64,000 bases of DNA from the NCBI GenBank assembly GCA_005893275.1, contig VBOW01000027.1:1-64000 (forward strand). Reading direction: 5' to 3'. Below, piece by piece: positions 1 to 64,000 of the stretch. The DNA is from Candidatus Eisenbacteria bacterium (lineage in GTDB: Bacteria > Eisenbacteria > RBG-16-71-46 > SZUA-252). The notes beneath the pieces are model-generated. The model did not search any database. It was not told where the DNA came from and saw only the letters and a program-made list of their open reading frames with translations. A program made the translations under genes and the position numbers. Positions within the stretch are counted from its first letter, which is position 1. The number at the start of each line of letters is the position of its first letter.

Positions 1-2
1 CC

Positions 3-713
3 ACGTCCTGGCACCGCTCGAGCATCGAAGAGGATCAGGTCGTGGTGGAGATTTTCTCCGACTCGCTCGGTTCCTTTCCGGCCGACAACTGGCGCTGGGG
101 TGCGGGCACCACGGATCCGGTATTCCCGTCTTCCACCGTGGAATTCCTGAACGCCGCCTCGGACGGCGACAGCCTCGGCCAGTTCACGCATCCGGCTGCG
201 GGATTCATGGAAGACCGGTACGACGTGGGGGGAGGTCCCGTTCCCGACGAGGGACGGTTGTGCTACGGCGAGAACTTCACGCTGTATCCCAACGGGATCG
301 TCCCGAATTATATCGCCGGGAAGGGGTCCCGCGACACGAGGCTCAATCGCGGCCACCCGGTGGCCTATACGATCTGGTGGTTCGTTCGCCAAGCGCTCAC
401 GGCCTGCGACAGCTTGAACCCGATCCGCGTCGACGACAGCAGCCTCCGCGATAAGACCTGGAATCCCGGCGACTACGTCCCGAGCTATTGGCTTATCCCC
501 CCGACCGGGAGCCAGATGGATGTGCTCGCGCGGGGAGGTTGGGCGGCCGGCAAGTGGAATCTGGAAATCAGGCGAAGGCTCGACACCGGATGGTCCGACG
601 ACGTCCAGCTCGTGCCGGGACGGCGTTACGCGATGCGGATCACGGTTCGGGACGCGTCCTCGACGCGGGGCAGCCGCTCCGTGCTCCTTCCCCTGCATCT
701 AAGGCCGAGGTAG
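3..713 (+). CDS. EB_dh-like haem-binding domain protein, C-terminal part
   Basis: The frame is already open at the left edge of the window, so the N-terminus is missing; 236 residues are visible. The tail resembles the ethylbenzene-dehydrogenase/DMSO-reductase type haem-binding domain: a DNWRWGAG stretch, many aromatic residues, and near the end GGWAAGKWNLEIRRRLDTG followed by a DDVQLVPG strand, the pattern by which that family usually closes. Such domains bind a haem b in periplasmic or secreted electron-transfer proteins. No CxxCH haem c motif is present in the visible part. It ends 7 bp before the next gene, so the two are probably co-transcribed. Family assignment is from remembered motifs only and is moderately sure. 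Confidence 0.5.
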   Translation, partial: TSWHRSSIEEDQVVVEIFSDSLGSFPADNWRWGAGTTDPVFPSSTVEFLNAASDGDSLGQFTHPAAGFMEDRYDVGGGPVPDEGRLCYGENFTLYPNGIVPNYIAGKGSRDTRLNRGHPVAYTIWWFVRQALTACDSLNPIRVDDSSLRDKTWNPGDYVPSYWLIPPTGSQMDVLARGGWAAGKWNLEIRRRLDTGWSDDVQLVPGRRYAMRITVRDASSTRGSRSVLLPLHLRPR

Positions 714-720
714 GCCGGGC

Positions 721-2355
721 ATGAGTCCCAACATCCTGGTTCGACCGGCCCGATGGAAGGGACGCGTGCCCCCACCGACCCCGCGTCGCGCGGCGGCGGG
801 CGCCCTCGTCTTGCTCGTCGCCGGTTGGGCGGGCCCGGCCGTCGCCCAGGCTCAAATCTCGGAGGCTTGGACGAGGGCGTCGACCGTCGACGTCGACGCG
901 CGGACTATTTCGGCGCGCTTCGACGCCATGGGCGGGCTCGAGGCGTCGGTCGAGGATCCGCAGAATGGCGTCAATCCCTACGCCTTTTCGGACAATCCTG
1001 CGGGCCTACTCGCGGATCAGGACTCCTCGAGCATCGAAGAGTCCTCGCACTACGATAATTTCAGGGACACCTATTTCGGCCTTCCGCACAGCGTCGTGCA
1101 GCGGCGGAGCGGACTCGACGCCGCGCTCCGTAACAGCCAGGGATGGGTGCTGGGTCTCGAAGGGATCTACGGCGGCGTGAACGCGAGCCGCCACGATCTC
1201 TTCCCATCCCCCGACAACGGCCGCTTCATCCGAGACTTCGACGTCCTCTACCCCGCCAACTTCAATCCCTCCCTCGGGGACCATCATATCGGGGCGAGCG
1301 TCATCGTGCCGAGGCTGGGCGTCACCTACGGCCGCAAGTTCTTCAAGAAGGTCACGCTTGCCGGACGCCTCCGATACCGGCACGAGACCGAGTCGCGCAA
1401 CGTACCGAATCCGTACCAATTGAATCTTACGTCGTCCCAGCTTGGATTTTCCGGCGGCGCCCTCCTGGATCCCCGGCTCGGACCGCTCGCGCTCACACTC
1501 GCCGCGTCGGGGGAATGGATGGGGCATCACGTCCGCGGATTGAGCGCGGGCCCGTTCAACGAGGACCATTACGATTGGAATCGGCCGGAGGTCAGCTACA
1601 ACGCGCAGCTCGGAATCCGGTACAAGGACTGGGTACGGGGGATCATCGACGGCCGCCACCGCTCGCATGACGGCGAGGAGATCGCCGAGGTCAATTGGGC
1701 CGCCCAGTACTTCCTGAATCCGCTCCCGATCAACAATACCAATCCCTCGGAGAGCGTCTTCAAGAAGAAGTGGTCCGCGCTCCTGAGCGGCCTGAGGCGA
1801 AACGAGGTGGCATCGCGCTGGATGTTCGACCTCCCCGGAACCCCGGCGCACCTGGGCGTTCGCTACCGCTACTACCGCGAGCTCGAGGTAATCCGGCCGA
1901 ACGACACGGTGCTCGCTTCCGCGCGGGAGCTCAATGTGCGACGGCTCGGCTACCAAGCGGACGGGGGTGTTTCGGTCGACCTGCCCGGCGGACGGGGGCT
2001 TCTGGGCACCGAGGTGCAATTCGCCCGTGAGGGGCGGATCGATTACACCGGCGCGCTTCCCGATATCGCAAGCGCGGAGCTTACCTACCATTTCGGCGCA
2101 GAATATCGCGCGCGCTCCTGGCTTCCGCTTCGTGGCGGCTTCGTCTTGATCCGCCGTGACCCGGATCGCAGGGACGGCTTTCCTCCCGTCAAGGGGGTTC
2201 GCCTGACCGCCGGCCTGGGATATTTCTGGGGCTTCCTCGACTCCCAAGTCGACGTCGCATTCGCGCACGAGCACGTGACCTTCACCCCCGGGGACCCGAG
2301 CGAGGAGATCTCTCGCAGCGACCGGGCGTCGATCGTGTTTCGCCACCTCTTCTGA
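721..2355 (+). CDS. Predicted outer-membrane beta-barrel protein, function unknown
   Basis: A 544-residue protein with an N-terminal export signal: basic residues, a hydrophobic stretch (about 25-40) and an AQA-type cleavage site. The mature part has alternating polar/hydrophobic strands rich in Tyr, Arg and Gly, an N-terminal MGGLEAS...NPYAFSDNPAGL segment reminiscent of PorV/FadL-like barrels, and a terminal Phe (RHLF) as expected for proteins inserted by the Bam machinery. I recognise no named family. It sits between the haem-domain gene and tldD, with 22 bp to tldD, suggesting one transcript. ATG was chosen because it gives the complete signal peptide. It could be a substrate channel or a protein partner of the upstream haem protein; that is speculation. 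Confidence 0.7.
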   Translation: MSPNILVRPARWKGRVPPPTPRRAAAGALVLLVAGWAGPAVAQAQISEAWTRASTVDVDARTISARFDAMGGLEASVEDPQNGVNPYAFSDNPAGLLADQDSSSIEESSHYDNFRDTYFGLPHSVVQRRSGLDAALRNSQGWVLGLEGIYGGVNASRHDLFPSPDNGRFIRDFDVLYPANFNPSLGDHHIGASVIVPRLGVTYGRKFFKKVTLAGRLRYRHETESRNVPNPYQLNLTSSQLGFSGGALLDPRLGPLALTLAASGEWMGHHVRGLSAGPFNEDHYDWNRPEVSYNAQLGIRYKDWVRGIIDGRHRSHDGEEIAEVNWAAQYFLNPLPINNTNPSESVFKKKWSALLSGLRRNEVASRWMFDLPGTPAHLGVRYRYYRELEVIRPNDTVLASARELNVRRLGYQADGGVSVDLPGGRGLLGTEVQFAREGRIDYTGALPDIASAELTYHFGAEYRARSWLPLRGGFVLIRRDPDRRDGFPPVKGVRLTAGLGYFWGFLDSQVDVAFAHEHVTFTPGDPSEEISRSDRASIVFRHLF

Positions 2356-2377
2356 ACCTCCCTCGGAACCCAGCCGC

Positions 2378-3826
2378 TTGAGGGACCTCGCTCGTCTCGC
2401 GCTCGATACCGCGGCGGCGCTGGGCGCGGAGTACGGCGATGTCCGCGCCATTGAGCTCGCCCGCGAAGACCTCCAAGTGAAAAACGGCGAAGTCGGCGGG
2501 CTCGACCTGAGCGAGTCCGCCGGCCTCGGCGTCCGCGTCCTCGTGGGGGGCGCCTGGGGGTTCGCGGCCACGGACGAGCTGACGAAGCAGGGCGCCGAGC
2601 GCTGCGCGGCCCAGGCGGTCTCGATCGGCCGCGCGAGCGCGAGCCTGAAGCACGAGAACGTCCGGCTGGCACCGGAGCCCGCGCATCGCGCGGTCTGGGC
2701 GTCCGAGTGCGCGATCGATCCCTTCGACGTGTCGCTCGAGCGAAAGCTCGATCTTCTCTTTCGCATCGACGCCGAGATCCGCTCCGTCAAGGGCGTGAAG
2801 AACGCGGAGTCCTTCCTCTCGTTTCAGCGGAAGCGTCAGCTCTTTCTCAGCACCGAGGGCTCGGACATCGAGCAGACGCTCACGCGCTCGGGGGGCGGCT
2901 GCACCTCCACCGCGGTTTCTGCCGACGACGTGCAGCGGCGAAGCTACCCGCAGGCCGAGGGTCTCTACCAGATGCTCGGATACGAGCTCATCGAGGCGAC
3001 CCCGTACGTCGAAAACGCGCGCCGGATTGCCGAGGAGTCGGTCGCGCTTCTGAGCGCGGCGCAGTGCCCGTCGGGAGAGCACGACATCATCCTGGAAGGC
3101 TCGCAGCTCGCCCTTCAGATCCACGAGTCCGTCGGCCACCCGACCGAGCTGGACCGGGTGCTGGGCATGGAGGCGAACTACGCCGGCACCAGTTTTCTCA
3201 CCCTCGAGAAGCGGAACAAGCTCGCGTTCGGCTCGAAGATCGTGAACCTGGTCGCGGACGCGACCCTCCCGAACGGGCTCGCCACGTTCGGCTTCGACGA
3301 CGACGGCGTCGAAGGACAGCGCTGGCACATCGTTCGCGACGGGCTCTTCGTAGGGTATCTCACCTCGCGGGAGCTGGCGCACCGCGCCGGAGAATCCCGG
3401 AGCCGGGGGTGCGTCCGGTCGGACGGCTGGCACCACATCCCGATGATCCGGATGGTGAACCTGAGCCTCCAGCCGGGAACGGGAACGCTCGAGAACCTGC
3501 TCGCCGACACCGATCACGCGATTCTCATGGAGACGAATCGGAGCTGGAGCATCGATCAGCTCCGATACAACTTCCAGTTCAAGACGGAGCTCGCCTGGGA
3601 GATCCGCAAGGGAAAGAGAGTCCGGCTCCTCAAGAACCCGACCTATCAGGGCATCACCACGCAGTTTTGGAACTCGTGCGATTTCATCTGCGGTCCCGAG
3701 GAATGGAAGCCTTGGGGCGTGGTGAATTGCGGCAAGGGGCAGCCCGGACAGGTCGCCGAGATCACCCACGGCGCCGCTCCCGCGCGGTTCCGGAACGTCC
3801 GCGTCGGCGCGGGATACGATGAATAG
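2378..3826 (+). CDS. tldD: TldD metalloprotease subunit
   Basis: This 482-residue protein is the catalytic subunit of the TldD-TldE zinc protease, a cytoplasmic heterodimer that trims unfolded peptides and matures some ribosomally made peptides. The HExxxH zinc motif is present as HESVGH at residues 249-254, followed by the family's GMEANYAGTSF segment. The C-terminal half keeps conserved stretches such as LMETNRSWSIDQ and GITTQFWNSCD. Length is normal for the family. The start is TTG; no ATG or GTG gives the full N-terminal domain. The stop overlaps the tldE start by 8 bp, indicating translational coupling and equal amounts of both subunits. No precursor peptide gene was recognised nearby, so housekeeping proteolysis is as likely as peptide maturation. 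Confidence 0.93.
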   Translation: MRDLARLALDTAAALGAEYGDVRAIELAREDLQVKNGEVGGLDLSESAGLGVRVLVGGAWGFAATDELTKQGAERCAAQAVSIGRASASLKHENVRLAPEPAHRAVWASECAIDPFDVSLERKLDLLFRIDAEIRSVKGVKNAESFLSFQRKRQLFLSTEGSDIEQTLTRSGGGCTSTAVSADDVQRRSYPQAEGLYQMLGYELIEATPYVENARRIAEESVALLSAAQCPSGEHDIILEGSQLALQIHESVGHPTELDRVLGMEANYAGTSFLTLEKRNKLAFGSKIVNLVADATLPNGLATFGFDDDGVEGQRWHIVRDGLFVGYLTSRELAHRAGESRSRGCVRSDGWHHIPMIRMVNLSLQPGTGTLENLLADTDHAILMETNRSWSIDQLRYNFQFKTELAWEIRKGKRVRLLKNPTYQGITTQFWNSCDFICGPEEWKPWGVVNCGKGQPGQVAEITHGAAPARFRNVRVGAGYDE

Positions 3827-5165
3827 GGACGACGCGAAGTCGCTCCTCGATCAGGCCCTTGCCGCGGCGCGCGGGGAGGAGATCGAGCTTTTCCTGGGGG
3901 GCGGGACCGAGGCCCTGACCCGCTTCGCGAACAACGAGATCACCCAGAACGTCGCCGAGCGCCGCTATCTCCTGTCGGCCCGCGTCGTGCAGGGAAAGCG
4001 CACCGGCCGGGCCACCGGGAACGATCTGAGCCGCGCGGGCATCGAGCGGCTCATCGAGCGGGCCTCCGCGGCGGCGCGACTCCAGCCGGAGATCGCGGAT
4101 CTCCTCCCGTTGCCGGGACCGCAGCAGTATCAGCCGGTCGACGCGCTCGATCCCGAAACGGAATCGCTCGACGCCGACGTCCGGGCGCGCGAGGTGGGGC
4201 GCGCGGTCGAGCGCTCCCGCGCGGCGGGGCTCGAAGGAGCCGGCATCTACGAGGTCCGCGCGGGCACGATCGGGGACTACGGCGAGATCGGCCCGCTCGC
4301 GATCGCGAACTCGCGCGGGCTGTTCGCCTACCACGCCGGCACGTCGGCGACCTTTCGGGTGTCGGCCCTCGACGGGACCGCCTCGGGCTGGGCCGGGCGC
4401 GAGTCCCATCGCGCGCGCGACATCGACGGCGGCGCGCTTTCGGCTCGGGCGGTGGAGAAGGCGATCCGATCGCGCGAACCGAAATCCTGGGATCCGGGCC
4501 GATACACCGTGGTGCTCGAGCCGGCCGCCGTCGCGGATTTCATCCAGGACATGTCGTGGATCTCCTTCGGCGCGCTACTGGTCCAGGAGGGACGGAGTTT
4601 CCTGTCGGGGAAGATGGGGCAGAAGGTCATGGGGGAGAACATCACGCTGCGCGACGACCCCTACCATCCGCTCCACCGGGGGAGCCCGTTCGACGCCGAG
4701 GGGATGCCGACCCGTCCGACCACCATCATCGAACGCGGGGTCGCCCGGAGCGCGGTGTACGACCGGCAAACCGCGGCCAAAGAGGGGCGTGAGAGCACCG
4801 GCCACGGGCTCCCGGTCCCGAACACGTATGGGCCCATGGCGCGCCATCTCGTTCTGGAGGGAGGCGAGGCGAGCGTGGAGGATCTGGTCCGCCGCGTGGA
4901 CAAGGGGCTTCTCGTCACCCGCGTGTGGTACACGAACGTCGTGGATCCCAAGACCGTGACCCTCACGGGAATGACGCGCGACGGGCTCTTCGCGATCGAG
5001 AAGGGAAAGGTCACCCACGCGGTTCGGAATTTTCGATTCAATCAGAGCGTGATTGAGATGCTCCGCGACGTGGAGGGGATGTCGCGGCCGGAGCGCTCGG
5101 GGGGGGTTGTTTGCCCCGGCCTTCTCGTCCACGGCTTCCACATGTCGAGCGGGACGGAATTCTAA
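3819..5165 (+). CDS. tldE: TldE/PmbA protease partner subunit
   Basis: A 448-residue homologue of TldD lacking the HExxxH zinc motif, which identifies it as the non-catalytic partner TldE (PmbA). It carries family hallmarks: an N-terminal ELFLGGGTEALTRFANNEITQNV strand region, the PFDAEGMPTRPTTIIERGV block, and a C-terminal LVTRVWYTNVVDPKTVTLTG followed by GLFAIEKGKVTHAVRNFRFN. It forms a heterodimer with TldD in the cytoplasm. The ATG overlaps the tldD stop. It is the last gene of the first transcription unit: it is followed by an AT-rich stretch with a promoter-like sequence. Confidence 0.92.
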   Translation: MNRDDAKSLLDQALAAARGEEIELFLGGGTEALTRFANNEITQNVAERRYLLSARVVQGKRTGRATGNDLSRAGIERLIERASAAARLQPEIADLLPLPGPQQYQPVDALDPETESLDADVRAREVGRAVERSRAAGLEGAGIYEVRAGTIGDYGEIGPLAIANSRGLFAYHAGTSATFRVSALDGTASGWAGRESHRARDIDGGALSARAVEKAIRSREPKSWDPGRYTVVLEPAAVADFIQDMSWISFGALLVQEGRSFLSGKMGQKVMGENITLRDDPYHPLHRGSPFDAEGMPTRPTTIIERGVARSAVYDRQTAAKEGRESTGHGLPVPNTYGPMARHLVLEGGEASVEDLVRRVDKGLLVTRVWYTNVVDPKTVTLTGMTRDGLFAIEKGKVTHAVRNFRFNQSVIEMLRDVEGMSRPERSGGVVCPGLLVHGFHMSSGTEF

Positions 5166-5175
5166 TAAAATTTGT

Positions 5176-5205
5176 TTGCCGGCCGGGGCGGGTCTTCGGT
5201 ATAAT
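5176..5205 (+). promoter_or_regulatory. Putative sigma70-type promoter, distal, for the TonB receptor cassette
   Basis: TTGCCG, an 18-bp spacer and a perfect TATAAT lie just after the tldE stop in an unusually AT-rich patch. Transcription from here would give a leader of about 250 nt before the receptor start. The -10 box is excellent; the -35 box matches at four of six positions. Confidence 0.5.
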
Positions 5206-5459
5206 GCGGGCCCGAGCGGCGGGGGCCACGCCGCGCGTCGTGGTGCGCTGTCCCTCCCCCCGCGCAGGTCCCTACTTTTCCGCACCAGTTCGCCGGCTGT
5301 GAGAAGACCTTGACAGAATTGAACCCCACGGAAACGGCGTCCCCAAGTCGGACAAGCGGGTGTATTGCAACGAATTGGCTTGACTCGGGCCCGCAGAATC
5401 GCCATAAAGATAGCCGGTTTCCGATGACACCCCCGTCCAGGAAAGGAGCGGTTACGCAT
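5206..5459 (+). other. Long untranslated leader before the TonB receptor
   Basis: About 250 bases without a convincing gene. A TTG-initiated frame joins the receptor gene upstream, but its first 50 residues are polar and would bury the signal peptide, so I read this as leader. It includes GC-rich self-complementary patches and a second, weaker promoter candidate close to the gene. I see no match to a cobalamin or other riboswitch core (no B12-box-like sequence). Confidence 0.5.
5380..5408 (+). promoter_or_regulatory. Weak second promoter candidate for the TonB receptor
   Basis: TTGACT, 17 bp, then CATAAA. The -35 is good, the -10 is mediocre and does not follow the TAnnnT form seen elsewhere in this window. 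If used, it would give a short leader of roughly 45 nt. Confidence 0.3.
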
Positions 5460-8198
5460 ATGCCGAGCCAGCTTGGCCGTCGCAAGCATCGGACGGTCCT
5501 CGCCTGCGTCGTCGCGCTCCTCCTCGGCCTCACCTTCGTGGGACCTGCGGTTTCGTCCGCTCAGGCACAGACCGGCGCGATCACGGGAAAGATCACGGAT
5601 GACAGTGGAGTCGGGGTGCCGTACGCGAACGTCTTCATCAAGGGAACCCAATTGGGGGGGATGGCCAACGCGGAAGGGAAATTCACCATCACCAAGGTGC
5701 CCGTCGGCGCGTACACCCTCTCCGTGAAAAGCGTCGGCCACGCCACGGTCGAGAAACCCGTCCAGGTGAATGCCAACCAGACCGCGACGGTCAACTTCCA
5801 GATATCGGAGCAGGCGGTCAAGCTCAAGGGTGTCGACGTCAAAGGAGACGTCAAGATCGCGATCCGCAAGAAGGACAGCTCCACGAAGCAGATCGTCACG
5901 AGCGAAGATCTCCGCTCGCTCCCGGTGGACAACTACAAGGAGGCGATCGGGCTCAAGGCGGGCGTGATCAGCCAGGGAGGCGAGCTTCACTTCCGCGGCG
6001 GACGGGGGGACGAGGTCCTCACGATCGTGAACGGGATCGCGAGCCGCAATCCCATGCGCGCCGAGGGGGTGGATCTCGGGCTCCTCGCGGTGTCCTCCAG
6101 CGAGCAGGTGCTCGGAGGTCTGGACGCTCAGTACGGGAACGCCCTTTCGGGCGTGATCAACCTCACGACACGCGAAGGGGGCGACAAGTTCGGGGGCGAG
6201 GTCCGGTACTTCACGGACCGTTACGGCGAGGCCGACAAATCCTTCAACAATTTCGAACGGCTCAGCACCGGCTTCGGGGGGCCGTTCCTCTTCCCGAAGA
6301 CGAATTATTTCATCTCATTCGAGGGCACGTACACGGACACCTATCTCCGGAACGTCGCGACCCACCGGGAGCATCGGTTCCTGGATTTCATCCGGCTCGG
6401 GAACCGGCAGTCGAACAGCGCGAAGCTCTCGAGCAAGCTGACGTTCAAGCTGACCCCGAACGAGAAGCTCAACTTCGAGGTCATCAAGAACCGGAGCCTG
6501 GACGGAGAGTTCAACAACCGCTGGAATCGGCAGGGGTTCGTCCACGTCATCCAGGATTCCACGGCGCCGACGGACGGCACCGTCACGACCCGATACGGCG
6601 CCTGGTCCTATTTCCAGGTGGATTCAAGCTACATCCCGATCAATACCGCGGAGCATCTTCCGGTTACCGAGGAGGACTACCTCCAAACGGCGGTGACCTG
6701 GAAGCACACGCTCGGCGTCGGCACGATTTACAACCTGCGCGCGGGACGGCAGCAATGGGAAACGACGAGCGACGTGCTCGACCGGATGCCCTGGGAGTAC
6801 CAGCAGCTGCCGAACAACTACTACGACCCGCAGAACCGGTTGGAAGGGCCCTACTACGTGACCAACGGTGACTATCCCCACTTCGAGCGAAAGCGCACGG
6901 TCACGTATACCTTGAACGGGGATTTCTCGAAACGGCTTGGAAAACCGGCGGACCAGGGCGGGCACCCCCACAATCTCATGACCGGCGGGGACATCAACTA
7001 CAACGACCTGGGATTCCTGAGGACGAATTTCCCGAATATCCTCACCGGGCAGGGTCTCTACGGCGCCGACCGGGACGAGTTCCGTTTCTTCAATCCCGAG
7101 GGCTCGTTCTTCGTCCAGGATCGCTGGGAATACGAGGGGATGGTGCTGAACGCGGGAATCCGGTATGACAACTTCTCCGTGGGAAACCAGATCTCGTCGG
7201 CCGAAGTGCGCGACCGGGTCAAGACGCAGATCAGCCCCCGGATCGGCATCGCCTACCCGATCTCGGATCGGGACGTGATGAGCTTCCACTACGGCCGCCT
7301 CTTCCAGGTGCCGGATCGGCAGTACATCTATCAGGGGCGCCTCATCTCGGCGACCTCGCGCGGCAATCCGAATCTGGAGCCCCAAACGACGATCAGCTAC
7401 CAGCTCGGAGTCCAGCACCTCTTCAGCAAGGACATCTACGGCCAGTTCGGCGTCTACTTCAAGGACATCTTCGGGCTCCTCACCACGGTGGACCAGGCGA
7501 TCCCGGGCTTCGCGATCACCATCCCAACGTACGTGAACGCCGATTACGCGTCCTCCCGAGGGGTGGAGTTCACGCTGATCAAACGCTTCAGCCGCGGGTT
7601 CGCCGGCGAGCTCAACTATACCTATGGGAACGCCACCGGCACGGCGTCGGACCCCAACCGCGCCTTGCCGAACCAGGGGAATCTGCGGGACCAGTTCAAA
7701 CCCATAGCCGAGCAGCCGCTCGACTGGGACCAGAGGCACAACATTTCAGCGACGTTGAGTCTGGGGAACGAGAAGGATTGGCGCGCGTCCTTTGTCTACC
7801 AATTCGGGTCGGGCTTCCCGTTCACGCCGCACCTGCGGGAGGAGCGGCGGCAGAATCCCGATCTCATCAACTCGCGGCGTCTCCCCTCCGTATCGACGCT
7901 CTCGATGCAGGGGGAGCGGTTCTTCAGGGCGTGGGGCCAGGACCTCACGTTGTACGTGCAGGGCACGAACCTGCTCGACGCGGAGAATATCAGCAACCTG
8001 GAACCGGATCTCTGGCCGCCGGGCGCCATCAACCCGAAATCCTACAATGTCTACTACACGGAGACAGGTCGCGCGGGGGGCGCGTTCCTGACCCAGGACC
8101 AAGACGGAGACGGCCGAGAGGATTGGTACCCGGTCCACGATCCGCGGGTGTTCCAGCAGGGACGCACGATCCGGGTCGGGCTCGGCGTGCAATTCTAG
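5460..8198 (+). CDS. TonB-dependent outer-membrane receptor with carboxypeptidase-like regulatory domain
   Basis: A 912-residue receptor. After a clear signal peptide (basic MPSQLGRRKHR, hydrophobic core, SAQAQ cleavage) comes a CarboxypepD_reg-like domain (about residues 40-120, GKITDDSGVGVPYANVFIKG). Next are a plug domain with ELHFRGGRGDEVLTIVNG and a 22-strand-type barrel containing FFVQDRWEYEGMVLNAGIRYD and TSRGNPNLEPQTTISYQLG. It would import a ligand across the outer membrane using TonB-ExbBD energy; the substrate cannot be inferred. The start is set at the ATG 11 nt after AAGGAG, because an in-frame TTG 150 bp upstream would hide the signal peptide. The protein ends with a typical barrel strand, GLGVQF. 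It leads a cassette of secreted and outer-membrane proteins. Confidence 0.9.
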   Translation: MPSQLGRRKHRTVLACVVALLLGLTFVGPAVSSAQAQTGAITGKITDDSGVGVPYANVFIKGTQLGGMANAEGKFTITKVPVGAYTLSVKSVGHATVEKPVQVNANQTATVNFQISEQAVKLKGVDVKGDVKIAIRKKDSSTKQIVTSEDLRSLPVDNYKEAIGLKAGVISQGGELHFRGGRGDEVLTIVNGIASRNPMRAEGVDLGLLAVSSSEQVLGGLDAQYGNALSGVINLTTREGGDKFGGEVRYFTDRYGEADKSFNNFERLSTGFGGPFLFPKTNYFISFEGTYTDTYLRNVATHREHRFLDFIRLGNRQSNSAKLSSKLTFKLTPNEKLNFEVIKNRSLDGEFNNRWNRQGFVHVIQDSTAPTDGTVTTRYGAWSYFQVDSSYIPINTAEHLPVTEEDYLQTAVTWKHTLGVGTIYNLRAGRQQWETTSDVLDRMPWEYQQLPNNYYDPQNRLEGPYYVTNGDYPHFERKRTVTYTLNGDFSKRLGKPADQGGHPHNLMTGGDINYNDLGFLRTNFPNILTGQGLYGADRDEFRFFNPEGSFFVQDRWEYEGMVLNAGIRYDNFSVGNQISSAEVRDRVKTQISPRIGIAYPISDRDVMSFHYGRLFQVPDRQYIYQGRLISATSRGNPNLEPQTTISYQLGVQHLFSKDIYGQFGVYFKDIFGLLTTVDQAIPGFAITIPTYVNADYASSRGVEFTLIKRFSRGFAGELNYTYGNATGTASDPNRALPNQGNLRDQFKPIAEQPLDWDQRHNISATLSLGNEKDWRASFVYQFGSGFPFTPHLREERRQNPDLINSRRLPSVSTLSMQGERFFRAWGQDLTLYVQGTNLLDAENISNLEPDLWPPGAINPKSYNVYYTETGRAGGAFLTQDQDGDGREDWYPVHDPRVFQQGRTIRVGLGVQF

Positions 8199-8271
8199 TG
8201 CGGCGGGCGGAACGCGGACCGATCACCATAGAAGCAGCCAGGGCTGACATTCGCGCAAGGGGGAGGATCGG

Positions 8272-10986
8272 ATGAGCATGGGCCGCCGGACGGCGCACAC
8301 CACCGGACTATTCGTCCTTTGGGCCTGCGTGTGCGCGTTCCACCAGCTTCCCCAGGATCAGATCGAACCGACGAACAGCAGGGCCATTCACAAGCTCTTT
8401 CGGCTGAACGGGAAGTTCGTCCACAACGTGGGCCGGCTTCAGCTCCAGATCACGAATTTCGGCGAGACCGGGAACCAAAGCAATCCGAGCCAAACGACGG
8501 TGCCTTCCGCCGAATGGCCGCCGGGATCCGGGAACGATTACCTCTACGCCGCGGGTCTCTGGATCGGTGCGCTCGATGCGAGTGGAATTCCCCACGTCAC
8601 GACCGCGACCTATCAGCGCGAGTTCTCCCCCGAGCTGTTTCCGCAGAACGTCTGCGTCAACCTTCCCATCGAGCAGGTGGCCGACGTGCGCGAAACCTAT
8701 GAGGGGATTCCGAACGGCAACCGGGTCATTTCCTCCAGCGTGAACCCCGACGATGACGGGGACGGCCGCGTCGACGAGGACTTCTTGAACGGGCTGGACG
8801 ATGACGGGGACGGCCTTTGCGACGAGGACTACGCCGCCATCGGGCAGCAGATGTTCGCCTCCGAGTACGCGGATGATCAGCCCAACACCCGGCAGCTCTT
8901 TCCCGAGCACGTGCCGCTGGGCGTCAAGGTCCAGCAGACCTCCTACGCCTGGGCGACTCCGGGACAGAATGATTTCGTCGGGATGGATTACAAGATCATC
9001 AACCGCAGCGGTCGCGCCCTTCGCAATGTATTCGTCGGCATCTTTGCGGACATGGACATCGGGAACCGGGCGATTCCGACCTATTTCACCGACGACGAGG
9101 CGGGGCTGGTCGATACGACCGTGCAGTACGTGGGCCCGACCGGTGATTTCGTCAAGAGACGGATCCAGATGGGATACATGTGGGACAACCCCGACGATCC
9201 TGCGCGGCCGCAGGACGCCAAGGGAGGCGATGTGCCCGGCTATTTCGGGTGCATGTTCCTGAACCACACGACCGACGCCAGCGGCGCGACGGCGCCCCGG
9301 CGGGTCGGGATCACATCGTACAAGTTCTTCGCGGGATCGGCGGCCTTCGCGGCGGGAGGGGACCCGGAAAACGACGCGCAGCGGTACCTGCTCATGTCGG
9401 ACCCGCAGCTCAATCCCGACAATGTCGGACAGATTGTCTCGTCCCGGCCGCTGGATTACCGGTTCATCATGGCGACCGGACCGTTCCGTTCGATCCTGCC
9501 CGATTCATCGCTCACGGTTTCGGTCGCCTGGGTGATGGGGTTGGGGCGGGGGCCTTCGGCGGCGGGCGGCACGATGATCGACAACGCCATTCAGGCGCAG
9601 CAGGTGTTCGACGGGCTCTACACGGATCTGGACGGGAACGCGCTCACCGGGACGTGCGGGAAGGAAACCTGTCTCCGGAATACCGAGGTCGGGGGGCGCG
9701 GGTTCACCTACTCGATCCCCGAGTCGTCCTTCTGCCGCCTTCGCTTTCATGCCGACGTCAACACGATCCCGCAGTTCTTCGATGTGACGCCATGGGACAA
9801 CAACACTCCCTGCAACCTGCAGCAGGACGGGAAATACGTCTGCCAGGACGCGCTGGGCGGAACGATTCAAAACGGCAATGCGCACTGCGCCAGCGAGGAC
9901 ACGCTCAATATCCAAATCGTCACCCCGGACTGCAAGTACGTGGATTTCGACTGCGACGCGAACACCGGTCAGGGGGGCCGGGAGCACCTGGTCAACTGGG
10001 TCGCCGCAGCTCCGCTGCCGGCGCCCTTCTACGCGGGCCAGGACGGGCGGGGGGAAGTGGGCGATTTCATTCGTGACTATGATACGCGGGCGGATTCGGT
10101 CCGGGTCTCGGCGTGGTTTTTCCCCGGCGACCATAAGATCACGCTCAAGTGGAACAACTTCGCCGAGCAGGTTCGGGACGCCCAGAGGGGGAATCTGAAG
10201 GAATTCTTGGGCTACCGAATCTACCGCGCCGCCGGATGGCACCGACCCCTCGGAACGAACGCCCCCGCACGGGACCTGTGGTCCCTGCTCGGGGAATGGC
10301 GCGAGGATCCGAAGGGGACTCCCGCACACCCTCTGTCCGACCTCGTGGATCCCTCGATCCCGATCGTGAATATCAGCCCCGTTCTGGTGCGCTGGGATCC
10401 CAGTCGGAGGCGGGTGCGAAACGATTCGAGCTACACGGAGGTCGACACGCTGTTCGCGGTCGGCCGGTACAGCTTCGTGGATCCCCACGTCCTGAACGGC
10501 TTCCCCTACTTCTATTCCATTGTTCCCATCTCCGTGGTGCCGGGCGACTCGGCCGGCTCCGACGTGATTCTGCAGGGAAACCCGAGCGCGTCCAACGCCC
10601 AGGTGGTCTACCCTCGAGGGGACTCACGCAATGACCAGAAGAAGGTCTTCGTCGTCCCGAATCCGTACAAGGGGGGCGCGGAGTGGGATCTCGTGCCGCG
10701 CGAGGAGGATCCTTCCGGCACCAAGGTCACCTTCATGAACCTGCCGCGCACCAAGGGCACGATCCACATTTACACGCTCGCGGGGGATCTCGTGAAAGAC
10801 ATCGCCTTCGACGGAAAACCGCCGGGCGATCTCCAGTACGGCAAGGATCCCGTGACCGGCGGCGAGGGTTCGGTCCCGTGGAATTTGATCTCGAGAAACG
10901 GTCAGAAGATCGTGAGCGGTATCTACATCTATTCTGTCGACAGCGAATTGGGCAAGCAAGTCGGCAGGTTCGTCATTGTCCGATGA
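8272..10986 (+). CDS. Large secreted surface protein with FlgD-like/T9SS-type C-terminal sorting domain
   Basis: A 904-residue exported protein: hydrophobic signal at residues 10-25, then a long ectodomain with many cysteines. An acidic repeat near residues 160-188 (DDDGDG...DED twice) resembles calcium-binding thrombospondin type 3 loops. The C-terminal ~115 residues (from about 789) read VVPNPYKGG..., IHIYTLAGDLVKDI, WNLISRNGQKIVSGIYIYSV, the layout of FlgD-Ig/T9SS type-A-like C-terminal domains that mark proteins for outer-membrane export or anchoring. The middle has no family I can name. It follows the TonB receptor and precedes a PorV-like barrel, the family that shuttles such cargo in Bacteroidetes. 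GGGGGAGG precedes the ATG; a second ATG two codons later is also possible. Confidence 0.8.
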   Translation: MSMGRRTAHTTGLFVLWACVCAFHQLPQDQIEPTNSRAIHKLFRLNGKFVHNVGRLQLQITNFGETGNQSNPSQTTVPSAEWPPGSGNDYLYAAGLWIGALDASGIPHVTTATYQREFSPELFPQNVCVNLPIEQVADVRETYEGIPNGNRVISSSVNPDDDGDGRVDEDFLNGLDDDGDGLCDEDYAAIGQQMFASEYADDQPNTRQLFPEHVPLGVKVQQTSYAWATPGQNDFVGMDYKIINRSGRALRNVFVGIFADMDIGNRAIPTYFTDDEAGLVDTTVQYVGPTGDFVKRRIQMGYMWDNPDDPARPQDAKGGDVPGYFGCMFLNHTTDASGATAPRRVGITSYKFFAGSAAFAAGGDPENDAQRYLLMSDPQLNPDNVGQIVSSRPLDYRFIMATGPFRSILPDSSLTVSVAWVMGLGRGPSAAGGTMIDNAIQAQQVFDGLYTDLDGNALTGTCGKETCLRNTEVGGRGFTYSIPESSFCRLRFHADVNTIPQFFDVTPWDNNTPCNLQQDGKYVCQDALGGTIQNGNAHCASEDTLNIQIVTPDCKYVDFDCDANTGQGGREHLVNWVAAAPLPAPFYAGQDGRGEVGDFIRDYDTRADSVRVSAWFFPGDHKITLKWNNFAEQVRDAQRGNLKEFLGYRIYRAAGWHRPLGTNAPARDLWSLLGEWREDPKGTPAHPLSDLVDPSIPIVNISPVLVRWDPSRRRVRNDSSYTEVDTLFAVGRYSFVDPHVLNGFPYFYSIVPISVVPGDSAGSDVILQGNPSASNAQVVYPRGDSRNDQKKVFVVPNPYKGGAEWDLVPREEDPSGTKVTFMNLPRTKGTIHIYTLAGDLVKDIAFDGKPPGDLQYGKDPVTGGEGSVPWNLISRNGQKIVSGIYIYSVDSELGKQVGRFVIVR
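8749..8835 (+). repeat. Tandem 48-bp acidic (calcium-loop-like) repeat inside the surface protein gene
   Basis: A 19-bp identical sequence begins at 8749 and again at 8797. It encodes two copies of a 16-residue unit of the form DDDGDGxxDED. The Asp/Gly spacing is that of calcium-binding thrombospondin type 3 or dockerin-like loops. Confidence 0.7.
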
Positions 10987-11032
10987 CGCCGGAGCGTCCC
11001 AGCCGTCCCTGGGAGAACCGAGGAGGCATTCC

Positions 11033-11971
11033 GTGAAGCGTGCGGTGGTACTAGCCATCTGCCTGCTGCTTCCGCTCACGGCGGAAGGCGCGCAGATATT
11101 CGAAAAGGTCGGGACCCTGGGCGGGCAATCCCTCAAGATCGGCGTGGGCGCTCGGGCGGCCGCGATGGGGGACGCGTACGTCGCCATCGCCGACGACGCG
11201 ACCGCCGTCTACTGGAACCCGGCCGGCATCGCCAGGCTTTCGGGTCAATCGGTGACCCTGAATCACACCGCCTGGCCCGCGGACATTCTGTTCGACCAGG
11301 CGGCCTACGTCTTCTCGATCAAGTGGATTCCCGGGATGCTCGGGGTCAACGTTCGCGCGTTGACCATGAGCCGCGATATCGTACGAACGACGTATCAGCC
11401 CGAGGGAACCGGTGATACGTTCGACGCGGGGGAATGGGCGTATGGTCTTTCCTACGCGCGGTCGCTCACGGATAAATTCTCGGCCGGTTTCTCCGTGAAC
11501 TACGTCCAGACCGGCCTCGCCGACGTGAAGGGGAAGTCGAGCACATTCGACTTCGGCACGCTCTACGACATCGGAGTCCTCGGGGCGAAGATCGGCATGT
11601 CGATTCAGAACATCGGGAGCGACATGACCTTCCTCAACGAGAAGGTGAAGATGCCGACGTTCTTCCGGGTAGGAGGCTCGATGAGCCTGCTCCAGAGCGG
11701 CGACAGCCGATTCATCACGTCGGCGGAATTCACCCACCCGTCCGACAACTCGGAGAAGGTGAATTGGGGCGCGGAGTACGCCTTCCACGACTATCTCTTT
11801 CTGAGAGGTGGGTACAAGTTCAATTACGACACGGAGGGCATGACGGCTGGTTTGGGCGTGAAGTTCCCGCTGACGCTGAGCAAGGCGTCTGTGGCCCGCC
11901 TGGATTATGCGTATCAGGACCTCAAACTTCTCACCGCCGCACACCGTGTTTCGGTGAACGTGAGCTTCTAG
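11033..11971 (+). CDS. PorV/PorQ (UPF0164)-family outer-membrane barrel protein
   Basis: A 312-residue protein with a signal peptide ending at EGA and the family-defining start LKIGVGARAAAMGDAYVAIADDATAVYWNPAGIA, a shortened FadL-like barrel. In the type IX secretion system PorV carries C-terminal-domain cargo from the translocon to the attachment complex; PorQ and related proteins are poorly understood. The start is a GTG six bases after AGGAGG; an upstream in-frame TTG lies inside the previous gene and lacks this ribosome site. Direct adjacency to a protein carrying a T9SS-like C-terminal domain suggests a cargo/shuttle pair. No core T9SS gene (sprA, porU, porL, porM) is in the window. Confidence 0.82.
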   Translation: MKRAVVLAICLLLPLTAEGAQIFEKVGTLGGQSLKIGVGARAAAMGDAYVAIADDATAVYWNPAGIARLSGQSVTLNHTAWPADILFDQAAYVFSIKWIPGMLGVNVRALTMSRDIVRTTYQPEGTGDTFDAGEWAYGLSYARSLTDKFSAGFSVNYVQTGLADVKGKSSTFDFGTLYDIGVLGAKIGMSIQNIGSDMTFLNEKVKMPTFFRVGGSMSLLQSGDSRFITSAEFTHPSDNSEKVNWGAEYAFHDYLFLRGGYKFNYDTEGMTAGLGVKFPLTLSKASVARLDYAYQDLKLLTAAHRVSVNVSF

Positions 11972-11982
11972 GAGCCCGCGCC

Positions 11983-13479
11983 GTGAGGCGCCACCAAAAT
12001 CGCGCGCCTCATTGGCTCTGGGTCCTGGTCGCCTGCGCCCTCCCGGGAGCGCCGGCCGGCGCAATCGGCAGGGTTTCAACTCCTGGAGAGCCAGGGACTT
12101 CCTCCGGGGACCTCCACTATCACGCGAGCGCCGTGGCGTACCGTCACGACGCCGGCAACGCCCGGGTCGAGTTCTCGATCCGCGTGCCCTACAGCGAAAT
12201 CCGATTCCTGCCCTCAGGCGAACATTTCGAGGCCCGGCTCCGGGTCACCGTCGAGCTTCTCGGAAAGAAGGGTCGGCGGGCGGGATACCAGCAACGCGAG
12301 GCGCGCCTCCAATCGACAGACGCGGCGGCGACCGTGGATTCGCTTCTGGGGGAGATCTACACCGTCGGTATCGTCGCGCCTCGGGCGAAGTACCACTACA
12401 AGATCACCGTCGAGGACATGAACGTCGCCCGCCGCGGGCTCGTGTACCAGATGAAGAACAAGAAGCGGCAGGGTGAGGTGCAGGGCGACATCGACATGTC
12501 GGAGTGGTTGTTTCAGGATCCGGCGCTCAGTGGGATCGAATTCGCGTGGGCGATCCAAGAGCGGACTCCGGAGACGCCCTTCGCGAAGGGTAGTTTCGAG
12601 GTGCTCCCCCATCCCAGCGCCTACTACGGCGCGTATCAGGACATGCTCTCCGCCTATTACGAGATTTACGACACCCCTCCTCCGCCGGAGGGCCGGGCCT
12701 ATCGGGTCAGCACCATGATCTTCAGCTCGGCGGGGGACACCCTGCTCGAGTCGCTGGACTCGCTGCGCGTGACCGAGGGTGCCGCCTGGCCCCACACACT
12801 CCATGCGGACGTGGCATCGCTTCCCGCGGGGCACTACCGGCTGCGAATCGATCTCCTCCACGGCGAGGGACGGCCGATCGCGTCGAGTCAGGGGGAGTTC
12901 GACATGCTATGGGAGGCCGATTCGTGGGCCTCCGACGCGGCGGATCTCTACGATGTGACCGCGCAAACACTTCTTTCCCAGGATGAGGCCTACCGCTTCC
13001 GCCAACTCTCCCGGGGGGAGAAGGAAGCGAGACTCGCCGACCTCTGGCGAGCGATCGATCCCACCCCCGACACGGCGGCGAACGAGCTCCGGAGCGATTT
13101 TCGCCGCCGCCTCGCCTACGCCAACGCGCACTACACGGTATTCGAGAAGGGAATGTTCAGCGATCGCGGCCGGATCTGGATTCAATTCGGGGAGCCGGAC
13201 GATATCAAGATCGAGCGACTCCCCGTCTCGGACAAGACTCTCGGATACGTGGTGGATGGGCAAATCCCCAAGGCCTCAAAGGATATTCTCACGAAACCCG
13301 ACCAGGGCGTTGTCGACACGCGCGCGTTCGAAATCTGGACGTACAATCTGCGGGGCCACGAGATGGTTCCGCGACACCGGATGAACGAGATCAGCGCGGG
13401 GATGAAATTCGTGTTCGTCGATGAACAAGGATACGGCGACTACACGCTGCGGTACTCCTCGGTGAGCGGGGTGCGGTAG
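11983..13479 (+). CDS. GWxTD-domain-like secreted protein
   Basis: A 498-residue exported protein with a signal peptide (hydrophobic WLWVLVACALPGA). The C-terminal third matches the GWxTD domain layout: LADLWRAIDPTPDTAANELRSDFRRRLAYAN, then FEKGMFSDRGRIWIQFGEPDDI, then FEIWTY. The name-giving GWxTD is changed to GMFSD. The domain is known from Acidobacteria and FCB-group lineages, with no established function. The N-terminal half is beta-rich. The GTG start follows AGGAG by eight bases and lies 11 bp after the PorV-like gene; the frame is open further upstream, but only inside that gene. It closes the surface cassette; a promoter for the glycolytic operon follows. Confidence 0.8.
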   Translation: MRRHQNRAPHWLWVLVACALPGAPAGAIGRVSTPGEPGTSSGDLHYHASAVAYRHDAGNARVEFSIRVPYSEIRFLPSGEHFEARLRVTVELLGKKGRRAGYQQREARLQSTDAAATVDSLLGEIYTVGIVAPRAKYHYKITVEDMNVARRGLVYQMKNKKRQGEVQGDIDMSEWLFQDPALSGIEFAWAIQERTPETPFAKGSFEVLPHPSAYYGAYQDMLSAYYEIYDTPPPPEGRAYRVSTMIFSSAGDTLLESLDSLRVTEGAAWPHTLHADVASLPAGHYRLRIDLLHGEGRPIASSQGEFDMLWEADSWASDAADLYDVTAQTLLSQDEAYRFRQLSRGEKEARLADLWRAIDPTPDTAANELRSDFRRRLAYANAHYTVFEKGMFSDRGRIWIQFGEPDDIKIERLPVSDKTLGYVVDGQIPKASKDILTKPDQGVVDTRAFEIWTYNLRGHEMVPRHRMNEISAGMKFVFVDEQGYGDYTLRYSSVSGVR

Positions 13480-13521
13480 CGCCGCTCCGCCCTTCGTCGC
13501 GGACGGGGCCGTGTTTCGGCC

Positions 13522-13550
13522 TTGACAGTGCGGACCGACGCACATACCAT
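13522..13550 (+). promoter_or_regulatory. Promoter of the glycolytic operon
   Basis: TTGACA, a 17-bp spacer, then TACCAT. It is the best -35 box upstream of the pfk-gap-pgk-tpiA run, about 55 bp before the pfk ATG. Confidence 0.7.
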
Positions 13551-13605
13551 CCGTGCCCCCAACTTTCTCATCGACAAGGACTTGACTGGATTCGGAGGTC
13601 GGACG

Positions 13606-14643
13606 ATGCGGCTTGGCGTGCTCACCGGCGGGGGCGATTGCCCCGGCCTGAACGCGGTGATCCGCGCCGTCGTCCACCGCTCGATCAAAGGCTACGGTTG
13701 GTCGGTCGTCGGATTCCGGCACGGTTGGAGGGGACTCTTACAATCGGAAGTCGAGGAGCTGGATCTGAAGACGGTCTCCGGAATCCTTCCCAGGGGCGGG
13801 ACGATTCTCGGCACCTCGCGCACGAATCCCTACCAGGAGCCGGGTGGGGAGGCGCGGATTCGTGAGGAGCTCAAGTCGCGGGCGATCGACGTTCTCGTCG
13901 TCATCGGGGGGGAGGACACCCTCGGGGTCGCCGTGAAGCTCCACCAGGCCGGCGTCCGCCTGGTCGGCATTCCCAAGACGATCGACAACGACGTGAACGG
14001 CACCGACTATACCTTCGGTTTCGACACCGCGCTCTCGATCGCGACCGAAGCGATCGACCGACTGCACACGACGGCAGAATCGCACGACCGCGTCATCGTC
14101 GTCGAGGTGATGGGACGACACGCGGGGTGGATTGCGCTCGAGGCGGGCGTCGCCGGCGGGGCCGACATGATCCTCGTTCCGGAGTACCCGGTCGCCATCG
14201 ACGAGGTCTGTGACGTCGTGCGCCGCCGGCACGAGCGCGGCAAGAATTTCAGTATCATTGTCGTCGCCGAGGGCGCGAGGCTCCGCGACGTGGCGGGAGG
14301 ACCGGTGCAGGTTCAAAGCGAGCGCCGGGACGCGTTCGGACACGTGAGGCTCGGCGGTATCGGAGCCACTCTGGCGGACCGCATCGAGGAGCGGACGGGA
14401 TTCGAGAGCCGCTACAGCGTGCTCGGACACATTCAGCGCGGCGGCTCGCCGACCGCTTTCGATCGCTTTCTCGGCACGAGGTTCGGCGTCCAGGCGGTCG
14501 ATCTCGTACGACGGGAAGGATTCGGGCGCATGGTCGCGATCCGCGGGATGAAAATCGTGGACGTTCCGATCTCCGAAGGGGTCGGTTCCCTGAAGACGGT
14601 GGACCGCGAATTCTACGAGTTGGCGTCCGTCTTTTTCAGCTAA
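13606..14643 (+). CDS. 6-phosphofructokinase, probably pyrophosphate-dependent
   Basis: A 345-residue PFK-A family enzyme that phosphorylates fructose 6-phosphate in upper glycolysis. It has GVLTGGGDCPGLNAVIR at the N-terminus, PKTIDNDVNGTDYTFGFDTA in the catalytic loop and EVMGRHAGW. Two phosphoryl-donor positions are informative. The donor loop reads G101-G-E103-D104-T, and residue 124 is Lys. ATP enzymes such as E. coli PfkA have Gly at both 104 and 124, whereas Asp104 plus Lys124 marks pyrophosphate users. I therefore infer a reversible PPi-dependent enzyme. The ATG follows GGAGGT by six bases; an in-frame GTG 84 bp upstream is inside the promoter and was rejected. It is first in a pfk-gap-pgk-tpiA operon. 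Confidence 0.9.
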   Translation: MRLGVLTGGGDCPGLNAVIRAVVHRSIKGYGWSVVGFRHGWRGLLQSEVEELDLKTVSGILPRGGTILGTSRTNPYQEPGGEARIREELKSRAIDVLVVIGGEDTLGVAVKLHQAGVRLVGIPKTIDNDVNGTDYTFGFDTALSIATEAIDRLHTTAESHDRVIVVEVMGRHAGWIALEAGVAGGADMILVPEYPVAIDEVCDVVRRRHERGKNFSIIVVAEGARLRDVAGGPVQVQSERRDAFGHVRLGGIGATLADRIEERTGFESRYSVLGHIQRGGSPTAFDRFLGTRFGVQAVDLVRREGFGRMVAIRGMKIVDVPISEGVGSLKTVDREFYELASVFFS

Positions 14644-14656
14644 GGGGGGTACGCTC

Positions 14657-15658
14657 GTGCGTGTCGGCATCAATGGATTCGGGCGCATCGGACGGTTGGT
14701 TCTCCGGGCGGCGCTCAAGCGGGACGAGGCGATCGAGTTTGCCGCGGTGAACGACATCACCGACGCCGCGACCCTTGCGCACCTCCTGACGTACGACTCC
14801 GTCCATGGCGTGTGGCCCGAGCGGTTCACGTCCCGGGACGGCGTCCTCTGCGTGGGCCGTCGCACGATCCGGGTTCTTTCCGAGGCGAATCCGGCCAAGC
14901 TGCCGTGGAAGGACTTGGGGGTGGACGTCGTGCTGGAGTGCACCGGCAAATTCACCGAGCGCGACAAGGCGGCGGTTCATCTCGGTGCGGGAGCCAAGCG
15001 GGTTTTGGTCTCGGCGCCCGCAAAGGGGGCGGATGCCACGTTCGTCATCGGGGTGAACGAGGAGACCTTCGATCCGGGCAAGCATCAGGTCGTATCGATC
15101 GCCTCATGCACGACGAACTGTTTGGCGCCGGTGCTCTGGGTGTTGGATCAGACATTTGGCATCGAGCGCGGGCTCATGACGACCGTGCACGCGTACACGA
15201 ACGACCAGAGACTGCAAGATTCCCCTCACAAGGACCTCCGGCGCGCGCGCGCCGCGGCGGTTTCGCTGATTCCGACGAGCACGGGGGCGGCGAAGGCGAT
15301 CGGCCACGTGATCCCCTCCCTCCAGGGAAAGATGGATGGGCTCTCGGTCCGCGTTCCGATCGCCGACGGTTCGTTGATCGACGTCACGGTGGCAACCGCG
15401 AAGGCCGCCTCCGTGGCCTCGGTGAACGCGGCGATGAAGGCGGCCGCGGAAGGAAAGCTGCGCGGGATCCTCCAATACACGGAGGATCCGATCGTCTCAC
15501 AGGATGTTGTGGGGAACCCGCACTCCGCCGTGTTCGACTCTCAGCTCACGATGCTTTCCGGCGACAGGATGGTGAAGGTGTTCGCGTGGTATGACAACGA
15601 GTGGGGGTTCTCGAATCGCATGGTGGACACCCTTCTTCTGCTTGGACGCGGGTGCTAG
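14657..15658 (+). CDS. gap: Glyceraldehyde-3-phosphate dehydrogenase
   Basis: A 333-residue type I GAPDH, which oxidises glyceraldehyde 3-phosphate to 1,3-bisphosphoglycerate with NAD. The Rossmann motif INGFGRIGR opens the protein; N32-D33 at the second strand end favours NAD over NADP. The catalytic cysteine is C151 in SCTTNC, and the TSTGAAKAIGHVIP and WYDNEWGFSNR blocks are intact. The start is GTG, 13 bp after pfk and behind a G-rich ribosome site. It is followed within 5 bp by pgk, the next enzyme in the pathway. Confidence 0.97.
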   Translation: MRVGINGFGRIGRLVLRAALKRDEAIEFAAVNDITDAATLAHLLTYDSVHGVWPERFTSRDGVLCVGRRTIRVLSEANPAKLPWKDLGVDVVLECTGKFTERDKAAVHLGAGAKRVLVSAPAKGADATFVIGVNEETFDPGKHQVVSIASCTTNCLAPVLWVLDQTFGIERGLMTTVHAYTNDQRLQDSPHKDLRRARAAAVSLIPTSTGAAKAIGHVIPSLQGKMDGLSVRVPIADGSLIDVTVATAKAASVASVNAAMKAAAEGKLRGILQYTEDPIVSQDVVGNPHSAVFDSQLTMLSGDRMVKVFAWYDNEWGFSNRMVDTLLLLGRGC

Positions 15659-15663
15659 GCGCG

Positions 15664-16872
15664 ATGTCTTTCCGTACGCTGCGCTCCCTCAACGTCGCGG
15701 GCAGATGCGTTTTCGTCCGCGTGGACTTCAACGTTCCGCTCACCCCGGACGGCGCGGTTGGGGACGACACCCGAATCGTGGCGTCGCTTCCGACGCTCCG
15801 CTATCTGATCGAAAAGGGCGCCCGGCTCGTCGTCGCGTCCCATCTCGGCCGGCCGAAAGGGAAGCGGGATCCAAAGCAGAGTCTCGCCCCGGTGCGGGAA
15901 CGGCTCGAGCGCTACCTGCGAAAGTCGGTGGGATTCGCCGAGTCGATCGTCGGCCCCGAGGCGGAGCGGCTCGCGGGGCGCCTCGCCGACGGCGATGTGC
16001 TCCTGCTGGAGAATCTCCGTTTCGATCCACGCGAAGAGGCGAACGACCCAGGGTTCAGCCGCGAGCTCGGGCGGCTGGCGGACGCCTACGTCAACGACGC
16101 CTTTGGCGCGGCGCACCGGGCGCATGCCTCGATCACCGGCATCACGACGTTCCTCGTCGATTGTGCTGCGGGATTTCTCCTGGAACGCGAGCTCCAGGCG
16201 CTCGGGAAGCTGCTGGAGGCCCCTGGTCGTCCCTATACGGCGATTCTGGGTGGCGCCAAGATCTCCGGGAAGATCGATGTGCTCCGGAACCTCCTGCCTC
16301 GCGTGGACCGCCTCATTGTCGGGGGCGGAATGATGTTCACCTTTCTGCGCGCGAAGGGGCTCGAGACCGGTCGTTCCCTGGTGGAGGAGGACAAGGTACC
16401 CCTGGCCAAGGAAATCCTCGCCCGGCCGGAAGCGGAGCAAAAGCTCATTCTCCCTCGCGATTGCATCGTCGCCGCGGACGCGAGCGGCCGGGATCCGGGG
16501 CACGCGGTCGGCGTGGATGGAATTCCTCCCGGACTCGCAGGGGTGGACATCGGACCGGGATCGATCGAGGAAATCGTGGAAGCGCTCTCGGCGGCGCGGA
16601 CGGTGTTCTGGAACGGTCCCATGGGAGTTTTCGAGGTTCCGGCGTACGCGCGGGGAACGCTCCGCGTCGCGAAAGGGGTGGCCGAGGCGACGGGACGCGG
16701 CGCCTTCACGGTGGTCGGGGGGGGCGACTCCCTCGCGGCGATCCACCAGGCCGGAGTGGAACATCAGATCAGCCACTGCTCGACCGGCGGGGGGGCTTCG
16801 CTCGAGTTCCTCGAAGGGCGCGTGCTTCCCGGCGTCGCCGCGCTCGAGGCGACCTCAGAGGCTGCACCATGA
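15664..16872 (+). CDS. pgk: Phosphoglycerate kinase
   Basis: A 402-residue phosphoglycerate kinase, which makes ATP from 1,3-bisphosphoglycerate. The signature VFVRVDFNVPL, the basic patch ASHLGRPKG, LLENLRFDPREE and the nucleotide loop GGGDSLAAI near the C-terminus are all present, and length is normal. I chose the ATG after the gap stop; in-frame codons upstream lie inside gap. It overlaps tpiA by 4 bp (ATGA), so the two are translationally coupled. Confidence 0.97.
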   Translation: MSFRTLRSLNVAGRCVFVRVDFNVPLTPDGAVGDDTRIVASLPTLRYLIEKGARLVVASHLGRPKGKRDPKQSLAPVRERLERYLRKSVGFAESIVGPEAERLAGRLADGDVLLLENLRFDPREEANDPGFSRELGRLADAYVNDAFGAAHRAHASITGITTFLVDCAAGFLLERELQALGKLLEAPGRPYTAILGGAKISGKIDVLRNLLPRVDRLIVGGGMMFTFLRAKGLETGRSLVEEDKVPLAKEILARPEAEQKLILPRDCIVAADASGRDPGHAVGVDGIPPGLAGVDIGPGSIEEIVEALSAARTVFWNGPMGVFEVPAYARGTLRVAKGVAEATGRGAFTVVGGGDSLAAIHQAGVEHQISHCSTGGGASLEFLEGRVLPGVAALEATSEAAP

Positions 16873-17645
16873 GCAGGATCCTTGCCGGCAACTGGAAGAT
16901 GAACCTCACCCTCGCGGAAGCCCGCTCCCTCCTGCGCGCGATCGGAGATCGCGCCGCCGCGGTGCCCTCGCTCACCGTGGTCGTCTTTCCTCCCCCGACG
17001 GCGCTCGCCACGCTCGCGGGGGAGCGGCGTCCCACCGATCCCAAGCTCGGCATCCAGAACTGCCATACGGAACCCAAGGGGGCGTTCACCGGCGAGATCT
17101 CGCCCGAGATGGCGAAGGACTCGGGCGCCGAGTTCGCGCTCGTCGGCCACTCCGAACGGAGGCGGTTGTTCTGCGAGAATGACCAGATCGTACAGGCCAA
17201 GCTGAAGGCCGTCTGGCGCGCCGGGCTGAAGCCTGTGCTTTGTGTCGGTGAAACGCTCGCGGAGCGCGAGCGGAGGGAGACGCGCGACGTCTTGAAGCGC
17301 CAGCTCACGCGGGCCCTCGACGGCGCGCCGGCGAGGGCGCCGCTGTGGGTTGCGTACGAGCCGGTCTGGGCGATCGGAACCGGGGTGGTCGCGACCGAGG
17401 ACGAGGTGGCGGAGGCGCACGCGTGGGTGCTCGAGGAGTTGGGCCGGATGGGGAGGGGGAGCGCCGCGGGACATCCCCCCGTGCTCTACGGCGGCAGCGT
17501 CGATCCGAAGAACGCCGCCGCGCTGGCCGCAATCCCCGAGGTGGACGGGTTCCTGGTCGGCGGGGCATCGCTCCGGGCCGAATCGTTTCTCGGTATCGGT
17601 GAGGCGCTGCTCAAGGCGGAACGCCGCCCATCCGCGGTGGATTGA
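16869..17645 (+). CDS. tpiA: Triosephosphate isomerase
   Basis: A 258-residue TIM-barrel enzyme interconverting dihydroxyacetone phosphate and glyceraldehyde 3-phosphate. The N-terminal AGNWKMN (catalytic Lys), GHSERR (catalytic His) and AYEPVWAIGTG (catalytic Glu) motifs are all present, with the flexible loop intact, and YGGSV closes the phosphate site. The start ATG overlaps the pgk stop. The frame is open far upstream within pgk, which is a shadow of high GC content and not a fusion. Its stop overlaps the promoter of secG. Confidence 0.97.
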   Translation: MSRILAGNWKMNLTLAEARSLLRAIGDRAAAVPSLTVVVFPPPTALATLAGERRPTDPKLGIQNCHTEPKGAFTGEISPEMAKDSGAEFALVGHSERRRLFCENDQIVQAKLKAVWRAGLKPVLCVGETLAERERRETRDVLKRQLTRALDGAPARAPLWVAYEPVWAIGTGVVATEDEVAEAHAWVLEELGRMGRGSAAGHPPVLYGGSVDPKNAAALAAIPEVDGFLVGGASLRAESFLGIGEALLKAERRPSAVD

Positions 17646-17671
17646 CCGCCGCGCGAGGCGCATGCTACGCT
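17642..17671 (+). promoter_or_regulatory. Promoter for secG and tRNA-Leu
   Basis: TTGACC, an 18-bp spacer and TACGCT. The -35 overlaps the tpiA stop codon, and the -10 is about 45 bp before the secG ATG. It fits the TTGAC(N)/TAnnnT form repeated in this window. Confidence 0.55.
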
Positions 17672-17714
17672 GAGCGTCTGCTGGCACAAAGGTCGAAGAA
17701 CGGAGGCGTTCCGG

Positions 17715-18203
17715 ATGTCCGGGTTTGTCGTTGGATTCATAGCCACGATTCACATCGTGGTCTGCTTGGCCCTGATGGCTTCCATTCTGCTCCAATCGGG
17801 CAAGGGAGGCGGGCTTGCCGGTGCCTTTGGCGCGGGGTCCAGCCAGACGCTCTTCGGGGGTCGCGGCGCGGCCACATTCTTGAGCCGGGCCACGACCACC
17901 CTGGCGGTGATTTTCTTTCTCACATCATTGACGCTGGGCATTCAAGCATCCCGGTCCGCGGGCGGGGGACGGAGCCTGATCCAAGAGGAAGCACGGAGAC
18001 GGGGCCAGCAACGCGCTGCGACGGAGGGGGCGGGCGCTCCCACAGCGGGCGCTCCCACGCCCGGCGGCCCCGCGGCTCCGGCGACAGGGGCTCCGGTCAC
18101 CGGCACGGGCGCCTCGAATCCCTCGCCGACCCCCGAGGCGCCGCCTGCTCCAACCCCAGGGGCTCCTGCCGGGGGAGGAGCGCCGGCTGCCGGCGGTCCG
18201 TGA
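17715..18203 (+). CDS. secG: SecG protein-export membrane subunit with long Pro/Ala/Gly tail
   Basis: A 162-residue SecG, the small auxiliary subunit of the SecYEG translocon in the inner membrane. Two transmembrane helices (about residues 5-27 and 55-76) flank the conserved LLQSGKGGGLAGAFGAGSSQTLFGGRGAATFLSR loop. Beyond residue ~80 there is an extra tail of about 80 residues, mostly Ala, Pro, Gly and Thr, with short AGAPT-type repeats. Many SecG proteins are much shorter (about 75-110 residues). The tail is probably disordered. The stop is only 9 bp before a tRNA-Leu, an arrangement (tpiA-secG-tRNA-Leu) also known from Proteobacteria. Confidence 0.92.
   Translation: MSGFVVGFIATIHIVVCLALMASILLQSGKGGGLAGAFGAGSSQTLFGGRGAATFLSRATTTLAVIFFLTSLTLGIQASRSAGGGRSLIQEEARRRGQQRAATEGAGAPTAGAPTPGGPAAPATGAPVTGTGASNPSPTPEAPPAPTPGAPAGGGAPAAGGP
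18030..18058 (+). repeat. Short tandem 15-bp repeat in the secG tail
   Basis: GCGGGCGCTCCCAC occurs at 18030 and again at 18045, encoding AGAPT twice. It is part of the low-complexity tail and a likely site of replication slippage. Confidence 0.6.
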
Positions 18204-18212
18204 TCCGATTCA

Positions 18213-18295
<83 letters not shown>

Positions 18296-18301
18296 CATCG
18301 T

Positions 18302-18339
18302 GGGTCCCCTTCCCGCTCGGGGGGGGACCCGAAGTTTTT
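18302..18339 (+). terminator. Rho-independent terminator after tRNA-Leu
   Basis: GGGTCCCC (18302-18309) pairs with GGGGACCC (18323-18330) around a 13-nt loop and is followed by a short spacer and five Ts. It ends the secG-tRNA-Leu transcript. On the other strand there is no T run, so it is directional. Confidence 0.75.
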
Positions 18340-18566
18340 CAGCGGTACTCCCCGCCGGGCCGGTCGGGTGTCGGCTCTGGAATGAGTCCGACGAGCCGAA
18401 TGCAGTAGCGATCCTCGGCGCGAACCTCGTTTTTCGCGCCGCAGTGCTGGCACCGCACGTACGAACGCCGAGGGTCTTCCCTCAAATGAAAAATCTGGAC
18501 GGGTCCGAAGAGCTTCGCGCAGCGAAGGCATTCGACCGCCGGATTGCTGACCTCCATCTCGGGCAT
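18339..18566 (-). CDS. Small zinc-ribbon protein, function unknown
   Basis: A 75-residue protein with two paired-cysteine knuckles, CLRCAKLFG and CQHCGAKNEV, spaced like a four-cysteine zinc ribbon. The short N-terminus is acidic and the C-terminus proline-rich. The start is strongly supported: GGAGGTG sits eight bases before the ATG. A longer frame upstream lacks this site and is a shadow. Such single zinc ribbons may bind nucleic acid or a protein partner; I cannot name a family. It is transcribed towards the tRNA-Leu and stands alone. Confidence 0.7.
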   Translation of the reverse strand: MPEMEVSNPAVECLRCAKLFGPVQIFHLREDPRRSYVRCQHCGAKNEVRAEDRYCIRLVGLIPEPTPDRPGGEYR

Positions 18567-18632
18567 GTTCGATTCACCTCCCCGTGCGCGCTTCGCGCGG
18601 AGCCCTTCCGCGCTTCGAGTCTGCTGGGCGCC

Positions 18633-18661
18633 ATTGTAAAGAGGGCGCGCGCGGCCGTCCA
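18633..18661 (-). promoter_or_regulatory. Putative promoter of the zinc-ribbon gene
   Basis: Read on the minus strand: TGGACG, 17 bp, TACAAT. The -10 box is strong, the -35 moderate. It would give a leader of about 60 nt. Confidence 0.4.
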
Positions 18662-18721
18662 GGGCTCGCTCGGTCCCCGCGCCGAGGCGACGGCCGAGCA
18701 TCTCCACCTCCGGGTCCGCCG

Positions 18722-19696
18722 TTGAGCGCGCGTCCGATCCTCGTGACCGGAGGAGCCGGGTACATCGGCTCGGTGCTCGTGCGGATGCTTCTCCAGGCGG
18801 GCCGGCCGGTGCGCGTCCTCGACCGCATGCTGCACGGCGGCCACGGTCTCGAGGACCTCGCCCACGATCCCAACCTCACCGTGCTGGTCCGCGACCTTCG
18901 CGACCCTCGGGTTCACGAGCAGGGGTTGGAGGAGGTGAAGACCGTGGTGCACCTCGCGGCGATCGAGGGTGGCAAAGCCTGCGCCTTGGACGAGGACCTC
19001 GCCGTGCAGACCAATTGGAGCGCCACCGTCGCATTCGCCAGGCGGGCGCGGGCCCTCGGCGTCCATCGCTTTGTCTTCGCTTCGACGTGCTGCGTCTACG
19101 GCGAAGGTCGCGACGAGATGCTCACCGAGGAATCCCCCGCAAAGCCGCGGTCCCTCTACGCGGAGACGCGGTGGCACGCGGAGCAGGGGATTCTCGAGCT
19201 GACGGACGATTCGGAGTTCGAGCCCGTCATCCTCCGCTTCAGCACGGTCTACGGACTGTCCCCACGCATGCGGTTCGATCTCGCGGTGAACTTCCTCGCT
19301 CAGCAAGCCGTGCGCGAAGGGGAGGTCCAAATCTTCGGCGGCTCCCAGTGGCGACCCTTCGCGCATGTGGCGGATATCGCTCGCGGGATCATCATGGCGA
19401 TCGAGGAACCGCTGCCCCCGGACGGGCCGCCGATCCTGAATCTCGGAGACAATCTCGAGAACTACCAGCTCCGCGACCTGAAGGAGGAGCTCGAGGCACA
19501 CGTGCCGGGGGTGCGGGTGACGATCCAGCCCGAGAAGGAAGACCGGTGTACCTACCGGGTACGATTCGACAGGATCGAGCGGGAGTGGGGATTCCGGGCG
19601 CGTCGGCGCGTCGGCGACGGGATCGAGGAGGTCGCGCGCGCGGTACGCTCGGGCGTGATCGCCGATCCGAGAGAGCGCCGATACTACAACGCGTGA
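18722..19696 (+). CDS. NAD-dependent sugar epimerase/dehydratase (extended SDR) with YxxxR active site
   Basis: A 324-residue extended short-chain dehydrogenase/reductase acting on nucleotide sugars. It has the cofactor motif VTGGAGYIGS at the start, VVHLAAI, the FASTCCVYG strand and a substrate domain with FSTVYGLSPRMR. The catalytic pair, normally YxxxK, is Y146-AET-R150, so the lysine is an arginine. The protein may be slow, use another mechanism or have lost reductive chemistry. The start is TTG, chosen because it directly precedes the Rossmann strand; no convincing ribosome site is visible, so the start is uncertain. The neighbours (transketolase) do not define the sugar. Confidence 0.85.
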   Translation: MSARPILVTGGAGYIGSVLVRMLLQAGRPVRVLDRMLHGGHGLEDLAHDPNLTVLVRDLRDPRVHEQGLEEVKTVVHLAAIEGGKACALDEDLAVQTNWSATVAFARRARALGVHRFVFASTCCVYGEGRDEMLTEESPAKPRSLYAETRWHAEQGILELTDDSEFEPVILRFSTVYGLSPRMRFDLAVNFLAQQAVREGEVQIFGGSQWRPFAHVADIARGIIMAIEEPLPPDGPPILNLGDNLENYQLRDLKEELEAHVPGVRVTIQPEKEDRCTYRVRFDRIEREWGFRARRRVGDGIEEVARAVRSGVIADPRERRYYNA

Positions 19697-19708
19697 CCGG
19701 GAATCTGG

Positions 19709-19738
19709 TTGCGTGCCGGAGGATCGATCCGGTAGCGT
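19709..19738 (+). promoter_or_regulatory. Weak promoter candidate before the transketolase genes
   Basis: TTGCGT, 18 bp, TAGCGT, just after the epimerase stop. The -35 is poor; it is listed because an 82-bp gap separates the two genes here. Confidence 0.25.
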
Positions 19739-19778
19739 GGAAGCGCCTCGCTCTCACCGTAACCCTACGGAGAGTCTC

Positions 19779-20681
19779 ATGCCGCGGCTGGAAATGACGT
19801 TGCAAGAGCTCAAGGAGCGCGCCCTCTTCGTGCGGCGCGACATCATCGCGCTCCTGGCTCGCTCCCAATCCGGACACAGCGGCGGGCCGCTCTCGTCCGC
19901 CGATTTCGGAACCGTTCTATTCTTCCACGAAATGAACGTGAATCCGGGCCGGCTCGATGATCCATCGCGGGACATGTGGCATTTCTCGATCGGGCATATC
20001 ACGCCGGTGATCTACTCGCTCATGGGGGAGCGCGGATATTTCCCGCTCGTCGACCTTCTCCAATTCCGCCAGTTCAAAGGACACCTTCAGGGTCATCCCA
20101 GCAAACACGACACACCGGGGATCGAGGTCTCCTCGGGCTCGCTGGGGCAGGGACTGTCCGTGGCGAGCGGCATGGCGCTGGGCTCCCGAATGGATGGGAT
20201 CGATCGGCGCGTCTATTGCGTGATGGGGGACGGGGAACAACAGGAGGGGCAGATCTGGGAAGCCGCGATGTTCGCGGCCCACTACAAGCTCGACAACATC
20301 TGCGGCATTATCGACTACAACCGGAAGCAGATCGACGGCGACGTTCAGGATGTGATGGGAATCGCGCCGCTCGCGGACAAATGGCGCGGATTCAACTGGA
20401 ACGTCATCGAAGTGGACGGCCATGACGTGGCGGCGCTCGTTCAGGGGTTCGAGATCGCCCGCGCGACCAAAGGGAAGCCCTCCCTCATCCTCGCCCACAC
20501 CGTGATGGGAAAGGGCGTGTCGTTCATGGAGGATGACTACAAGTGGCACGGCGTTCCGCCGAATCGCGAGCAGGCGGACCAGGCCCTGCGAGAGATGGGG
20601 ACGAGCCTTGATGCATGGACGGCGCGGCTGGAACGCTGCACGAAGCCCGAAGTGGCTCCAGGACCGGGGCCGGGCGTATGA
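19779..20681 (+). CDS. Transketolase, N-terminal (thiamine diphosphate) subunit
   Basis: A 300-residue half-transketolase carrying the thiamine diphosphate-binding domain: SGHSGGPLSSAD near the N-terminus, SGSLGQGLSVASGMALG, and the ThDP motif beginning G150-D151-G152 and ending in IDYNRKQIDG. Transketolase moves two-carbon units between sugar phosphates in the pentose phosphate pathway. Here the enzyme is split into two genes, as in many archaea and some bacteria. The ATG follows GGAGAG; the upstream in-frame extension is polar and unrelated. It overlaps the C-terminal subunit gene by 4 bp, consistent with co-assembly. Confidence 0.93.
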   Translation: MPRLEMTLQELKERALFVRRDIIALLARSQSGHSGGPLSSADFGTVLFFHEMNVNPGRLDDPSRDMWHFSIGHITPVIYSLMGERGYFPLVDLLQFRQFKGHLQGHPSKHDTPGIEVSSGSLGQGLSVASGMALGSRMDGIDRRVYCVMGDGEQQEGQIWEAAMFAAHYKLDNICGIIDYNRKQIDGDVQDVMGIAPLADKWRGFNWNVIEVDGHDVAALVQGFEIARATKGKPSLILAHTVMGKGVSFMEDDYKWHGVPPNREQADQALREMGTSLDAWTARLERCTKPEVAPGPGPGV

Positions 20682-21682
20682 CCGGCGTGACCCCGGCCGC
20701 TCCACAGGCGCCCGCCTCCGTTCCATCGCTCGGCAAGCCCGAGATGAAGCGGACCCGGGAGGGGTTCGGCCACGGCCTCCTCGACTTGGGGCAGAGACGT
20801 CAGGACGTGGTCGTGCTCGTCGGCGATCTGTCCGGCTCGACGAATGTCTCGTTTTTCGCGGAGAAATTCCCAGACCGCTTCATTCAAGTCGGGGTCGCGG
20901 AGCAGAACATGATGTGCGTCGCGGCGGGGCTCGCCGCGGCGGGAAAGATTCCGTTCCTCGCCACGTACGGCGCCTTCGCCTCCTGCCGGAGCGCGGACCA
21001 GATGCGCGTGACGGTCGCCTATACGGATCTTCCGGTAAAAATCGGCGGCGCGCACGGGGGCATCAGCGTCGGGCCGGATGGGGCGACGCACCAGGCCATG
21101 GAGGAGATCGCGATCGTCCGCTCGATTCCCAACATGAAGATGATCGTGCCGTGTGATTACTGGGAGACGCGCAAAGCGACCGTGGCCGCCGCGGACGATC
21201 CGCACCCCAACTACATCCGATTTGGCCGCGAGCCCGTTCCGGTCGTGACCGGGCCCGAAACGCCGTTCGTGATCGGAAAAGCGAATTTGGTGCGCGATGG
21301 CGGCGATCTCGCGATCATCGCCTGCGGGGTCATGGTCTACGAGGCGCTCGTGGCCGCCCAGGAGCTCGAAGCGCGCGGCGTGCGCGCCCGCGTGCTGAAC
21401 ATGCACACCATCAAGCCAATCGACGCCGAAGCGGTCGTCCGTGCCGCGCGGGAATGTGGCGCGATCGTGACCGCGGAGGAGCACCAGGTGCATGGAGGCC
21501 TGGGCGGTGCCGTTGCGGAGGCGGTCGTGCAATCGCACCCGGTCCCGATGGAGCTCGTTGCCGTCCACGATCGCTTCGGTCGATCGGGAAAGCAGGAAGA
21601 GCTGATGGCCGCGTTCGGCATCAAGGCGCCGGACGTGGTGCGCGCCGCCGAACGGGCGCTCGCCCGCAAGCGCGCGCGGTAA
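20678..21682 (+). CDS. Transketolase, C-terminal (pyrimidine-binding) subunit
   Basis: A 334-residue partner of the preceding subunit with the pyrimidine-binding domain and C-terminal swivelling domain: VLVGDLSGSTNVSFF, FIQVGVAEQNMMCVAAGLA (the Glu activates thiamine), HGGISVGPDGATHQAMEEIA, and EEHQVHGGLGGAVAEA near the end. It starts at an ATG inside the stop of the N-terminal gene (ATGA) and its own stop TAA shares a base with the next ATG, so three genes are translated in tight succession. 1-deoxyxylulose-5-phosphate synthase is less likely because the halves are separate and short. Confidence 0.92.
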   Translation: MTGVTPAAPQAPASVPSLGKPEMKRTREGFGHGLLDLGQRRQDVVVLVGDLSGSTNVSFFAEKFPDRFIQVGVAEQNMMCVAAGLAAAGKIPFLATYGAFASCRSADQMRVTVAYTDLPVKIGGAHGGISVGPDGATHQAMEEIAIVRSIPNMKMIVPCDYWETRKATVAAADDPHPNYIRFGREPVPVVTGPETPFVIGKANLVRDGGDLAIIACGVMVYEALVAAQELEARGVRARVLNMHTIKPIDAEAVVRAARECGAIVTAEEHQVHGGLGGAVAEAVVQSHPVPMELVAVHDRFGRSGKQEELMAAFGIKAPDVVRAAERALARKRAR

Positions 21683-22926
21683 TGCTCGGGGAGCGGCGGC
21701 TCTGTCCGGGGCCGCTCATCGCCCGCGCGGGCTGCTTCCTCGTTTCCGTCGCGGTCGCGTTTCCAGCCGCGGCGGCCGGTCCGTTCGCGGTCGCCGGTCC
21801 GCTCTCGGCTGCCGGTCCGGTCCCCGCGGGGTCCTCCCCTGGATACGCGGGCGAACGCTCCTCGGTGTCCGCCCCCGCCGCATTCGCGATCCTCGCCTTG
21901 GACTCGTTGAGACAGGAATGGGGAGCCGCCGTGGTGTCGCGCTGGATCTCGGTCGGCGCGCGGTCCCTCAGCGCGCGCGCCGGCGCGGGCGTGTGGGTGG
22001 GGCTCGAGCTTCCCGATCCGCGCCGCGCGGCGCTCGCACTCGAGCGGATGGCGGGCGGTCTCACGGCGCGGGCGGCCCTCGATAGCCTCCTGGCCGGCGA
22101 CGCCAGGCGGGGAGAGCGCCAGGCCGCGCTCCTGGATCGCTCCGGAGGCGCGGCCGCGTTCACCGGAGATCTCTGCCCCGCCTGGGCGGGGGAGCGGACG
22201 GGCCGCGGCTACGTGTGCCAGGGGGTGGGACTGCGCGACGGCGGCGCGCTCATGACCATGGGACGCGCTTTCGAAACCGCGGGCGGGACGCTCGGCGAGC
22301 GGCTCCTCGCGGCCGTCGAGGCGGCGGAATCGATCGCGCCTCTCCGCGAGGACGGAGAATCGGCTGCGGTGCTGATCGTGCGCGAGGGAGGCGGCCCGAA
22401 TGGATGGTCGGACCGCATGGTCGACCTCCGCGTGGATGACGCCCCGGATGCGGTCCAGGAGCTCAAGCGGATTTACGCCGCGCACGCCGCCACGTTCCTG
22501 CCCGCCGCGTACGCGCGGTTCGGCGACGAGGCCAAGCGCCGTGGGGATTCGATCTCGGCGGAGCGCGAGTATTCCCGCGCCGAGGCGGGCTTCCGCGCCG
22601 CGGTCGCCCGGTCGCCCAAGAACCCCGACGCGCTGAACGAGCTGGCGTGGTTCCTCGCGACCCATGACCGAGGCCTCGAGGATGCCCTGCGTTTCGCGAA
22701 GGCGGCGGTCCTCGTCCGGCCCGATGACCCCAACCTGTACGACACTCTCGCAGAGACGGAGTACCGATCGGGTTCTTTGAACCGGGCGATCGAAGCGATG
22801 ACGCGGGCGGTCAAGCGCTCGGGAGGCGCCATGCGGTACACGGACCGGCTGAGGCGGTGGGAGCGGGAGCGGTCGGCGCTCGAGGGAAAGTCCCCTCCCG
22901 ATTCCGGCGGCGGGCGCGCGCGCTAG
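21682..22926 (+). CDS. DUF1028-domain protein with C-terminal TPR repeats, exported
   Basis: A 414-residue protein. Residues ~1-30 form a signal-like hydrophobic segment, followed by a linker of AGP repeats. A DUF1028 domain (an Ntn-hydrolase-like fold of unknown function) runs from ~65 to 270: FAILALDSLRQEWGAAVVSRWISVGARSL, AAFTGDLCPAWAGERTGRGYVCQG, and SDRMVDLRVDDAPDAVQELKRIY. The C-terminal ~120 residues are tetratricopeptide repeats (PKNPDALNELAWFLA, PDDPNLYDTLAETEYRSG). DUF1028 proteins are often single-domain; the TPR addition suggests a protein partner. The ATG overlaps the transketolase stop. Its stop shares the palindrome CTAG with the converging bshB1 gene. Confidence 0.85.
   Translation: MLGERRLCPGPLIARAGCFLVSVAVAFPAAAAGPFAVAGPLSAAGPVPAGSSPGYAGERSSVSAPAAFAILALDSLRQEWGAAVVSRWISVGARSLSARAGAGVWVGLELPDPRRAALALERMAGGLTARAALDSLLAGDARRGERQAALLDRSGGAAAFTGDLCPAWAGERTGRGYVCQGVGLRDGGALMTMGRAFETAGGTLGERLLAAVEAAESIAPLREDGESAAVLIVREGGGPNGWSDRMVDLRVDDAPDAVQELKRIYAAHAATFLPAAYARFGDEAKRRGDSISAEREYSRAEAGFRAAVARSPKNPDALNELAWFLATHDRGLEDALRFAKAAVLVRPDDPNLYDTLAETEYRSGSLNRAIEAMTRAVKRSGGAMRYTDRLRRWERERSALEGKSPPDSGGGRAR
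21775..21819 (+). repeat. Three 9-bp repeats at 18-bp period in the DUF1028 gene linker
   Basis: GCCGGTCCG occurs at 21775, 21793 and 21811, each encoding AGP within the linker between signal peptide and domain. It is a low-complexity coding repeat. Confidence 0.6.
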
Positions 22927-23681
22927 CCGGTGAAGGAGCCCGGCGCCGGACGGGGGCTCCGGAACAGGGAATCGAGGGTGCGGAAGCCGATCGGCTCGGT
23001 CGAACGAAACGGCTCCCCGTAACGCACGCCGATCTGCCCCCCGAAGTGGCGGGCCCGCGCCTCGATCCGCCCGATGAAATCGGGTTCGTTCAAAGCCGTC
23101 GGCCTCGTTCCGGCATCCGCCATCTCGACCTGGGTCCGGTGCGCCAGGATGGCGCGCCGCTTCCCGTGCCATCCCGCGGAGATGTCCACGATGAAGGTCG
23201 GGACAAAGCCAACGCGCGACGCGAAGTAATAGCGCGCCTCGGCGCGGTGGGGCTCTCCCCTGTCATCGAACTTGCGTAGCCCGGCCATGTACCACGCGCG
23301 GTCCACGAGTCGGGACGCTTCGACGTGATCGGGGTGATGATCGAGGGGCGCGTGCGTGAGCAGGACGGAAGGACGCAGGGCGCGGAGGATCCGTGCCACA
23401 CGTCGCGTTTGCTCGGGGTCACGCGAGTCGATTCCTCCGTCCGGAAGCTCGGCGTTTTTCCGTTCGGCCACGCCGAGCACGCGCGCCGCTTCGGCCGCCT
23501 CCGCCGCGCGCTCTTCGACCGTGCCGTTCGTGGACAGCTCGCCCCGGGTGAGATCGAGAATTCCGACGGCGTAACCCTGTCCGGCCGCGATCGCGAGGGT
23601 GCCGCCGCAGCTGATTTCCACGTCGTCGGGGTGGGCCCCGATGGCCAGGATTTGGAGGGGTGGGGTCCCGGGCTGGGTCAC
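22923..23681 (-). CDS. bshB1: LmbE-type N-acetylglucosamine deacetylase, BshB1-like
   Basis: A 252-residue zinc deacetylase of the LmbE/PIG-L family. The metal motif AIGAHPDDVE (His17, Asp20) and the second HHPDH are present. The DLTRGELSTNGT, ELPDGGIDSRDP and FVPTFIVDISAGW blocks match BshB1, which deacetylates GlcNAc-malate in bacillithiol synthesis. Other LmbE deacetylases remain possible because bshA and bshC are not in the window. The start is GTG. It is the last gene of a minus-strand operon, 16 bp after glpX, and collides tail to tail with the DUF1028 gene. Confidence 0.8.
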   Translation of the reverse strand: MTQPGTPPLQILAIGAHPDDVEISCGGTLAIAAGQGYAVGILDLTRGELSTNGTVEERAAEAAEAARVLGVAERKNAELPDGGIDSRDPEQTRRVARILRALRPSVLLTHAPLDHHPDHVEASRLVDRAWYMAGLRKFDDRGEPHRAEARYYFASRVGFVPTFIVDISAGWHGKRRAILAHRTQVEMADAGTRPTALNEPDFIGRIEARARHFGGQIGVRYGEPFRSTEPIGFRTLDSLFRSPRPAPGSFTG

Positions 23682-23697
23682 GGAGGGAATCGGCGGG

Positions 23698-24654
23698 CTA
23701 GCCGTTCGGCTCGTGATCGAAGACGTGTTGGGTGCGGATCGTGCGGATCGTGCCGGTCTGAACCCGCATCACCATGGAGTGGGTTTCGGCCCCCCCCGCC
23801 CGGAAACGCACGCCCGGCAGAAGGTCGCCGTCGGTGACGCCGGTCGTCGCGAAGACGATCCGGTTCCCTCGCGCGAGGTCGCTTTCGGTGTACACGCGGT
23901 CCGGATCCTCGATCCCCATCGTTTTGGCGCGCGCGCGCTCCTCCGCGTTTCGAAAATGGAGCCGGCCCTGGATCGCCCCGCCCAGGCAGCGCAGGGCGGC
24001 GGCGGCGAGCACTCCTTCCGGCGCTCCGCCCACCCCGAGCAGCACGTCCACGCCGGTGGAGTCGATCGCGGTCGCGATTGCGGCGGAGACGTCGCCGTCC
24101 GGGATCAGGTGGATGCGGGCGCCGGTGCGCCGGATGCGCCGGATCAGCTCATCGTGGCGCGGCCGATCGAGCACAACCACGGTCAGGTCCTCGAGGTCGT
24201 AGCCCTTCGCGGCGGCGATGCCCTCCAGATTCTCTTCGACCGTCCGGTTGAGGTCGATCGCGGCGGCGGCCCTCGGGCCGACGGCGATCTTCTCCATGTA
24301 CGTGTCCGGGGCGTGGAGGAGATGGCCGCGCTGGGCGAGGGCGATCACCGAGAGGGCGTTCGGCCGGCCGTACGCGACCGAGTTGGTGCATTCCAAGGGA
24401 TCGAGCGCAATGTCGACCTCGGGACCTTTTCCCGAGCCGACCGACTCGCCGATGTAGAGCATCGGCGCTTCGTCCCGCTCCCCCTCGCCGATGACGACCG
24501 TGCCCTGAATGTCCACGATGTCGAAGACCCGGCGCATCGCGGTGACCGCCGCCTGATCGGCCGCGTTCTTATCTCCGCGGCCCATCCAGCGGGCGCAGGC
24601 GAGCGCGGCCGCCTCGGTGACGCGGACCAAATCCAGGCCGAGATTTCGGTCCAT
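23698..24654 (-). CDS. glpX: Fructose-1,6-bisphosphatase class II (GlpX)
   Basis: A 318-residue class II fructose bisphosphatase, the irreversible gluconeogenic step. Conserved blocks are GDKNAADQAAV, VVIGEGERDEAPMLYIGE (metal-binding acidic residues), and GGAPEGVLAAAAL. The phosphate loop, usually DPxEGT, reads D85-PLE-C89-TN, so the glycine is a cysteine; the rest looks intact. With the pyrophosphate-type PFK elsewhere in the window, the cell could run this step two ways. It lies 9 bp after the 112-residue gene and 16 bp before bshB1. Confidence 0.93.
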   Translation of the reverse strand: MDRNLGLDLVRVTEAAALACARWMGRGDKNAADQAAVTAMRRVFDIVDIQGTVVIGEGERDEAPMLYIGESVGSGKGPEVDIALDPLECTNSVAYGRPNALSVIALAQRGHLLHAPDTYMEKIAVGPRAAAAIDLNRTVEENLEGIAAAKGYDLEDLTVVVLDRPRHDELIRRIRRTGARIHLIPDGDVSAAIATAIDSTGVDVLLGVGGAPEGVLAAAALRCLGGAIQGRLHFRNAEERARAKTMGIEDPDRVYTESDLARGNRIVFATTGVTDGDLLPGVRFRAGGAETHSMVMRVQTGTIRTIRTQHVFDHEPNG

Positions 24655-24663
24655 CGTGTTTCG

Positions 24664-25002
24664 TCAGCGGCTCGGAGCTTCGCCGAAGGCGCTCGCGTCG
24701 ATTTCTTCCCAGTCGTTGATCATGTCGGACCAGCGGTAGAGGCGGATCCGGCTCGTTGTTTCCGTGTCGGAATAGACGTATTCGACGTACGATCCGCCTC
24801 CGGCTCGGTTCGAGTAGTGGAGTTTCTTGTCCACCACGAGAGGGCGCGTCGTCCGCGCGAGCTTCATGCGGCCCATGGGGCTCTGCCAGATCACCGATTC
24901 GACAACCGCGTGCGTTTCCTCGTCCTCGACCTCGTCGAACTCGAGGCCGCCGAATTGTTTGTCGAGGCGCCGCAGGACTTCCTCCCAGCGCTGGTCGTTC
25001 AT
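24664..25002 (-). CDS. Conserved-looking hypothetical protein, 112 residues
   Basis: I do not recognise this protein. It is soluble, without signal or membrane segment, and acidic in its first third (GLEFDEVEDEETH). The rest suggests beta strands around KLARTTRPLVVDKKLHYSNRAGGGSYVEYVYSD and ends with WSDMINDWEEID. GGGAG shortly before the ATG supports the start. It heads the minus-strand operon with glpX and bshB1 and shares a 57-bp divergent promoter region with the SDR gene. A regulatory or accessory role in carbon metabolism is possible from context alone. Confidence 0.7.
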   Translation of the reverse strand: MNDQRWEEVLRRLDKQFGGLEFDEVEDEETHAVVESVIWQSPMGRMKLARTTRPLVVDKKLHYSNRAGGGSYVEYVYSDTETTSRIRLYRWSDMINDWEEIDASAFGEAPSR

Positions 25003-25021
25003 GAATCTCCCATCGGCTTGG

Positions 25022-25049
25022 TTGACTTACGTTCGGAGCGGACTATAGT
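25022..25049 (+). promoter_or_regulatory. Promoter of the SDR gene, in the divergent intergenic region
   Basis: TTGACT, 16 bp, TATAGT. The -10 lies within the 8-bp palindrome ACTATAGT (25042-25049), so a -10-like TATAGT is also present on the minus strand for the divergent operon. The predicted start would leave only a few bases before the GTG of the SDR gene. Confidence 0.6.
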
Positions 25050-25059
25050 AGCACACCCT

Positions 25060-25824
25060 GTGAATCGCACAACCGTCTCCGGCGCATCGGGATCCTTCAG
25101 CGGCCGGTCCGCGCTCGTCCTCGGAGGGTCGGGCGGTTTGGGCCGCGCCGTCGCGCTTGCCCTCGCGCGGGAGGGAGCGCGGGTCCTGGCCACCGGGCGG
25201 AACCGCGAGACGCTCGCGGAGCTTCGCGCGGTGGCCCGAGCCCGCGGGCTCCAGGTCCTGACGCTCCAATCGGACGCCGAGAAGAAAGAAAGGGTCCACG
25301 CGGCGTTTCGGCGTGCCGCCTCGAGCATCGGCGGGCCTGATCTCCTGGTTCATGCGGTGGGCGATCTCTGGGAGGGTCCGATCGCGCGGCTGACCGGCGA
25401 GCGCTGGGAGGCGCTCGTCCGCTCCAACGTGACGAGCGCCCTCTACGCGATCCAGGAAGCGCTCCCCGGGATGCGGAAGCGGCGCTACGGGCGGATCCTG
25501 CTTTTCGGCGTTGCCGGGGGAGACGCCCCTCGAGCCGCGCCGCGCGCCCACGGCTACCGCGCCGCGAAAATCGCGCTCCTCACGCTGGCGCGAAGCGTGG
25601 CGCACGAGGAAGCGGCGAACGGGATCACCGTGAACACGATTCTGCCCGGGGTGATCCGGACGGGAACCGTTACCCGAAGCTCGGCCGTGCTTGCGCGGCG
25701 CATACCCGCGCGCCGATTGGGCACGCCTCAGGAGGTCGCGCGCGCCGCGCTCTTCCTTCTCGCCGAGGACTCCGGGTACATCACCGGTTCCGCCCTCACC
25801 CTCTCGGGAGGGCTCCTGCTTTGA
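25060..25824 (+). CDS. Short-chain dehydrogenase/reductase (classical SDR)
   Basis: A 254-residue classical SDR: cofactor motif LGGSGGLGRAVALALA, HAVGDLWEGPI, catalytic YRAAK, then the terminal EDSGYITGSALTLSGGLLL, which resembles FabG-like 3-oxoacyl-ACP reductases. The position of the usual catalytic Ser is odd: RILLFGVAGG stands where most members have NISS. The start is a GTG only ~10 bp after the -10 box, implying a leaderless or nearly leaderless message. The frame is open far upstream, but there it runs antisense to glpX and is a shadow. The substrate is unknown. Confidence 0.83.
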   Translation: MNRTTVSGASGSFSGRSALVLGGSGGLGRAVALALAREGARVLATGRNRETLAELRAVARARGLQVLTLQSDAEKKERVHAAFRRAASSIGGPDLLVHAVGDLWEGPIARLTGERWEALVRSNVTSALYAIQEALPGMRKRRYGRILLFGVAGGDAPRAAPRAHGYRAAKIALLTLARSVAHEEAANGITVNTILPGVIRTGTVTRSSAVLARRIPARRLGTPQEVARAALFLLAEDSGYITGSALTLSGGLLL

Positions 25825-25839
25825 GGGAGGAGTCTGGCC

Positions 25840-26328
25840 ATGCCTGAAGTGACCCTGGTACCCATCCGCACGCCCGCCGATGCGAACCTGATCCTCGGTC
25901 ACGCGCACTTCATCAAGACGGCCGAAGACCTCTACGAGGCGATCGTCAACTCGGTCCCCGGCGCGAAATTCGGGATCGCTTTCTCGGAAGCGTCGGGCCC
26001 GAGGCTCATACGAAGGGAAGGGAACGACGAGGCGCTGACGCGGGCCGCCGAGCGGGAGCTCATGAACCTCGGATGCGGCCACGCCTTCTTGATTTTCCTC
26101 GCAGGCGCGTACCCCATCAATCTCCTGAGGGACATCCGCGCCTGTGTCGAAGTCTGCGCGATCCACTGCGCGACCGCGAACCCCGTGAAAGTCGCCGTCC
26201 TGCGCGAGGGGGAGGCAGGCGCGATCCTAGGGGTTATGGACGGCCTCGGCCCCGTGGCGATCGAAGGCCCCGAGGAGGCCCGCGCGCGGCGGGATTTCGT
26301 GCGGAAGATCGGCTACAAGCTCGCCTGA
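25840..26328 (+). CDS. Adenosine-specific kinase (COG1839 family)
   Basis: A 162-residue protein matching the small adenosine-specific kinase family first described in archaea: NLILGHAHFIKTAEDLYEAIVNSVPGAKFGIAFSEASG, RREGNDE, GHAFLIFLAGAYPINLL and CAIHCATANPVKV. The family fold was defined by structural genomics, and the kinase activity rests on few data. It would return adenosine to AMP. The ATG follows AGGGAGGAG. It lies 15 bp after the SDR gene, so the two probably share a transcript. The mtnA gene of the methionine salvage pathway is 5 kb away, also linked to adenosine recycling, but in another operon. Confidence 0.88.
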   Translation: MPEVTLVPIRTPADANLILGHAHFIKTAEDLYEAIVNSVPGAKFGIAFSEASGPRLIRREGNDEALTRAAERELMNLGCGHAFLIFLAGAYPINLLRDIRACVEVCAIHCATANPVKVAVLREGEAGAILGVMDGLGPVAIEGPEEARARRDFVRKIGYKLA

Positions 26329-26335
26329 CGGCGCC

Positions 26336-26370
26336 TGGGGGCGTCCCGTCCGGGACCGAATCCGCCCCCA
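26336..26370 (+). other. Strong nested inverted repeat after the adenosine kinase gene
   Basis: TGGGGGCG pairs with CGCCCCCA, with an inner TCCCG/CGGGA arm. There is no T run, so it is not a standard terminator; it could still stall polymerase or protect the 3' end of the message. Confidence 0.4.
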
Positions 26371-26381
26371 GCGCAACCACG

Positions 26382-26410
26382 TTGACCGCGGTTTTTCAAG
26401 ATGTTAGGCT
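26382..26410 (+). promoter_or_regulatory. Promoter of the recJ-rel operon
   Basis: TTGACC, 17 bp, TAGGCT, about 45 bp before the recJ start. It fits the recurring TTGAC(N)/TAnnnT pattern. Confidence 0.5.
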
Positions 26411-26455
26411 GGTACGCAATCGTAGGTTGTCCCCTGACCGAAGCTGAGGCACGCA

Positions 26456-28174
26456 TTGCGCGCATCCACGCCCAAGGCCTGGGTGCTCCGGAGTCCGGCC
26501 GCCCCGGAGCGAGCCCAGGAGCTTGCCGTCCAACTGGGAATTTCACACACCTTCGCCACCCTGCTTGCCAATCGAGGTTTCTCTTCGTCGCTCGAGGTTC
26601 AGGATTTCCTTGAACCGAGCATCGATAGGCTCCTGGACGCCTTCACGATGCGGGACATGGACCTGGCCGCCGCCCGGATCTGGAAGGCGATCGACGAGCG
26701 GGAGTCGATCCTCGTCTACGGGGACTACGACGTCGACGGCATCACCGCGACCGGCCTGCTCACGTCGGCCCTGACGAGACTCGGGGGCAAGGTGTCGTAC
26801 TTCATCCCGGACCGGATTCGCGACGGCTATGGCTTCTCGCTCCGGGGCGTCGAGGTGGCGAAGAAGCGCCGGATCCGGCTCGTGATCACCGCCGATTGCG
26901 GCATCACGGCGACGGCCGAGGTGAAGCTCGCCAAGCAGCATGGGATCGACGTGATCGTCACGGATCACCACGAGCCGCTCGGGATCTTGCCCGAAGCCGA
27001 CGCCGTCTTGAACCCGAAGCGGCGCGATTGCCCGTATCGGTTCAAGGAGCTGGCGGGCGTGGGGGTGGTCTTGAAGCTCGTGCAGGGGCTGGCCCAGTAT
27101 CGGCCGGGTTCGCTGGCGGACGATTTCGTATACGAGCACCTGGATCTGGTCGCGCTCGGGACGATCGCGGACGTCGTGCCGCTCCGCGGTGAGAACCGGA
27201 TTTTCGCGAAGCTCGGGCTCGAGCGCATCTGTGATTCGACCAAGCCCGGGATCATCGCGCTCAAGGAGGTCGCGGGGCTGCGCTCGAAGCGGGTCGAGAG
27301 CGGCCACGTCGCGTACATTCTTGCACCGCGGATCAACGCGGCGGGCCGGCTCGGAAACGCGGAGAGCGGCGTGCGACTTCTACTTTCCACGGAGCCGGGC
27401 GAGGCGATGACGATCGCCGAGAGTCTGGAAGAAGACAACACGATGCGGAAGAAAATCGACGAGTCCACGCTCGAAGAGGCCCTCGATCAGCTCCAAGCGC
27501 TGGGGCCGGATCTTCCACCGGCCATCGTGCTCTGGTCCGATCGATGGCATCCGGGCGTGCTGGGGATCGTGGCCTCGAGGCTCATGGAACGCTATCACCG
27601 GCCGACCATCCTCATCGCGGCCGACGACGACGAGGGAAAGGGTTCGGGGAGAAGCATTCCCGGGTTCGACGTGTGCCAGGCGCTCCAGGAGTGCCGCGAG
27701 CATCTGATCGGCTTCGGAGGGCATAGCTACGCGGCGGGCCTCACGATCCGCGCCGACCAGCTCCACTCCTTCCGCGAACACCTATGCAGCGTCGCGTCGG
27801 GCCGGCTCACGGCGGACGACTACGTCCCGAAACTTTCGATCGATGGTCCCCTTCTGCTCGAGGAGTGCAATGAGGACCTGGTGCGCTTTCTCGACCGCCT
27901 CTCGCCGTTCGGGATCGGAAACACCGAACCGCTCTTCATCGCCGAGAACATCCAGGTCGCGGGCTCTCCCACGGTCGTGAGCCGGAATCATCTCAAGCTC
28001 AGCGTCCGCCAGAACGGCCGCGAGCTCGAGTGCATCGGATTCGGGATGGGTCATCTCGCGGGCCCGATCCAGACCGAGCCTGGAAGGATCTGCATCGCAT
28101 TCGTTCCCACCATCAACGTCTGGCAGAACCGCGCCCGGTTTCAGCTCAAGCTGCGCGACGTTCAGATCCGCTGA
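26456..28174 (+). CDS. recJ: Single-stranded-DNA exonuclease RecJ
   Basis: A 572-residue DHH-family 5'-3' exonuclease for single-stranded DNA in recombination and mismatch repair. The catalytic motifs DYDVDGITATG, ADCG and TDHHEP lie in the N-terminal DHH domain. The DHHA1 domain has GFGGHSYAAG, and a C-terminal OB-like domain ends the protein. Length is normal. The start is TTG with GAGG eight bases upstream; a short ATG frame at 26401 is in another frame and has no similarity. It is separated from rel by 2 bp. Confidence 0.93.
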   Translation: MRASTPKAWVLRSPAAPERAQELAVQLGISHTFATLLANRGFSSSLEVQDFLEPSIDRLLDAFTMRDMDLAAARIWKAIDERESILVYGDYDVDGITATGLLTSALTRLGGKVSYFIPDRIRDGYGFSLRGVEVAKKRRIRLVITADCGITATAEVKLAKQHGIDVIVTDHHEPLGILPEADAVLNPKRRDCPYRFKELAGVGVVLKLVQGLAQYRPGSLADDFVYEHLDLVALGTIADVVPLRGENRIFAKLGLERICDSTKPGIIALKEVAGLRSKRVESGHVAYILAPRINAAGRLGNAESGVRLLLSTEPGEAMTIAESLEEDNTMRKKIDESTLEEALDQLQALGPDLPPAIVLWSDRWHPGVLGIVASRLMERYHRPTILIAADDDEGKGSGRSIPGFDVCQALQECREHLIGFGGHSYAAGLTIRADQLHSFREHLCSVASGRLTADDYVPKLSIDGPLLLEECNEDLVRFLDRLSPFGIGNTEPLFIAENIQVAGSPTVVSRNHLKLSVRQNGRELECIGFGMGHLAGPIQTEPGRICIAFVPTINVWQNRARFQLKLRDVQIR

Positions 28175-28176
28175 CC

Positions 28177-30384
28177 ATGGACACGGTCCCCACCGACATA
28201 CTGGGACCGCTCCTTCAAACCCTCGAGCGGTCGAAGATCCAGGTCGGGCGCGACCGACTGCGGCGAGCGTACGACTTCGCCGCGGAGGCGCACGGCTCTC
28301 AGCTCCGCCTGACCGGCGAGCCGTACGTGACCCACTGCGTGGCGGTCGCGCTGGTCCTCGCCGATCTCCTGGGACCGCGCGCCGACGAGACGATCCTCGT
28401 CTCCGCGCTCCTCCACGACGTCGTGGAGGACACCGACGTCGATCTCGCCAGAGTCGAGGCGGCGTTCGGCCCCGAGGTCGCGTTGCTCGTCGACGGCGTC
28501 ACGAAGATCGGCGGGCTCCACTTCGACCGCCCCGAATGGGAGCAGGCCGAGAATTTCCGGAAAATGCTTCTCTCGATGGCGAAGGATCTCCGGGTGATCC
28601 TGATCAAGCTCGCCGATCGACTCCACAACATGCGCACCCTCCATTCCCTGGACCCCGTCCGCGCCACGCGGATCGCGCGGGAGACCCGCGAGATCTACGC
28701 CCCGCTGGCGCACCGGCTCGGAATCGCGCGGATCAAGTGGGAGATGGAGGATCTCTGCCTCAAGTATCTGGATCCCGACGCCTACAACGATCTGCGCCAG
28801 AGGGTGCAGCTGAAACGCGAGGAGCGGGAACGGATGATCGAGGAGGTCATGGGCCCCTTGGTGGAGCGGCTGCCCGAGCTCGGAATCAAAGCCGAAGTGA
28901 TCGGCCGGCCGAAGCACCTCGATTCGATCTATCGGAAGATGGAGGCGCAGAATCGGAAGTTCGAGGAGATCTTCGATCTGCTCGGAATCCGAGTGATCAC
29001 TCCCGATAAGGTCGATTGCTACCGCGTGCTCGGCCTGATCCACGATCTCTACACGCCGGTCCACGAGCGCTTCAAGGACTACATCGCCACGCCGAAGAGC
29101 AACATGTACCAATCGCTTCACACCACGGTGGTGGTGCCGGGCGGGAGCATGGTCGAGTTTCAGATCCGGACCTCCGAGATGCACCAGACCGCCGAGCTGG
29201 GGGTTGCCGCGCACTACCGGTACAAGGAAGGCGGGGGCGGGCCGGACCACGAGCTTCTGGCCAAGCTCCAACCGGTGCTGCGCAATGTGGAGTGGCATTC
29301 CACGACGAACGATCCCGAGGAGTTCATGGATTTCCTCAAGACTTCGCTCTACCAGGACGAGGTCTTTGTCTTCACGCCTCGCGGGGACCTGAGGAGGCTG
29401 CCACGGGGAGCGACGCCGCTCGATTTCGCGTACCTGGTTCACACCGAGGTGGGGCATCGCTGCGTCGGCTCCAAAGTGAACGGACGCATCGTCCCGCTGC
29501 GCTACGAGCTTCGGAGCGGAGACACGGTGCAGATCATCACGTCCCCGCTCGGCAAGCCGAATCGCGATTGGCTCAAGCTCGTCAAGAGCCCGAACGCGCG
29601 GAGCAAGATCCGCCACTGGCTCAAGACATCGGAACAGGCGGATTCGGTCGCGCTGGGCAAGGAGATGCTCGAGCGTGAGCTGCGCCGGCGCAGGCTGAGC
29701 CCTCCCGCGGAGACGCCGCTCGAGCGGCTCGCCCAGACGCTCGGCTACCCCGACGTGGACCAGCTCATGGGGGCTCTTGGGCGCGGCAGCGTCTCGATCT
29801 CCCAGGTCATTCAGCGCTGGTTCCCGCAGGGAGTGGGCCCGGTGCAGCGGATCAAGGAAGCCTCCCTGGACACGATTCGCGCGATCACGCGGCGGCCGGG
29901 TCGAGGCGTTCGGATCCAAGGCGTCGACAACCTCATGATCAATTACGCCAAATGCTGCCAGCCGGTGCCCGGGGATCCGGTCGTCGGCATCGTGACGCGG
30001 GGCCGCGGCGTGACGGTCCACCGTACCGATTGCCCCAACACCTTCGACGACCGTGTCGTGCCGGAGCGGAGGCTTCTGGTCGAGTGGGACGCCGCCCCGG
30101 AAGATTCCTTCGTGGTGAAGCTTTCGATCTTCGGAGTCGACCGGAAGAGTCTCCTGGCGGACATCGCGAAGGCGATCTCGACGACGAACACGAACATCCG
30201 TACCGCGGGGATCAAAGCCCGCGATCGGAATGCCCAGGGGGCGTTCGTCGTCGAGGTACGCGATCTGAGCCATCTCCGCAGCGTCATGCGGGCGGTGGAA
30301 CGCGTCGAAGGGGTGGAGGGCGTGGAGCGCGAGGAAATCTTCGGGAAGCCTCCGCGGGGGGGCGAGGCGGACGCCGCCTCGTGA
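28177..30384 (+). CDS. rel: Bifunctional (p)ppGpp synthetase/hydrolase (Rel/SpoT)
   Basis: A 735-residue long RelA/SpoT homologue controlling the stringent response. The HD hydrolase domain has H80-D81 in HDVVEDT and KLADRLHNMRTL. The synthetase domain has R298-FKD (the RxKD form typical of bifunctional Rel) and NMYQSLHTTV. A TGS domain follows (about 400-460, FVFTPRGDLRRLPRGATPLDFAY), and a C-terminal ACT domain (about 660-730). Hydrolase residues look intact, so both activities are expected. ATG starts 2 bp after recJ; the stop overlaps dtd (GTGA). Confidence 0.95.
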   Translation: MDTVPTDILGPLLQTLERSKIQVGRDRLRRAYDFAAEAHGSQLRLTGEPYVTHCVAVALVLADLLGPRADETILVSALLHDVVEDTDVDLARVEAAFGPEVALLVDGVTKIGGLHFDRPEWEQAENFRKMLLSMAKDLRVILIKLADRLHNMRTLHSLDPVRATRIARETREIYAPLAHRLGIARIKWEMEDLCLKYLDPDAYNDLRQRVQLKREERERMIEEVMGPLVERLPELGIKAEVIGRPKHLDSIYRKMEAQNRKFEEIFDLLGIRVITPDKVDCYRVLGLIHDLYTPVHERFKDYIATPKSNMYQSLHTTVVVPGGSMVEFQIRTSEMHQTAELGVAAHYRYKEGGGGPDHELLAKLQPVLRNVEWHSTTNDPEEFMDFLKTSLYQDEVFVFTPRGDLRRLPRGATPLDFAYLVHTEVGHRCVGSKVNGRIVPLRYELRSGDTVQIITSPLGKPNRDWLKLVKSPNARSKIRHWLKTSEQADSVALGKEMLERELRRRRLSPPAETPLERLAQTLGYPDVDQLMGALGRGSVSISQVIQRWFPQGVGPVQRIKEASLDTIRAITRRPGRGVRIQGVDNLMINYAKCCQPVPGDPVVGIVTRGRGVTVHRTDCPNTFDDRVVPERRLLVEWDAAPEDSFVVKLSIFGVDRKSLLADIAKAISTTNTNIRTAGIKARDRNAQGAFVVEVRDLSHLRSVMRAVERVEGVEGVEREEIFGKPPRGGEADAAS

Positions 30385-30833
30385 GGGCGCTGCTTCAACG
30401 CGTGACCCGCGCGGCGGTGCGCGTCGAGGGAATCGAAATCGCGCGCATCGGCCGGGGGCTTCTGATCCTCCTCGGCGTTTCCGCGCGGGACATTCCGGGG
30501 AGCGAAGGGAAGCTTGCGGCGCGCTGCGCCGAGCTTCGCATTTTCGAGGACAGCCAAGGCAAGATGAATCGGTCGGTCCGCGAAATCGGAGGGGCGGCCC
30601 TCGTGGTGCCGCAGTTCACCCTCTACGCGGATACCTCCCGCGGGCGGCGCCCGAGCTTCGACGCCGCGGCCCCTCCGGAATCCGCGGAACGCGCGTTCTC
30701 ATCCTTTTGCCTCGCGCTCGCGGCGCGCGAGATTCCGACAGAGCGCGGCCGGTTCGGCGCGTCGATGGAAGTGGAGCTTGTCAATCAGGGCCCGGCGACG
30801 TTTCTGCTCGAGATCGCGCCCTCCGAAACGTAA
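30381..30833 (+). CDS. dtd: D-aminoacyl-tRNA deacylase
   Basis: A 150-residue DTD enzyme that removes D-amino acids from mischarged tRNA in the cytoplasm. The RALLQRVTRAAVRVEG start, VVPQFTLYADTSRGRRPSF and the C-terminal ELVNQGPATFLLE (Gly-Pro motif that enforces chirality) are present. The GTG overlaps the rel stop. The adjacency of rel and dtd is a conserved gene order in many bacteria. Confidence 0.93.
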   Translation: MRALLQRVTRAAVRVEGIEIARIGRGLLILLGVSARDIPGSEGKLAARCAELRIFEDSQGKMNRSVREIGGAALVVPQFTLYADTSRGRRPSFDAAAPPESAERAFSSFCLALAAREIPTERGRFGASMEVELVNQGPATFLLEIAPSET

Positions 30834-31465
30834 TGCGAACCAATCTGCTCAATCCCTTCGGTCCGAGGATCGTCCTCGCGTCGCGTTCCGCGCGGCGGCG
30901 CGAGCTTCTCACGATGGTCGGCGCCCAGTTCGACTGCTTCCCCGTGGCGGTCGACGAGTCGCCGCTCCCGAAGGAGCGCGCCGAGGCCCACGTGCTGAGA
31001 CTCGCCGAGGCAAAGGCCCGGGCGGCGCTCGAAGCGGGGGCCGGACGGCTCGACCCCGCGTCCACGGTCCTCCTCGGCGCCGATACGGTCGTGACGATCG
31101 ATCGCGACATCTTGGGGAAGCCCAGGGCATCCGATGAGGCGGCGCGCATGCTCGCCCGGCTCTCGGGGCGCGTGCACGAGGTCTGGACGGGGCTCTCGCT
31201 CGTCCACCCTGTGGACGGGCGAGCCGTGACGCAGGCGGTGCGCAGCATCGTCAAGTTTTCGCATCTGGACGACGCCGAGATCGAGCGCTACATCGCAACC
31301 GGGGAGCCGCTCGACAAGGCGGGCGCCTACGCCGTGCAGGGGCGCGGCGCGCTCTATGTCGAAGCGATCGAGGGTTCCTACTCGAACGTGGTCGGGCTTC
31401 CGCTCTCGCACCTGAAGCACGCGCTCAAGCTTCTCTTCCTGGCCCCGGAGCGGGAACGCGCCTGA
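30833..31465 (+). CDS. maf: Maf-like nucleotide pyrophosphatase
   Basis: A 210-residue Maf/YhdE family protein, which hydrolyses non-canonical or modified nucleoside triphosphates (dTTP/UTP-type substrates in characterised members). The signature IVLASRSARRRELL, the GADTVV strand and GKP loop, and AYAVQGRGALYVEAIEGSYSNVVGLPL are intact. The ATG shares one base with the dtd stop. The next gene's ATG shares a base with its stop, continuing a compact operon. Confidence 0.93.
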   Translation: MRTNLLNPFGPRIVLASRSARRRELLTMVGAQFDCFPVAVDESPLPKERAEAHVLRLAEAKARAALEAGAGRLDPASTVLLGADTVVTIDRDILGKPRASDEAARMLARLSGRVHEVWTGLSLVHPVDGRAVTQAVRSIVKFSHLDDAEIERYIATGEPLDKAGAYAVQGRGALYVEAIEGSYSNVVGLPLSHLKHALKLLFLAPERERA

Positions 31466-32583
31466 TGGAGCCCTTCCGGCTCGACGGCGAACGGTTGTGG
31501 ATCCTGGACCAGACCCTGCTCCCGCGGGAGGAGCGTTGGATCGAGATCGCGGACGCTCGCGGGATGGTGGATGCGATCACCCGCCTTCGCGTGCGCGGGG
31601 CGCCCGCCATCGGCATTGCGGGCGCTTTGGGACTTTGGCTCGAAGCCCGCCGGATCGTGCGCGATGAGGGCGGCCGCGCACAGGCGGGACCGGGTTCGGT
31701 CGGCTTGCTCGCGCGGACGGGGATCGAGACGCTTCGCTCCGCCGCGCGGTCGATCCGCGTCGCCCGTCCCACCGCGGCGAACCTTGGCTGGGCGGTGGAT
31801 CGCGTGCTCCGCGTCGCCGAAGAGGCGGCCTCCCCGCGCTCCGATGCCGGGGTGTCGGCGGAGATCGTGGATGCGGAAACGTGGACCCGGGCGATCCTCG
31901 CCGAAGCCCTCGCGATCTGGGAGGAGGATCGCGCCGCCTCGCGCGCGATGGCCCGCTGGGGCGCCTCCCTTTTCCGAAGCGAGACGCGCTTTCTGACACA
32001 CTGCCATACGGGAGGGCTCGCGACCGGGGGCGGCGGGACGGCGCTCGGTGTTCTGCTCGAGCTCCACCGCAGCGGCCGCCTCATCTCGGTCTGGGCGACC
32101 GAGACGCGCCCGGTCCTGCAAGGCGCCCGGCTCACGGCGTGGGAGCTCCAGCGGGAAGGCGTCGCGGTCACGGTCGTCGCGGATGGAGCGGCGGCCTCGC
32201 TGCTCGCCCGGGCCTCGATCGAGGCGGTCGTTGTCGGCGCCGACCGGATTGCGCGAAACGGGGACGTGGCCAACAAAGTCGGCACGTACCCGCTCGCCCT
32301 CGCGGCGCGCGAAGCGCGCATTCCGTTCGTCGTGGTCGCCCCAAGCTCCACGTGCGATCCAGAGTGCCGTTCCGGCGCGGGGATCCCCATCGAAGAGCGG
32401 GACCCCTCTGAAGTCCTTGCGTACCAGGGCATTCCGACCGCCCCTTCGGGTGTTGGAGCATCCAATCCGGCCTTTGACGTGACCCCCGCGCGCCTGGTGA
32501 CCGCCATCGTCACGGAGCGGGGAGTCCACCGGGCCCCGCGTTTCCTGCTGGCCGGCGTTGACAAGGGTTCCAAGTACCGGTAA
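31465..32583 (+). CDS. mtnA: Methylthioribose-1-phosphate isomerase
   Basis: A 372-residue enzyme of the methionine salvage pathway that converts methylthioribose 1-phosphate to methylthioribulose 1-phosphate. Conserved stretches are RVRGAPAIGIAGALG, THCHTGGLATGGGGTALGVL (catalytic Cys), VVVGADRIARNGDVANKVGTY (catalytic Asp) and PSSTCDPECRSGAGIPIEER. The related eIF2B-like proteins lack these. Other salvage genes are not in the window. Its last codons overlap a strong promoter for the ribosomal operon. Confidence 0.92.
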   Translation: MEPFRLDGERLWILDQTLLPREERWIEIADARGMVDAITRLRVRGAPAIGIAGALGLWLEARRIVRDEGGRAQAGPGSVGLLARTGIETLRSAARSIRVARPTAANLGWAVDRVLRVAEEAASPRSDAGVSAEIVDAETWTRAILAEALAIWEEDRAASRAMARWGASLFRSETRFLTHCHTGGLATGGGGTALGVLLELHRSGRLISVWATETRPVLQGARLTAWELQREGVAVTVVADGAAASLLARASIEAVVVGADRIARNGDVANKVGTYPLALAAREARIPFVVVAPSSTCDPECRSGAGIPIEERDPSEVLAYQGIPTAPSGVGASNPAFDVTPARLVTAIVTERGVHRAPRFLLAGVDKGSKYR

Positions 32584-32586
32584 TCT
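32558..32586 (+). promoter_or_regulatory. Promoter of the rplM-rpsI operon, inside the end of mtnA
   Basis: A perfect TTGACA, 17 bp, TAATCT. It overlaps the last codons and stop of mtnA and gives a leader of about 30-35 nt before rplM. Confidence 0.7.
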
Positions 32587-32625
32587 TCACCGTTTGCGTC
32601 ATCCGTATACGAGGAGGTTGGATTC

Positions 32626-33096
32626 ATGGGCACGCATTCGGTACGTGCTTCGGAGATCGCGCAGGACTGGTTTGTCGCCGACGCCGAGGGGCAAATCCTG
32701 GGCAGGCTGGCGAGCGAGATCGCGAGCGTGCTCAAGGGGAAGCGCAAGCCTACCTACTCCACGCACCTGGACGTCGGGGATCACGTGGTCGTGGTCAACG
32801 CGGAGAAGGTGCGCGTGACCGGGCGCAAGCGGGACGAGAAGATTTATTTCAGGCACTCGCTCTATCCGGGCGGCCACAAGCTGACCCGTTTCCGCGACGT
32901 GCAAGGCGACAAGCCGGAGGAGATCATCCGGCTCGCGGTGAAAGGGATGCTCCCGAAGAACAAGCTGGGGCGCGCCATGATCAAGAAGCTCAAGATCTAT
33001 GCGGGACCGGAGCATCCCCATGCGGCGCAGGCGCCGCGGCCGCTCCCCGGCACCGGTTCCAAGGCCCAGGGAGGTTCAGGTAACGCTGATGAGTGA
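32626..33096 (+). CDS. rplM: 50S ribosomal protein L13
   Basis: A 156-residue L13 with the expected [25 protein letters not shown] start, [28 protein letters not shown] and [12 protein letters not shown]. It binds 23S rRNA early in large-subunit assembly. GAGGAGG precedes the ATG. The last ~15 residues are an extra Gly/Ser/Ala tail. The stop overlaps the rpsI start by 8 bp, the classical L13-S9 pair. Confidence 0.97.
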
Positions 33097-33475
33097 ATTC
33101 AGGGGAACGGGACGCAGAAAGACATCGATCGCCAGGATCCGGCTGACCCAGGGTACGGGAAAGCGCATCGTGAATGGACGGGATCTCGATCAGTACTTCT
33201 CACGCCTCGCGCTGAGTCGGATCGCGTTGCAACCGCTCGTCGCGAGCAACGCCGCCGACAAGTTCGATCTCATCGCCAGCGTCCGGGGCGGCGGTCTGTC
33301 CGGGCAAGCCGGAGCGATCTGCCTCGGCGCGGCGCGGGCGTTGCTCCGAATCGATCCATCCCTTCGGGGACTGCTGGGCAAAGAAGGACTCCTCACCCGC
33401 GACGCTCGCATGAAAGAGCGGAAGAAATACGGGCAGGCCGCGGCCCGCAAGCGGTTCCAGTTCTCGAAGCGGTAA
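33089..33475 (+). CDS. rpsI: 30S ribosomal protein S9
   Basis: A 128-residue S9: [16 protein letters not shown] at the start, NGRDLDQYF, and the canonical C-terminal [17 protein letters not shown] whose last Lys-Arg reaches the P-site tRNA. The ATG lies inside rplM, 8 bp before its stop, so the two proteins are coupled. Confidence 0.96.
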
Positions 33476-33499
33476 CGACGGCAGGTCAGGTTCCGGCGA

Positions 33500-33604
33500 G
33501 CCGCGCTTCGGCGCGGCCGCCATTACTCACGCTCCGGACCGAGGGGCCGGTCTCCCCATGGGGTGGCCTCGCGGGTGGAAGGAGCGGCGGATCAAGACCG
33601 GAGG
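33500..33604 (+). other. Structured leader region before rpsB
   Basis: The 135 bp between rpsI and rpsB hold two inverted repeats. The first is a 7-bp stem closed by a UUCG loop (33500-33517). The second is a larger element whose core is CCCCATGGGG (33554-33563), flanked by GAGGGGCC and GGCCTC. Neither has a T run. It may be an autoregulatory leader for S2 or a weak attenuator; no promoter of the usual form is visible. Confidence 0.4.
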
Positions 33605-33610
33605 TTTCAC

Positions 33611-34372
33611 TTGGCTGAAATCGGAATGAAGGAGCTTCTCGAGGCGGGTGTCCATTTCGGGCATCAGACCCGGCGATGGAACCCCAAGATGAAGAAATTC
33701 ATCTTCATCGAGCGCAATGGCATCTACATCATCGACCTCCAAAAAACGCTCAAGGCGCTCACCGACGCTCGCGACATGTTGGAGGGGATATCGCGTCGCG
33801 GCGGTGCGGTGCTCTTCGTCGGCACGAAGAAGCAGGCCAAAGACGCGATCCAGGACGAAGCCCAGCGCTGCGGCATGCCCTACGTGAACGAGCGCTGGCT
33901 CGGCGGAATGCTGACGAACTTCAAGACGATCAAGTCGAACATCCGCCGCTTCAAAGATATCGAGAAGATGGCCGCCGACGGCACTCTCGAGAAGCTCTCC
34001 AAGAAGGAACAGTCTCAGATCGAGAAAGAGCGTACCCGTCTCGCCAAGATCTTCACCGGCATCAAGGAAATGTCCCAGCTGCCCGCCGCGACCTTCGTGA
34101 TCGATACCAAGAAGGAGCGGATCGCCGTCGCGGAAACAAACCGCCTGGGCATTCCCGTGATCGGGGTCGTCGACACGAACTGCGACCCGGATGTCGTGGA
34201 TTATCCGCTGCCCGGGAACGACGACGCCATTCGCTCGATACGGCTCTTCGCCCGTTTCGTGAGCGATACGATCCTGAGCGCCCGCCAGGAGGCTCGCGAG
34301 GGAGCCGACGTCGTGACGCCGGAGCACGAGGCGGACACGCCGACACAACCCGACGTCGTCGCGAGCGCTTGA
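33611..34372 (+). CDS. rpsB: 30S ribosomal protein S2
   Basis: A 253-residue S2: [55 protein letters not shown], and the C-terminal [30 protein letters not shown] chose the TTG five bases after GGAGGT, giving [13 protein letters not shown], which matches the usual N-terminus; an internal ATG five codons later is possible. The acidic C-terminal tail is slightly extended. The tsf gene follows, the normal partner. Confidence 0.96.
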
Positions 34373-34426
34373 TCCCACTCGGCCTGCCGGACCAAAACCC
34401 GATCGAACGCTAGGAAGGAGTCCTCG

Positions 34427-35023
34427 ATGACGATCACGGCCTCGCTCGTGAAGGATCTGCGCGAGCGGACGGGCGCGGGCATGATGGAATGCAAGAAGGC
34501 TCTCGCCGAAACCAACGGAGACATCGAGAAGGCGATCGACGTCCTGCGCAAACAGGGTCTTTCGCGGGCCTCCGAGAAGTCGGGCCGAGCCGCCAAGCAG
34601 GGACTCGTCTATGCCTACATCCACCCCGGGGACCAGCTCGGTGTGCTCCTCGAACTCGATTGCGAAACGGACTTCGTGGCGCGTACGGACGACTTCCGCG
34701 AGCTGGCGAAGAATCTCGCGATGCAGGTCGCGGCAACCGGAGCACGCGCCGTGGACCGGGAGAGTGTCGACCCCTCGCTGATCGAGCGGGAGCGCGCCAT
34801 CCTGCTCGAGCAAGCCCGGACAACCGGAAAGCCGCAGGCGATCCTGGCCAAGATCGTCGAGGGGAAGATCGAGAAGTATTACGAAGAGATCTGCCTCTTG
34901 GAACAGCCGTATATCCGCGATCCGGACAGCAAGGTGAAGGATCTCGTGGGTCAGGCGATCTCGAAGCTCGGGGAAAACATCGTCGTGCGCCGCTTCGCCA
35001 AGTTCCGCATCGGAGAAAACTGA
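34427..35023 (+). CDS. tsf: Elongation factor Ts
   Basis: A 198-residue EF-Ts of the short type, the nucleotide exchange factor for EF-Tu. The N-terminal UBA-like domain [19 protein letters not shown] is followed by a single core subdomain with [12 protein letters not shown], which contacts EF-Tu. The C-terminus [25 protein letters not shown] is typical. GGAAGGAG precedes the ATG. It lies between rpsB and pyrH, a very common gene order. Confidence 0.96.
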
Positions 35024-35027
35024 CGCC

Positions 35028-35747
35028 GTGGCGCCCTCCCGCCGCCGCGTGCTTCTCAAGTTGAGCGGTGAGGTTCTCGCCGGCGACGCCGGTCATGGGA
35101 TCGATGCGGCGGTGCTCGGGCGCCTGGCGGGGGAGATCCGCGAGGGCGTCGCCGGCGGCGTCGAGCTCGGACTGGTGATCGGCGGCGGAAACATCATCCG
35201 GGGGACCGCGGCCGCATCGGACGGCGTCGACCGGGCGGCCGCTGATTCGATGGGCATGCTCGCGACGGTGATCAACGCCCTCGCACTCCAAGATTCCCTC
35301 GAGCGCCAGGGGCTCGTCACGCGCGTGCTGAGCGCCATCGAGATGCGGACCCTGGCCGAACCCTACATTCGCCGCCGCGCGGTCCGTCATCTCGAGAAGG
35401 GACGAGTCGTTCTTCTCGCCGCAGGCACGGGACATCCCTATTTCACCACCGACACCGCGGCCGTCCTTCGCGCCGTGGAGATCGGCGCCGACGTTCTCCT
35501 CAAGGGGACGAAAGTGGACGGGGTGTTTTCCGAGGACCCGATGCACAACCCCGCCGCGGTCCGATATGATTCGCTGAGCTACCCCGAGGTGATCGACCGG
35601 AGGCTCAAAGTGATGGACATGACCGCCTTCACCATGGGCATGGACAACCGGCTTCCGATCGTCGTGTTCAACGTCACGGTGCCGGGAAATCTGGTGCGCG
35701 CGCTTCGCGGCGAGCCGGTGGGGACCCGGGTACTCGTGGAGGTCTAG
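35028..35747 (+). CDS. pyrH: UMP kinase
   Basis: A 239-residue bacterial UMP kinase of the amino-acid kinase fold, making UDP for pyrimidine nucleotides. [23 protein letters not shown], the [14 protein letters not shown] loop, [14 protein letters not shown] and [14 protein letters not shown] are all present. The start is GTG, 4 bp after tsf; one base separates its stop from frr. Confidence 0.97.
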
Positions 35748-35748
35748 G

Positions 35749-36306
35749 ATGGACCAGAAGCTCATCAGGAACTCCGAAGAGCGCATGAAGAAAGCCGTCG
35801 AGACGATCCGGCACGAAGTCGCCACGATCCGGACGAACAAGGCCACGACCGCGCTCCTCGACGGGATCAAGGTCGAGTACTACGGCAGCCCGGTTCCGCT
35901 GCAGCAGGTGGCGAGCGTGAGCGTGCCGGAGCCGCGCATGATCGTGATCCAGCCCTGGGAGCGGACGGTGCTGCCGGAGATCGTGAAGGCGATCCAGCGC
36001 TCCGACCTGGGTTTGAACCCCGCGGACGACGGTTCGGTGGTGCGCCTCGTGCTTCCGCCGCTCACGGAAGAGCGTCGGAAGGATCTGGTGAAGGTCTTGG
36101 GGAAAATCATCGAGGACGGCCGGGTCCGCGTCCGGACCATCCGGCGCGAGTCGAATGAGGAACTGAAAAAGCTGGAAAGGGAGCATAAAATTTCGGAAGA
36201 TGATTCCAAGAAGGCTCAGGCCGAGGTCCAGAAGCTGACGGATCGCTATATCTCGTCGCTGGATGAGCTGTTCGGGAAGAAGCAGGCCGAAGTCATGGAG
36301 GTCTAA
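35749..36306 (+). CDS. frr: Ribosome recycling factor
   Basis: A 185-residue RRF, which with EF-G splits the post-termination ribosome. It has the coiled-coil helices (EERMKKAVETIRHEVATIRTNKA and EELKKLEREHKISEDDSKKAQ) and the hinge region YYGSPVPLQQVASVSVPEPRMIVIQPW. Length is standard. It ends the rpsB-tsf-pyrH-frr group, after which a terminator-like hairpin lies. Confidence 0.97.
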   Translation: MDQKLIRNSEERMKKAVETIRHEVATIRTNKATTALLDGIKVEYYGSPVPLQQVASVSVPEPRMIVIQPWERTVLPEIVKAIQRSDLGLNPADDGSVVRLVLPPLTEERRKDLVKVLGKIIEDGRVRVRTIRRESNEELKKLEREHKISEDDSKKAQAEVQKLTDRYISSLDELFGKKQAEVMEV

Positions 36307-36383
36307 ACCCTGGATCCTCGCCGCGCCGGGCTCGACCGGTTACCGGACGCCGCGGGAAGCTGTTCCATCGAGATCGGGCTCAA

Positions 36384-36413
36384 GGGCCGGACGTCCGCGG
36401 GCCCATTTTCTTT
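36384..36413 (+). terminator. Terminator-like hairpin between frr and uppS
   Basis: GGGC and CGGAC pair with GTCCG and GCCC (36384-36404), followed by ATTTTCTTT. The tight centre must open a few pairs to form a loop. It may end or attenuate the ribosomal transcript before the lipid genes. Confidence 0.45.
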
Positions 36414-36431
36414 GCCGTGTACCTGGCAGCG

Positions 36432-37178
36432 ATGAATCCTTCGAAAGCAGCACCGACGCTCGAGCAGGTGCTGAAGCGTCCCACGCCCGCGCACATCGCC
36501 ATCATCATGGACGGAAACGGGCGCTGGGCGGAGCGCCGCGGGTTGCCTCGCTTGATGGGGCACCGCGCGGGCCGGCGCGCCGTGCGGGAGGTGGTCGAAG
36601 GCTCCGTCGAGCTGGGGATCAAGGTGCTCACGCTCTACACCTTCTCGCTCGAAAACTGGGACCGAGGCGCGCGGGAGGTGAGTGGGCTCATGCGCATCTT
36701 GGAGCAGGTGCTTCGGGAGGAGCGCGAGGAGCTCAAGCGGAATAACGTCCAGCTCCGCACGATCGGCCGTGTGGATCTCCTCCCGGAACGGAGCCGCAAG
36801 ATCCTGGAGTCCACGCGGAGCTACCTCGCCGGCAATGACGGCCTCGTCCTCGTGCTGGCGATTTCCTACGGGGGGCGTGCGGAAATCGTCGACGCGGTGC
36901 GACGCATCCTCCAACAAGACCGGGAGCAGCGGATCGCGGCCGAGGAGATCGACGAGGATTTCTTCGCGCGGAAGCTCGACACGGACGGGCTGCCCGATCC
37001 GGACCTCCTCATCCGAACGAGCGGCGAGCTGCGCGTCTCCAACTTTCTGCTCTGGCAGCTCGCATACGCGGAATTCTGGGTCACGGACGTCCTGTGGCCC
37101 GACTTCCGCCGGAAGCATCTCTACCAGGCGGTATATGACTTCCAACGAAGAAGCCGTCGCTTTGGCCGAACGCGCTGA
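36432..37178 (+). CDS. uppS: Undecaprenyl diphosphate synthase (UppS)
   Basis: A 248-residue cis-prenyltransferase making the C55 lipid carrier for cell wall and polysaccharides. The motifs IAIIMDGNGRWAERRG (catalytic Asp), HRAGRRAVRE, LYTFSLENW and the C-terminal DPDLLIRTSGELRVSNFLLWQ...EFWVTDVLWPDF are intact. I prefer the ATG at this start; a GTG 15 bp upstream is equally in frame, and neither has a strong ribosome site. Its 3' end overlaps cdsA by 44 bp. Confidence 0.94.
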   Translation: MNPSKAAPTLEQVLKRPTPAHIAIIMDGNGRWAERRGLPRLMGHRAGRRAVREVVEGSVELGIKVLTLYTFSLENWDRGAREVSGLMRILEQVLREEREELKRNNVQLRTIGRVDLLPERSRKILESTRSYLAGNDGLVLVLAISYGGRAEIVDAVRRILQQDREQRIAAEEIDEDFFARKLDTDGLPDPDLLIRTSGELRVSNFLLWQLAYAEFWVTDVLWPDFRRKHLYQAVYDFQRRSRRFGRTR

Positions 37179-38064
37179 GCCTCGCGAGGACGCGCCGAGC
37201 GTAACGCCGGCGAAGGATCCTTCGTTGCTCCTTCGGGTGGCGAGCGCGATCGTCTTTCTGCCGCTCCTTGTCTTGATGGCCCGCATCGGAGGGTTCGTCT
37301 ATCTCGGGTTTACGCTGCTCATGATCGGCCTCGCCCTGCGCGAGTTTTACCAGATGATGGCGTCCAAGGGGCTCGCGCCTCATTGGAAGTCGGGATTCGC
37401 GGCCTCCTTTCTGTTCCCGATCGGAATCTACGCGCGGCTTCGCTCCCACCGGACCGAGGAGTGGCACCTGGCCGGGCTCTTCACGGTGCTGCTCGTCGCG
37501 ATGCTCCTCGCGGAGCTCCGCCGCGGCGCGAGCAAGCAGACCCTCGTGAACGCCTCCTCGACGGTCCTCGGCGTCCTCTACATCGGCTGGCTCGGATCCC
37601 ACGTGTGCGCATTGCGGGAGTTGTCCTGGTCCCTCGGCCTGCCCTATTCGCTCGGGATGTCCTTTGCGCTTCTGCCTTTTTTCCTGGCGTGGACCTGCGA
37701 CAGCGCGGCGTACGCGGTGGGGCGCGTATGGGGGCGGCACAGGCTCGCTCCCGGGGTGAGTCCGGGAAAGTCGGTGGAAGGGGCGGTGGGCGGCCTCCTC
37801 GCGGCGATCGCGGCGGGGGCCGTCGCCCGCCTGTGGTTCGCGCCGTACCTTTCATGGCCATCGGCGCTCGCGCTGGGTGGGCTCGTCGGCATTTTCGCGC
37901 AGCTCGGCGATCTGGTGGAGTCGCTCCTGAAACGGGACGCGGAGGCGAAGGAGTCTTCGAGCTTGATTCCGGGGCACGGCGGTGTGCTCGATCGCTTCGA
38001 TAGCCTGCTCTTTGCGGCGCCGCTCGTTTACTATTTCCTCGTGTGGGAGGTTCTCGGACGATGA
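37135..38064 (+). CDS. cdsA: Phosphatidate cytidylyltransferase
   Basis: A 309-residue integral membrane enzyme that makes CDP-diacylglycerol, precursor of all phospholipids. A polar N-terminal ~28 residues precede about eight transmembrane helices. The CDS signature near the end reads SLLKRDAEAKESSSLIPGHGG and then VLDRFDS; the canonical Lys-Asp is Lys-Glu here. CDSAAYAVGR with its conserved Asp is present. The ATG start lies 44 bp inside uppS; no later start keeps the soluble N-terminus, which is poorly conserved, so the true start could be further in. It overlaps dxr by 4 bp. Confidence 0.9.
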   Translation: MTSNEEAVALAERAEPREDAPSVTPAKDPSLLLRVASAIVFLPLLVLMARIGGFVYLGFTLLMIGLALREFYQMMASKGLAPHWKSGFAASFLFPIGIYARLRSHRTEEWHLAGLFTVLLVAMLLAELRRGASKQTLVNASSTVLGVLYIGWLGSHVCALRELSWSLGLPYSLGMSFALLPFFLAWTCDSAAYAVGRVWGRHRLAPGVSPGKSVEGAVGGLLAAIAAGAVARLWFAPYLSWPSALALGGLVGIFAQLGDLVESLLKRDAEAKESSSLIPGHGGVLDRFDSLLFAAPLVYYFLVWEVLGR

Positions 38065-39218
38065 TCCGGGTCGCCCTCTTGGGGGCCACGGGCTCGATCG
38101 GATCCGCGGCGCTCGATCTCGCCGGAGCGTACCGGGATCGGATCCGGCTCGTCTCTCTGGCGGCGCGCTCGAACGACGCGGCGCTCCTCCGCGCCGCGGA
38201 CGCGTTCGGGGTTCGCCGGATCGCTCTCGTGGATACCGCCGCCGCGCGCCGCGCGCGCGACAGGTGGAAGGGCGGGGAGGTGCTCGAGGGGGAGTCTGCG
38301 CTCTCGGCGCTCGCCGAGGACGAGGACGCCGACGTCGTCATCAACGCCGTCGTCGGGAGCATCGGGCTCAAGCCCACCGTCTCCGCGCTCTCGCGCGGCA
38401 AGCGCGTGGCGCTCGCCAACAAGGAGTCGGTGGTCCTCGCGGGGGAGCTCTTGACCGCCGTCGCGCAGCGATCAGGCGGGATGATGCTGCCCGTCGATTC
38501 CGAGCACAGCGGCGTCTTCCAGTGTCTGGCGGGGCGTCCGGTGTCGGACGTGCGGCGCGTCACGCTCACGGCTTCCGGCGGCCCCTTTCTGCGGCGAGAT
38601 CCGCGCACGATCTCGGCTTCGACGCCGGAGGAGGTGCTCCGGCACCCGACCTGGTCGATGGGCGAACGAATCACCGTCGACTGCGCCACCTTGATCAACA
38701 AGGGGTTCGAGGTGATCGAGGCGCGCTGGCTCTTCGGAATCCCGCCGGAGCGATTGGACGTCGTCATCCATCCCCAATCGATCGTGCACGCCCTGGTGGA
38801 GTTTGTCGACGGATCGATCGTGGCCCAGCTCTCGGTTCCGGACATGCGCGTTCCGCTCCTCTACGCGTTGAGCTATCCCGAGCGATGGACCTCGGACCTT
38901 CCGCGCCTCGGTGTCGCGGATTTGGCGACGCTCACCTTCGAAACGCCCGATCCGGTCCGTTGTCCGGGGCTCACGCTCGCGGGGCGCGCTTTGAGGGCGG
39001 GCGGGACCGCTCCGGCGGTCCTCAACGCGGCCGACGAGGAGGCCGTCCGGCTTTTCCTCGACCGGAAGATCCGCTTCGGCGATCTGATGCCTCTCGTCGA
39101 GGAGGTGCTGAGCGCTCATGCTCCGGAAGGGCCGCTCACCCTCGAGTCGATCCTCGAAGCGGATGCCTGGGCGCGTGGGCGGCTTCACGAGGCGGCCGCG
39201 CCTATGACGCGCGGATGA
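38061..39218 (+). CDS. dxr: 1-deoxy-D-xylulose 5-phosphate reductoisomerase
   Basis: A 385-residue NADPH-dependent enzyme of the MEP isoprenoid pathway. The Rossmann motif VALLGATGSIGSAAL, ALANKESVVLAGELL, the metal/substrate loop PVDSEHSGVFQCL, TASGGPF, MGERITVDCATLINKGFEVIEA and HPQSIVHALVEF are all present. It supplies isoprenoid units to UppS, encoded upstream. The ATG overlaps cdsA and its stop overlaps the heptose kinase gene. Confidence 0.96.
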   Translation: MIRVALLGATGSIGSAALDLAGAYRDRIRLVSLAARSNDAALLRAADAFGVRRIALVDTAAARRARDRWKGGEVLEGESALSALAEDEDADVVINAVVGSIGLKPTVSALSRGKRVALANKESVVLAGELLTAVAQRSGGMMLPVDSEHSGVFQCLAGRPVSDVRRVTLTASGGPFLRRDPRTISASTPEEVLRHPTWSMGERITVDCATLINKGFEVIEARWLFGIPPERLDVVIHPQSIVHALVEFVDGSIVAQLSVPDMRVPLLYALSYPERWTSDLPRLGVADLATLTFETPDPVRCPGLTLAGRALRAGGTAPAVLNAADEEAVRLFLDRKIRFGDLMPLVEEVLSAHAPEGPLTLESILEADAWARGRLHEAAAPMTRG

Positions 39219-40285
39219 CGTCCGCGCCTCGCCCGCGCGCGCGCGACGGACGGTCGCCGGCCGCGCTTCCCAGCCGGGACGCGCTCCTCGTCATCGTGGA
39301 CCGTCTCCGCCGCCGGAAGGTGGCGGTGATCGGGGATCTCGTGCTGGATGAGTACTGGGTTGGACGCTCGTCGCGAATCTCCCGTGAAGCGCCGGTGCTG
39401 ATCCTCGAACACGAGGAAGAGCGGCGGGTGCCGGGGGGCGCCGCGAACGCGGCCATGAACGTGCGGGCGCTCGGCGGCGCGCCGCTGGTGGTGGGGAGGC
39501 TCGGCGGAGACACGGCCGGCACGGCGCTCGCACGGGCCCTCCGCGCGAGCGGGCTTGAGACCCGCTGGTTTCACCGCGACCCGGGCGGGGGCACGATCGT
39601 CAAGACGCGGATTCTCGCCGGCTCGAGCCACGCCGCGCGCCAGCAAATCGTGCGGCTCGATCGGGGGCACACCGAGCCTCTATCGCGCGAGGCCGAACGG
39701 CGGCTCATCCGGGCGGCGCGGGAGGCGGTCCGTCGCGCGGACGCGGTCCTCCTTTCCGACTACGGCTACGGGGTTCTCAGTCCGGGACTGAGACGGGCGG
39801 CGATCGGCGAGGCGAAGCGGGCGAAGATTCCCGTCGTCGTCGATTCCCGCTACGATCTCCGTTCCTACCGGGGGGCCACGTTGCTCACTCCCAACGAGCA
39901 CGAGGTCCAGGAAGCGATGCGCCTGCCGTCCCTCCGTGCTCCGGTCTTGAAGCGAGCCGGTGAAGCGCTGATGCGAAACGGCGGCGCGAGGGCCGTCTGG
40001 ATCACGCGGGGAAGCGACGGGATGCTCCTCTTCGAGCGCGGCAGCCGCCCGATCGGGATTTCGATCGTGGGATCGTCGGATGTCGCGGATGTGACCGGAG
40101 CGGGGGACGCGGTCTCGGCCACGGCCGCCCTCGCGCTCGCGGCGGGGGCCTCGCAGCTCGAGGCGGCGTTGCTCGCGACCTACGCGGCTTCGGTGGTCGT
40201 GATGAAGCGCGGAACCGCCACGGTGGGTCGGCTGGAGCTCGTGGACGCGATTCGCGCTCACGCCGCGCCGAAGGTGACCGGATGA
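39215..40285 (+). CDS. rfaE1: Heptose 7-phosphate kinase (RfaE1/HldA type)
   Basis: A 356-residue PfkB/ribokinase-family sugar kinase matching RfaE domain I, which phosphorylates D-glycero-D-manno-heptose 7-phosphate at C1. VAVIGDLVLDEYWVG, EAPVLILEHEEERRVPGGAANAAMN, LLTPNEHEV and the anion hole DVTGAGDAVSAT are seen; GAGD supplies the catalytic Asp. The N-terminal ~25 residues are low-complexity. It overlaps the adenylyltransferase gene by 4 bp; in E. coli both activities sit on one protein (HldE), here they are separate. Confidence 0.92.
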   Translation: MTSAPRPRARDGRSPAALPSRDALLVIVDRLRRRKVAVIGDLVLDEYWVGRSSRISREAPVLILEHEEERRVPGGAANAAMNVRALGGAPLVVGRLGGDTAGTALARALRASGLETRWFHRDPGGGTIVKTRILAGSSHAARQQIVRLDRGHTEPLSREAERRLIRAAREAVRRADAVLLSDYGYGVLSPGLRRAAIGEAKRAKIPVVVDSRYDLRSYRGATLLTPNEHEVQEAMRLPSLRAPVLKRAGEALMRNGGARAVWITRGSDGMLLFERGSRPIGISIVGSSDVADVTGAGDAVSATAALALAAGASQLEAALLATYAASVVVMKRGTATVGRLELVDAIRAHAAPKVTG

Positions 40286-40797
40286 GCGCCCGGCCGGCCA
40301 AGGTCGTGGCGCTCGCGTCGATGGAACGACGCCTGCAGAGCTCACCCTCGGAGCGCGAGGGGCTGGTCCTCGCGAATGGAATCTTCGATCTGTTCCACGT
40401 GGGCCACGTGCGCTATCTCGCGGGCGCGAGGGAATCGGGTTCCGCGCTTCTGGTCGCCCTGAACTCCGACGCCTCCGCCCGAAGGCTCAAGGGATCCGGC
40501 CGTCCACTCATGCCGCTCGAGGAGCGCATGGAGCTGGTGGCGGCGCTCGGGTGTGTGGATTGGGTTACCTCCTTCGAGGAAGACTCGGTGGAGAACGTGC
40601 TCCGCCGGCTCCGTCCCACGATCCACGCCAAAGGGACCGACTACACGGTTGAAAGCGTCCCGGAACGGGCCATCGCGCAGTCGCTCGGCATCCGGACGGT
40701 CATCGTGGGGGATCCCAAAGGACACGCGACGAGCGATCTCATCCATCGGATCGGCCTCTTGAGGGCGGCGGGTTCGGAGGGCGCCCGGGGTGGATGA
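40282..40797 (+). CDS. rfaE2: Heptose 1-phosphate adenylyltransferase (RfaE2/HldC type)
   Basis: A 171-residue nucleotidyltransferase of the cytidylyltransferase-like fold, the second half of heptose activation, giving ADP-heptose for LPS core. LVLANGIFDLFHVGHVRYL contains the HxGH motif; RPLMPLEERMELVAAL and HAKGTDYTVESVPE are typical of RfaE domain II. The gene is coupled to rfaE1 upstream and overlaps the heptosyltransferase gene downstream by 8 bp. Confidence 0.93.
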   Translation: MSARPAKVVALASMERRLQSSPSEREGLVLANGIFDLFHVGHVRYLAGARESGSALLVALNSDASARRLKGSGRPLMPLEERMELVAALGCVDWVTSFEEDSVENVLRRLRPTIHAKGTDYTVESVPERAIAQSLGIRTVIVGDPKGHATSDLIHRIGLLRAAGSEGARGG

Positions 40798-41860
40798 GCG
40801 CGGCGACAGGCGCCTCGCGGTTCCTCCGCCCCGGCGCGTGCTCGTCACCCGGTTGCGCAGGATCGGGGATGCGATCCTGGTCCTCCCGGTGATCGAGGCG
40901 CTCCGCGAAGCATTTCCAGCGTGTTCGATCGATTTTCTCGCCGAGGCGGGGCCGGCACAGGCCGCCGCCCATCATCCGGCGATCGACCGCGTGCTCGTGC
41001 TGGACCGCACGCTGGGATTCCTCCTCCCCGCCCCGCCCCGGCTTCTCTGGAATCTTCGCGGTCGCCGCTACGACTGGGTCATCGATCTCTACGGGAACCC
41101 GAGAAGCGCGCTCCTCGCTGCTTGGACCGGCGCGCCGGTCCGTGTGGGGCCCGCCCGCAGCGCGCGCCGGCGGTTCTACACACACCCCGTTCCGCCCACG
41201 GCGGGACCGGTTTCCGCGATCGCGCATCATCTCCGCTCGCTCGAGGCGCTCGGGATCCGCCCGGCGGTCCACCCGCCGCGGATCGCCCTCACCCAGGTCG
41301 AGCGCGAGCAGGGACGCCTCCGGCTCGAGTCGGCGCTCCCGGGCGGCGGGCCGCGCGTCGGAATCCATCCCGGCAATCGATGGCCGGCGAAGCGATGGCC
41401 CGAGGAGCGATTCGCCGCGCTCGTGCGCGGGCTTCCCCGCCTCGGGGTGCGGGCGGTCGTGCTGGCGGGGCCCGGGGAAGAAGCCCTCGCGCGCAGAATC
41501 GCGGCGGGGACGGGGGGCGCGCGGGACGCTCCCGTGATCGGCGGCCTCCCGCTCCGCGCCCACTGGGGTGTCATCGCCGCGCTGGATGCGCTCGTCACGG
41601 TCGATGGAAGTCCGATCCACGCGGGGCCCGCGCTCAGAACCCCCACCGTAGGCATCCTCGGTCCGACCGAGCCCGAGATATGGTTTCCCTACCGGGCAAG
41701 CGATGGCCACCAATTGCTCTCACGTGAGATCTGGTGCCGCCCCTGCCACCGCCACGAATGCGCGCGCATGGACTGCCTCGACTGGATCGGCGTCGGCGAC
41801 GCGCTCCAGGCTGTGGCGCGCGCGCTGGCGCATGGAGGAGGCGCGCGTGCGACCGCGTGA
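40790..41860 (+). CDS. Glycosyltransferase family 9, ADP-heptose:LPS heptosyltransferase type
   Basis: A 356-residue GT9 protein on the cytoplasmic face. VLVTRLRRIGDAILVLPVIEALR starts the GT-B fold, YDWVIDLYGNPRSALLAAWTGAPVRVG follows, and GIHPGNRWPAKRWPEERFA and VDGSPIHAGPAL form the donor site. The C-terminal cysteines in CRPCHRHECARMDC resemble the cluster of heptosyltransferase II. Adjacent ADP-heptose genes support heptose as donor. The start is GTG. It overlaps the next GT9 gene by 14 bp. Confidence 0.9.
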   Translation: MDERGDRRLAVPPPRRVLVTRLRRIGDAILVLPVIEALREAFPACSIDFLAEAGPAQAAAHHPAIDRVLVLDRTLGFLLPAPPRLLWNLRGRRYDWVIDLYGNPRSALLAAWTGAPVRVGPARSARRRFYTHPVPPTAGPVSAIAHHLRSLEALGIRPAVHPPRIALTQVEREQGRLRLESALPGGGPRVGIHPGNRWPAKRWPEERFAALVRGLPRLGVRAVVLAGPGEEALARRIAAGTGGARDAPVIGGLPLRAHWGVIAALDALVTVDGSPIHAGPALRTPTVGILGPTEPEIWFPYRASDGHQLLSREIWCRPCHRHECARMDCLDWIGVGDALQAVARALAHGGGARATA

Positions 41861-42932
41861 GGAGCGGGCGAGGGCCGTCGTCGATCTTGCGCGCGTGCGC
41901 CGCGTCCTCGTGGTGCGCCATCGGGCGGCCGGTGATCTCCTCCTGACCACGCCCGCCCTTCGCGCGCTGCGCGCCGGCCTGCCCTCCGCTTCCATCGACG
42001 TGCTCACCGCTCGGGAAACGGGGGCGCTCTTGCGGGGGAGCCCGGATGTGGACCGCGTGCTCGAAATCGATCGACGCTCCCTCGCCTCCCAGGCTTCCCG
42101 CTACGTGGACCTGATTCGCGGCCGGTACGATCTCGTCCTCGACATGGTCTCCAACCCGAGGAGCGCCTTCATGACCGCGCTCACGCGCGCGCCGGTTCGG
42201 GTGGGCTACGATCTCGCCGGCCGGCGTTACGCCTATACGATTCGAATTCCGCGGGAGCCGCTCGGCCCCGGGGGTCCGCAGGTCCGCTACGCGCCGGAAG
42301 CCTCGCTCGATCTCGTTCGCGCGATCGGGATCGCCCCGCGCGGGCTCGAGCTCACGCTCGCCGTGCCGACGGAGGCCCACCGGACCATCGACGAGTGGCT
42401 GCGCCGCTCGGGGTTGGGTGCGCGGGCTCTCGTCGCCTGCCTTCCTTCCGGCACGTGGCCGACGAAGACCTGGCTTCCGGAGCGGTTCGCGGAGGTCATG
42501 GACCGGCTCCACGGCGACGCCGACATCCTCTGGATGTGGGGCCCCGGGGAGGAGCCCTTGGCGCGGGAGTGCCGCGGGCGAATGCGAAACCCGTCCACGG
42601 TCGCGCCCGCGACCGGATGGCAGGAGCTGGCCGCGCTGATCGCGCGTTGCGCCCTCCTCGTCAGCAATGACTCCGGCCCCAAGCATCTCGCGGTTGCGCT
42701 CGGCGTCCCGACGGTGACCGTCTTCGGGCCGACGCATCCCGGGGCGTGGCAACCCCCGGCGGGACCGCACGCCGCGATCGAGGCCGCGGCCCTCGAGTGC
42801 CTCCACTGCAACCAGACCGTCTGCCCCTTGCCGGGAGACAGGTACATGCGTTGCATGAAGGACGTGACGGCCGCGATGGTGATCGAGGCGTGCCGCGCGA
42901 GGCTCCGAGACCGGGTCGGGAGCGTCGCATGA
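41847..42932 (+). CDS. Second glycosyltransferase family 9 protein (heptosyltransferase type)
   Basis: A 361-residue GT9 paralogue of the preceding gene: VLVVRHRAAGDLLLTTPALRALR, YDLVLDMVSNPRSAFMTALT, PSGTWPTKTWLPERFAE, and NDSGPKHLAVALGVPTVTVFGPTHP. The C-terminus has the cysteine set CLHCNQTVCPL...RCMKD, again of heptosyltransferase II type. I start it at the GTG five bases after GGAGGAGG (41834-41841); an ATG 15 bp earlier lacks a ribosome site. Two heptosyltransferases would build a two-heptose inner core. Confidence 0.88.
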   Translation: MRPREERARAVVDLARVRRVLVVRHRAAGDLLLTTPALRALRAGLPSASIDVLTARETGALLRGSPDVDRVLEIDRRSLASQASRYVDLIRGRYDLVLDMVSNPRSAFMTALTRAPVRVGYDLAGRRYAYTIRIPREPLGPGGPQVRYAPEASLDLVRAIGIAPRGLELTLAVPTEAHRTIDEWLRRSGLGARALVACLPSGTWPTKTWLPERFAEVMDRLHGDADILWMWGPGEEPLARECRGRMRNPSTVAPATGWQELAALIARCALLVSNDSGPKHLAVALGVPTVTVFGPTHPGAWQPPAGPHAAIEAAALECLHCNQTVCPLPGDRYMRCMKDVTAAMVIEACRARLRDRVGSVA

Positions 42933-43711
42933 GCGGTGGCGGCGGGGGCGCCCGCGAGCCGTTGAGCGTGCTCGTGACGACCAGGAACGAAGAGCGCGCG
43001 ATCCGAGCGTGTCTCGAGTCGGTTCGCTGGGCCGAGGAAGTCGTGGTTGTGGATTCGGGGAGCACCGACGGGACGCTGCCGATCGCGCACTCGATCGCGG
43101 ACCGCGTGCTGGATCATGCCTACGAGAGCCCGGCCGCGCAGAAGAATTGGGCCCTGCCGCAGCTCACCCACCGATGGACGTTGATTCTGGACGCCGACGA
43201 GCGCGTGCCGCCGCCGCTCCGACGGGAGATCGAGTCGGTCCTCGCCGACGCCGCGCGCAAGGAAGGCTACTGGATCTACCGCGAGAATTACTTCTACCGG
43301 AGGCCGATCCGGTCCGCCGGGTGGCAGCGCGACAAAGTGCTTCGCCTGTTCGATCGAACGAAGGGAGCCTACCGACCGGTCCCGGTCCACGAGGAGATCC
43401 AGCTTCGCGGAAGGGAGGGCGTGCTTCACGAAAGGCTCCTCCACGAGCCCTACCGCGATCTCGACCACTACTTCGAGAAATGGGATCGCTACTCGCGGTG
43501 GTCCGCCGAGGACCTGCGCCGCCGTGGGATCCCGGCCTCGGGGGGCCGTCTCCTCCTTCGCCCGTGGCTGCGATTCCTGCGCATGTACGCGCTGGAGGGG
43601 GGATTCCGGGAGGGACGGCGCGGCGTCGTGCTCTGCTGGCTGGCCGCGTTTTCCGTTTTCGCGAAGTACGCGCGGCGCTGGGAACACGAGATCCGGGACG
43701 AGGGGCGATGA
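42929..43711 (+). CDS. Glycosyltransferase family 2 (WaaE/KdtX-like)
   Basis: A 260-residue GT-A enzyme: LSVLVTTRNEERAIRACLESV, EEVVVVDSGSTDGTL, the metal-binding LILDADERVPPPL, and WQRDKVLRLFDRTKGAYRPVPVHEEI, as in WaaE/KdtX-like LPS core glucosyltransferases. The C-terminal ~60 residues are amphipathic and aromatic, suggesting membrane association. The ATG overlaps the stop of the preceding gene and its stop overlaps the next start, all by 4 bp. Confidence 0.88.
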   Translation: MSGGGGGAREPLSVLVTTRNEERAIRACLESVRWAEEVVVVDSGSTDGTLPIAHSIADRVLDHAYESPAAQKNWALPQLTHRWTLILDADERVPPPLRREIESVLADAARKEGYWIYRENYFYRRPIRSAGWQRDKVLRLFDRTKGAYRPVPVHEEIQLRGREGVLHERLLHEPYRDLDHYFEKWDRYSRWSAEDLRRRGIPASGGRLLLRPWLRFLRMYALEGGFREGRRGVVLCWLAAFSVFAKYARRWEHEIRDEGR

Positions 43712-44820
43712 GGGTCGCCTTCTTCGGCGCCTACGACCCCTCCTACGCGCGCACCCGCGTCCTCCGCGAAGGGCTTGAGAGCCGCGGCGCCGAAGTTCTT
43801 TCGGTCCACGCGCCCAGGGATTCGCCGGGCGGCATTCGGGAGATACGCCTCGTGGTTTCCTGGCTTCGCGGGGCGCGCGAGCTCGACGCGATCCTTGTTC
43901 CATCCTTCGGGCATCGAGACGTTCTTCTCGCGCGGCTCCTGGGCCGTGTCGTGGACTCCCCCGTCCTCTTCGACCCTCTCGTTTCGCGCTGGGACACGCA
44001 GGTCGGCGACCTGGGCAGGCTCAAGGAGGGAACCGTGAGCGCGCATCGGGTCCGTGCGAGCGATCGCGTGTCGCTCTCCCTCGCGGACATGGTGCTGTGC
44101 GACACGTGGGAGCACGGGGATTTCTATGCCAGCGAGTTCGGGGTCACGCGGAGCAAGCTCTGCCGGGTTCCGGTCGGAGCCGATCGCTTCGCCTTCGAGC
44201 TGGGAGAAAGGCGCGCCGCCGGCCCGAGAAGCGGTCCGCTCGACGTCGTGTATCTGGGAGGATATCTGCCGCTCCACGGGCTCCCGGCGGTCATCGACGC
44301 GGCCACCGAGCTGGAGGCGCGCCACGGGACCGGGTTCGCGAGCTTCACCCTGATCGGCGGCGGCATGCTGATGCCTCGGATCGAGCGCGACATCGCGGCG
44401 CGCGGCCTCCGGAGCGTGCGGCTTCTCCCGCGGATGCCGTACGACGAGGCGCTGACGCGACTCGCGCGAGCCGACGTCGGCCTCGGCATCTTCGGCACGA
44501 GCGCCAAGGCGGCTCGCGTCGTGCCGCACAAGGTGTTCCAGTCGATGGCGCTCGGCCTGCCCACGATCACGCGTCGCTCCGCGGCGATCGCCGAGTTTTT
44601 CCGCGATGGGGAGCACCTGTGGCTCGTGCCTGCCGGGGACGGCGCGGCGCTGGCGGACGCGATCGAGTCGCTCGCCGGGGATCCGGCGCGCCGTGAGACC
44701 ATGGGGGCGGCGGGCCGCGCCGCCGCCCGCGCGCAGGCCTCGCCGAATCGGATCGGCGATATCCTCGTCGAGGCGATCCAACGCTCGCGCGAAGCCACCG
44801 CGCCGGGCGCGCGCCGGTGA
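43708..44820 (+). CDS. Glycosyltransferase family 4
   Basis: A 370-residue GT-B family protein. N-terminal VAFFGAYDPSYARTRVLREGLESRGAEV, the linker DVVYLGGYLPLHGLPAVIDA and the donor region VVPHKVFQSMALGLPTITRRS are typical of GT4 retaining enzymes; the usual E-x7-E motif is not obvious in the last part. It probably adds a sugar to the LPS core or an attached glycan. It overlaps both neighbours by 4 bp. Confidence 0.85.
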   Translation: MRVAFFGAYDPSYARTRVLREGLESRGAEVLSVHAPRDSPGGIREIRLVVSWLRGARELDAILVPSFGHRDVLLARLLGRVVDSPVLFDPLVSRWDTQVGDLGRLKEGTVSAHRVRASDRVSLSLADMVLCDTWEHGDFYASEFGVTRSKLCRVPVGADRFAFELGERRAAGPRSGPLDVVYLGGYLPLHGLPAVIDAATELEARHGTGFASFTLIGGGMLMPRIERDIAARGLRSVRLLPRMPYDEALTRLARADVGLGIFGTSAKAARVVPHKVFQSMALGLPTITRRSAAIAEFFRDGEHLWLVPAGDGAALADAIESLAGDPARRETMGAAGRAAARAQASPNRIGDILVEAIQRSREATAPGARR

Positions 44821-45926
44821 TCCGGATTCTCCATGTAGACTCGGAACGGCCCTGGAGGGGAGGGCAGCAGCAGGTGCTCCTCCTCATGGGGCGGCAGCGC
44901 GCGCGCGGCGACGATCCTCGTCTCGTTGCACCCCGTGGAAGCGCGCTCGCCGAGCGCGCCTCGAACGAGGGGTTCGCGGTGCACCGCTTGGGCATGCGCG
45001 GTGCGTGGGATCTCCCCACGGTGTTTGCTCTCGCGAAGCTGATGCGGGACACCCGGCCGGACGTCGTGCATTGGCACGCGGCGCGGGCCCATGCGGTCGG
45101 CGCCATGGCGGCCCTGGTCGCCCCCGGGCCGGCACGGGTTCTTTCGCGCCGGGTTCAATTCCCCGTGCGTCGCTCCTTCGGCAGCAGGCTTCTCTACGCG
45201 CTTCCCGTGGAGCGCATCGCGGCGATCTCGCTGGCCGTGCGCGATTCGCTGGTCCGAAGCGGCGTCGACGCCGGGCTGATCCGAGTCGTTCCGAGCGGAA
45301 TCGACCTGGCGGCCTTCTCCGGATCTTCCGATCGCGACCTGGTTCGCCGGCGCCTCGGCGCCGCGGACCAGGACGTCGTCGCCGTCAATGCGTCCGCCCT
45401 GGCGGTGGGGAAGGGCCAGAGCGATCTTCTCCAGGCGGCGGCACGCTCGGTTCGGCGCGTACCGTCCCTCAAGATTTGGATTGTGGGGGAAGGTCCGCTG
45501 GAGAGGAGGCTCCGGAACGAACAACGGGCCCTGGGTCTCGAAGGATCGGTGGCGTTCCTCGGCTTCCGGACCGACGTGCTCGAGCTGCTCCGCGCTGCGG
45601 ATTTCTTCTGCCTCCCATCGCTGTCGGAAGGGCTCGGCACGTCGATCCTCGAGGCCATGGCCGCCGGCCTCCCGGTGGTCGCGACCCGCACAGGCGGCGT
45701 TCCGGAAATCGTCGAGGAAGGGCGGACCGGGATTCTCGTTCCCCCTTCGGATCCGGCGGCACTCGCCGAAGCCATGGTCGATCTGGCCTCCCGTCCCGCG
45801 CTGAGGGCCTCGATGGGGGCTTTGGGCCGGGAGCGGGCGGAGCGATTCAGCGTCGATCAAACCGCCGACATGACCTACCAGGTCTATCGCTCGGCGCTCG
45901 CCGCCCGGCGTCGATTGACCGTGTAA
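44817..45926 (+). CDS. Glycosyltransferase family 4
   Basis: A 369-residue GT4 enzyme: ILHVDSERPWRGGQQQVLLLM, DVVHWHAARAHAVGAMAAL, RVVPSGIDLAAF, IVGEGPLERRLRNE and the donor motif PSLSEGLGTSILEAMAAGLPVVATRTGGVPEIVEEG with both Glu residues of E-x7-E. The start is GTG. It is the last gene of the LPS block; the rseP promoter begins in its last codons. Confidence 0.9.
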   Translation: MIRILHVDSERPWRGGQQQVLLLMGRQRARGDDPRLVAPRGSALAERASNEGFAVHRLGMRGAWDLPTVFALAKLMRDTRPDVVHWHAARAHAVGAMAALVAPGPARVLSRRVQFPVRRSFGSRLLYALPVERIAAISLAVRDSLVRSGVDAGLIRVVPSGIDLAAFSGSSDRDLVRRRLGAADQDVVAVNASALAVGKGQSDLLQAAARSVRRVPSLKIWIVGEGPLERRLRNEQRALGLEGSVAFLGFRTDVLELLRAADFFCLPSLSEGLGTSILEAMAAGLPVVATRTGGVPEIVEEGRTGILVPPSDPAALAEAMVDLASRPALRASMGALGRERAERFSVDQTADMTYQVYRSALAARRRLTV

Positions 45927-45943
45927 ATTCAACCTGTTACAGT
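45915..45943 (+). promoter_or_regulatory. Promoter of the rseP operon
   Basis: TTGACC, 17 bp, TACAGT, overlapping the end of the last glycosyltransferase gene and about 50 bp before rseP. It indicates that rseP onward can be expressed apart from the LPS block. Confidence 0.6.
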
Positions 45944-45994
45944 CACAAGTTCAACCTCCAAAGGGGTTCGATCCACCGGAAGGCATTCCCGACC

Positions 45995-47374
45995 ATGCAT
46001 GATTTTTGGACGATCGCTCTGTACGGAGCCCTGGTTCTCGGCGTGCTCGTGTTCGTGCACGAGCTCGGGCATTTTCTCGTGGCCAAGTGGCTGGGCGTCC
46101 AGGTGCTTTCCTTCTCGATCGGGATGGGACCCCGCCTTTTCGGTTTCCGGAGAGGAGGAACCGACTACCGTATCTCGGTGCTGCCGCTGGGCGGATTCGT
46201 GCGGATGGCCGGCGACAGCCCCGACTCCCAGGACCGCCAGGGACAGCCCTACGAGTTCCTCGAGAAGCCCTGGTGGGTGCGGGCGCTGATCACCGCCGCA
46301 GGACCCATCGCGAACCTCATCTTCGCATTTCTCATCAACGTCGCGGTCTATTGCATCGGCGTGAAGACCCCCGACTTCCCTTCGGTCGTCGGACGCGTGA
46401 GTCCCCATTCGATCGTCGAGAGCATCGGCGTCCGCGAGTGGGACCGCATCGCCACGCTGGACGGCCGACCCGCGCGGACCATGCGGCAGCTCGCCGCGGC
46501 GGTGGATCGTGCCGCCCGAGCCAAAGGGCCGGGGTCCATTCCCTTGACGGTCTTGCGCCACGGGAAGGAAGTGGCCCTTCGGGTGCCGCGTCGCGATGCG
46601 GCGCGCCTGGCGGAGGAGCTGGACTGGAACACGGGGACCGTGATCGGAAGGGTATTCGTGGGCCTGCCGGCGTACCAGGCGGGGCTCCGCGAGGGAGACG
46701 AGATCGTGAGCGTGAACGGCCAACGCGTCGGGAACTGGTCGGAGCTCAGCTCGCGGATCCGGCGCAGCCCGGACACGCCCCTCGAGCTTGAGGTCCGCCG
46801 GGGCTCGAAGATGTTCCTGGTCACGGTGAAGACGACCCCCGACAGCGTGATCGGGATCTCGCTGCCGGAGACGATCACGATCGTGGAGCGTTTCGCGCTG
46901 CCGCAGGCCGCGTGGCTCGGCGTGAGACAGACGCTCTACGCGATGGGGCAGATTTATAACGGGCTCTGGAGCTTCCTGACCAATCCGATTCGCTTGAGCT
47001 CGAGCGTCGCGGGACCGATCGCGATCGCGCAGGTGGCGCGGGATCAGGCGAGAAGCGGCTGGGATCAGCTTCTCTCCTTCGCATCCTTCATCAGCGTTGC
47101 GCTGATGGCCATGAACCTGCTCCCCATTCCGATCCTGGATGGCGGCCACGTGCTTTTCGCGCTGCTCGAGGGCGTGCGCCGGAAACCTCTTTCGGTCAAG
47201 ACTCAGGCCGCGTTCCAGCGCATCGGCCTCGCGGTGCTGGGAGGTCTCGTCATCTTTTCCTTCGCCAACGACCTCACCAGGGTCTCGCAGCGAAGGCGCG
47301 CCGAAGCAGAAATCAACCGCCGGCTGAACCACAACGCGCCCGCCGACACGGTTCCTTCCTCGGACGGACGCTGA
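45995..47374 (+). CDS. rseP: RseP-type site-2 intramembrane zinc protease
   Basis: A 459-residue M50 family protease in the inner membrane. HELGH at residues 22-26 binds zinc in the first helix; the third ligand motif is NLLPIPILDGGHVLFALLEG near the C-terminus. Two PDZ domains lie between (about 125-200 and 205-285, the second with LPAYQAGLREGDEIVSVNGQ). RseP cleaves anti-sigma factors and leftover signal peptides. Four membrane segments are apparent. The ATG gives the normal N-terminus; upstream open frame is a shadow. It precedes the Omp85 gene, as in many diderms. Confidence 0.95.
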   Translation: MHDFWTIALYGALVLGVLVFVHELGHFLVAKWLGVQVLSFSIGMGPRLFGFRRGGTDYRISVLPLGGFVRMAGDSPDSQDRQGQPYEFLEKPWWVRALITAAGPIANLIFAFLINVAVYCIGVKTPDFPSVVGRVSPHSIVESIGVREWDRIATLDGRPARTMRQLAAAVDRAARAKGPGSIPLTVLRHGKEVALRVPRRDAARLAEELDWNTGTVIGRVFVGLPAYQAGLREGDEIVSVNGQRVGNWSELSSRIRRSPDTPLELEVRRGSKMFLVTVKTTPDSVIGISLPETITIVERFALPQAAWLGVRQTLYAMGQIYNGLWSFLTNPIRLSSSVAGPIAIAQVARDQARSGWDQLLSFASFISVALMAMNLLPIPILDGGHVLFALLEGVRRKPLSVKTQAAFQRIGLAVLGGLVIFSFANDLTRVSQRRRAEAEINRRLNHNAPADTVPSSDGR

Positions 47375-47405
47375 TTCCGCCGGATTGACGCGGCGCGATC
47401 CCACG

Positions 47406-49388
47406 ATGCGCGGCGGGACCTACGCGAGACTCGGGCTCGCCGCGCTGCTGCTCGCCTCCTCGTTTCCGGGCAAGCCGTCTTCCGCACAGCGAGCCTCGGA
47501 GTTCGAGACGACGCTCCGGGTTCGGCACGTCGAGATCCACGGGAGCAAGGCATTCTCGGAGCGGAACCTCCGTGGGTTCTTGAGGACCCGGGGTTCCTCC
47601 TGGTTCCGGCCGTGGCGGCGTCCGCGCTACCGATCCGATTTTCTTCGCTTCGACCGGGCGACGTTGCAGTCCTACTACCGTCGCCATGGCTTCATGTTCG
47701 CCCGCGTCGACAGCGCGTTTCCCGTACCCGTTCCGGGGAGCGCGTCCACGGTGGACGTCCACTTCTTCCTCATGGAGGGCCCGCTCACCCGGCTGAGCGG
47801 GGTGGAGTTGGAAGGAACGGCTCCGCTCTCCGAAGCCGAGGTGCGGCGGGTCCTGAAGCAGAAGCCGTTGAGCCCGCTCGACATCACGTTGGTCGAGACG
47901 GACCGCCAGGCCGTCGAGGATCGCTACGCGGACCTGGGATACGCCGCGGTGCAAGTGCGGGACTCGGTGGCGGCGGACAGCGTGCATGCCGTCGTGGTCT
48001 ACCGGATTGAGCCCGGCCCGATCGCGCGTTTGGGACAGGTGGGCGTCGAGGGCATCAAGGATACCCGCCGCCGGGTCGTCACCCGAGAGCTGACGGTTCA
48101 CACCGGCGATATCCTCTCCCGCAAGAAGCTCGCGGAGAGCCAGCAGCGCATCTACGACACGGGGCTCTACAGCGACGTGATCTTCGAGCGCGGGGATATC
48201 GATTCGGCGACCCATTTGGCGGACCTTCACCTCACGGTGCGCGAGCGCAAGATGGCGTGGGTCGACGTCGGGCTGGGCTACGGAACCCTGGACCAGGTGC
48301 GACTCACGAGCGAATGGGGACACCGGAACATCGGCCACGAGGGAATCCGCTTCGTCGTTTCCGGGAGGATGGGCTTTCGCGTCACGGCTCCCGACCCCGC
48401 GCAGACCAAGTCGAGGCTTGGAAACCGACGCGCCGATGCCGCCCTCTCCCAACCATGGACCTTCGGGACCCGGACGCAGGCGGCCGTCGGCGGATACGCC
48501 GAGCAGATCGTGCAGACCCAAACGGGCGTCCAGATCCCGCTCGCGATCCCACTGCGCGCCTATGGCGTCTCGCTTACGTTCGGCAGGGATCTCTCGCGTT
48601 TCACTCACGGCGCGCTCTCGCTGGGCCATCGACACGTCATCACGGACAGCACCAGCTTTAAGCCCGCGCCCGGGGTCGAGCAAAAGAGCTACTCGACGCG
48701 CCGAGTCGGTCTCTCTCTGGAACGCGATACGCGCAACAACCCCTTCGATCCCAAAGGGGGTCATGATCTCCTTGGGAATGCGGTCGTCGCGGGAGGGGTA
48801 CTGAAAGGGAACGCCCGCTTCACGAAATTCAGCGCGGCCGCGAGCACGTATCTTCCCGCCGGCCGCGGATTGACCTTGGCCTTTCGGATCCAGGCGGGTT
48901 ACGCGAGCCCCTTCGGCCACATTCCGGCTCCGGGCGACACGCTGCGCGATCTCGACCGCATTCCGCTGGAGGACCGCTTCCAGGCCGGCGGAGCCTCCTC
49001 GGTGCGCGGGTATTTCGAGAACGAGCTCGGGTACCGGATCGTGTCGGCCGACTCCTCCCGACTCGAAGGCGGAGAGGTCCTTCTGCTGGGCTCCGCGGAG
49101 GCACGATTCCCGCTATTCTGGATCGTGGGCGGGGCCGTGTTCCTGGATGCGGGAAACGTCTGGGAGCGTCCGCGAGATGTCACCCTGAGGCGGGTTTTCA
49201 CCGTCTTGGGCCGTGGGGCGGGGTATTCCGACATGCGCTACTCCGTGGGGGCGGGGATCCGGATCGGGACGCCGGTCGGTCCGGTGCGATTCGATTACGG
49301 CTGGAAGCTGAGGCACGCGAAACCCGAGGAGCACGATCTGAGCTCCACCCGGGGTACGTTCCACTTCAGCCTGGGGCAGGCATTCTGA
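47406..49388 (+). CDS. Omp85-family assembly protein (TamA/BamA type)
   Basis: A 660-residue outer-membrane protein: signal peptide ending at SSAQ, about three to four POTRA domains (residues ~40-300, such as VRHVEIHGSKAFSERNLRGFL and RLGQVGVEGIKDTRRRVVTREL), and a C-terminal 16-strand barrel with the VRGY lid motif (ASSVRGYFENELG) and final Phe (SLGQAF). BamA usually has five POTRA domains and a longer chain; the shorter length and the downstream tamB suggest TamA. Position after rseP is that of BamA, so the role stays open. I chose the ATG at this position; a TTG 21 bp upstream is also in frame. Confidence 0.9.
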   Translation: MRGGTYARLGLAALLLASSFPGKPSSAQRASEFETTLRVRHVEIHGSKAFSERNLRGFLRTRGSSWFRPWRRPRYRSDFLRFDRATLQSYYRRHGFMFARVDSAFPVPVPGSASTVDVHFFLMEGPLTRLSGVELEGTAPLSEAEVRRVLKQKPLSPLDITLVETDRQAVEDRYADLGYAAVQVRDSVAADSVHAVVVYRIEPGPIARLGQVGVEGIKDTRRRVVTRELTVHTGDILSRKKLAESQQRIYDTGLYSDVIFERGDIDSATHLADLHLTVRERKMAWVDVGLGYGTLDQVRLTSEWGHRNIGHEGIRFVVSGRMGFRVTAPDPAQTKSRLGNRRADAALSQPWTFGTRTQAAVGGYAEQIVQTQTGVQIPLAIPLRAYGVSLTFGRDLSRFTHGALSLGHRHVITDSTSFKPAPGVEQKSYSTRRVGLSLERDTRNNPFDPKGGHDLLGNAVVAGGVLKGNARFTKFSAAASTYLPAGRGLTLAFRIQAGYASPFGHIPAPGDTLRDLDRIPLEDRFQAGGASSVRGYFENELGYRIVSADSSRLEGGEVLLLGSAEARFPLFWIVGGAVFLDAGNVWERPRDVTLRRVFTVLGRGAGYSDMRYSVGAGIRIGTPVGPVRFDYGWKLRHAKPEEHDLSSTRGTFHFSLGQAF

Positions 49389-49389
49389 A

Positions 49390-49620
49390 ATGTTCGGGAT
49401 GATGCGGTTCAGGAAGCGTCGTGAGGAGAACGGGGTAGAGCCGCCCGCTCGAGCCCCGGGCAGGGTTCCGGGATGGCTCCTCTGGGTCCTGACGGCTCTG
49501 GCGGCAATCCTCCTTTTCGTCTCCCTGGGGGCCACGCTTCTCGCCTTTCTCTTCGCGAAGGGGGACCCCACCCTGTCGCGCCGGATCGTCACCTTTATCA
49601 GCAGCTCGGTCGGCGATTTT
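49390..49620 (+). CDS. tamB: N-terminal membrane anchor of tamB, out of frame with the rest
   Basis: About 77 residues with a basic N-terminus and one transmembrane helix (WLLWVLTALAAILLFVSL), then FAKGDPTLSRRIVTFISSSVGDF. This is what the start of TamB should look like, but it is in a different frame from the large downstream coding region. At about 49616-49625 (GATTTTCGGCGG) skipping one base would join VGDF to GGAVLEYPRLVV without loss. The frame stays open long past this point only because of high GC. I read it as the 5' part of one gene interrupted by a one-base insertion or a sequencing error. Confidence 0.7.
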
Positions 49621-49630
49621 CGGCGGTGCC

Positions 49631-52600
49631 GTGCTCGAGTACCCCCGGCTCGTCGTCGTCACCCCGGACGGACCGGTTCCATGGCTTATCGCAACACGGC
49701 TCACGGCGGAATACGATACGTTCGAGTTGCTCTTCTCACGCCGCCGGACCCTGCGAGTCACGATCGACTCGCCGGTTCTCCCGCTGGTGCACGACCGCCG
49801 CGGCAATCTCGTCGTGCCTCGGTTTGGACGATCCAAGCGCAGCCCCCGGGACCAAACCGCGACGCGAATCGACATCCGGATCCGCGACGGAGCGATCTCG
49901 CTCGATCGTGGAGGGGTGCGTTTCGGCAATATCGCCGGGAATGCCGTGGCGCTCCTCGAGCCGGCCCACACGACCTTCCGGGTGGCCCGGCTTTCGGGAG
50001 TGAGCCAGATGCGGGGGCGTCCTGGGTCGATCCGGGCGGAGGGCGTGGCGGTCGTATCCCGCGGGCGGATGCGGTTCGATCCGCTGTACGTCGTGTTGGA
50101 CCGCTCGCGGATCCGGTCGGCCATCGACTGGGACCTCGCGCACGCCCGCGTGGTCTCGTCGCGAACCGGGCTCAACCCGCTGGATCTGGCGGAGGTGATG
50201 CGGCTCCTCGACCTGGCCCCGGTCACGCGGGGCTCGCTCGTGGGGGAAGTCTCGTTCACGGGCGATCCCACCTCCGGGAATGCGGCGGTCCGCCTGTCGG
50301 GGACCATCGCGGGAGAGCCGGTCGACGAGCTGACCGCTCAGGCGCAGCTCGTTCCCGGCGCGGTTCGGATCGACGACGCTCTCGCCCGCGTGAGGAAGGC
50401 GGAGGTGTCGGGAAGCGCGGTGATCGAGACGCACGGTGCGCTCACGGCGGATGTGCGCCTCAAGAACGTGGATCCCGGGCTCCTTCCGTGGTGGAGGCTG
50501 CCCGCCAGCACGCCGCACGGCCTCTTGAACGGCGACGGCCGGATCCGGGCGATTCAGGCGAAGCCCTATCCCATCGCGACCGTCACTCTCGATCTCCACC
50601 AGGGAAAGCTCGGTCGGCTCGGCATCGAGCGCGGCGCGGTCACCGCGCGACTGGGGCAACATGGGGACGTGGCCATCGACTCAGCGTGGGTCGACACGCC
50701 GGGGGCGCGCCTCCTGGGATCGGGCAGGATCGCCCCGGACACGACCCTCTCCTTCTCCTTCGAGGCGGTGGCTCGGGATCTTGGCGCGATGGACTCTCTC
50801 CTGAGACCCGTCGGGATGGAAGCGGGGCAGGCGCGGGTGACCGGATCGATTCGGGGAACCCCCAGCGCCCCGGACTACCAGCTGCAGGGGGTCATCGCCT
50901 CCGGCCGTCTCAAGAACGGAATGGCATTCGATTCGCTGCGGCTCACCTCTCGAGGGCATTTGGGCCCGGCTCCCTCGGGGGTCGCGGAGCTGGAGGTCGC
51001 GCGGCTCCGGGCCGGCGACCGGCCGCTTGGCGATGTGGTTTCCACGCTCACGATCACCGACAAGATCGTCATCGAGCGCTTCCGTCAGAAATCAGGGGAC
51101 ACGACGCTGGCGCTGCACGGGGACGTGCGCTTCAAGGGAAGGGCCGCGATCGTGACCCTCGACTCCCTCACCCTTGCGGCGGGAGCCCGCGAGTGGAAGA
51201 GCGTCGGGACCGTGGACGCCTCCCTGGAGGGGGAAGAGCTCAAGATTTCGCACCTCACGCTCGCCACGGACCCCGGCAGGCTCGACGTCGCGGGGTCGGT
51301 CTGGTTTGAGGCGAGGCGCGTCGGCGCTCGGGCCACCCTTCAAGGCATCGACCTGAGCCGCGTCATCGGTTCGGGAGAGTCGCCGAACGCCCCGCGGGGA
51401 ATCGCCGATGGAGACCTCCTCCTGGCGGGACCCCTTGACGATCCCGATATCCAGGCGAACCTCCGCGTCACCAGACCCCGCTTCGGGGGAGTGAGCGGGG
51501 ATTCTCTCTCGATGAGCTTGACCTACGCGCCGGGCGCCGTTTCCGTGTCGGAGATGCGGTGGGTCGCTGGCCGTGGGCTGGCGTCTCTTGCCGGCACCGT
51601 GAGGCCGCGGCTCAAGTTTCAGGATTGGATGGGCGCCCTGAGCCGTGGAGACCACACGTGGACCTCCCGGGTGGAGCTTGCCCTCGCAGGAACGACGGAA
51701 TCGCTCGATCTCGCCGCCTTTGCTCCCATCGATACGAGCTGGAGCTCGCTTCGAGGCATCGCGTCGGCGAAGGCACGCGTGTCGGGAACCGCCGCCGAGC
51801 CGATTCTCCAGCTTGAGGCCCGCGGCTCGGCGCTCGCGCTCCACGGAGTGGAGGCGGACTCGGCAGAGTTCTCCGGAAGCTATGCCGGTCGCAGGCTTAC
51901 CCTCTCGCGCCTCGATTTCATGCGCGCTGGCGCCACATCCCACCTCGAGGGCTCCATCCCGATCGATCTGGCACTCTACGGAGGGCGCCGGTGGCTCCGC
52001 GATGAGCCGATGGCCCTCAAGCTTCGCATGGCGAACGCCGACTTCGGCGTCGCCACGCTTTTCGTCCCGGAGCTCGCGGCGAGCGCCGGAAAGCTCAACG
52101 TGACGGCCGATATCCGGGGGACGCCCTCCCGGCCCGTCGTCACGGGATCGCTCAAGCTCGTGGAAGGAGTGTTACGGATCGCCGGACGCGACGAGGTGCT
52201 GGAGGGGCTCGAGGTGGAGGCGACCTTCGATGAGCACCGGGTCAACGTGACCCGGATCAACGCGCGCGAGGGACGGCGGGGCCGCTTGAGCGGCTCCGGC
52301 TTCTGGCAGACGGCGGAAGGGCGGCATTGGGGGAATTACGAGTTTCGTCTCCACGCGACCGAGTTCACCGTTACGGACCGGGAGACCTACCTGTTTCGCT
52401 TCAGCGGCGACTTTCGCGCCCAGGATGCGACCAATCCGGAGGGCATGGAGGTCCCGCGCATCACGAGCGTGGCCCCGGCGACCTTGTCCCGGGGCGAGTT
52501 GACCCTGGATCTGAGCCGGCCCCGCGAGGAGCCGAACACGCCAACGCCACTCCTTTATGACATCGTGATCGACGTTCCGCGCAATCTTTGGTACCGAAAC

Positions 52601-53371
52601 CTGGACACGGAAGTGGAGCTCATGAACGGGCAGCTCACGCTCCGGAACGAAGGAGTTCGCGACCTGGTCCTTGGAACGCTCGAGGTCAAGGGGAAGTATT
52701 ACATCTACTCGAACGAGTTTCGCATCGTGAGCGGCAGAATCAGCTTCACCACTTTGGATCGGATCGATCCGGACATATCCATCGAGGCGCAGACGACCGT
52801 GGCGGGCCCGGGCTCCGAATCCCGGGTGATTTACCAGACCCTGTCGGGTCGGGCGAGCCAGCTCAAGGTGCATCTGCACGACGACGACCCGCGGCACAGC
52901 GAGAGCTACCTCTGGAAGGTCCTCACGATCGGGCAGTTCTCCTCGGCCGGAACGGAGGTGAGCACCGCCGAAGGGGTTGCGCCGGTCGCGGGCCCGGACG
53001 CCACGCTTCCGGTCCGGAATTACCTCTTCCGCAACGCCGAACGATGGCTGGCAGAGGTGGGTTTCATCGACACGATCGACCTCAAGTCGGGAACGGCGAC
53101 GGGTCCCAATACCTCCGGCAACCCCATCGGCCTGCTCGGTGTCGGAAAGTACGTGACCCCGGAGCTCTATGTTAAGTATTCTCGCAACTTCTCCAGCACC
53201 GCCGAGCAGATCCAAAGTCTGAGCGCCGAGTACCGCGTGACGCGGCACCTTCTCCTTCGAGGGGAGCAGATCCGCGGAAAGCCGCTCAGCCCGGCGGCGG
53301 GCGGGACGGGCCAGACCGTCGCCCCCCCGCAGCAGTACAATCTCGACCTCAAGGTAAGATTAGAGTACTAG
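49631..53371 (+). CDS. tamB: TamB (DUF490) translocation/assembly module protein, main part
   Basis: A 1246-residue periplasm-spanning protein. Long stretches of repeating beta strands, forming a lipid-conducting groove in TamB/AsmA-like proteins, lead to the C-terminal DUF490 domain (from about residue 930: TLSRGELTLDLSRP, DIVIDVPRNLWYRN, LEVKGKYYIYSNEFRIVSGRISFT, ELYVKYSRNF, LEY at the end). TamB works with the Omp85 protein encoded just upstream in outer-membrane lipid or protein traffic. The GTG start is only the first codon in this frame; the genuine N-terminus with its membrane anchor is encoded just upstream in another frame. The pcrA gene follows after 7 bp. Confidence 0.88.
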   Translation: MLEYPRLVVVTPDGPVPWLIATRLTAEYDTFELLFSRRRTLRVTIDSPVLPLVHDRRGNLVVPRFGRSKRSPRDQTATRIDIRIRDGAISLDRGGVRFGNIAGNAVALLEPAHTTFRVARLSGVSQMRGRPGSIRAEGVAVVSRGRMRFDPLYVVLDRSRIRSAIDWDLAHARVVSSRTGLNPLDLAEVMRLLDLAPVTRGSLVGEVSFTGDPTSGNAAVRLSGTIAGEPVDELTAQAQLVPGAVRIDDALARVRKAEVSGSAVIETHGALTADVRLKNVDPGLLPWWRLPASTPHGLLNGDGRIRAIQAKPYPIATVTLDLHQGKLGRLGIERGAVTARLGQHGDVAIDSAWVDTPGARLLGSGRIAPDTTLSFSFEAVARDLGAMDSLLRPVGMEAGQARVTGSIRGTPSAPDYQLQGVIASGRLKNGMAFDSLRLTSRGHLGPAPSGVAELEVARLRAGDRPLGDVVSTLTITDKIVIERFRQKSGDTTLALHGDVRFKGRAAIVTLDSLTLAAGAREWKSVGTVDASLEGEELKISHLTLATDPGRLDVAGSVWFEARRVGARATLQGIDLSRVIGSGESPNAPRGIADGDLLLAGPLDDPDIQANLRVTRPRFGGVSGDSLSMSLTYAPGAVSVSEMRWVAGRGLASLAGTVRPRLKFQDWMGALSRGDHTWTSRVELALAGTTESLDLAAFAPIDTSWSSLRGIASAKARVSGTAAEPILQLEARGSALALHGVEADSAEFSGSYAGRRLTLSRLDFMRAGATSHLEGSIPIDLALYGGRRWLRDEPMALKLRMANADFGVATLFVPELAASAGKLNVTADIRGTPSRPVVTGSLKLVEGVLRIAGRDEVLEGLEVEATFDEHRVNVTRINAREGRRGRLSGSGFWQTAEGRHWGNYEFRLHATEFTVTDRETYLFRFSGDFRAQDATNPEGMEVPRITSVAPATLSRGELTLDLSRPREEPNTPTPLLYDIVIDVPRNLWYRNLDTEVELMNGQLTLRNEGVRDLVLGTLEVKGKYYIYSNEFRIVSGRISFTTLDRIDPDISIEAQTTVAGPGSESRVIYQTLSGRASQLKVHLHDDDPRHSESYLWKVLTIGQFSSAGTEVSTAEGVAPVAGPDATLPVRNYLFRNAERWLAEVGFIDTIDLKSGTATGPNTSGNPIGLLGVGKYVTPELYVKYSRNFSSTAEQIQSLSAEYRVTRHLLLRGEQIRGKPLSPAAGGTGQTVAPPQQYNLDLKVRLEY

Positions 53372-53378
53372 GAGAGTC

Positions 53379-55529
53379 GTGGACCTCAATTCCGTGCAGC
53401 GTCAAGCGGTAGAGCATCCCGGCGGCCCCCTCTTGATCCTCGCGGGCGCCGGAAGCGGAAAGACCCGCGTCTTGACCGGGCGCATCGCCCATCTCGTGCG
53501 CGATCGGGGAATTCCGCAGGGCTCGATCCTCGCGTTCACGTTCACCAACAAGGCCGCGCGCGAGATGAAGGCGCGTGCCCAGTCGCTCCTGGGGCGCGAG
53601 GATCTGGGCGTCTGGCTCGGCACGTTTCACGGGACCTGCGTGCGCATCTTGCGCCGTCACGCCGAGCTGCTCGGGTACCCCAAGAATTTCGTGATCTACG
53701 ACACGGACGACCAGCGCGCCCTATTGCGGGAGCTGCTTCATGGGCCGGGTCCGGAGGACCGGACCCTGAGCCCCGCGGCCGCGGGCTCGCGGATCTCCCG
53801 GCTCAAGAACGAGGGTCTGGGGCCGGAGGAGTTCCAGAAGACCGCGTTCACGACGGTCGACCGAAGGCTCGCGCTCCTATACGGCGGGTATCAAAAGGCG
53901 CTCCGGGACCGCGGAGCGATGGACTTCGACGACCTGATCGGGCATACGGTGCGGCTGTTCGAGCTCGACGAGGAGATCCACCGCGCCTACGCGACGCGCT
54001 TCCTCCATGTGCTGGTGGACGAGTATCAGGACACGAACGCGATCCAATTCCGGCTGATCGAGAGTTTGTCCCGGAGTCATCGGAACCTGAGCGTGGTGGG
54101 GGACGACGACCAGTCCATCTACGGCTGGCGCGGCGCGGACGTGGGGAACATCCTGTCCTTCGAGAAGTCGTTCCCGGAGGCGACGGTGCTCCGACTCACC
54201 CAGAACTATCGGTCCACCCAGACGATCCTTCGCGCCGCGAACGGCGTGGTCCGGCACAACTCCGCCCGCAAGGAGAAGGAGCTCTGGACCGAGAACGCTC
54301 CGGGGGAGCGCCTCCGCGTGCACGCCGCCGAGGACGAGGATTCGGAAGGGGAGCGAGTCGTGTCCCTCCTCCTGGAGGCGCGCGGCGAGCTCTCGCTCAA
54401 GAACAGCGACTTCGTCGTGCTCTACCGCACGAACGCCCAGTCGCGCGCCGTGGAGAACGCGCTCCGCCGGTCGGGAATTCCCTATCAGCTCACGGGCGGG
54501 ATCTCCTTCTACGAGCGGCGCGAGGTCAAGGACATCATCGCCTACGTGCGCGCGCTCGTGCAGCCGCGCGACTCGGTCTCGTGGTTCCGGATCCTGAACG
54601 TGCCGCCTCGGGGGATCGGGCGAACCACGCTGGACCGCCTTCGGAGCTTCGCCGAAGAGCGCGGCCTCGCGATCCCCGACGCGCTCGGGCACCCGGATCT
54701 CGGTCAAGCGGTCGGGTCCCCGGCCGCCCGGAGGCTGGCCGAGGTGGCCCGGCTCTTCGCGGCGCTCAGGCCGATGCGGACGCTCTCCCCTCCGGCGTGC
54801 CTCGCGGGGCTGATCGCGGAGATCCGATACCGAGAATACCTCCTCGAGGAAAACCCGGTGGAGGCCCGCGAACGGATCGAGAACGTCGATGAGCTGATCG
54901 CAGGCGCGGAGACCTACCTGAGGCGCGCGGAGGACCCGACCATCGATGGCTTCCTCGCCGAGGTGGCGCTCCTGACGGACGTGGATCTCTGGAACGACGA
55001 GGAGGACACGGTGAATCTCATGACCATCCACTCCGCGAAGGGGCTCGAGTTCCCGGTCGTCTTCGTGGTGGGGCTCGAGGAGGGGCTTCTCCCGCATGCC
55101 TCGTCGATCGACGACCCCGCGCAGCTCGAGGAGGAGAGGCGGCTCTTCTACGTGGCGCTCACGCGTGCGCGGCTCCGAGTCGATCTGCTCCACGCCTCCT
55201 ACAGGCGGGCGTGGAACGCGGCCGGGGGAGGCGGGTCGCGGTTCCTTCACGAGATTCCGCAAGACTGTCTCGAGTGGGTGGACGTCGAGCGCCGGCTGGC
55301 CGCGAGCGCCGCGCCGCGGAAGTTTCGGAAGAGCGCCGGGCGCTCCGAGGGGACGGAGGACGGCCGAAGCAGTCCGATCGGAGTCCGCGTGACCCATCCC
55401 CAGTTCGGAGAGGGCATCGTCGTGGGGTGCGAAGGACGCGGCGAGCGCGCGAAGCTCACGGTGGAATTCCGGCGGGCGGGAACGAAGAAGATCCTCGCCG
55501 CGTTCGCGGAGCTGAGCCATGCCGATTGA
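53379..55529 (+). CDS. pcrA: UvrD/PcrA-type DNA helicase
   Basis: A 716-residue superfamily 1A 3'-5' helicase. Walker A is AGAGSGKT at residues 22-29, then FTFTNKAAREMKAR (motif Ia), VDEYQDTN (motif II), GDDDQSIYGWRGAD (III), QNYRS (IV), NLMTIHSAKGLEFPVVFV (V) and VALTRAR (VI). The C-terminal ~50 residues (GVRVTHPQFGEGIVVGCEGRGERAKLTVEF) form the Tudor-like domain that contacts RNA polymerase in PcrA, favouring PcrA over Rep. The start is GTG behind AGGAG. It overlaps gatC by 11 bp. Confidence 0.94.
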   Translation: MDLNSVQRQAVEHPGGPLLILAGAGSGKTRVLTGRIAHLVRDRGIPQGSILAFTFTNKAAREMKARAQSLLGREDLGVWLGTFHGTCVRILRRHAELLGYPKNFVIYDTDDQRALLRELLHGPGPEDRTLSPAAAGSRISRLKNEGLGPEEFQKTAFTTVDRRLALLYGGYQKALRDRGAMDFDDLIGHTVRLFELDEEIHRAYATRFLHVLVDEYQDTNAIQFRLIESLSRSHRNLSVVGDDDQSIYGWRGADVGNILSFEKSFPEATVLRLTQNYRSTQTILRAANGVVRHNSARKEKELWTENAPGERLRVHAAEDEDSEGERVVSLLLEARGELSLKNSDFVVLYRTNAQSRAVENALRRSGIPYQLTGGISFYERREVKDIIAYVRALVQPRDSVSWFRILNVPPRGIGRTTLDRLRSFAEERGLAIPDALGHPDLGQAVGSPAARRLAEVARLFAALRPMRTLSPPACLAGLIAEIRYREYLLEENPVEARERIENVDELIAGAETYLRRAEDPTIDGFLAEVALLTDVDLWNDEEDTVNLMTIHSAKGLEFPVVFVVGLEEGLLPHASSIDDPAQLEEERRLFYVALTRARLRVDLLHASYRRAWNAAGGGGSRFLHEIPQDCLEWVDVERRLAASAAPRKFRKSAGRSEGTEDGRSSPIGVRVTHPQFGEGIVVGCEGRGERAKLTVEFRRAGTKKILAAFAELSHAD

Positions 55530-55806
55530 TGCGAAAGTCGTCCACGACGTGGCGGCCCTGTCGAGGCTCGAACTCGACCCCTCGGAGGAAGCCCGGCTGG
55601 TCCAGGAGCTGGCCTCGATTCTCTCCTACGTGGAGCAGCTCCAGGCGCTGGACGTGGACGGCATCGAGCCGACCAGTCAGGTCGGGGCCGGGTCGAAGAG
55701 CCGGCTCCGCGAAGATCGCGTGACGCCGTGCGACGTTCGTGACGAGGCGCTCGCCCAGGCGCCCGACCGGGACGGCGACTATTTCCGCGTTCCACAAGTC
55801 GTATGA
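55519..55806 (+). CDS. gatC: Asp/Glu-tRNA(Asn/Gln) amidotransferase subunit C
   Basis: A 95-residue GatC, the small subunit clamping GatA and Gat[50 protein letters not shown] and the C-terminal DYFRVPQVV are typical. It overlaps pcrA upstream and gatA downstream (4 bp). Confidence 0.95.
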
Positions 55807-57284
55807 GCAAGGCCGAGGTTCTCGAATCCGCCGAAGCGATCGGCCGCGCCGTCTTGAGCGGAGACCGAAGCGCGGCGGAAGTGGCGCGCACGTTCCTCGA
55901 TCGAATGGACGGGACCGCGGACCGGCTGCACACGTACCTTCACAGGGATCGGGAGCGCACGCTCGCCATGGCGCGCGCGGTCGACTCACGGATCGCGTCG
56001 GGAGAGAGGCTTACGCCGCTCGCGGGCGTCCCGGTTGCATTGAAAGATAACCTCTGCACTCGCGGGGTTCCGACGACCTGCGGCTCGAAGATTCTCGAGG
56101 GATATCTTCCCCCCTACGACGCCCACGTCGTGGAGCGGCTGCGGGAAGCGGGGGCTGTCTTCACGGGTAAAACCAATTGCGACGAATTTGCGATGGGGTC
56201 TTCCACCGAGAATTCCGCCTTTTTCCCGACCCGAAACCCCTGGGACCTGGAGCGGGTGCCCGGCGGCTCGAGCGGCGGCTCCGCCGCCGCCGTTGCCGCG
56301 GGGGAGGCGGCCCTCGCGCTCGGTTCCGACACCGGAGGATCGGTGCGCCAACCCGCCGCATTCTGCGGGGTGTTCGGGTTGAAGCCGACCTATGGGGCGG
56401 TCTCGCGATACGGGCTCGTCGCCTTCGCTTCCTCGCTCGATCAGATCGGACCGATCGCGAGAACCGCGCGCGACACAGCGCTCCTCTACAACGCGATCTG
56501 CGGGCGCGATGAGCGGGACATGACGAGCCGCGCGGAGGCCGCGCCGGTTCCGCTCGAGGAGCTCGAGCGCGGGGTCTCCGGGCTCAGGCTCGGGATCCCC
56601 CGCGATCTGATCGGGGAAGGGGTGGATCCCGAGATCCTCGGCTCCCTCGATCGGGTAGCGAAGACGCTCGCCGGGAAAGGGGCCGAGGTTCTCGACGTCC
56701 GCTTGCCACACGCGCGCTATTCGATCGCGACCTATTACCTCATCGCCCCGGCCGAAGCTTCGAGCAACCTCGCCCGCTACGACGGGGTGCGGTACGGCTT
56801 CCGCGCCAAGAGCGCCGACCTCCGGTCGATGTACGCCGCCACTCGAGGGCGTGGTTTCGGCCGCGAGGTGAGGCGCCGGATCCTCCTCGGCACGTACGCG
56901 CTCTCGGCTGGATACTACGACGCCTATTATCTCCGCGCGATGAAGGTGCGGACCCTGATTCGGAGGGATTTCGACGAGGCGTTCACTCGCGCGGACGCGA
57001 TTCTGCTCCCCACGACGCCGACCCCTCCGTTCAAGATCGGCGAGAAGGTGGACGACCCCCTCGCGATGTATCTGAACGATATCTTCTCGATTCCCGCGTC
57101 TCTGGCCGGCGTGCCCGCAGTGTCCTTTCCGGCGGGTTCCACGCGGGCCAAGCTGCCGATCGGTCTTCAGCTCGTGGGGCGCCCCTTCGAGGAGGCGACG
57201 CTGCTCCGCATCGCGCGTGCGTGGGAGTCCGAGAACGTGGACGCGGCCCGGGTGCCCCCGTTCCTGGGCGGGCGCGGGCGATGA
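55803..57284 (+). CDS. gatA: Glutamyl-tRNA(Gln) amidotransferase subunit A
   Basis: A 493-residue amidase-signature protein that releases ammonia from glutamine to convert Glu-tRNA(Gln) to Gln-tRNA(Gln). The catalytic triad is visible: K81 in ALKDN, cis-Ser S156 in GGSSGGS, nucleophile S180 in [29 protein letters not shown] and the C-terminal [21 protein letters not shown]-like region are conserved. Its presence with gatB and gatC indicates that the organism lacks, or does not rely on, a glutaminyl- (or asparaginyl-) tRNA synthetase. Confidence 0.97.
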
Positions 57285-57315
57285 ACGCGCTCGTTCCCGC
57301 GACGCAGGCGGAGCG

Positions 57316-58812
57316 ATGAGCGCAACGAGGCCGGAGACGGAGTCGAGCGCGGTGGCGAAAGCCCCCCACGACGACTACGAGACGGTCGTGGGCCTCGAAG
57401 TCCACGCGCAACTCAAGACGCGGTCGAAGATATTCTGCGGGTGCAGCACTACGTTCGGAGCACGACCCAATACCCAGGTCTGTCCGGTGTGCCTCGGACT
57501 TCCGGGGGTGCTTCCCGTGTTGAACGAGCGGGCGGTCCGTTTCGCGGTCATGACCGGTCTCGCGGTCGGCGCCACGATCGCGGAACGGAGCGTCTTCGCC
57601 AGAAAGAACTACTTCTATCCGGATCTCCCCAAGGGCTACCAGATCTCCCAGTACGATCGGCCGCTCTGCATCGGCGGCGGTATCGAGATCCGCTCCGGGA
57701 GCGGCTGGAAGAGGATCGGGCTTGTGAGGATCCATCTTGAAGAGGACGCTGGAAAATCGCTTCATCCGGAGGGTCGCGAGGGTGTGACGACCACACGCGT
57801 CGATCTCAATCGCTCCGGCGTGCCGCTCATCGAGATCGTCTCGGAGCCGGAGATCCGAAGTGGCGCGGAGGCCTATGATTATCTGATCCGACTCAAGCAG
57901 ATTCTCGAATACCTGGACGTCTGCGACGGGAACATGGAGGAGGGGAGCCTTCGCTGCGACGCGAACGTTTCGGTCCGGCCCAGGGGCCAGGCCGCGTTCG
58001 GCACCAAAGCGGAGATCAAGAACATGAACTCGTTCCGGAACGTCGAGCGCGCCATCGCCTTCGAGACCGAGCGGCAGATCCGAATTCTCGAGTCGGGCGG
58101 CCGCGTGGTGCAGGAGACCCTTCTCTGGAACGCGGACAAGGGAATCGCCGAGACGATGCGGAGCAAGGAGGAGGCCCACGATTACCGGTATTTTCCCGAG
58201 CCCGATCTCCTTCCGCTCGACCTCGATCCAGCCTGGATCGAGTCGGTCCGGTCGGAGCTGCCCGAGCTCCCGCGCCAGGTTCGCGACCGTCTCACGCGCG
58301 AGCTCGGCATCCCCGAATACGACGCCGAGGTCCTGACCGAGACCCGCGCGCTCGCGACGTACTATGTAGAAGTCGCCCGGCGCTCGGGGAACCCCAAGCT
58401 CGCCTCGAACTGGATCATGACCGAGGTGAACGGGGTCCGGAATAAGGAGGGCCAGACGATCGAGGAATTCCCGATCCGGCCCGACCGGTTGGGGGATCTC
58501 ATCAAGATGGTCGCTACCGGGCGAATCTCCGGCAAGATCGGAAAACAGGTCCTCGAGATGATGCTGACCCGGGCGGAGGGCCCCGAGGAGCTCGTGCAGG
58601 CTCACGGGCTTCTCCCCATCGACGATGAGGCCTCGCTCCGCGCCCTCGCCCGGGAGGTGATTGCGGCAAACCCGGGGCCGGCCGCCGAGGTGCGGGCGGG
58701 CAAGGAGCGGACGTTCGCGTTTCTCGTGGGTCAGGCGATGAAGCAGTCGCGAGGCCGCGCGCATCCCGAGAAGGTCCAGGAAGCGCTCCGGAAGGAGCTG
58801 GGGGTAGCGTGA
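57316..58812 (+). CDS. gatB: Aspartyl/glutamyl-tRNA amidotransferase subunit B
   Basis: A 498-residue GatB, the tRNA-binding kinase subunit: YETVVGLEVHAQLKTRSKIFCGC, the zinc cysteines in FCGC and CPVCLGLPG, KNYFYPDLPKGYQISQYD, KNMNSFRNVERAIAFE, DYRYFPEPDLLPL, and a C-terminal YqeY-like domain for tRNA recognition. The ATG follows GGAG; upstream in-frame codons lie in gatA. A 31-bp gap separates it from gatA, and its stop overlaps purD. Confidence 0.97.
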   Translation: MSATRPETESSAVAKAPHDDYETVVGLEVHAQLKTRSKIFCGCSTTFGARPNTQVCPVCLGLPGVLPVLNERAVRFAVMTGLAVGATIAERSVFARKNYFYPDLPKGYQISQYDRPLCIGGGIEIRSGSGWKRIGLVRIHLEEDAGKSLHPEGREGVTTTRVDLNRSGVPLIEIVSEPEIRSGAEAYDYLIRLKQILEYLDVCDGNMEEGSLRCDANVSVRPRGQAAFGTKAEIKNMNSFRNVERAIAFETERQIRILESGGRVVQETLLWNADKGIAETMRSKEEAHDYRYFPEPDLLPLDLDPAWIESVRSELPELPRQVRDRLTRELGIPEYDAEVLTETRALATYYVEVARRSGNPKLASNWIMTEVNGVRNKEGQTIEEFPIRPDRLGDLIKMVATGRISGKIGKQVLEMMLTRAEGPEELVQAHGLLPIDDEASLRALAREVIAANPGPAAEVRAGKERTFAFLVGQAMKQSRGRAHPEKVQEALRKELGVA

Positions 58813-60110
58813 CCGGGCACCCCAAGGTGCTCGTGGTCGGGAGTGGGGGACGGGAACACGCGCTGGTGGGCGCGCTCCACGATTCGCCGGAACACCCCGC
58901 CGTTTTCGCCGCGCCCGGGAACCCAGGGATGGAAGCCGAAGCCACGTGCGTCCCGATCCGCGCCACGGATCTGGCGGCGCTCACCGCGTGGGCCGGGCGG
59001 GAGAAGCCGGACCTTGTGGTGATCGGGCCCGATTCGGCGGTCGCCATGGGGCTGGCCGACGCTCTCGCAAAGATTTCGGTTCCGGCCCTCGGACCCGTCC
59101 GCGCCGCGGGTCGGCTGGAATCGAGCAAGAGTTTCGCAAAACAACTCATGCAAGAGTTGAATCTTCCGACCGCTCCCTACCGGGTGGCGCACAGCGCCGC
59201 GGAGGCGAAGCGTATCCTCGCGGGCGCGACCTACCCGATCGTGCTCAAGGCGGACGGTCTCGCGGCCGGCAAGGGGGTCGTGGTCGCGGAGCGCGAGCGG
59301 GAGGCGCTCGAGACCGTCGGCGCGTGGATGGAGCGCGGAGGCCTCGGGGAATCGGGAAGAATTCTCGTCATCGAGGATTTTCTTCGCGGCGAGGAGGCGT
59401 CGCTCCTGGTCCTCACCGACGGGAAGCAATGGATGCTGTTCCCGCCGGCGCGCGATCACAAACGCGCCTACGACGGGGACACCGGGCCGAACACCGGCGG
59501 GATGGGCGCGTGCGCCCCGGCGCGGGCGCCGAGCGCGGAGGAGGCGGTCGCAATCGCTCGCCGGATCGTGGACCCTCTTCTCGCCGCGCTTCGCGGTCGA
59601 AGGATTGAATACCGCGGGATTCTCTACTTCGGTCTCATGCTGACCTCGTCGGGTCCGATGGTGCTGGAGATCAACGCGCGTTTCGGTGATCCCGAGGCTC
59701 AGGCCGTCCTGCCGCTCCTCGAGGAGGATCCGCTGCCCTTGTTCCTTTCGGCCGCCGGTGGCTCGCTTCCTCCGGACCGTCACGGATCGTTCGTCCGCCA
59801 CGCGGGAGCGGCCGTTTGTGTGGTGTTGGCGGCCCCGGGCTACCCGGGGGAGCCCCGCACGGGCCAAGTGATCGAGGGGCTGAACCACGCTCGCCCCCAC
59901 GGGATCCGGTTCTACTGCGCGGGCGTCGAGCGCCGCGCCGGGCGTCTCGTGACGGGCGGCGGACGCGTCCTCGGCGTCACCGCGCGCGCCGAAACGCTGG
60001 AGCGAGCGCGCGAGGCGGCCTACGAGGCCGTTTCCTGGATTCGCTTCGACGGGATGCAGTACCGGCGAGATATCGCGGCCGCACTCCAATCAGGGAGACC
60101 CATTCCATGA
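58809..60110 (+). CDS. purD: Phosphoribosylamine-glycine ligase (GAR synthetase)
   Basis: A 433-residue ATP-grasp enzyme, the second step of purine synthesis. VLVVGSGGREHALVGAL starts the protein; IGPDSAVAMGLADAL, YPIVLKADGLAAGKGVVVAE, DHKRAYDGDTGPNTGGMGA and LEINARFGDPEAQAVLPLL carry nucleotide and metal sites. The start is GTG, overlapping the gatB stop by 4 bp, and its stop overlaps purE. It belongs to the same transcription unit as gatCAB. Confidence 0.96.
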   Translation: MTGHPKVLVVGSGGREHALVGALHDSPEHPAVFAAPGNPGMEAEATCVPIRATDLAALTAWAGREKPDLVVIGPDSAVAMGLADALAKISVPALGPVRAAGRLESSKSFAKQLMQELNLPTAPYRVAHSAAEAKRILAGATYPIVLKADGLAAGKGVVVAEREREALETVGAWMERGGLGESGRILVIEDFLRGEEASLLVLTDGKQWMLFPPARDHKRAYDGDTGPNTGGMGACAPARAPSAEEAVAIARRIVDPLLAALRGRRIEYRGILYFGLMLTSSGPMVLEINARFGDPEAQAVLPLLEEDPLPLFLSAAGGSLPPDRHGSFVRHAGAAVCVVLAAPGYPGEPRTGQVIEGLNHARPHGIRFYCAGVERRAGRLVTGGGRVLGVTARAETLERAREAAYEAVSWIRFDGMQYRRDIAAALQSGRPIP

Positions 60111-60583
60111 GCGAGAAACCTCGCGTCTTGATCCTATTCGGGAGCGATTCCGACCGCGCGGTGATGGAGGAGGCGGCGCGCGTCCTCGAGAGCTTCGGGG
60201 TCGCGTCCCGCATGGAAACGGCGTCGGCCCATCGGAGCCCCGACCGCGTGCGCGATCTCGTCCGGGAGGCGCCCGCGCAGGGAGTCCAGCTCTTCATCGC
60301 CGGCGCGGGCATGGCGAACCACCTCGCCGGCGCGGTCGCCGCGCACACGACGCTTCCCGTGATCGGCGTGCCTCTCGAGGGCTCCGCGCTCTCCGGAGCG
60401 GACTCGCTCTTCTCCACGGTCCAGATGCCGGCGGGCGTGCCGGTCGCCACGGTGGCGATCGGACCCGCGGGCGCGAAAAACGCGGCGGTGCTGGCGGTTC
60501 AAATCCTGGCGCTGTCGGACCGAGGTCTCGCGCTCAAGCTCGAGGACTTGAAGCTGAGGCTGGCCCGCGGCGAGCGGCTCTAG
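60107..60583 (+). CDS. purE: N5-carboxyaminoimidazole ribonucleotide mutase (PurE)
   Basis: A 158-residue PurE with LFGSDSDRAVMEEA, TASAHRSPDRV and PVIGVPLEGSALSGADSLFSTVQMPAGVPVATVAIG. It acts in purine synthesis after carboxylation of aminoimidazole ribonucleotide. The loop usually read as GAGGAAHLPG is GAGMANHLAG, retaining the catalytic His but altered around it. I read it as class I (mutase); no purK is in the window. The ATG overlaps the purD stop. Confidence 0.92.
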   Translation: MSEKPRVLILFGSDSDRAVMEEAARVLESFGVASRMETASAHRSPDRVRDLVREAPAQGVQLFIAGAGMANHLAGAVAAHTTLPVIGVPLEGSALSGADSLFSTVQMPAGVPVATVAIGPAGAKNAAVLAVQILALSDRGLALKLEDLKLRLARGERL

Positions 60584-60613
60584 CAGCCGGGAAACGAAGG
60601 CGCGGGACTGCCG

Positions 60614-61222
60614 ATGGAGCACATCGTTCTCGCCCCGGGTGAGGCGTGGCGGGACGCCTCGGGGCGCGCCGCCCTAGTCTTGCGCCGGGGCGGAATCGCG
60701 CTCCTGCCGGCGGAAGGGGTGTACGGCCTGCATGCTCTGGCCGATCATGGGGCCGCGGTCGCGCGGCTCCAGGCCCTGAAGCCCCGCGACCCCGGGAAGC
60801 GCTTCATCGGATTGATCGCCGATCCGGGCGAGATCGACCGCTGGGCCGCGCCGAGCCCGCGGGCTTCTGCGCTCGCGCGGGAGCACTGGCCCGGCGCGCT
60901 CACGCTCGTCCTCCGCGCGGCGCCGTCGATTCCCGAATCGCTGCGCGCGCCGGAGGGAACGGTCGCCCTCCGGTGCCCCGGCAACGCATTCCTCCGCGCC
61001 GTGGTCCAAGCCGCGGGTGGAATCGTGCTCTCCACGTCGGCCAACGAACCGGGCCAGGATCCCGCGATCCGCGCGGAGGGCGCGCTCCTGGACGGGGTCG
61101 ATCTTGTCGTGGATCAAGGGGAGCTCTCCGGGATTCCTTCGACCGTCGTCTCGGTCGAAGGGGATCGTGTGCTCGTGCTCCGTAGCGGAGCCGTCCGGCT
61201 ACCCGGCTCGCGACGGGAGTAG
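60614..61222 (+). CDS. tsaC: L-threonylcarbamoyladenylate synthase (Sua5/YrdC/YciO family)
   Basis: A 202-residue YrdC-fold protein: LRRGGIALLPAEGVYGLHALAD, LKPRDPGKRFIGLI, WPGALTLVLRA, TVALRCPGN and GIVLSTSANEPGQDP. It would make threonylcarbamoyl-AMP for the t6A37 modification of tRNA. There is no Sua5 C-terminal domain, so it is the short TsaC form; YciO paralogues cannot be excluded. It is the last gene before a promoter and 30 bp after purE. Confidence 0.88.
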   Translation: MEHIVLAPGEAWRDASGRAALVLRRGGIALLPAEGVYGLHALADHGAAVARLQALKPRDPGKRFIGLIADPGEIDRWAAPSPRASALAREHWPGALTLVLRAAPSIPESLRAPEGTVALRCPGNAFLRAVVQAAGGIVLSTSANEPGQDPAIRAEGALLDGVDLVVDQGELSGIPSTVVSVEGDRVLVLRSGAVRLPGSRRE

Positions 61223-61223
61223 T

Positions 61224-61252
61224 TTGACGAACCGGCGATTCAGGTGTATCCT
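61224..61252 (+). promoter_or_regulatory. Promoter of the terminal surface-protein gene
   Basis: TTGACG, 17 bp, TATCCT, directly after the tsaC stop. The likely start lies near 61259, giving a leader of over 100 nt that contains small hairpins (CGGAC/GTCCG near 61278-61294 and CCCCT/AGGGG near 61337-61349). Confidence 0.6.
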
Positions 61253-61375
61253 ATTGTGTAACTTTGTTTTCTCGCGCGGACGGATTCTGTCCGTTCGTAC
61301 CGATTCGGAAGGTCGCGGCGCCGATCGCGGTTTCCACCCCTCAGAGGGGAACTCGTCACGACCCTCCTCGCAGGC

Positions 61376-64000
61376 TTGCCGTTCGGGCCCCGAGGGAGGA
61401 ATGCCTTTTTCCCGAGCCCGCCCGCTCTCCGAGCGGCCCGAGGCGGCTTCGCCCGCAATCTTTTCGCCTGGTATTTTGGCTGGGCCCTGATCCTAGCGCC
61501 ATCCGCCGCCACCGCCGCGACCTTCTACGTCGATAACGCAAATCCCGCTTGCTCCAATACTGGCCCCGGGACCCCGACAGCACCCTATTGCACCATCTCG
61601 GCCGCCATCGCGGCACACAAGGGACCCGGAACCACGATATACGTCCGTCCCGGCCTCTATCCGGAGCAGATAACCGTTCCGGCATCGGGGGACTCAGCGA
61701 GTCCGTTCGTCATCCAGGCATTGGGTGCGCCGGTAACGGTGGACGGGTCGGATGATTTCTCGGCGACTGCCGAGTGGACGCTCTACTCAGGGGATGTTTG
61801 GCTCGCCTCGAGTGTGACGTGGAGCCCGCTTCAGGTTTTTGCCGACGGAGCCAGACTCACCCCCTCCTCGGCCTCGCCGAGCGCGCTCCCTCTACGGACG
61901 TTCCACTATGTCTCGGGCACGGGGCTCTATGTTAACGCGGGCGGCGGCAATCCGGGATCGCACCAGTCGCGGGTGGGTCGGCGGGCATATGGCTTCCGCC
62001 TCTCGGGCCGCTCGTGGGTCACGATCAGCGGATTCACGGTGACCCGAACCGAAGACCGGGCGATCTACCTGAGCAGCAGCTCCAACCACTGCGTCGTCTC
62101 AAGCAACTCGGTGAATCTCGCCCGCCACTACGGGATTGGGATCTCGGCGTCCACGGGCGTGCTGGTGACATCCAACGTGATCTTCGACAACCAGGACCAC
62201 GGAATCTCGCTGTCGTCCACGAGCGACGGGTGCACGTTGCAGGACAACGAGTCGTTCCGGAACGCGGATCCCTCGACGCGTAGGGCGAACGGCATCTCCT
62301 TGAGCGGCTCCAGCGGCAACCTCGTCCAAAGGAATCGCCTGCACGACAACCAGGATACGGGGCTCCAGTTCGGCAGCTCCTCCAATAACAACATTTCAAT
62401 CGGGAACATCTCCTGGAACAACGGCGATCACGGCTTTCACCATCTCAGTACTTGCACCGGGACCGTGCATCGACACGAGGTAGCCTATGGGAATTTCAAC
62501 GATGGGTTTGCCGTGGAGGGCGGCTGCACTGGTACGAGCGTATTCAACTGCATCGCGGTAAGTAATGGGCTCACGCAGGGCGGGCTCGATCTCTGGGTGG
62601 ATAGCGGCTCCGCGCCGGGGTTTGTGTCGGACTACAACCTCTTTTGGAACTCGACTTCGGCGGCTCCTGTCAAGTACATCTCGACCACTTATCCCTCTGT
62701 CGCCGCCTACAGCGCCGCCACCGCGCAGGACGCGCAGTCACTCCAAAGCGACCCGCGGTTTGTAAATCCCGGGGCGGGAGACTTCCACCTGAACTCGAAT
62801 TCCCCGGCGATCGATAATGCTAACTCCTCGGTCAGCAACTGGCCGGCCATGGACGCGGAGGGACGGCCGCGGGTGGACGATCCCTCCACCCCCAACGCCG
62901 GAATCGGTCCCGTCTCCTACGCCGACCGAGGCGCGCTCGAGTTCACGCTGAACGGTGTGCCCCCGGTGGCCCGCCTGACGGTCACGCCGGCGTCGGGCTC
63001 CGCCCCCCTGGCTGTTACCGCAGATGCCTCGACGTCCACGGATGACGACGGGACGATCGCGTCCTATCGATTCGATTTCGGAGACGGCACGTTTGTCGGC
63101 CCACAGACAGCGTCGAGCGCAGCTCACACATACGCGGCCGGTAACTGGACCTGCGGTCTCACCGTGACGGACAGCCAGGGGAACACGAACTTCACGAGCG
63201 CCGCGGTGGCGGTGAGCGGATCATCGAATTTGCCCCCGCAAGGGATCATCAACACTCCGGTCGGCAATGTGACCGTTGTGTCCGGATCATCCGTTTCGTT
63301 CACGGGAACGGCCTCAGATCCGGACAATACGACTCCGTTCACCTACCTATGGGATTTTGGGGGTGGCGCCCCCAACCAGGTCGTAGAGGACCCGGGCGCG
63401 ATCGTATTCAACACGCCCGGCACTTACACCGCCCGCTTTACGGTGACGGACTCCATGGGTCTCGCCGACCCTACGCCCGACTCCCGCGTCGTCACCGTGG
63501 TCGCACCGACGGTCGGAGGTGCCGAAGTCCACTGGACCATGACCGGTCAGAACTCGGTTACCTTTGAATGGGTGGGCAGCGAGGACTTCATTCGTTACGG
63601 CCCGACGACGATATACACCCAGAGCGTGACCGCCACGACGCCGAATCCTATCCCGTTCTCCTCGGCCGGGCCGTTCTGGGAAGCGAAGCTTATCGGGCTC
63701 CAAGAAAACACCCTCTACCACTACTCCATCGGCAGCGGGCCCGACCACACCTTCCACACCCCCCCTCCGGCCGGGAGCTCCGATTTCACGATCTTTGTCG
63801 AGGGCGACATCGCGGACGAGTCCAGTTATGTCAGGATGGGGACGATCCAGTCGCAGATCGCCGCGAGCCCTCCCGCGTTCGTTCTCATGGTTGGAGATCT
63901 CACGTATGGGGGCGCTCATGGACTCAGCAAAGTGGACCATCACTTCAACGACGTCATGGTGTGGTCCCAGGACGCCGCCTACATGCCGGCCTGGGGGAAC
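61376..64000 (+). CDS. Secreted beta-helix/PKD/purple-acid-phosphatase-like multidomain protein, 3' truncated
   Basis: The frame stays open to the right edge, so the C-terminus is missing; 875 residues are visible. In order: Arg-rich N-terminus and hydrophobic export signal (WYFGWALILAPSAATAA, cleavage near residue 47); a right-handed parallel beta-helix of NosD/PbH1 type (~50-515, repeats such as GIGISASTGVLVTSNVIFDN); two PKD domains (~527-615 with DFGDGTF, ~619-711); a fibronectin-like domain as in purple acid phosphatases (~712-800); and the start of a metallophosphoesterase with VEGDIA and MVGDLTYGG. The window ends at PAWGN, where GNHE would follow. The TTG start is uncertain: the frame is closed by a stop at 61259-61261 and no ATG or GTG precedes the signal. 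Confidence 0.8.
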   Translation, partial: MPFGPRGRNAFFPSPPALRAARGGFARNLFAWYFGWALILAPSAATAATFYVDNANPACSNTGPGTPTAPYCTISAAIAAHKGPGTTIYVRPGLYPEQITVPASGDSASPFVIQALGAPVTVDGSDDFSATAEWTLYSGDVWLASSVTWSPLQVFADGARLTPSSASPSALPLRTFHYVSGTGLYVNAGGGNPGSHQSRVGRRAYGFRLSGRSWVTISGFTVTRTEDRAIYLSSSSNHCVVSSNSVNLARHYGIGISASTGVLVTSNVIFDNQDHGISLSSTSDGCTLQDNESFRNADPSTRRANGISLSGSSGNLVQRNRLHDNQDTGLQFGSSSNNNISIGNISWNNGDHGFHHLSTCTGTVHRHEVAYGNFNDGFAVEGGCTGTSVFNCIAVSNGLTQGGLDLWVDSGSAPGFVSDYNLFWNSTSAAPVKYISTTYPSVAAYSAATAQDAQSLQSDPRFVNPGAGDFHLNSNSPAIDNANSSVSNWPAMDAEGRPRVDDPSTPNAGIGPVSYADRGALEFTLNGVPPVARLTVTPASGSAPLAVTADASTSTDDDGTIASYRFDFGDGTFVGPQTASSAAHTYAAGNWTCGLTVTDSQGNTNFTSAAVAVSGSSNLPPQGIINTPVGNVTVVSGSSVSFTGTASDPDNTTPFTYLWDFGGGAPNQVVEDPGAIVFNTPGTYTARFTVTDSMGLADPTPDSRVVTVVAPTVGGAEVHWTMTGQNSVTFEWVGSEDFIRYGPTTIYTQSVTATTPNPIPFSSAGPFWEAKLIGLQENTLYHYSIGSGPDHTFHTPPPAGSSDFTIFVEGDIADESSYVRMGTIQSQIAASPPAFVLMVGDLTYGGAHGLSKVDHHFNDVMVWSQDAAYMPAWGN

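Follow-up and report, generated by a model that had tools for sequence, protein, structure and literature searches.

A beta-helix, PKD and purple acid phosphatase fusion protein in Candidatus Eisenbacteria: a recurrent architecture, in this copy with an altered catalytic centre

Purple acid phosphatases (PAPs) are known mainly as phosphate-scavenging enzymes of plants and animals. The locus described here raises the question of what a module of this family does in an apparently exported protein of Candidatus Eisenbacteria, where it is joined to a right-handed beta-helix of the polysaccharide lyase and epimerase type, and whether such a fusion is an accident or a recurrent feature. The window, i.e., the whole 64-kb stretch of DNA that was analysed, derives from contig C27 of genome G000, which reaches position 65,322, beyond the window.

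The open frame and its domains

The open frame starting at the TTG codon at 61376 comprises 875 codons within the window and 1315 codons up to the contig end at 65320, without interruption. Along this frame, a signal-peptide-like start leads into the right-handed beta-helix and a pair of PKD domains; the complete PAP module comes next, and the contig stops in a series of Ig-like repeats, each about 300 bases long. The features are listed below.

61376..61516, + strand: signal-peptide-like N-terminus, TTG start uncertain (hydrophobic stretch ...NLFAWYFGWALILAPSAATA ahead of ATFYVD, translation read by eye)
61499..62962, + strand: right-handed parallel beta-helix, polysaccharide lyase / epimerase type (profile A2, Pfam Beta_helix and NosD, AlphaFold2 model)
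62957..63211, + strand: first PKD domain (PF18911, best stretch residues 528-608)
63218..63511, + strand: second PKD domain (PF00801, best stretch residues 632-698; outer limits by eye)
63527..63775, + strand: fibronectin-like N-terminal domain of the PAP module (Pur_ac_phosph_N, PF16656, residues 718-789, 21.2 bits, below the cut-off of 30; fold match)
63788..64000, + strand: metallophosphoesterase, first part, running on to contig position 64696 (profile A1, G000:C27:63491-64696)
GDIA 63803, GDLTY 63893, GN(EE) 63995, + strand: metallophosphoesterase motifs inside the window (motif positions)
GHRP 64259, HHEG 64286, AHSH (AHSHNYER) 64367, + strand: metallophosphoesterase motifs past the window, on the contig (motif positions)

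No ATG, GTG or TTG codon other than TTG 61376 lies in frame after the upstream stop (61259) and ahead of the hydrophobic segment, and no convincing ribosome site was seen when one was looked for by eye; therefore, the exact start of the protein is uncertain. Pfam matches above the cut-off were obtained for Beta_helix (67.6 bits, cut-off 25.9), NosD (56.1, cut-off 23.6), two PKD_4 stretches (85.7, cut-off 27) and Metallophos_C (23.6, cut-off 23). The Metallophos model PF00149 gave no match to the fusion protein at E <= 0.1.

The sequence-only reading had proposed this series of domains in a single frame, with a GDxxY motif, and the frame and the domain matches bear it out, the motif being GDLTY. 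A stop or a frameshift before the end of the metallophosphoesterase, which that reading had named as a possible refutation, was looked for past the window and none was found. All seven direct metal ligands are present on the contig; the GNHE motif expected there reads GNEE instead, its Asn codon being the last codon of the window.

The PAP module and the beta-helix

The assignment of the module to the PAPs can be considered secure from its homologues, which are 55-75% identical to the fusion protein, and from its predicted fold. The AlphaFold2 model, built as for the other module from an alignment of locus proteins (pLDDT 75.1), superposes over residues 6-388 on sweet potato PAP (1xzw) with a Z of 37.0 and an rmsd of 2.8 for 350 aligned residues. 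Plant PAPs as a group (sweet potato, kidney bean) give Z 36-37 and cover model residues 6-392, the fibronectin-like domain included, and wheat phytase gives Z 31-32, with a profile match at E 1.7e-16. Plant-type PAPs and the wheat purple acid phytase thus share with the fusion protein the fibronectin-like N-terminal domain followed by a metallophosphoesterase with seven ligands (Z 31.5-37 over 348-357 residues), while the plant-type PAPs are about 20% identical to it, differ from it in the catalytic motifs described below and are not fused to beta-helix, PKD and Ig-like parts.

The residues that we take to be the metal ligands, by their roles in kidney bean PAP (D811, D841, Y844, N875, H963, H999 and H1001 in protein P0001), are all kept, and their columns are invariant in alignment A1; so complete a set suggests that the module binds a binuclear metal centre. 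The departures lie around these ligands. The third motif reads GNEE, whereas GNH[E/D] is found in 24 of the 24 other canonical rows (a count that takes duplicate contig copies once and excludes fragments lacking the motif as well as seven Methylococcales rows, which differ). The codons at this place are AAC GAG GAA, and since the change of a His to a Glu codon needs more than a single-base error, GNEE is not a sequencing slip of one base. According to a study of kidney bean PAP, the equivalent histidine, His202, forms a hydrogen bond with the bound sulfate or active-site anion (PMC2267794). The wheat phytase variant H229A was dropped as a guide to the GNHE histidine, since the corresponding paper places H229 in PAPhy motif 4, and His202 was used instead.

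Furthermore, the glycines of GDxG and GHxH are both replaced by Ala in the fusion protein, the latter also in the related protein L069 and hence not peculiar to this copy; the HH pair (HHEGD) is kept. In a 13-row alignment there are five columns in which no row but that of the fusion protein departs. Three of the five belong to the 21 columns of the motifs, against three of the 42 sole departures of the remaining 12 rows; this comparison (Fisher p 0.011) was chosen post hoc, and one of the fusion protein's three motif changes, at the Gly of GHxH, recurs as Ala in L069, which lies outside this alignment. A fourth sole departure, W174Y, adjoins GNHE. Relaxed selection on the whole module is not supported by the NG86 dN/dS values of 0.12-0.18 in the four pairs of the fusion protein, though dS (1.16-1.45) is near saturation, and the overall divergence of the module is not raised. 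Taken with the motif changes, these values argue that the module has been kept by selection with an altered catalytic centre, and the PAP module of this copy is likely to be weakened or repurposed. Judging from the motifs, hydrolysis of phosphate esters is likely for the paralogues that retain GNHE and doubtful for this copy, so that the earlier proposal that the protein releases phosphate loses ground here.

A side observation concerns annotation: PF00149 fails to list both the fusion protein (window 63488-64000, L009:3488-4705) and L069:5793-10160 despite their clear fold, and in a search of the own genome contig C27 was not among the matches, while C54 and others were recognised. Routine annotation would therefore miss this PAP-like domain.

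As for the beta-helix, the match to profile A2 spans model positions 1-487 of 487. The AlphaFold2 model (pLDDT 82.3) aligns with AlgE6 at Z 34.3 over 306 residues (rmsd 3.3), and AlgE6/AlgE4, the GH BT_1002, rhamnogalacturonan lyase and many others fall at Z 29-34, a ranking in which rows within 1 Z are ties and from which the substrate cannot be told. By sequence, the profile reaches XylC and AlgG (E 1.5e-7 for AlgG). The likeness to AlgG/AlgE and to PL6-type lyases thus consists in the right-handed parallel beta-helix, with a Z of about 34 to AlgE6/AlgE4, while the identity is about 15% and the DPHD motif, the catalytic motif of AlgG, is not kept. In the profile alignment to 4nk8 (AlgG D317A), GIxLTSGATG-type residues stand opposite the DPHD stretch, and a mannuronan C5-epimerase activity of the helix was rejected on this ground. 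Because it has neither the DPHD site nor recognised catalytic residues, the helix may only bind its ligand.

The ligand would be a polysaccharide, judging from the predicted fold and the domain company. CBM_4_9 was detected on two proteins carrying the PAP module, C54 (23.7 bits, below the cut-off of 25.9) and L081 (35.2 bits, above it). Such repeated company with polysaccharide-type domains, which includes the helix and glycosidase fusions of the Methylococcales described below, is the best evidence tying the PAP module to polysaccharides and suggests a link between them. The polysaccharide binding put forward from the window is therefore upheld in an indirect way, through the fold, the repeated pairing with helices in separate lineages and the CBM_4_9 domains.

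Relatives, repeated origin and distribution

Three relatives carry the beta-helix, PKD and PAP parts in a single frame, as the fusion protein does. The first, L069, labelled Nitrospirae bacterium NC_groundwater_959, is complete and has helix, PKD, PKD, PAP, PKD and PKD in 1456 aa; it is collinear with the fusion protein, to which it is 58.7% identical over residues 35-1225, and differs in the two PKD domains after the PAP module. The other two belong to G042 (VBOS01, Candidatus Eisenbacteria WS_2), namely G042:C150 (1202 aa, complete) and G042:C8 (1285 aa, cut by the contig start), and have one PKD between the modules. All three differ from the fusion protein in keeping GNHE, so that being fused does not entail having lost the histidine. 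In G042:C8 (L056), the complete PAP module is followed in the same 1285-aa frame by a partial second copy at residues 783-897, with motifs I and II only and GDLTA in place of GDLTY.

The earlier remark that no described protein with this order was known agrees with the outcome of the literature searches, but in the genomes the order is not unique. Full-text searches returned no paper joining PAP, PKD domain and beta-helix, none on PAP, GNHE, bacteria and domain architecture together, and none with the phrase 'bacterial purple acid phosphatase'; the titles and abstract openings of further papers mention nothing of a helix-PKD-PAP architecture. The combination is thus uncommon rather than unique, and what is new is its recurrence together with the altered catalytic centre.

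The modules also occur unfused in the own genome: the PAP module on C54 (68% identical over 705-1275) and C4 (74%), both with GNHE, and the helix on C51 (66%), C30 (62%) and C57 (49%). In the trees, C54 and C4 group with the PAP part of the fusion protein at moderate support (bootstrap 89 / SH-aLRT 81), and C51 groups with its helix (100/98). For L069, the helix is placed beside another helix from that genome (95/97), and for G042:C150 each of the two parts falls with unfused G042 copies (94/91 and 89/94); because contig ends truncate C51 and that other L069 helix, their unfused state is uncertain. AU tests rejected a single clade of fused PAP rows (p 5.7e-8 for four rows; 0.010 for the fusion protein and L069) and a single clade of fused helix rows (p 4e-6 for three rows, G042:C8 having been dropped as it covers 28% of the helix columns; 0.0019 for the fusion protein and L069). 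A single origin of the fusion is thus rejected on both modules, and the architecture would therefore have been assembled more than once, each time out of modules that the genome already contained. At least three independent fusions are the simplest reading of these trees; repeated gene conversion between fused and unfused copies within one genome is an alternative that looks identical in them.

The Ig-like repeats at the end of C27 (L009:4942-5322) and repeats on contig C66 (L054:5354-5647) are 92% identical over 294 bases, with exact runs of 116 and 72 bases, an identity that we read as recent exchange or amplification; the last 72 bases of C27 match C66 exactly, inside the repeat array of the latter. 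A 24,560-residue open frame in a related genome was discarded as an artefact of a masked run of N.

Within the phylum, the PAP module was found at E <= 1e-30 in 6 of 47 genomes and the helix at E <= 1e-40 in 7 of 47, all six PAP genomes being among these seven (p 6.5e-7 if genomes were independent, although they are related and five come from a single family). Within the class, the relatives identified as Candidatus Eisenbacteria are G037, G039, G042, G044 and G045. In the phylum of L069 the module occurs in 1 of 198 genomes, the one being that of L069 itself, and for this reason a transfer or a mis-binning behind the Nitrospirae label is possible. It was found in 3 of 201 genomes in the order of the methanotroph locus L078, and elsewhere it is sporadic, with single matches in Bacillus, Lederbergia, Myxococcota, Rokuibacteriota and others (27 loci).

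A parallel case is offered by the Methylococcales, in which nine distinct ORFs carry PAP-like modules (L073, L074, L076 with two, at 7917 and 5195, L077, L078, L079, L122 and L126), 59-62% identical to the query for loci of the PAP-module search. Like the fusion protein, seven of the nine join the module to polysaccharide-type partners: six (L073, L074, L076:7917, L077, L122, L126) to Beta_helix / Pect-lyase_RHGA_epim or Pectate_lyase_4 and one (L078) to a glycosidase core; L076:5195 is a PAP-like module alone and L079 reaches the contig end. They differ in the reversed order, the PAP-like part coming first, and in the replacement of four of the seven metal ligands, the same in 9 of 9 ORFs: first Asp to Asn, Tyr to Leu, Asn to Asp or Glu, last His to Asn. 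Such uniformity indicates a metal site that is conserved and rewired rather than decaying.

Proposed function and its rivals

The fusion protein is proposed to be an exported, probably surface-attached, multidomain protein whose helix and PAP module act on one extracellular polymer, a proposal that we regard as evenly balanced between being right and wrong. The N-terminal beta-helix, with its mannuronan epimerase / polysaccharide lyase fold, would hold or act on a polysaccharide, and the two PKD domains would space it from the module of plant-PAP fold, which would remove phosphate from phosphorylated sugars; alternatively, in this copy, the metal site might bind a phosphorylated or acidic group, with catalysis slow or absent. 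Joint action on one polymer is suggested because the fusion recurs and the modules co-occur in genomes.

An extracellular location would follow from the Ig-like repeats together with a type IX sorting domain of the kind suggested by its relatives. C27 ends inside the repeats, before the C-terminus and thus before any sorting domain. Complete relatives end in FlgD/T9SS-like tails, mostly near or below curated cut-offs; among the fused relatives the T9SS tail TIGR04183 scores 23.2 bits in G042:C8 (cut-off 23, above) and 20.4 in G042:C150 (below). On these grounds export and a location at the surface or in the matrix seem probable. In the own genome a SprA_N homologue is encoded at G000:C18:55410-56627 (78.5 bits, cut-off 27, in a frame of 1996 aa), a candidate type IX secretion translocon; SprA_N was found in 0 of 14 control genomes. 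Our literature search found no paper on Eisenbacteria and type IX secretion together.

Three other explanations of the locus have to be weighed. Were the frame an assembly chimera, a beta-helix gene would have been joined to a PAP gene via a shared PKD repeat, as might happen in a genome with many PKD copies and on a contig that ends inside repeats. Nevertheless, the best own-genome copies of the junction (62900-63600) match it at 73% over 151, 70% over 185 and 78% over 65 bases, no exact match of 25 bases or more was found between it and seven own-genome stretches, and the collinear L069 protein comes from another assembly. The exact-match and whole-genome DNA searches of the junction, together with the independent assemblies, lead us to reject a chimera as extremely improbable. 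The frame may instead be genuine and yet devoid of functional coupling, one neutral combination among helix, PKD, Ig and PAP modules shuffled by repeat recombination in a gene family. The fusion alone says little about joint function, because genomes of this kind freely reshuffle their PKD, Ig and beta-helix modules, and both the modules standing apart in this genome and the many Ig and PKD repeats, some 92% identical between contigs, are what shuffling would leave behind. By the trees, however, the pairing arose at least three times, including in assemblies labelled Nitrospirae and WS_2, unrelated pectate-lyase-type helices are paired with the module in methanotrophs, and the modules co-occur at the genome level, so that a neutral combination appears quite unlikely.

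The remaining explanation grants the coupling and a fully active PAP, which would scavenge phosphate from organic phosphate compounds held by the helix, phosphorylated polysaccharides among them, the Glu of GNEE replacing the His in its role. The retained metal ligands and HH pair, the purifying selection and the GNHE paralogues C54 and C4 in the same genome are in its favour; the GNHE histidine, on the other hand, is absent only here among 25 canonical rows, and PF00149 does not recognise the domain though it recognises C54 and others. Full activity of this copy is therefore rather unlikely in our judgement.

A wider reading, which goes beyond this protein and which we regard as less likely than not, is that bacteria have recruited the PAP fold several times independently as a polysaccharide-acting or -recognising partner of right-handed beta-helix enzymes. 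In some lineages it would remain a phosphatase that acts on phospho-polysaccharide beside the helix, and in others (in part in this protein, wholly in the methanotrophs) its metal site would be rewired to a non-phosphatase centre for binding or catalysis. The PAP-like domain of the fusion protein escapes the usual Pfam Metallophos model, which is a warning for annotation. A bacterial branch of PAPs that is repeatedly fused to polysaccharide-type helices and loses its catalytic site by degrees would suggest one of two things: that phosphorylated extracellular polysaccharides have been overlooked as a substrate, or that a metallophosphatase fold has become a sugar-binding module.
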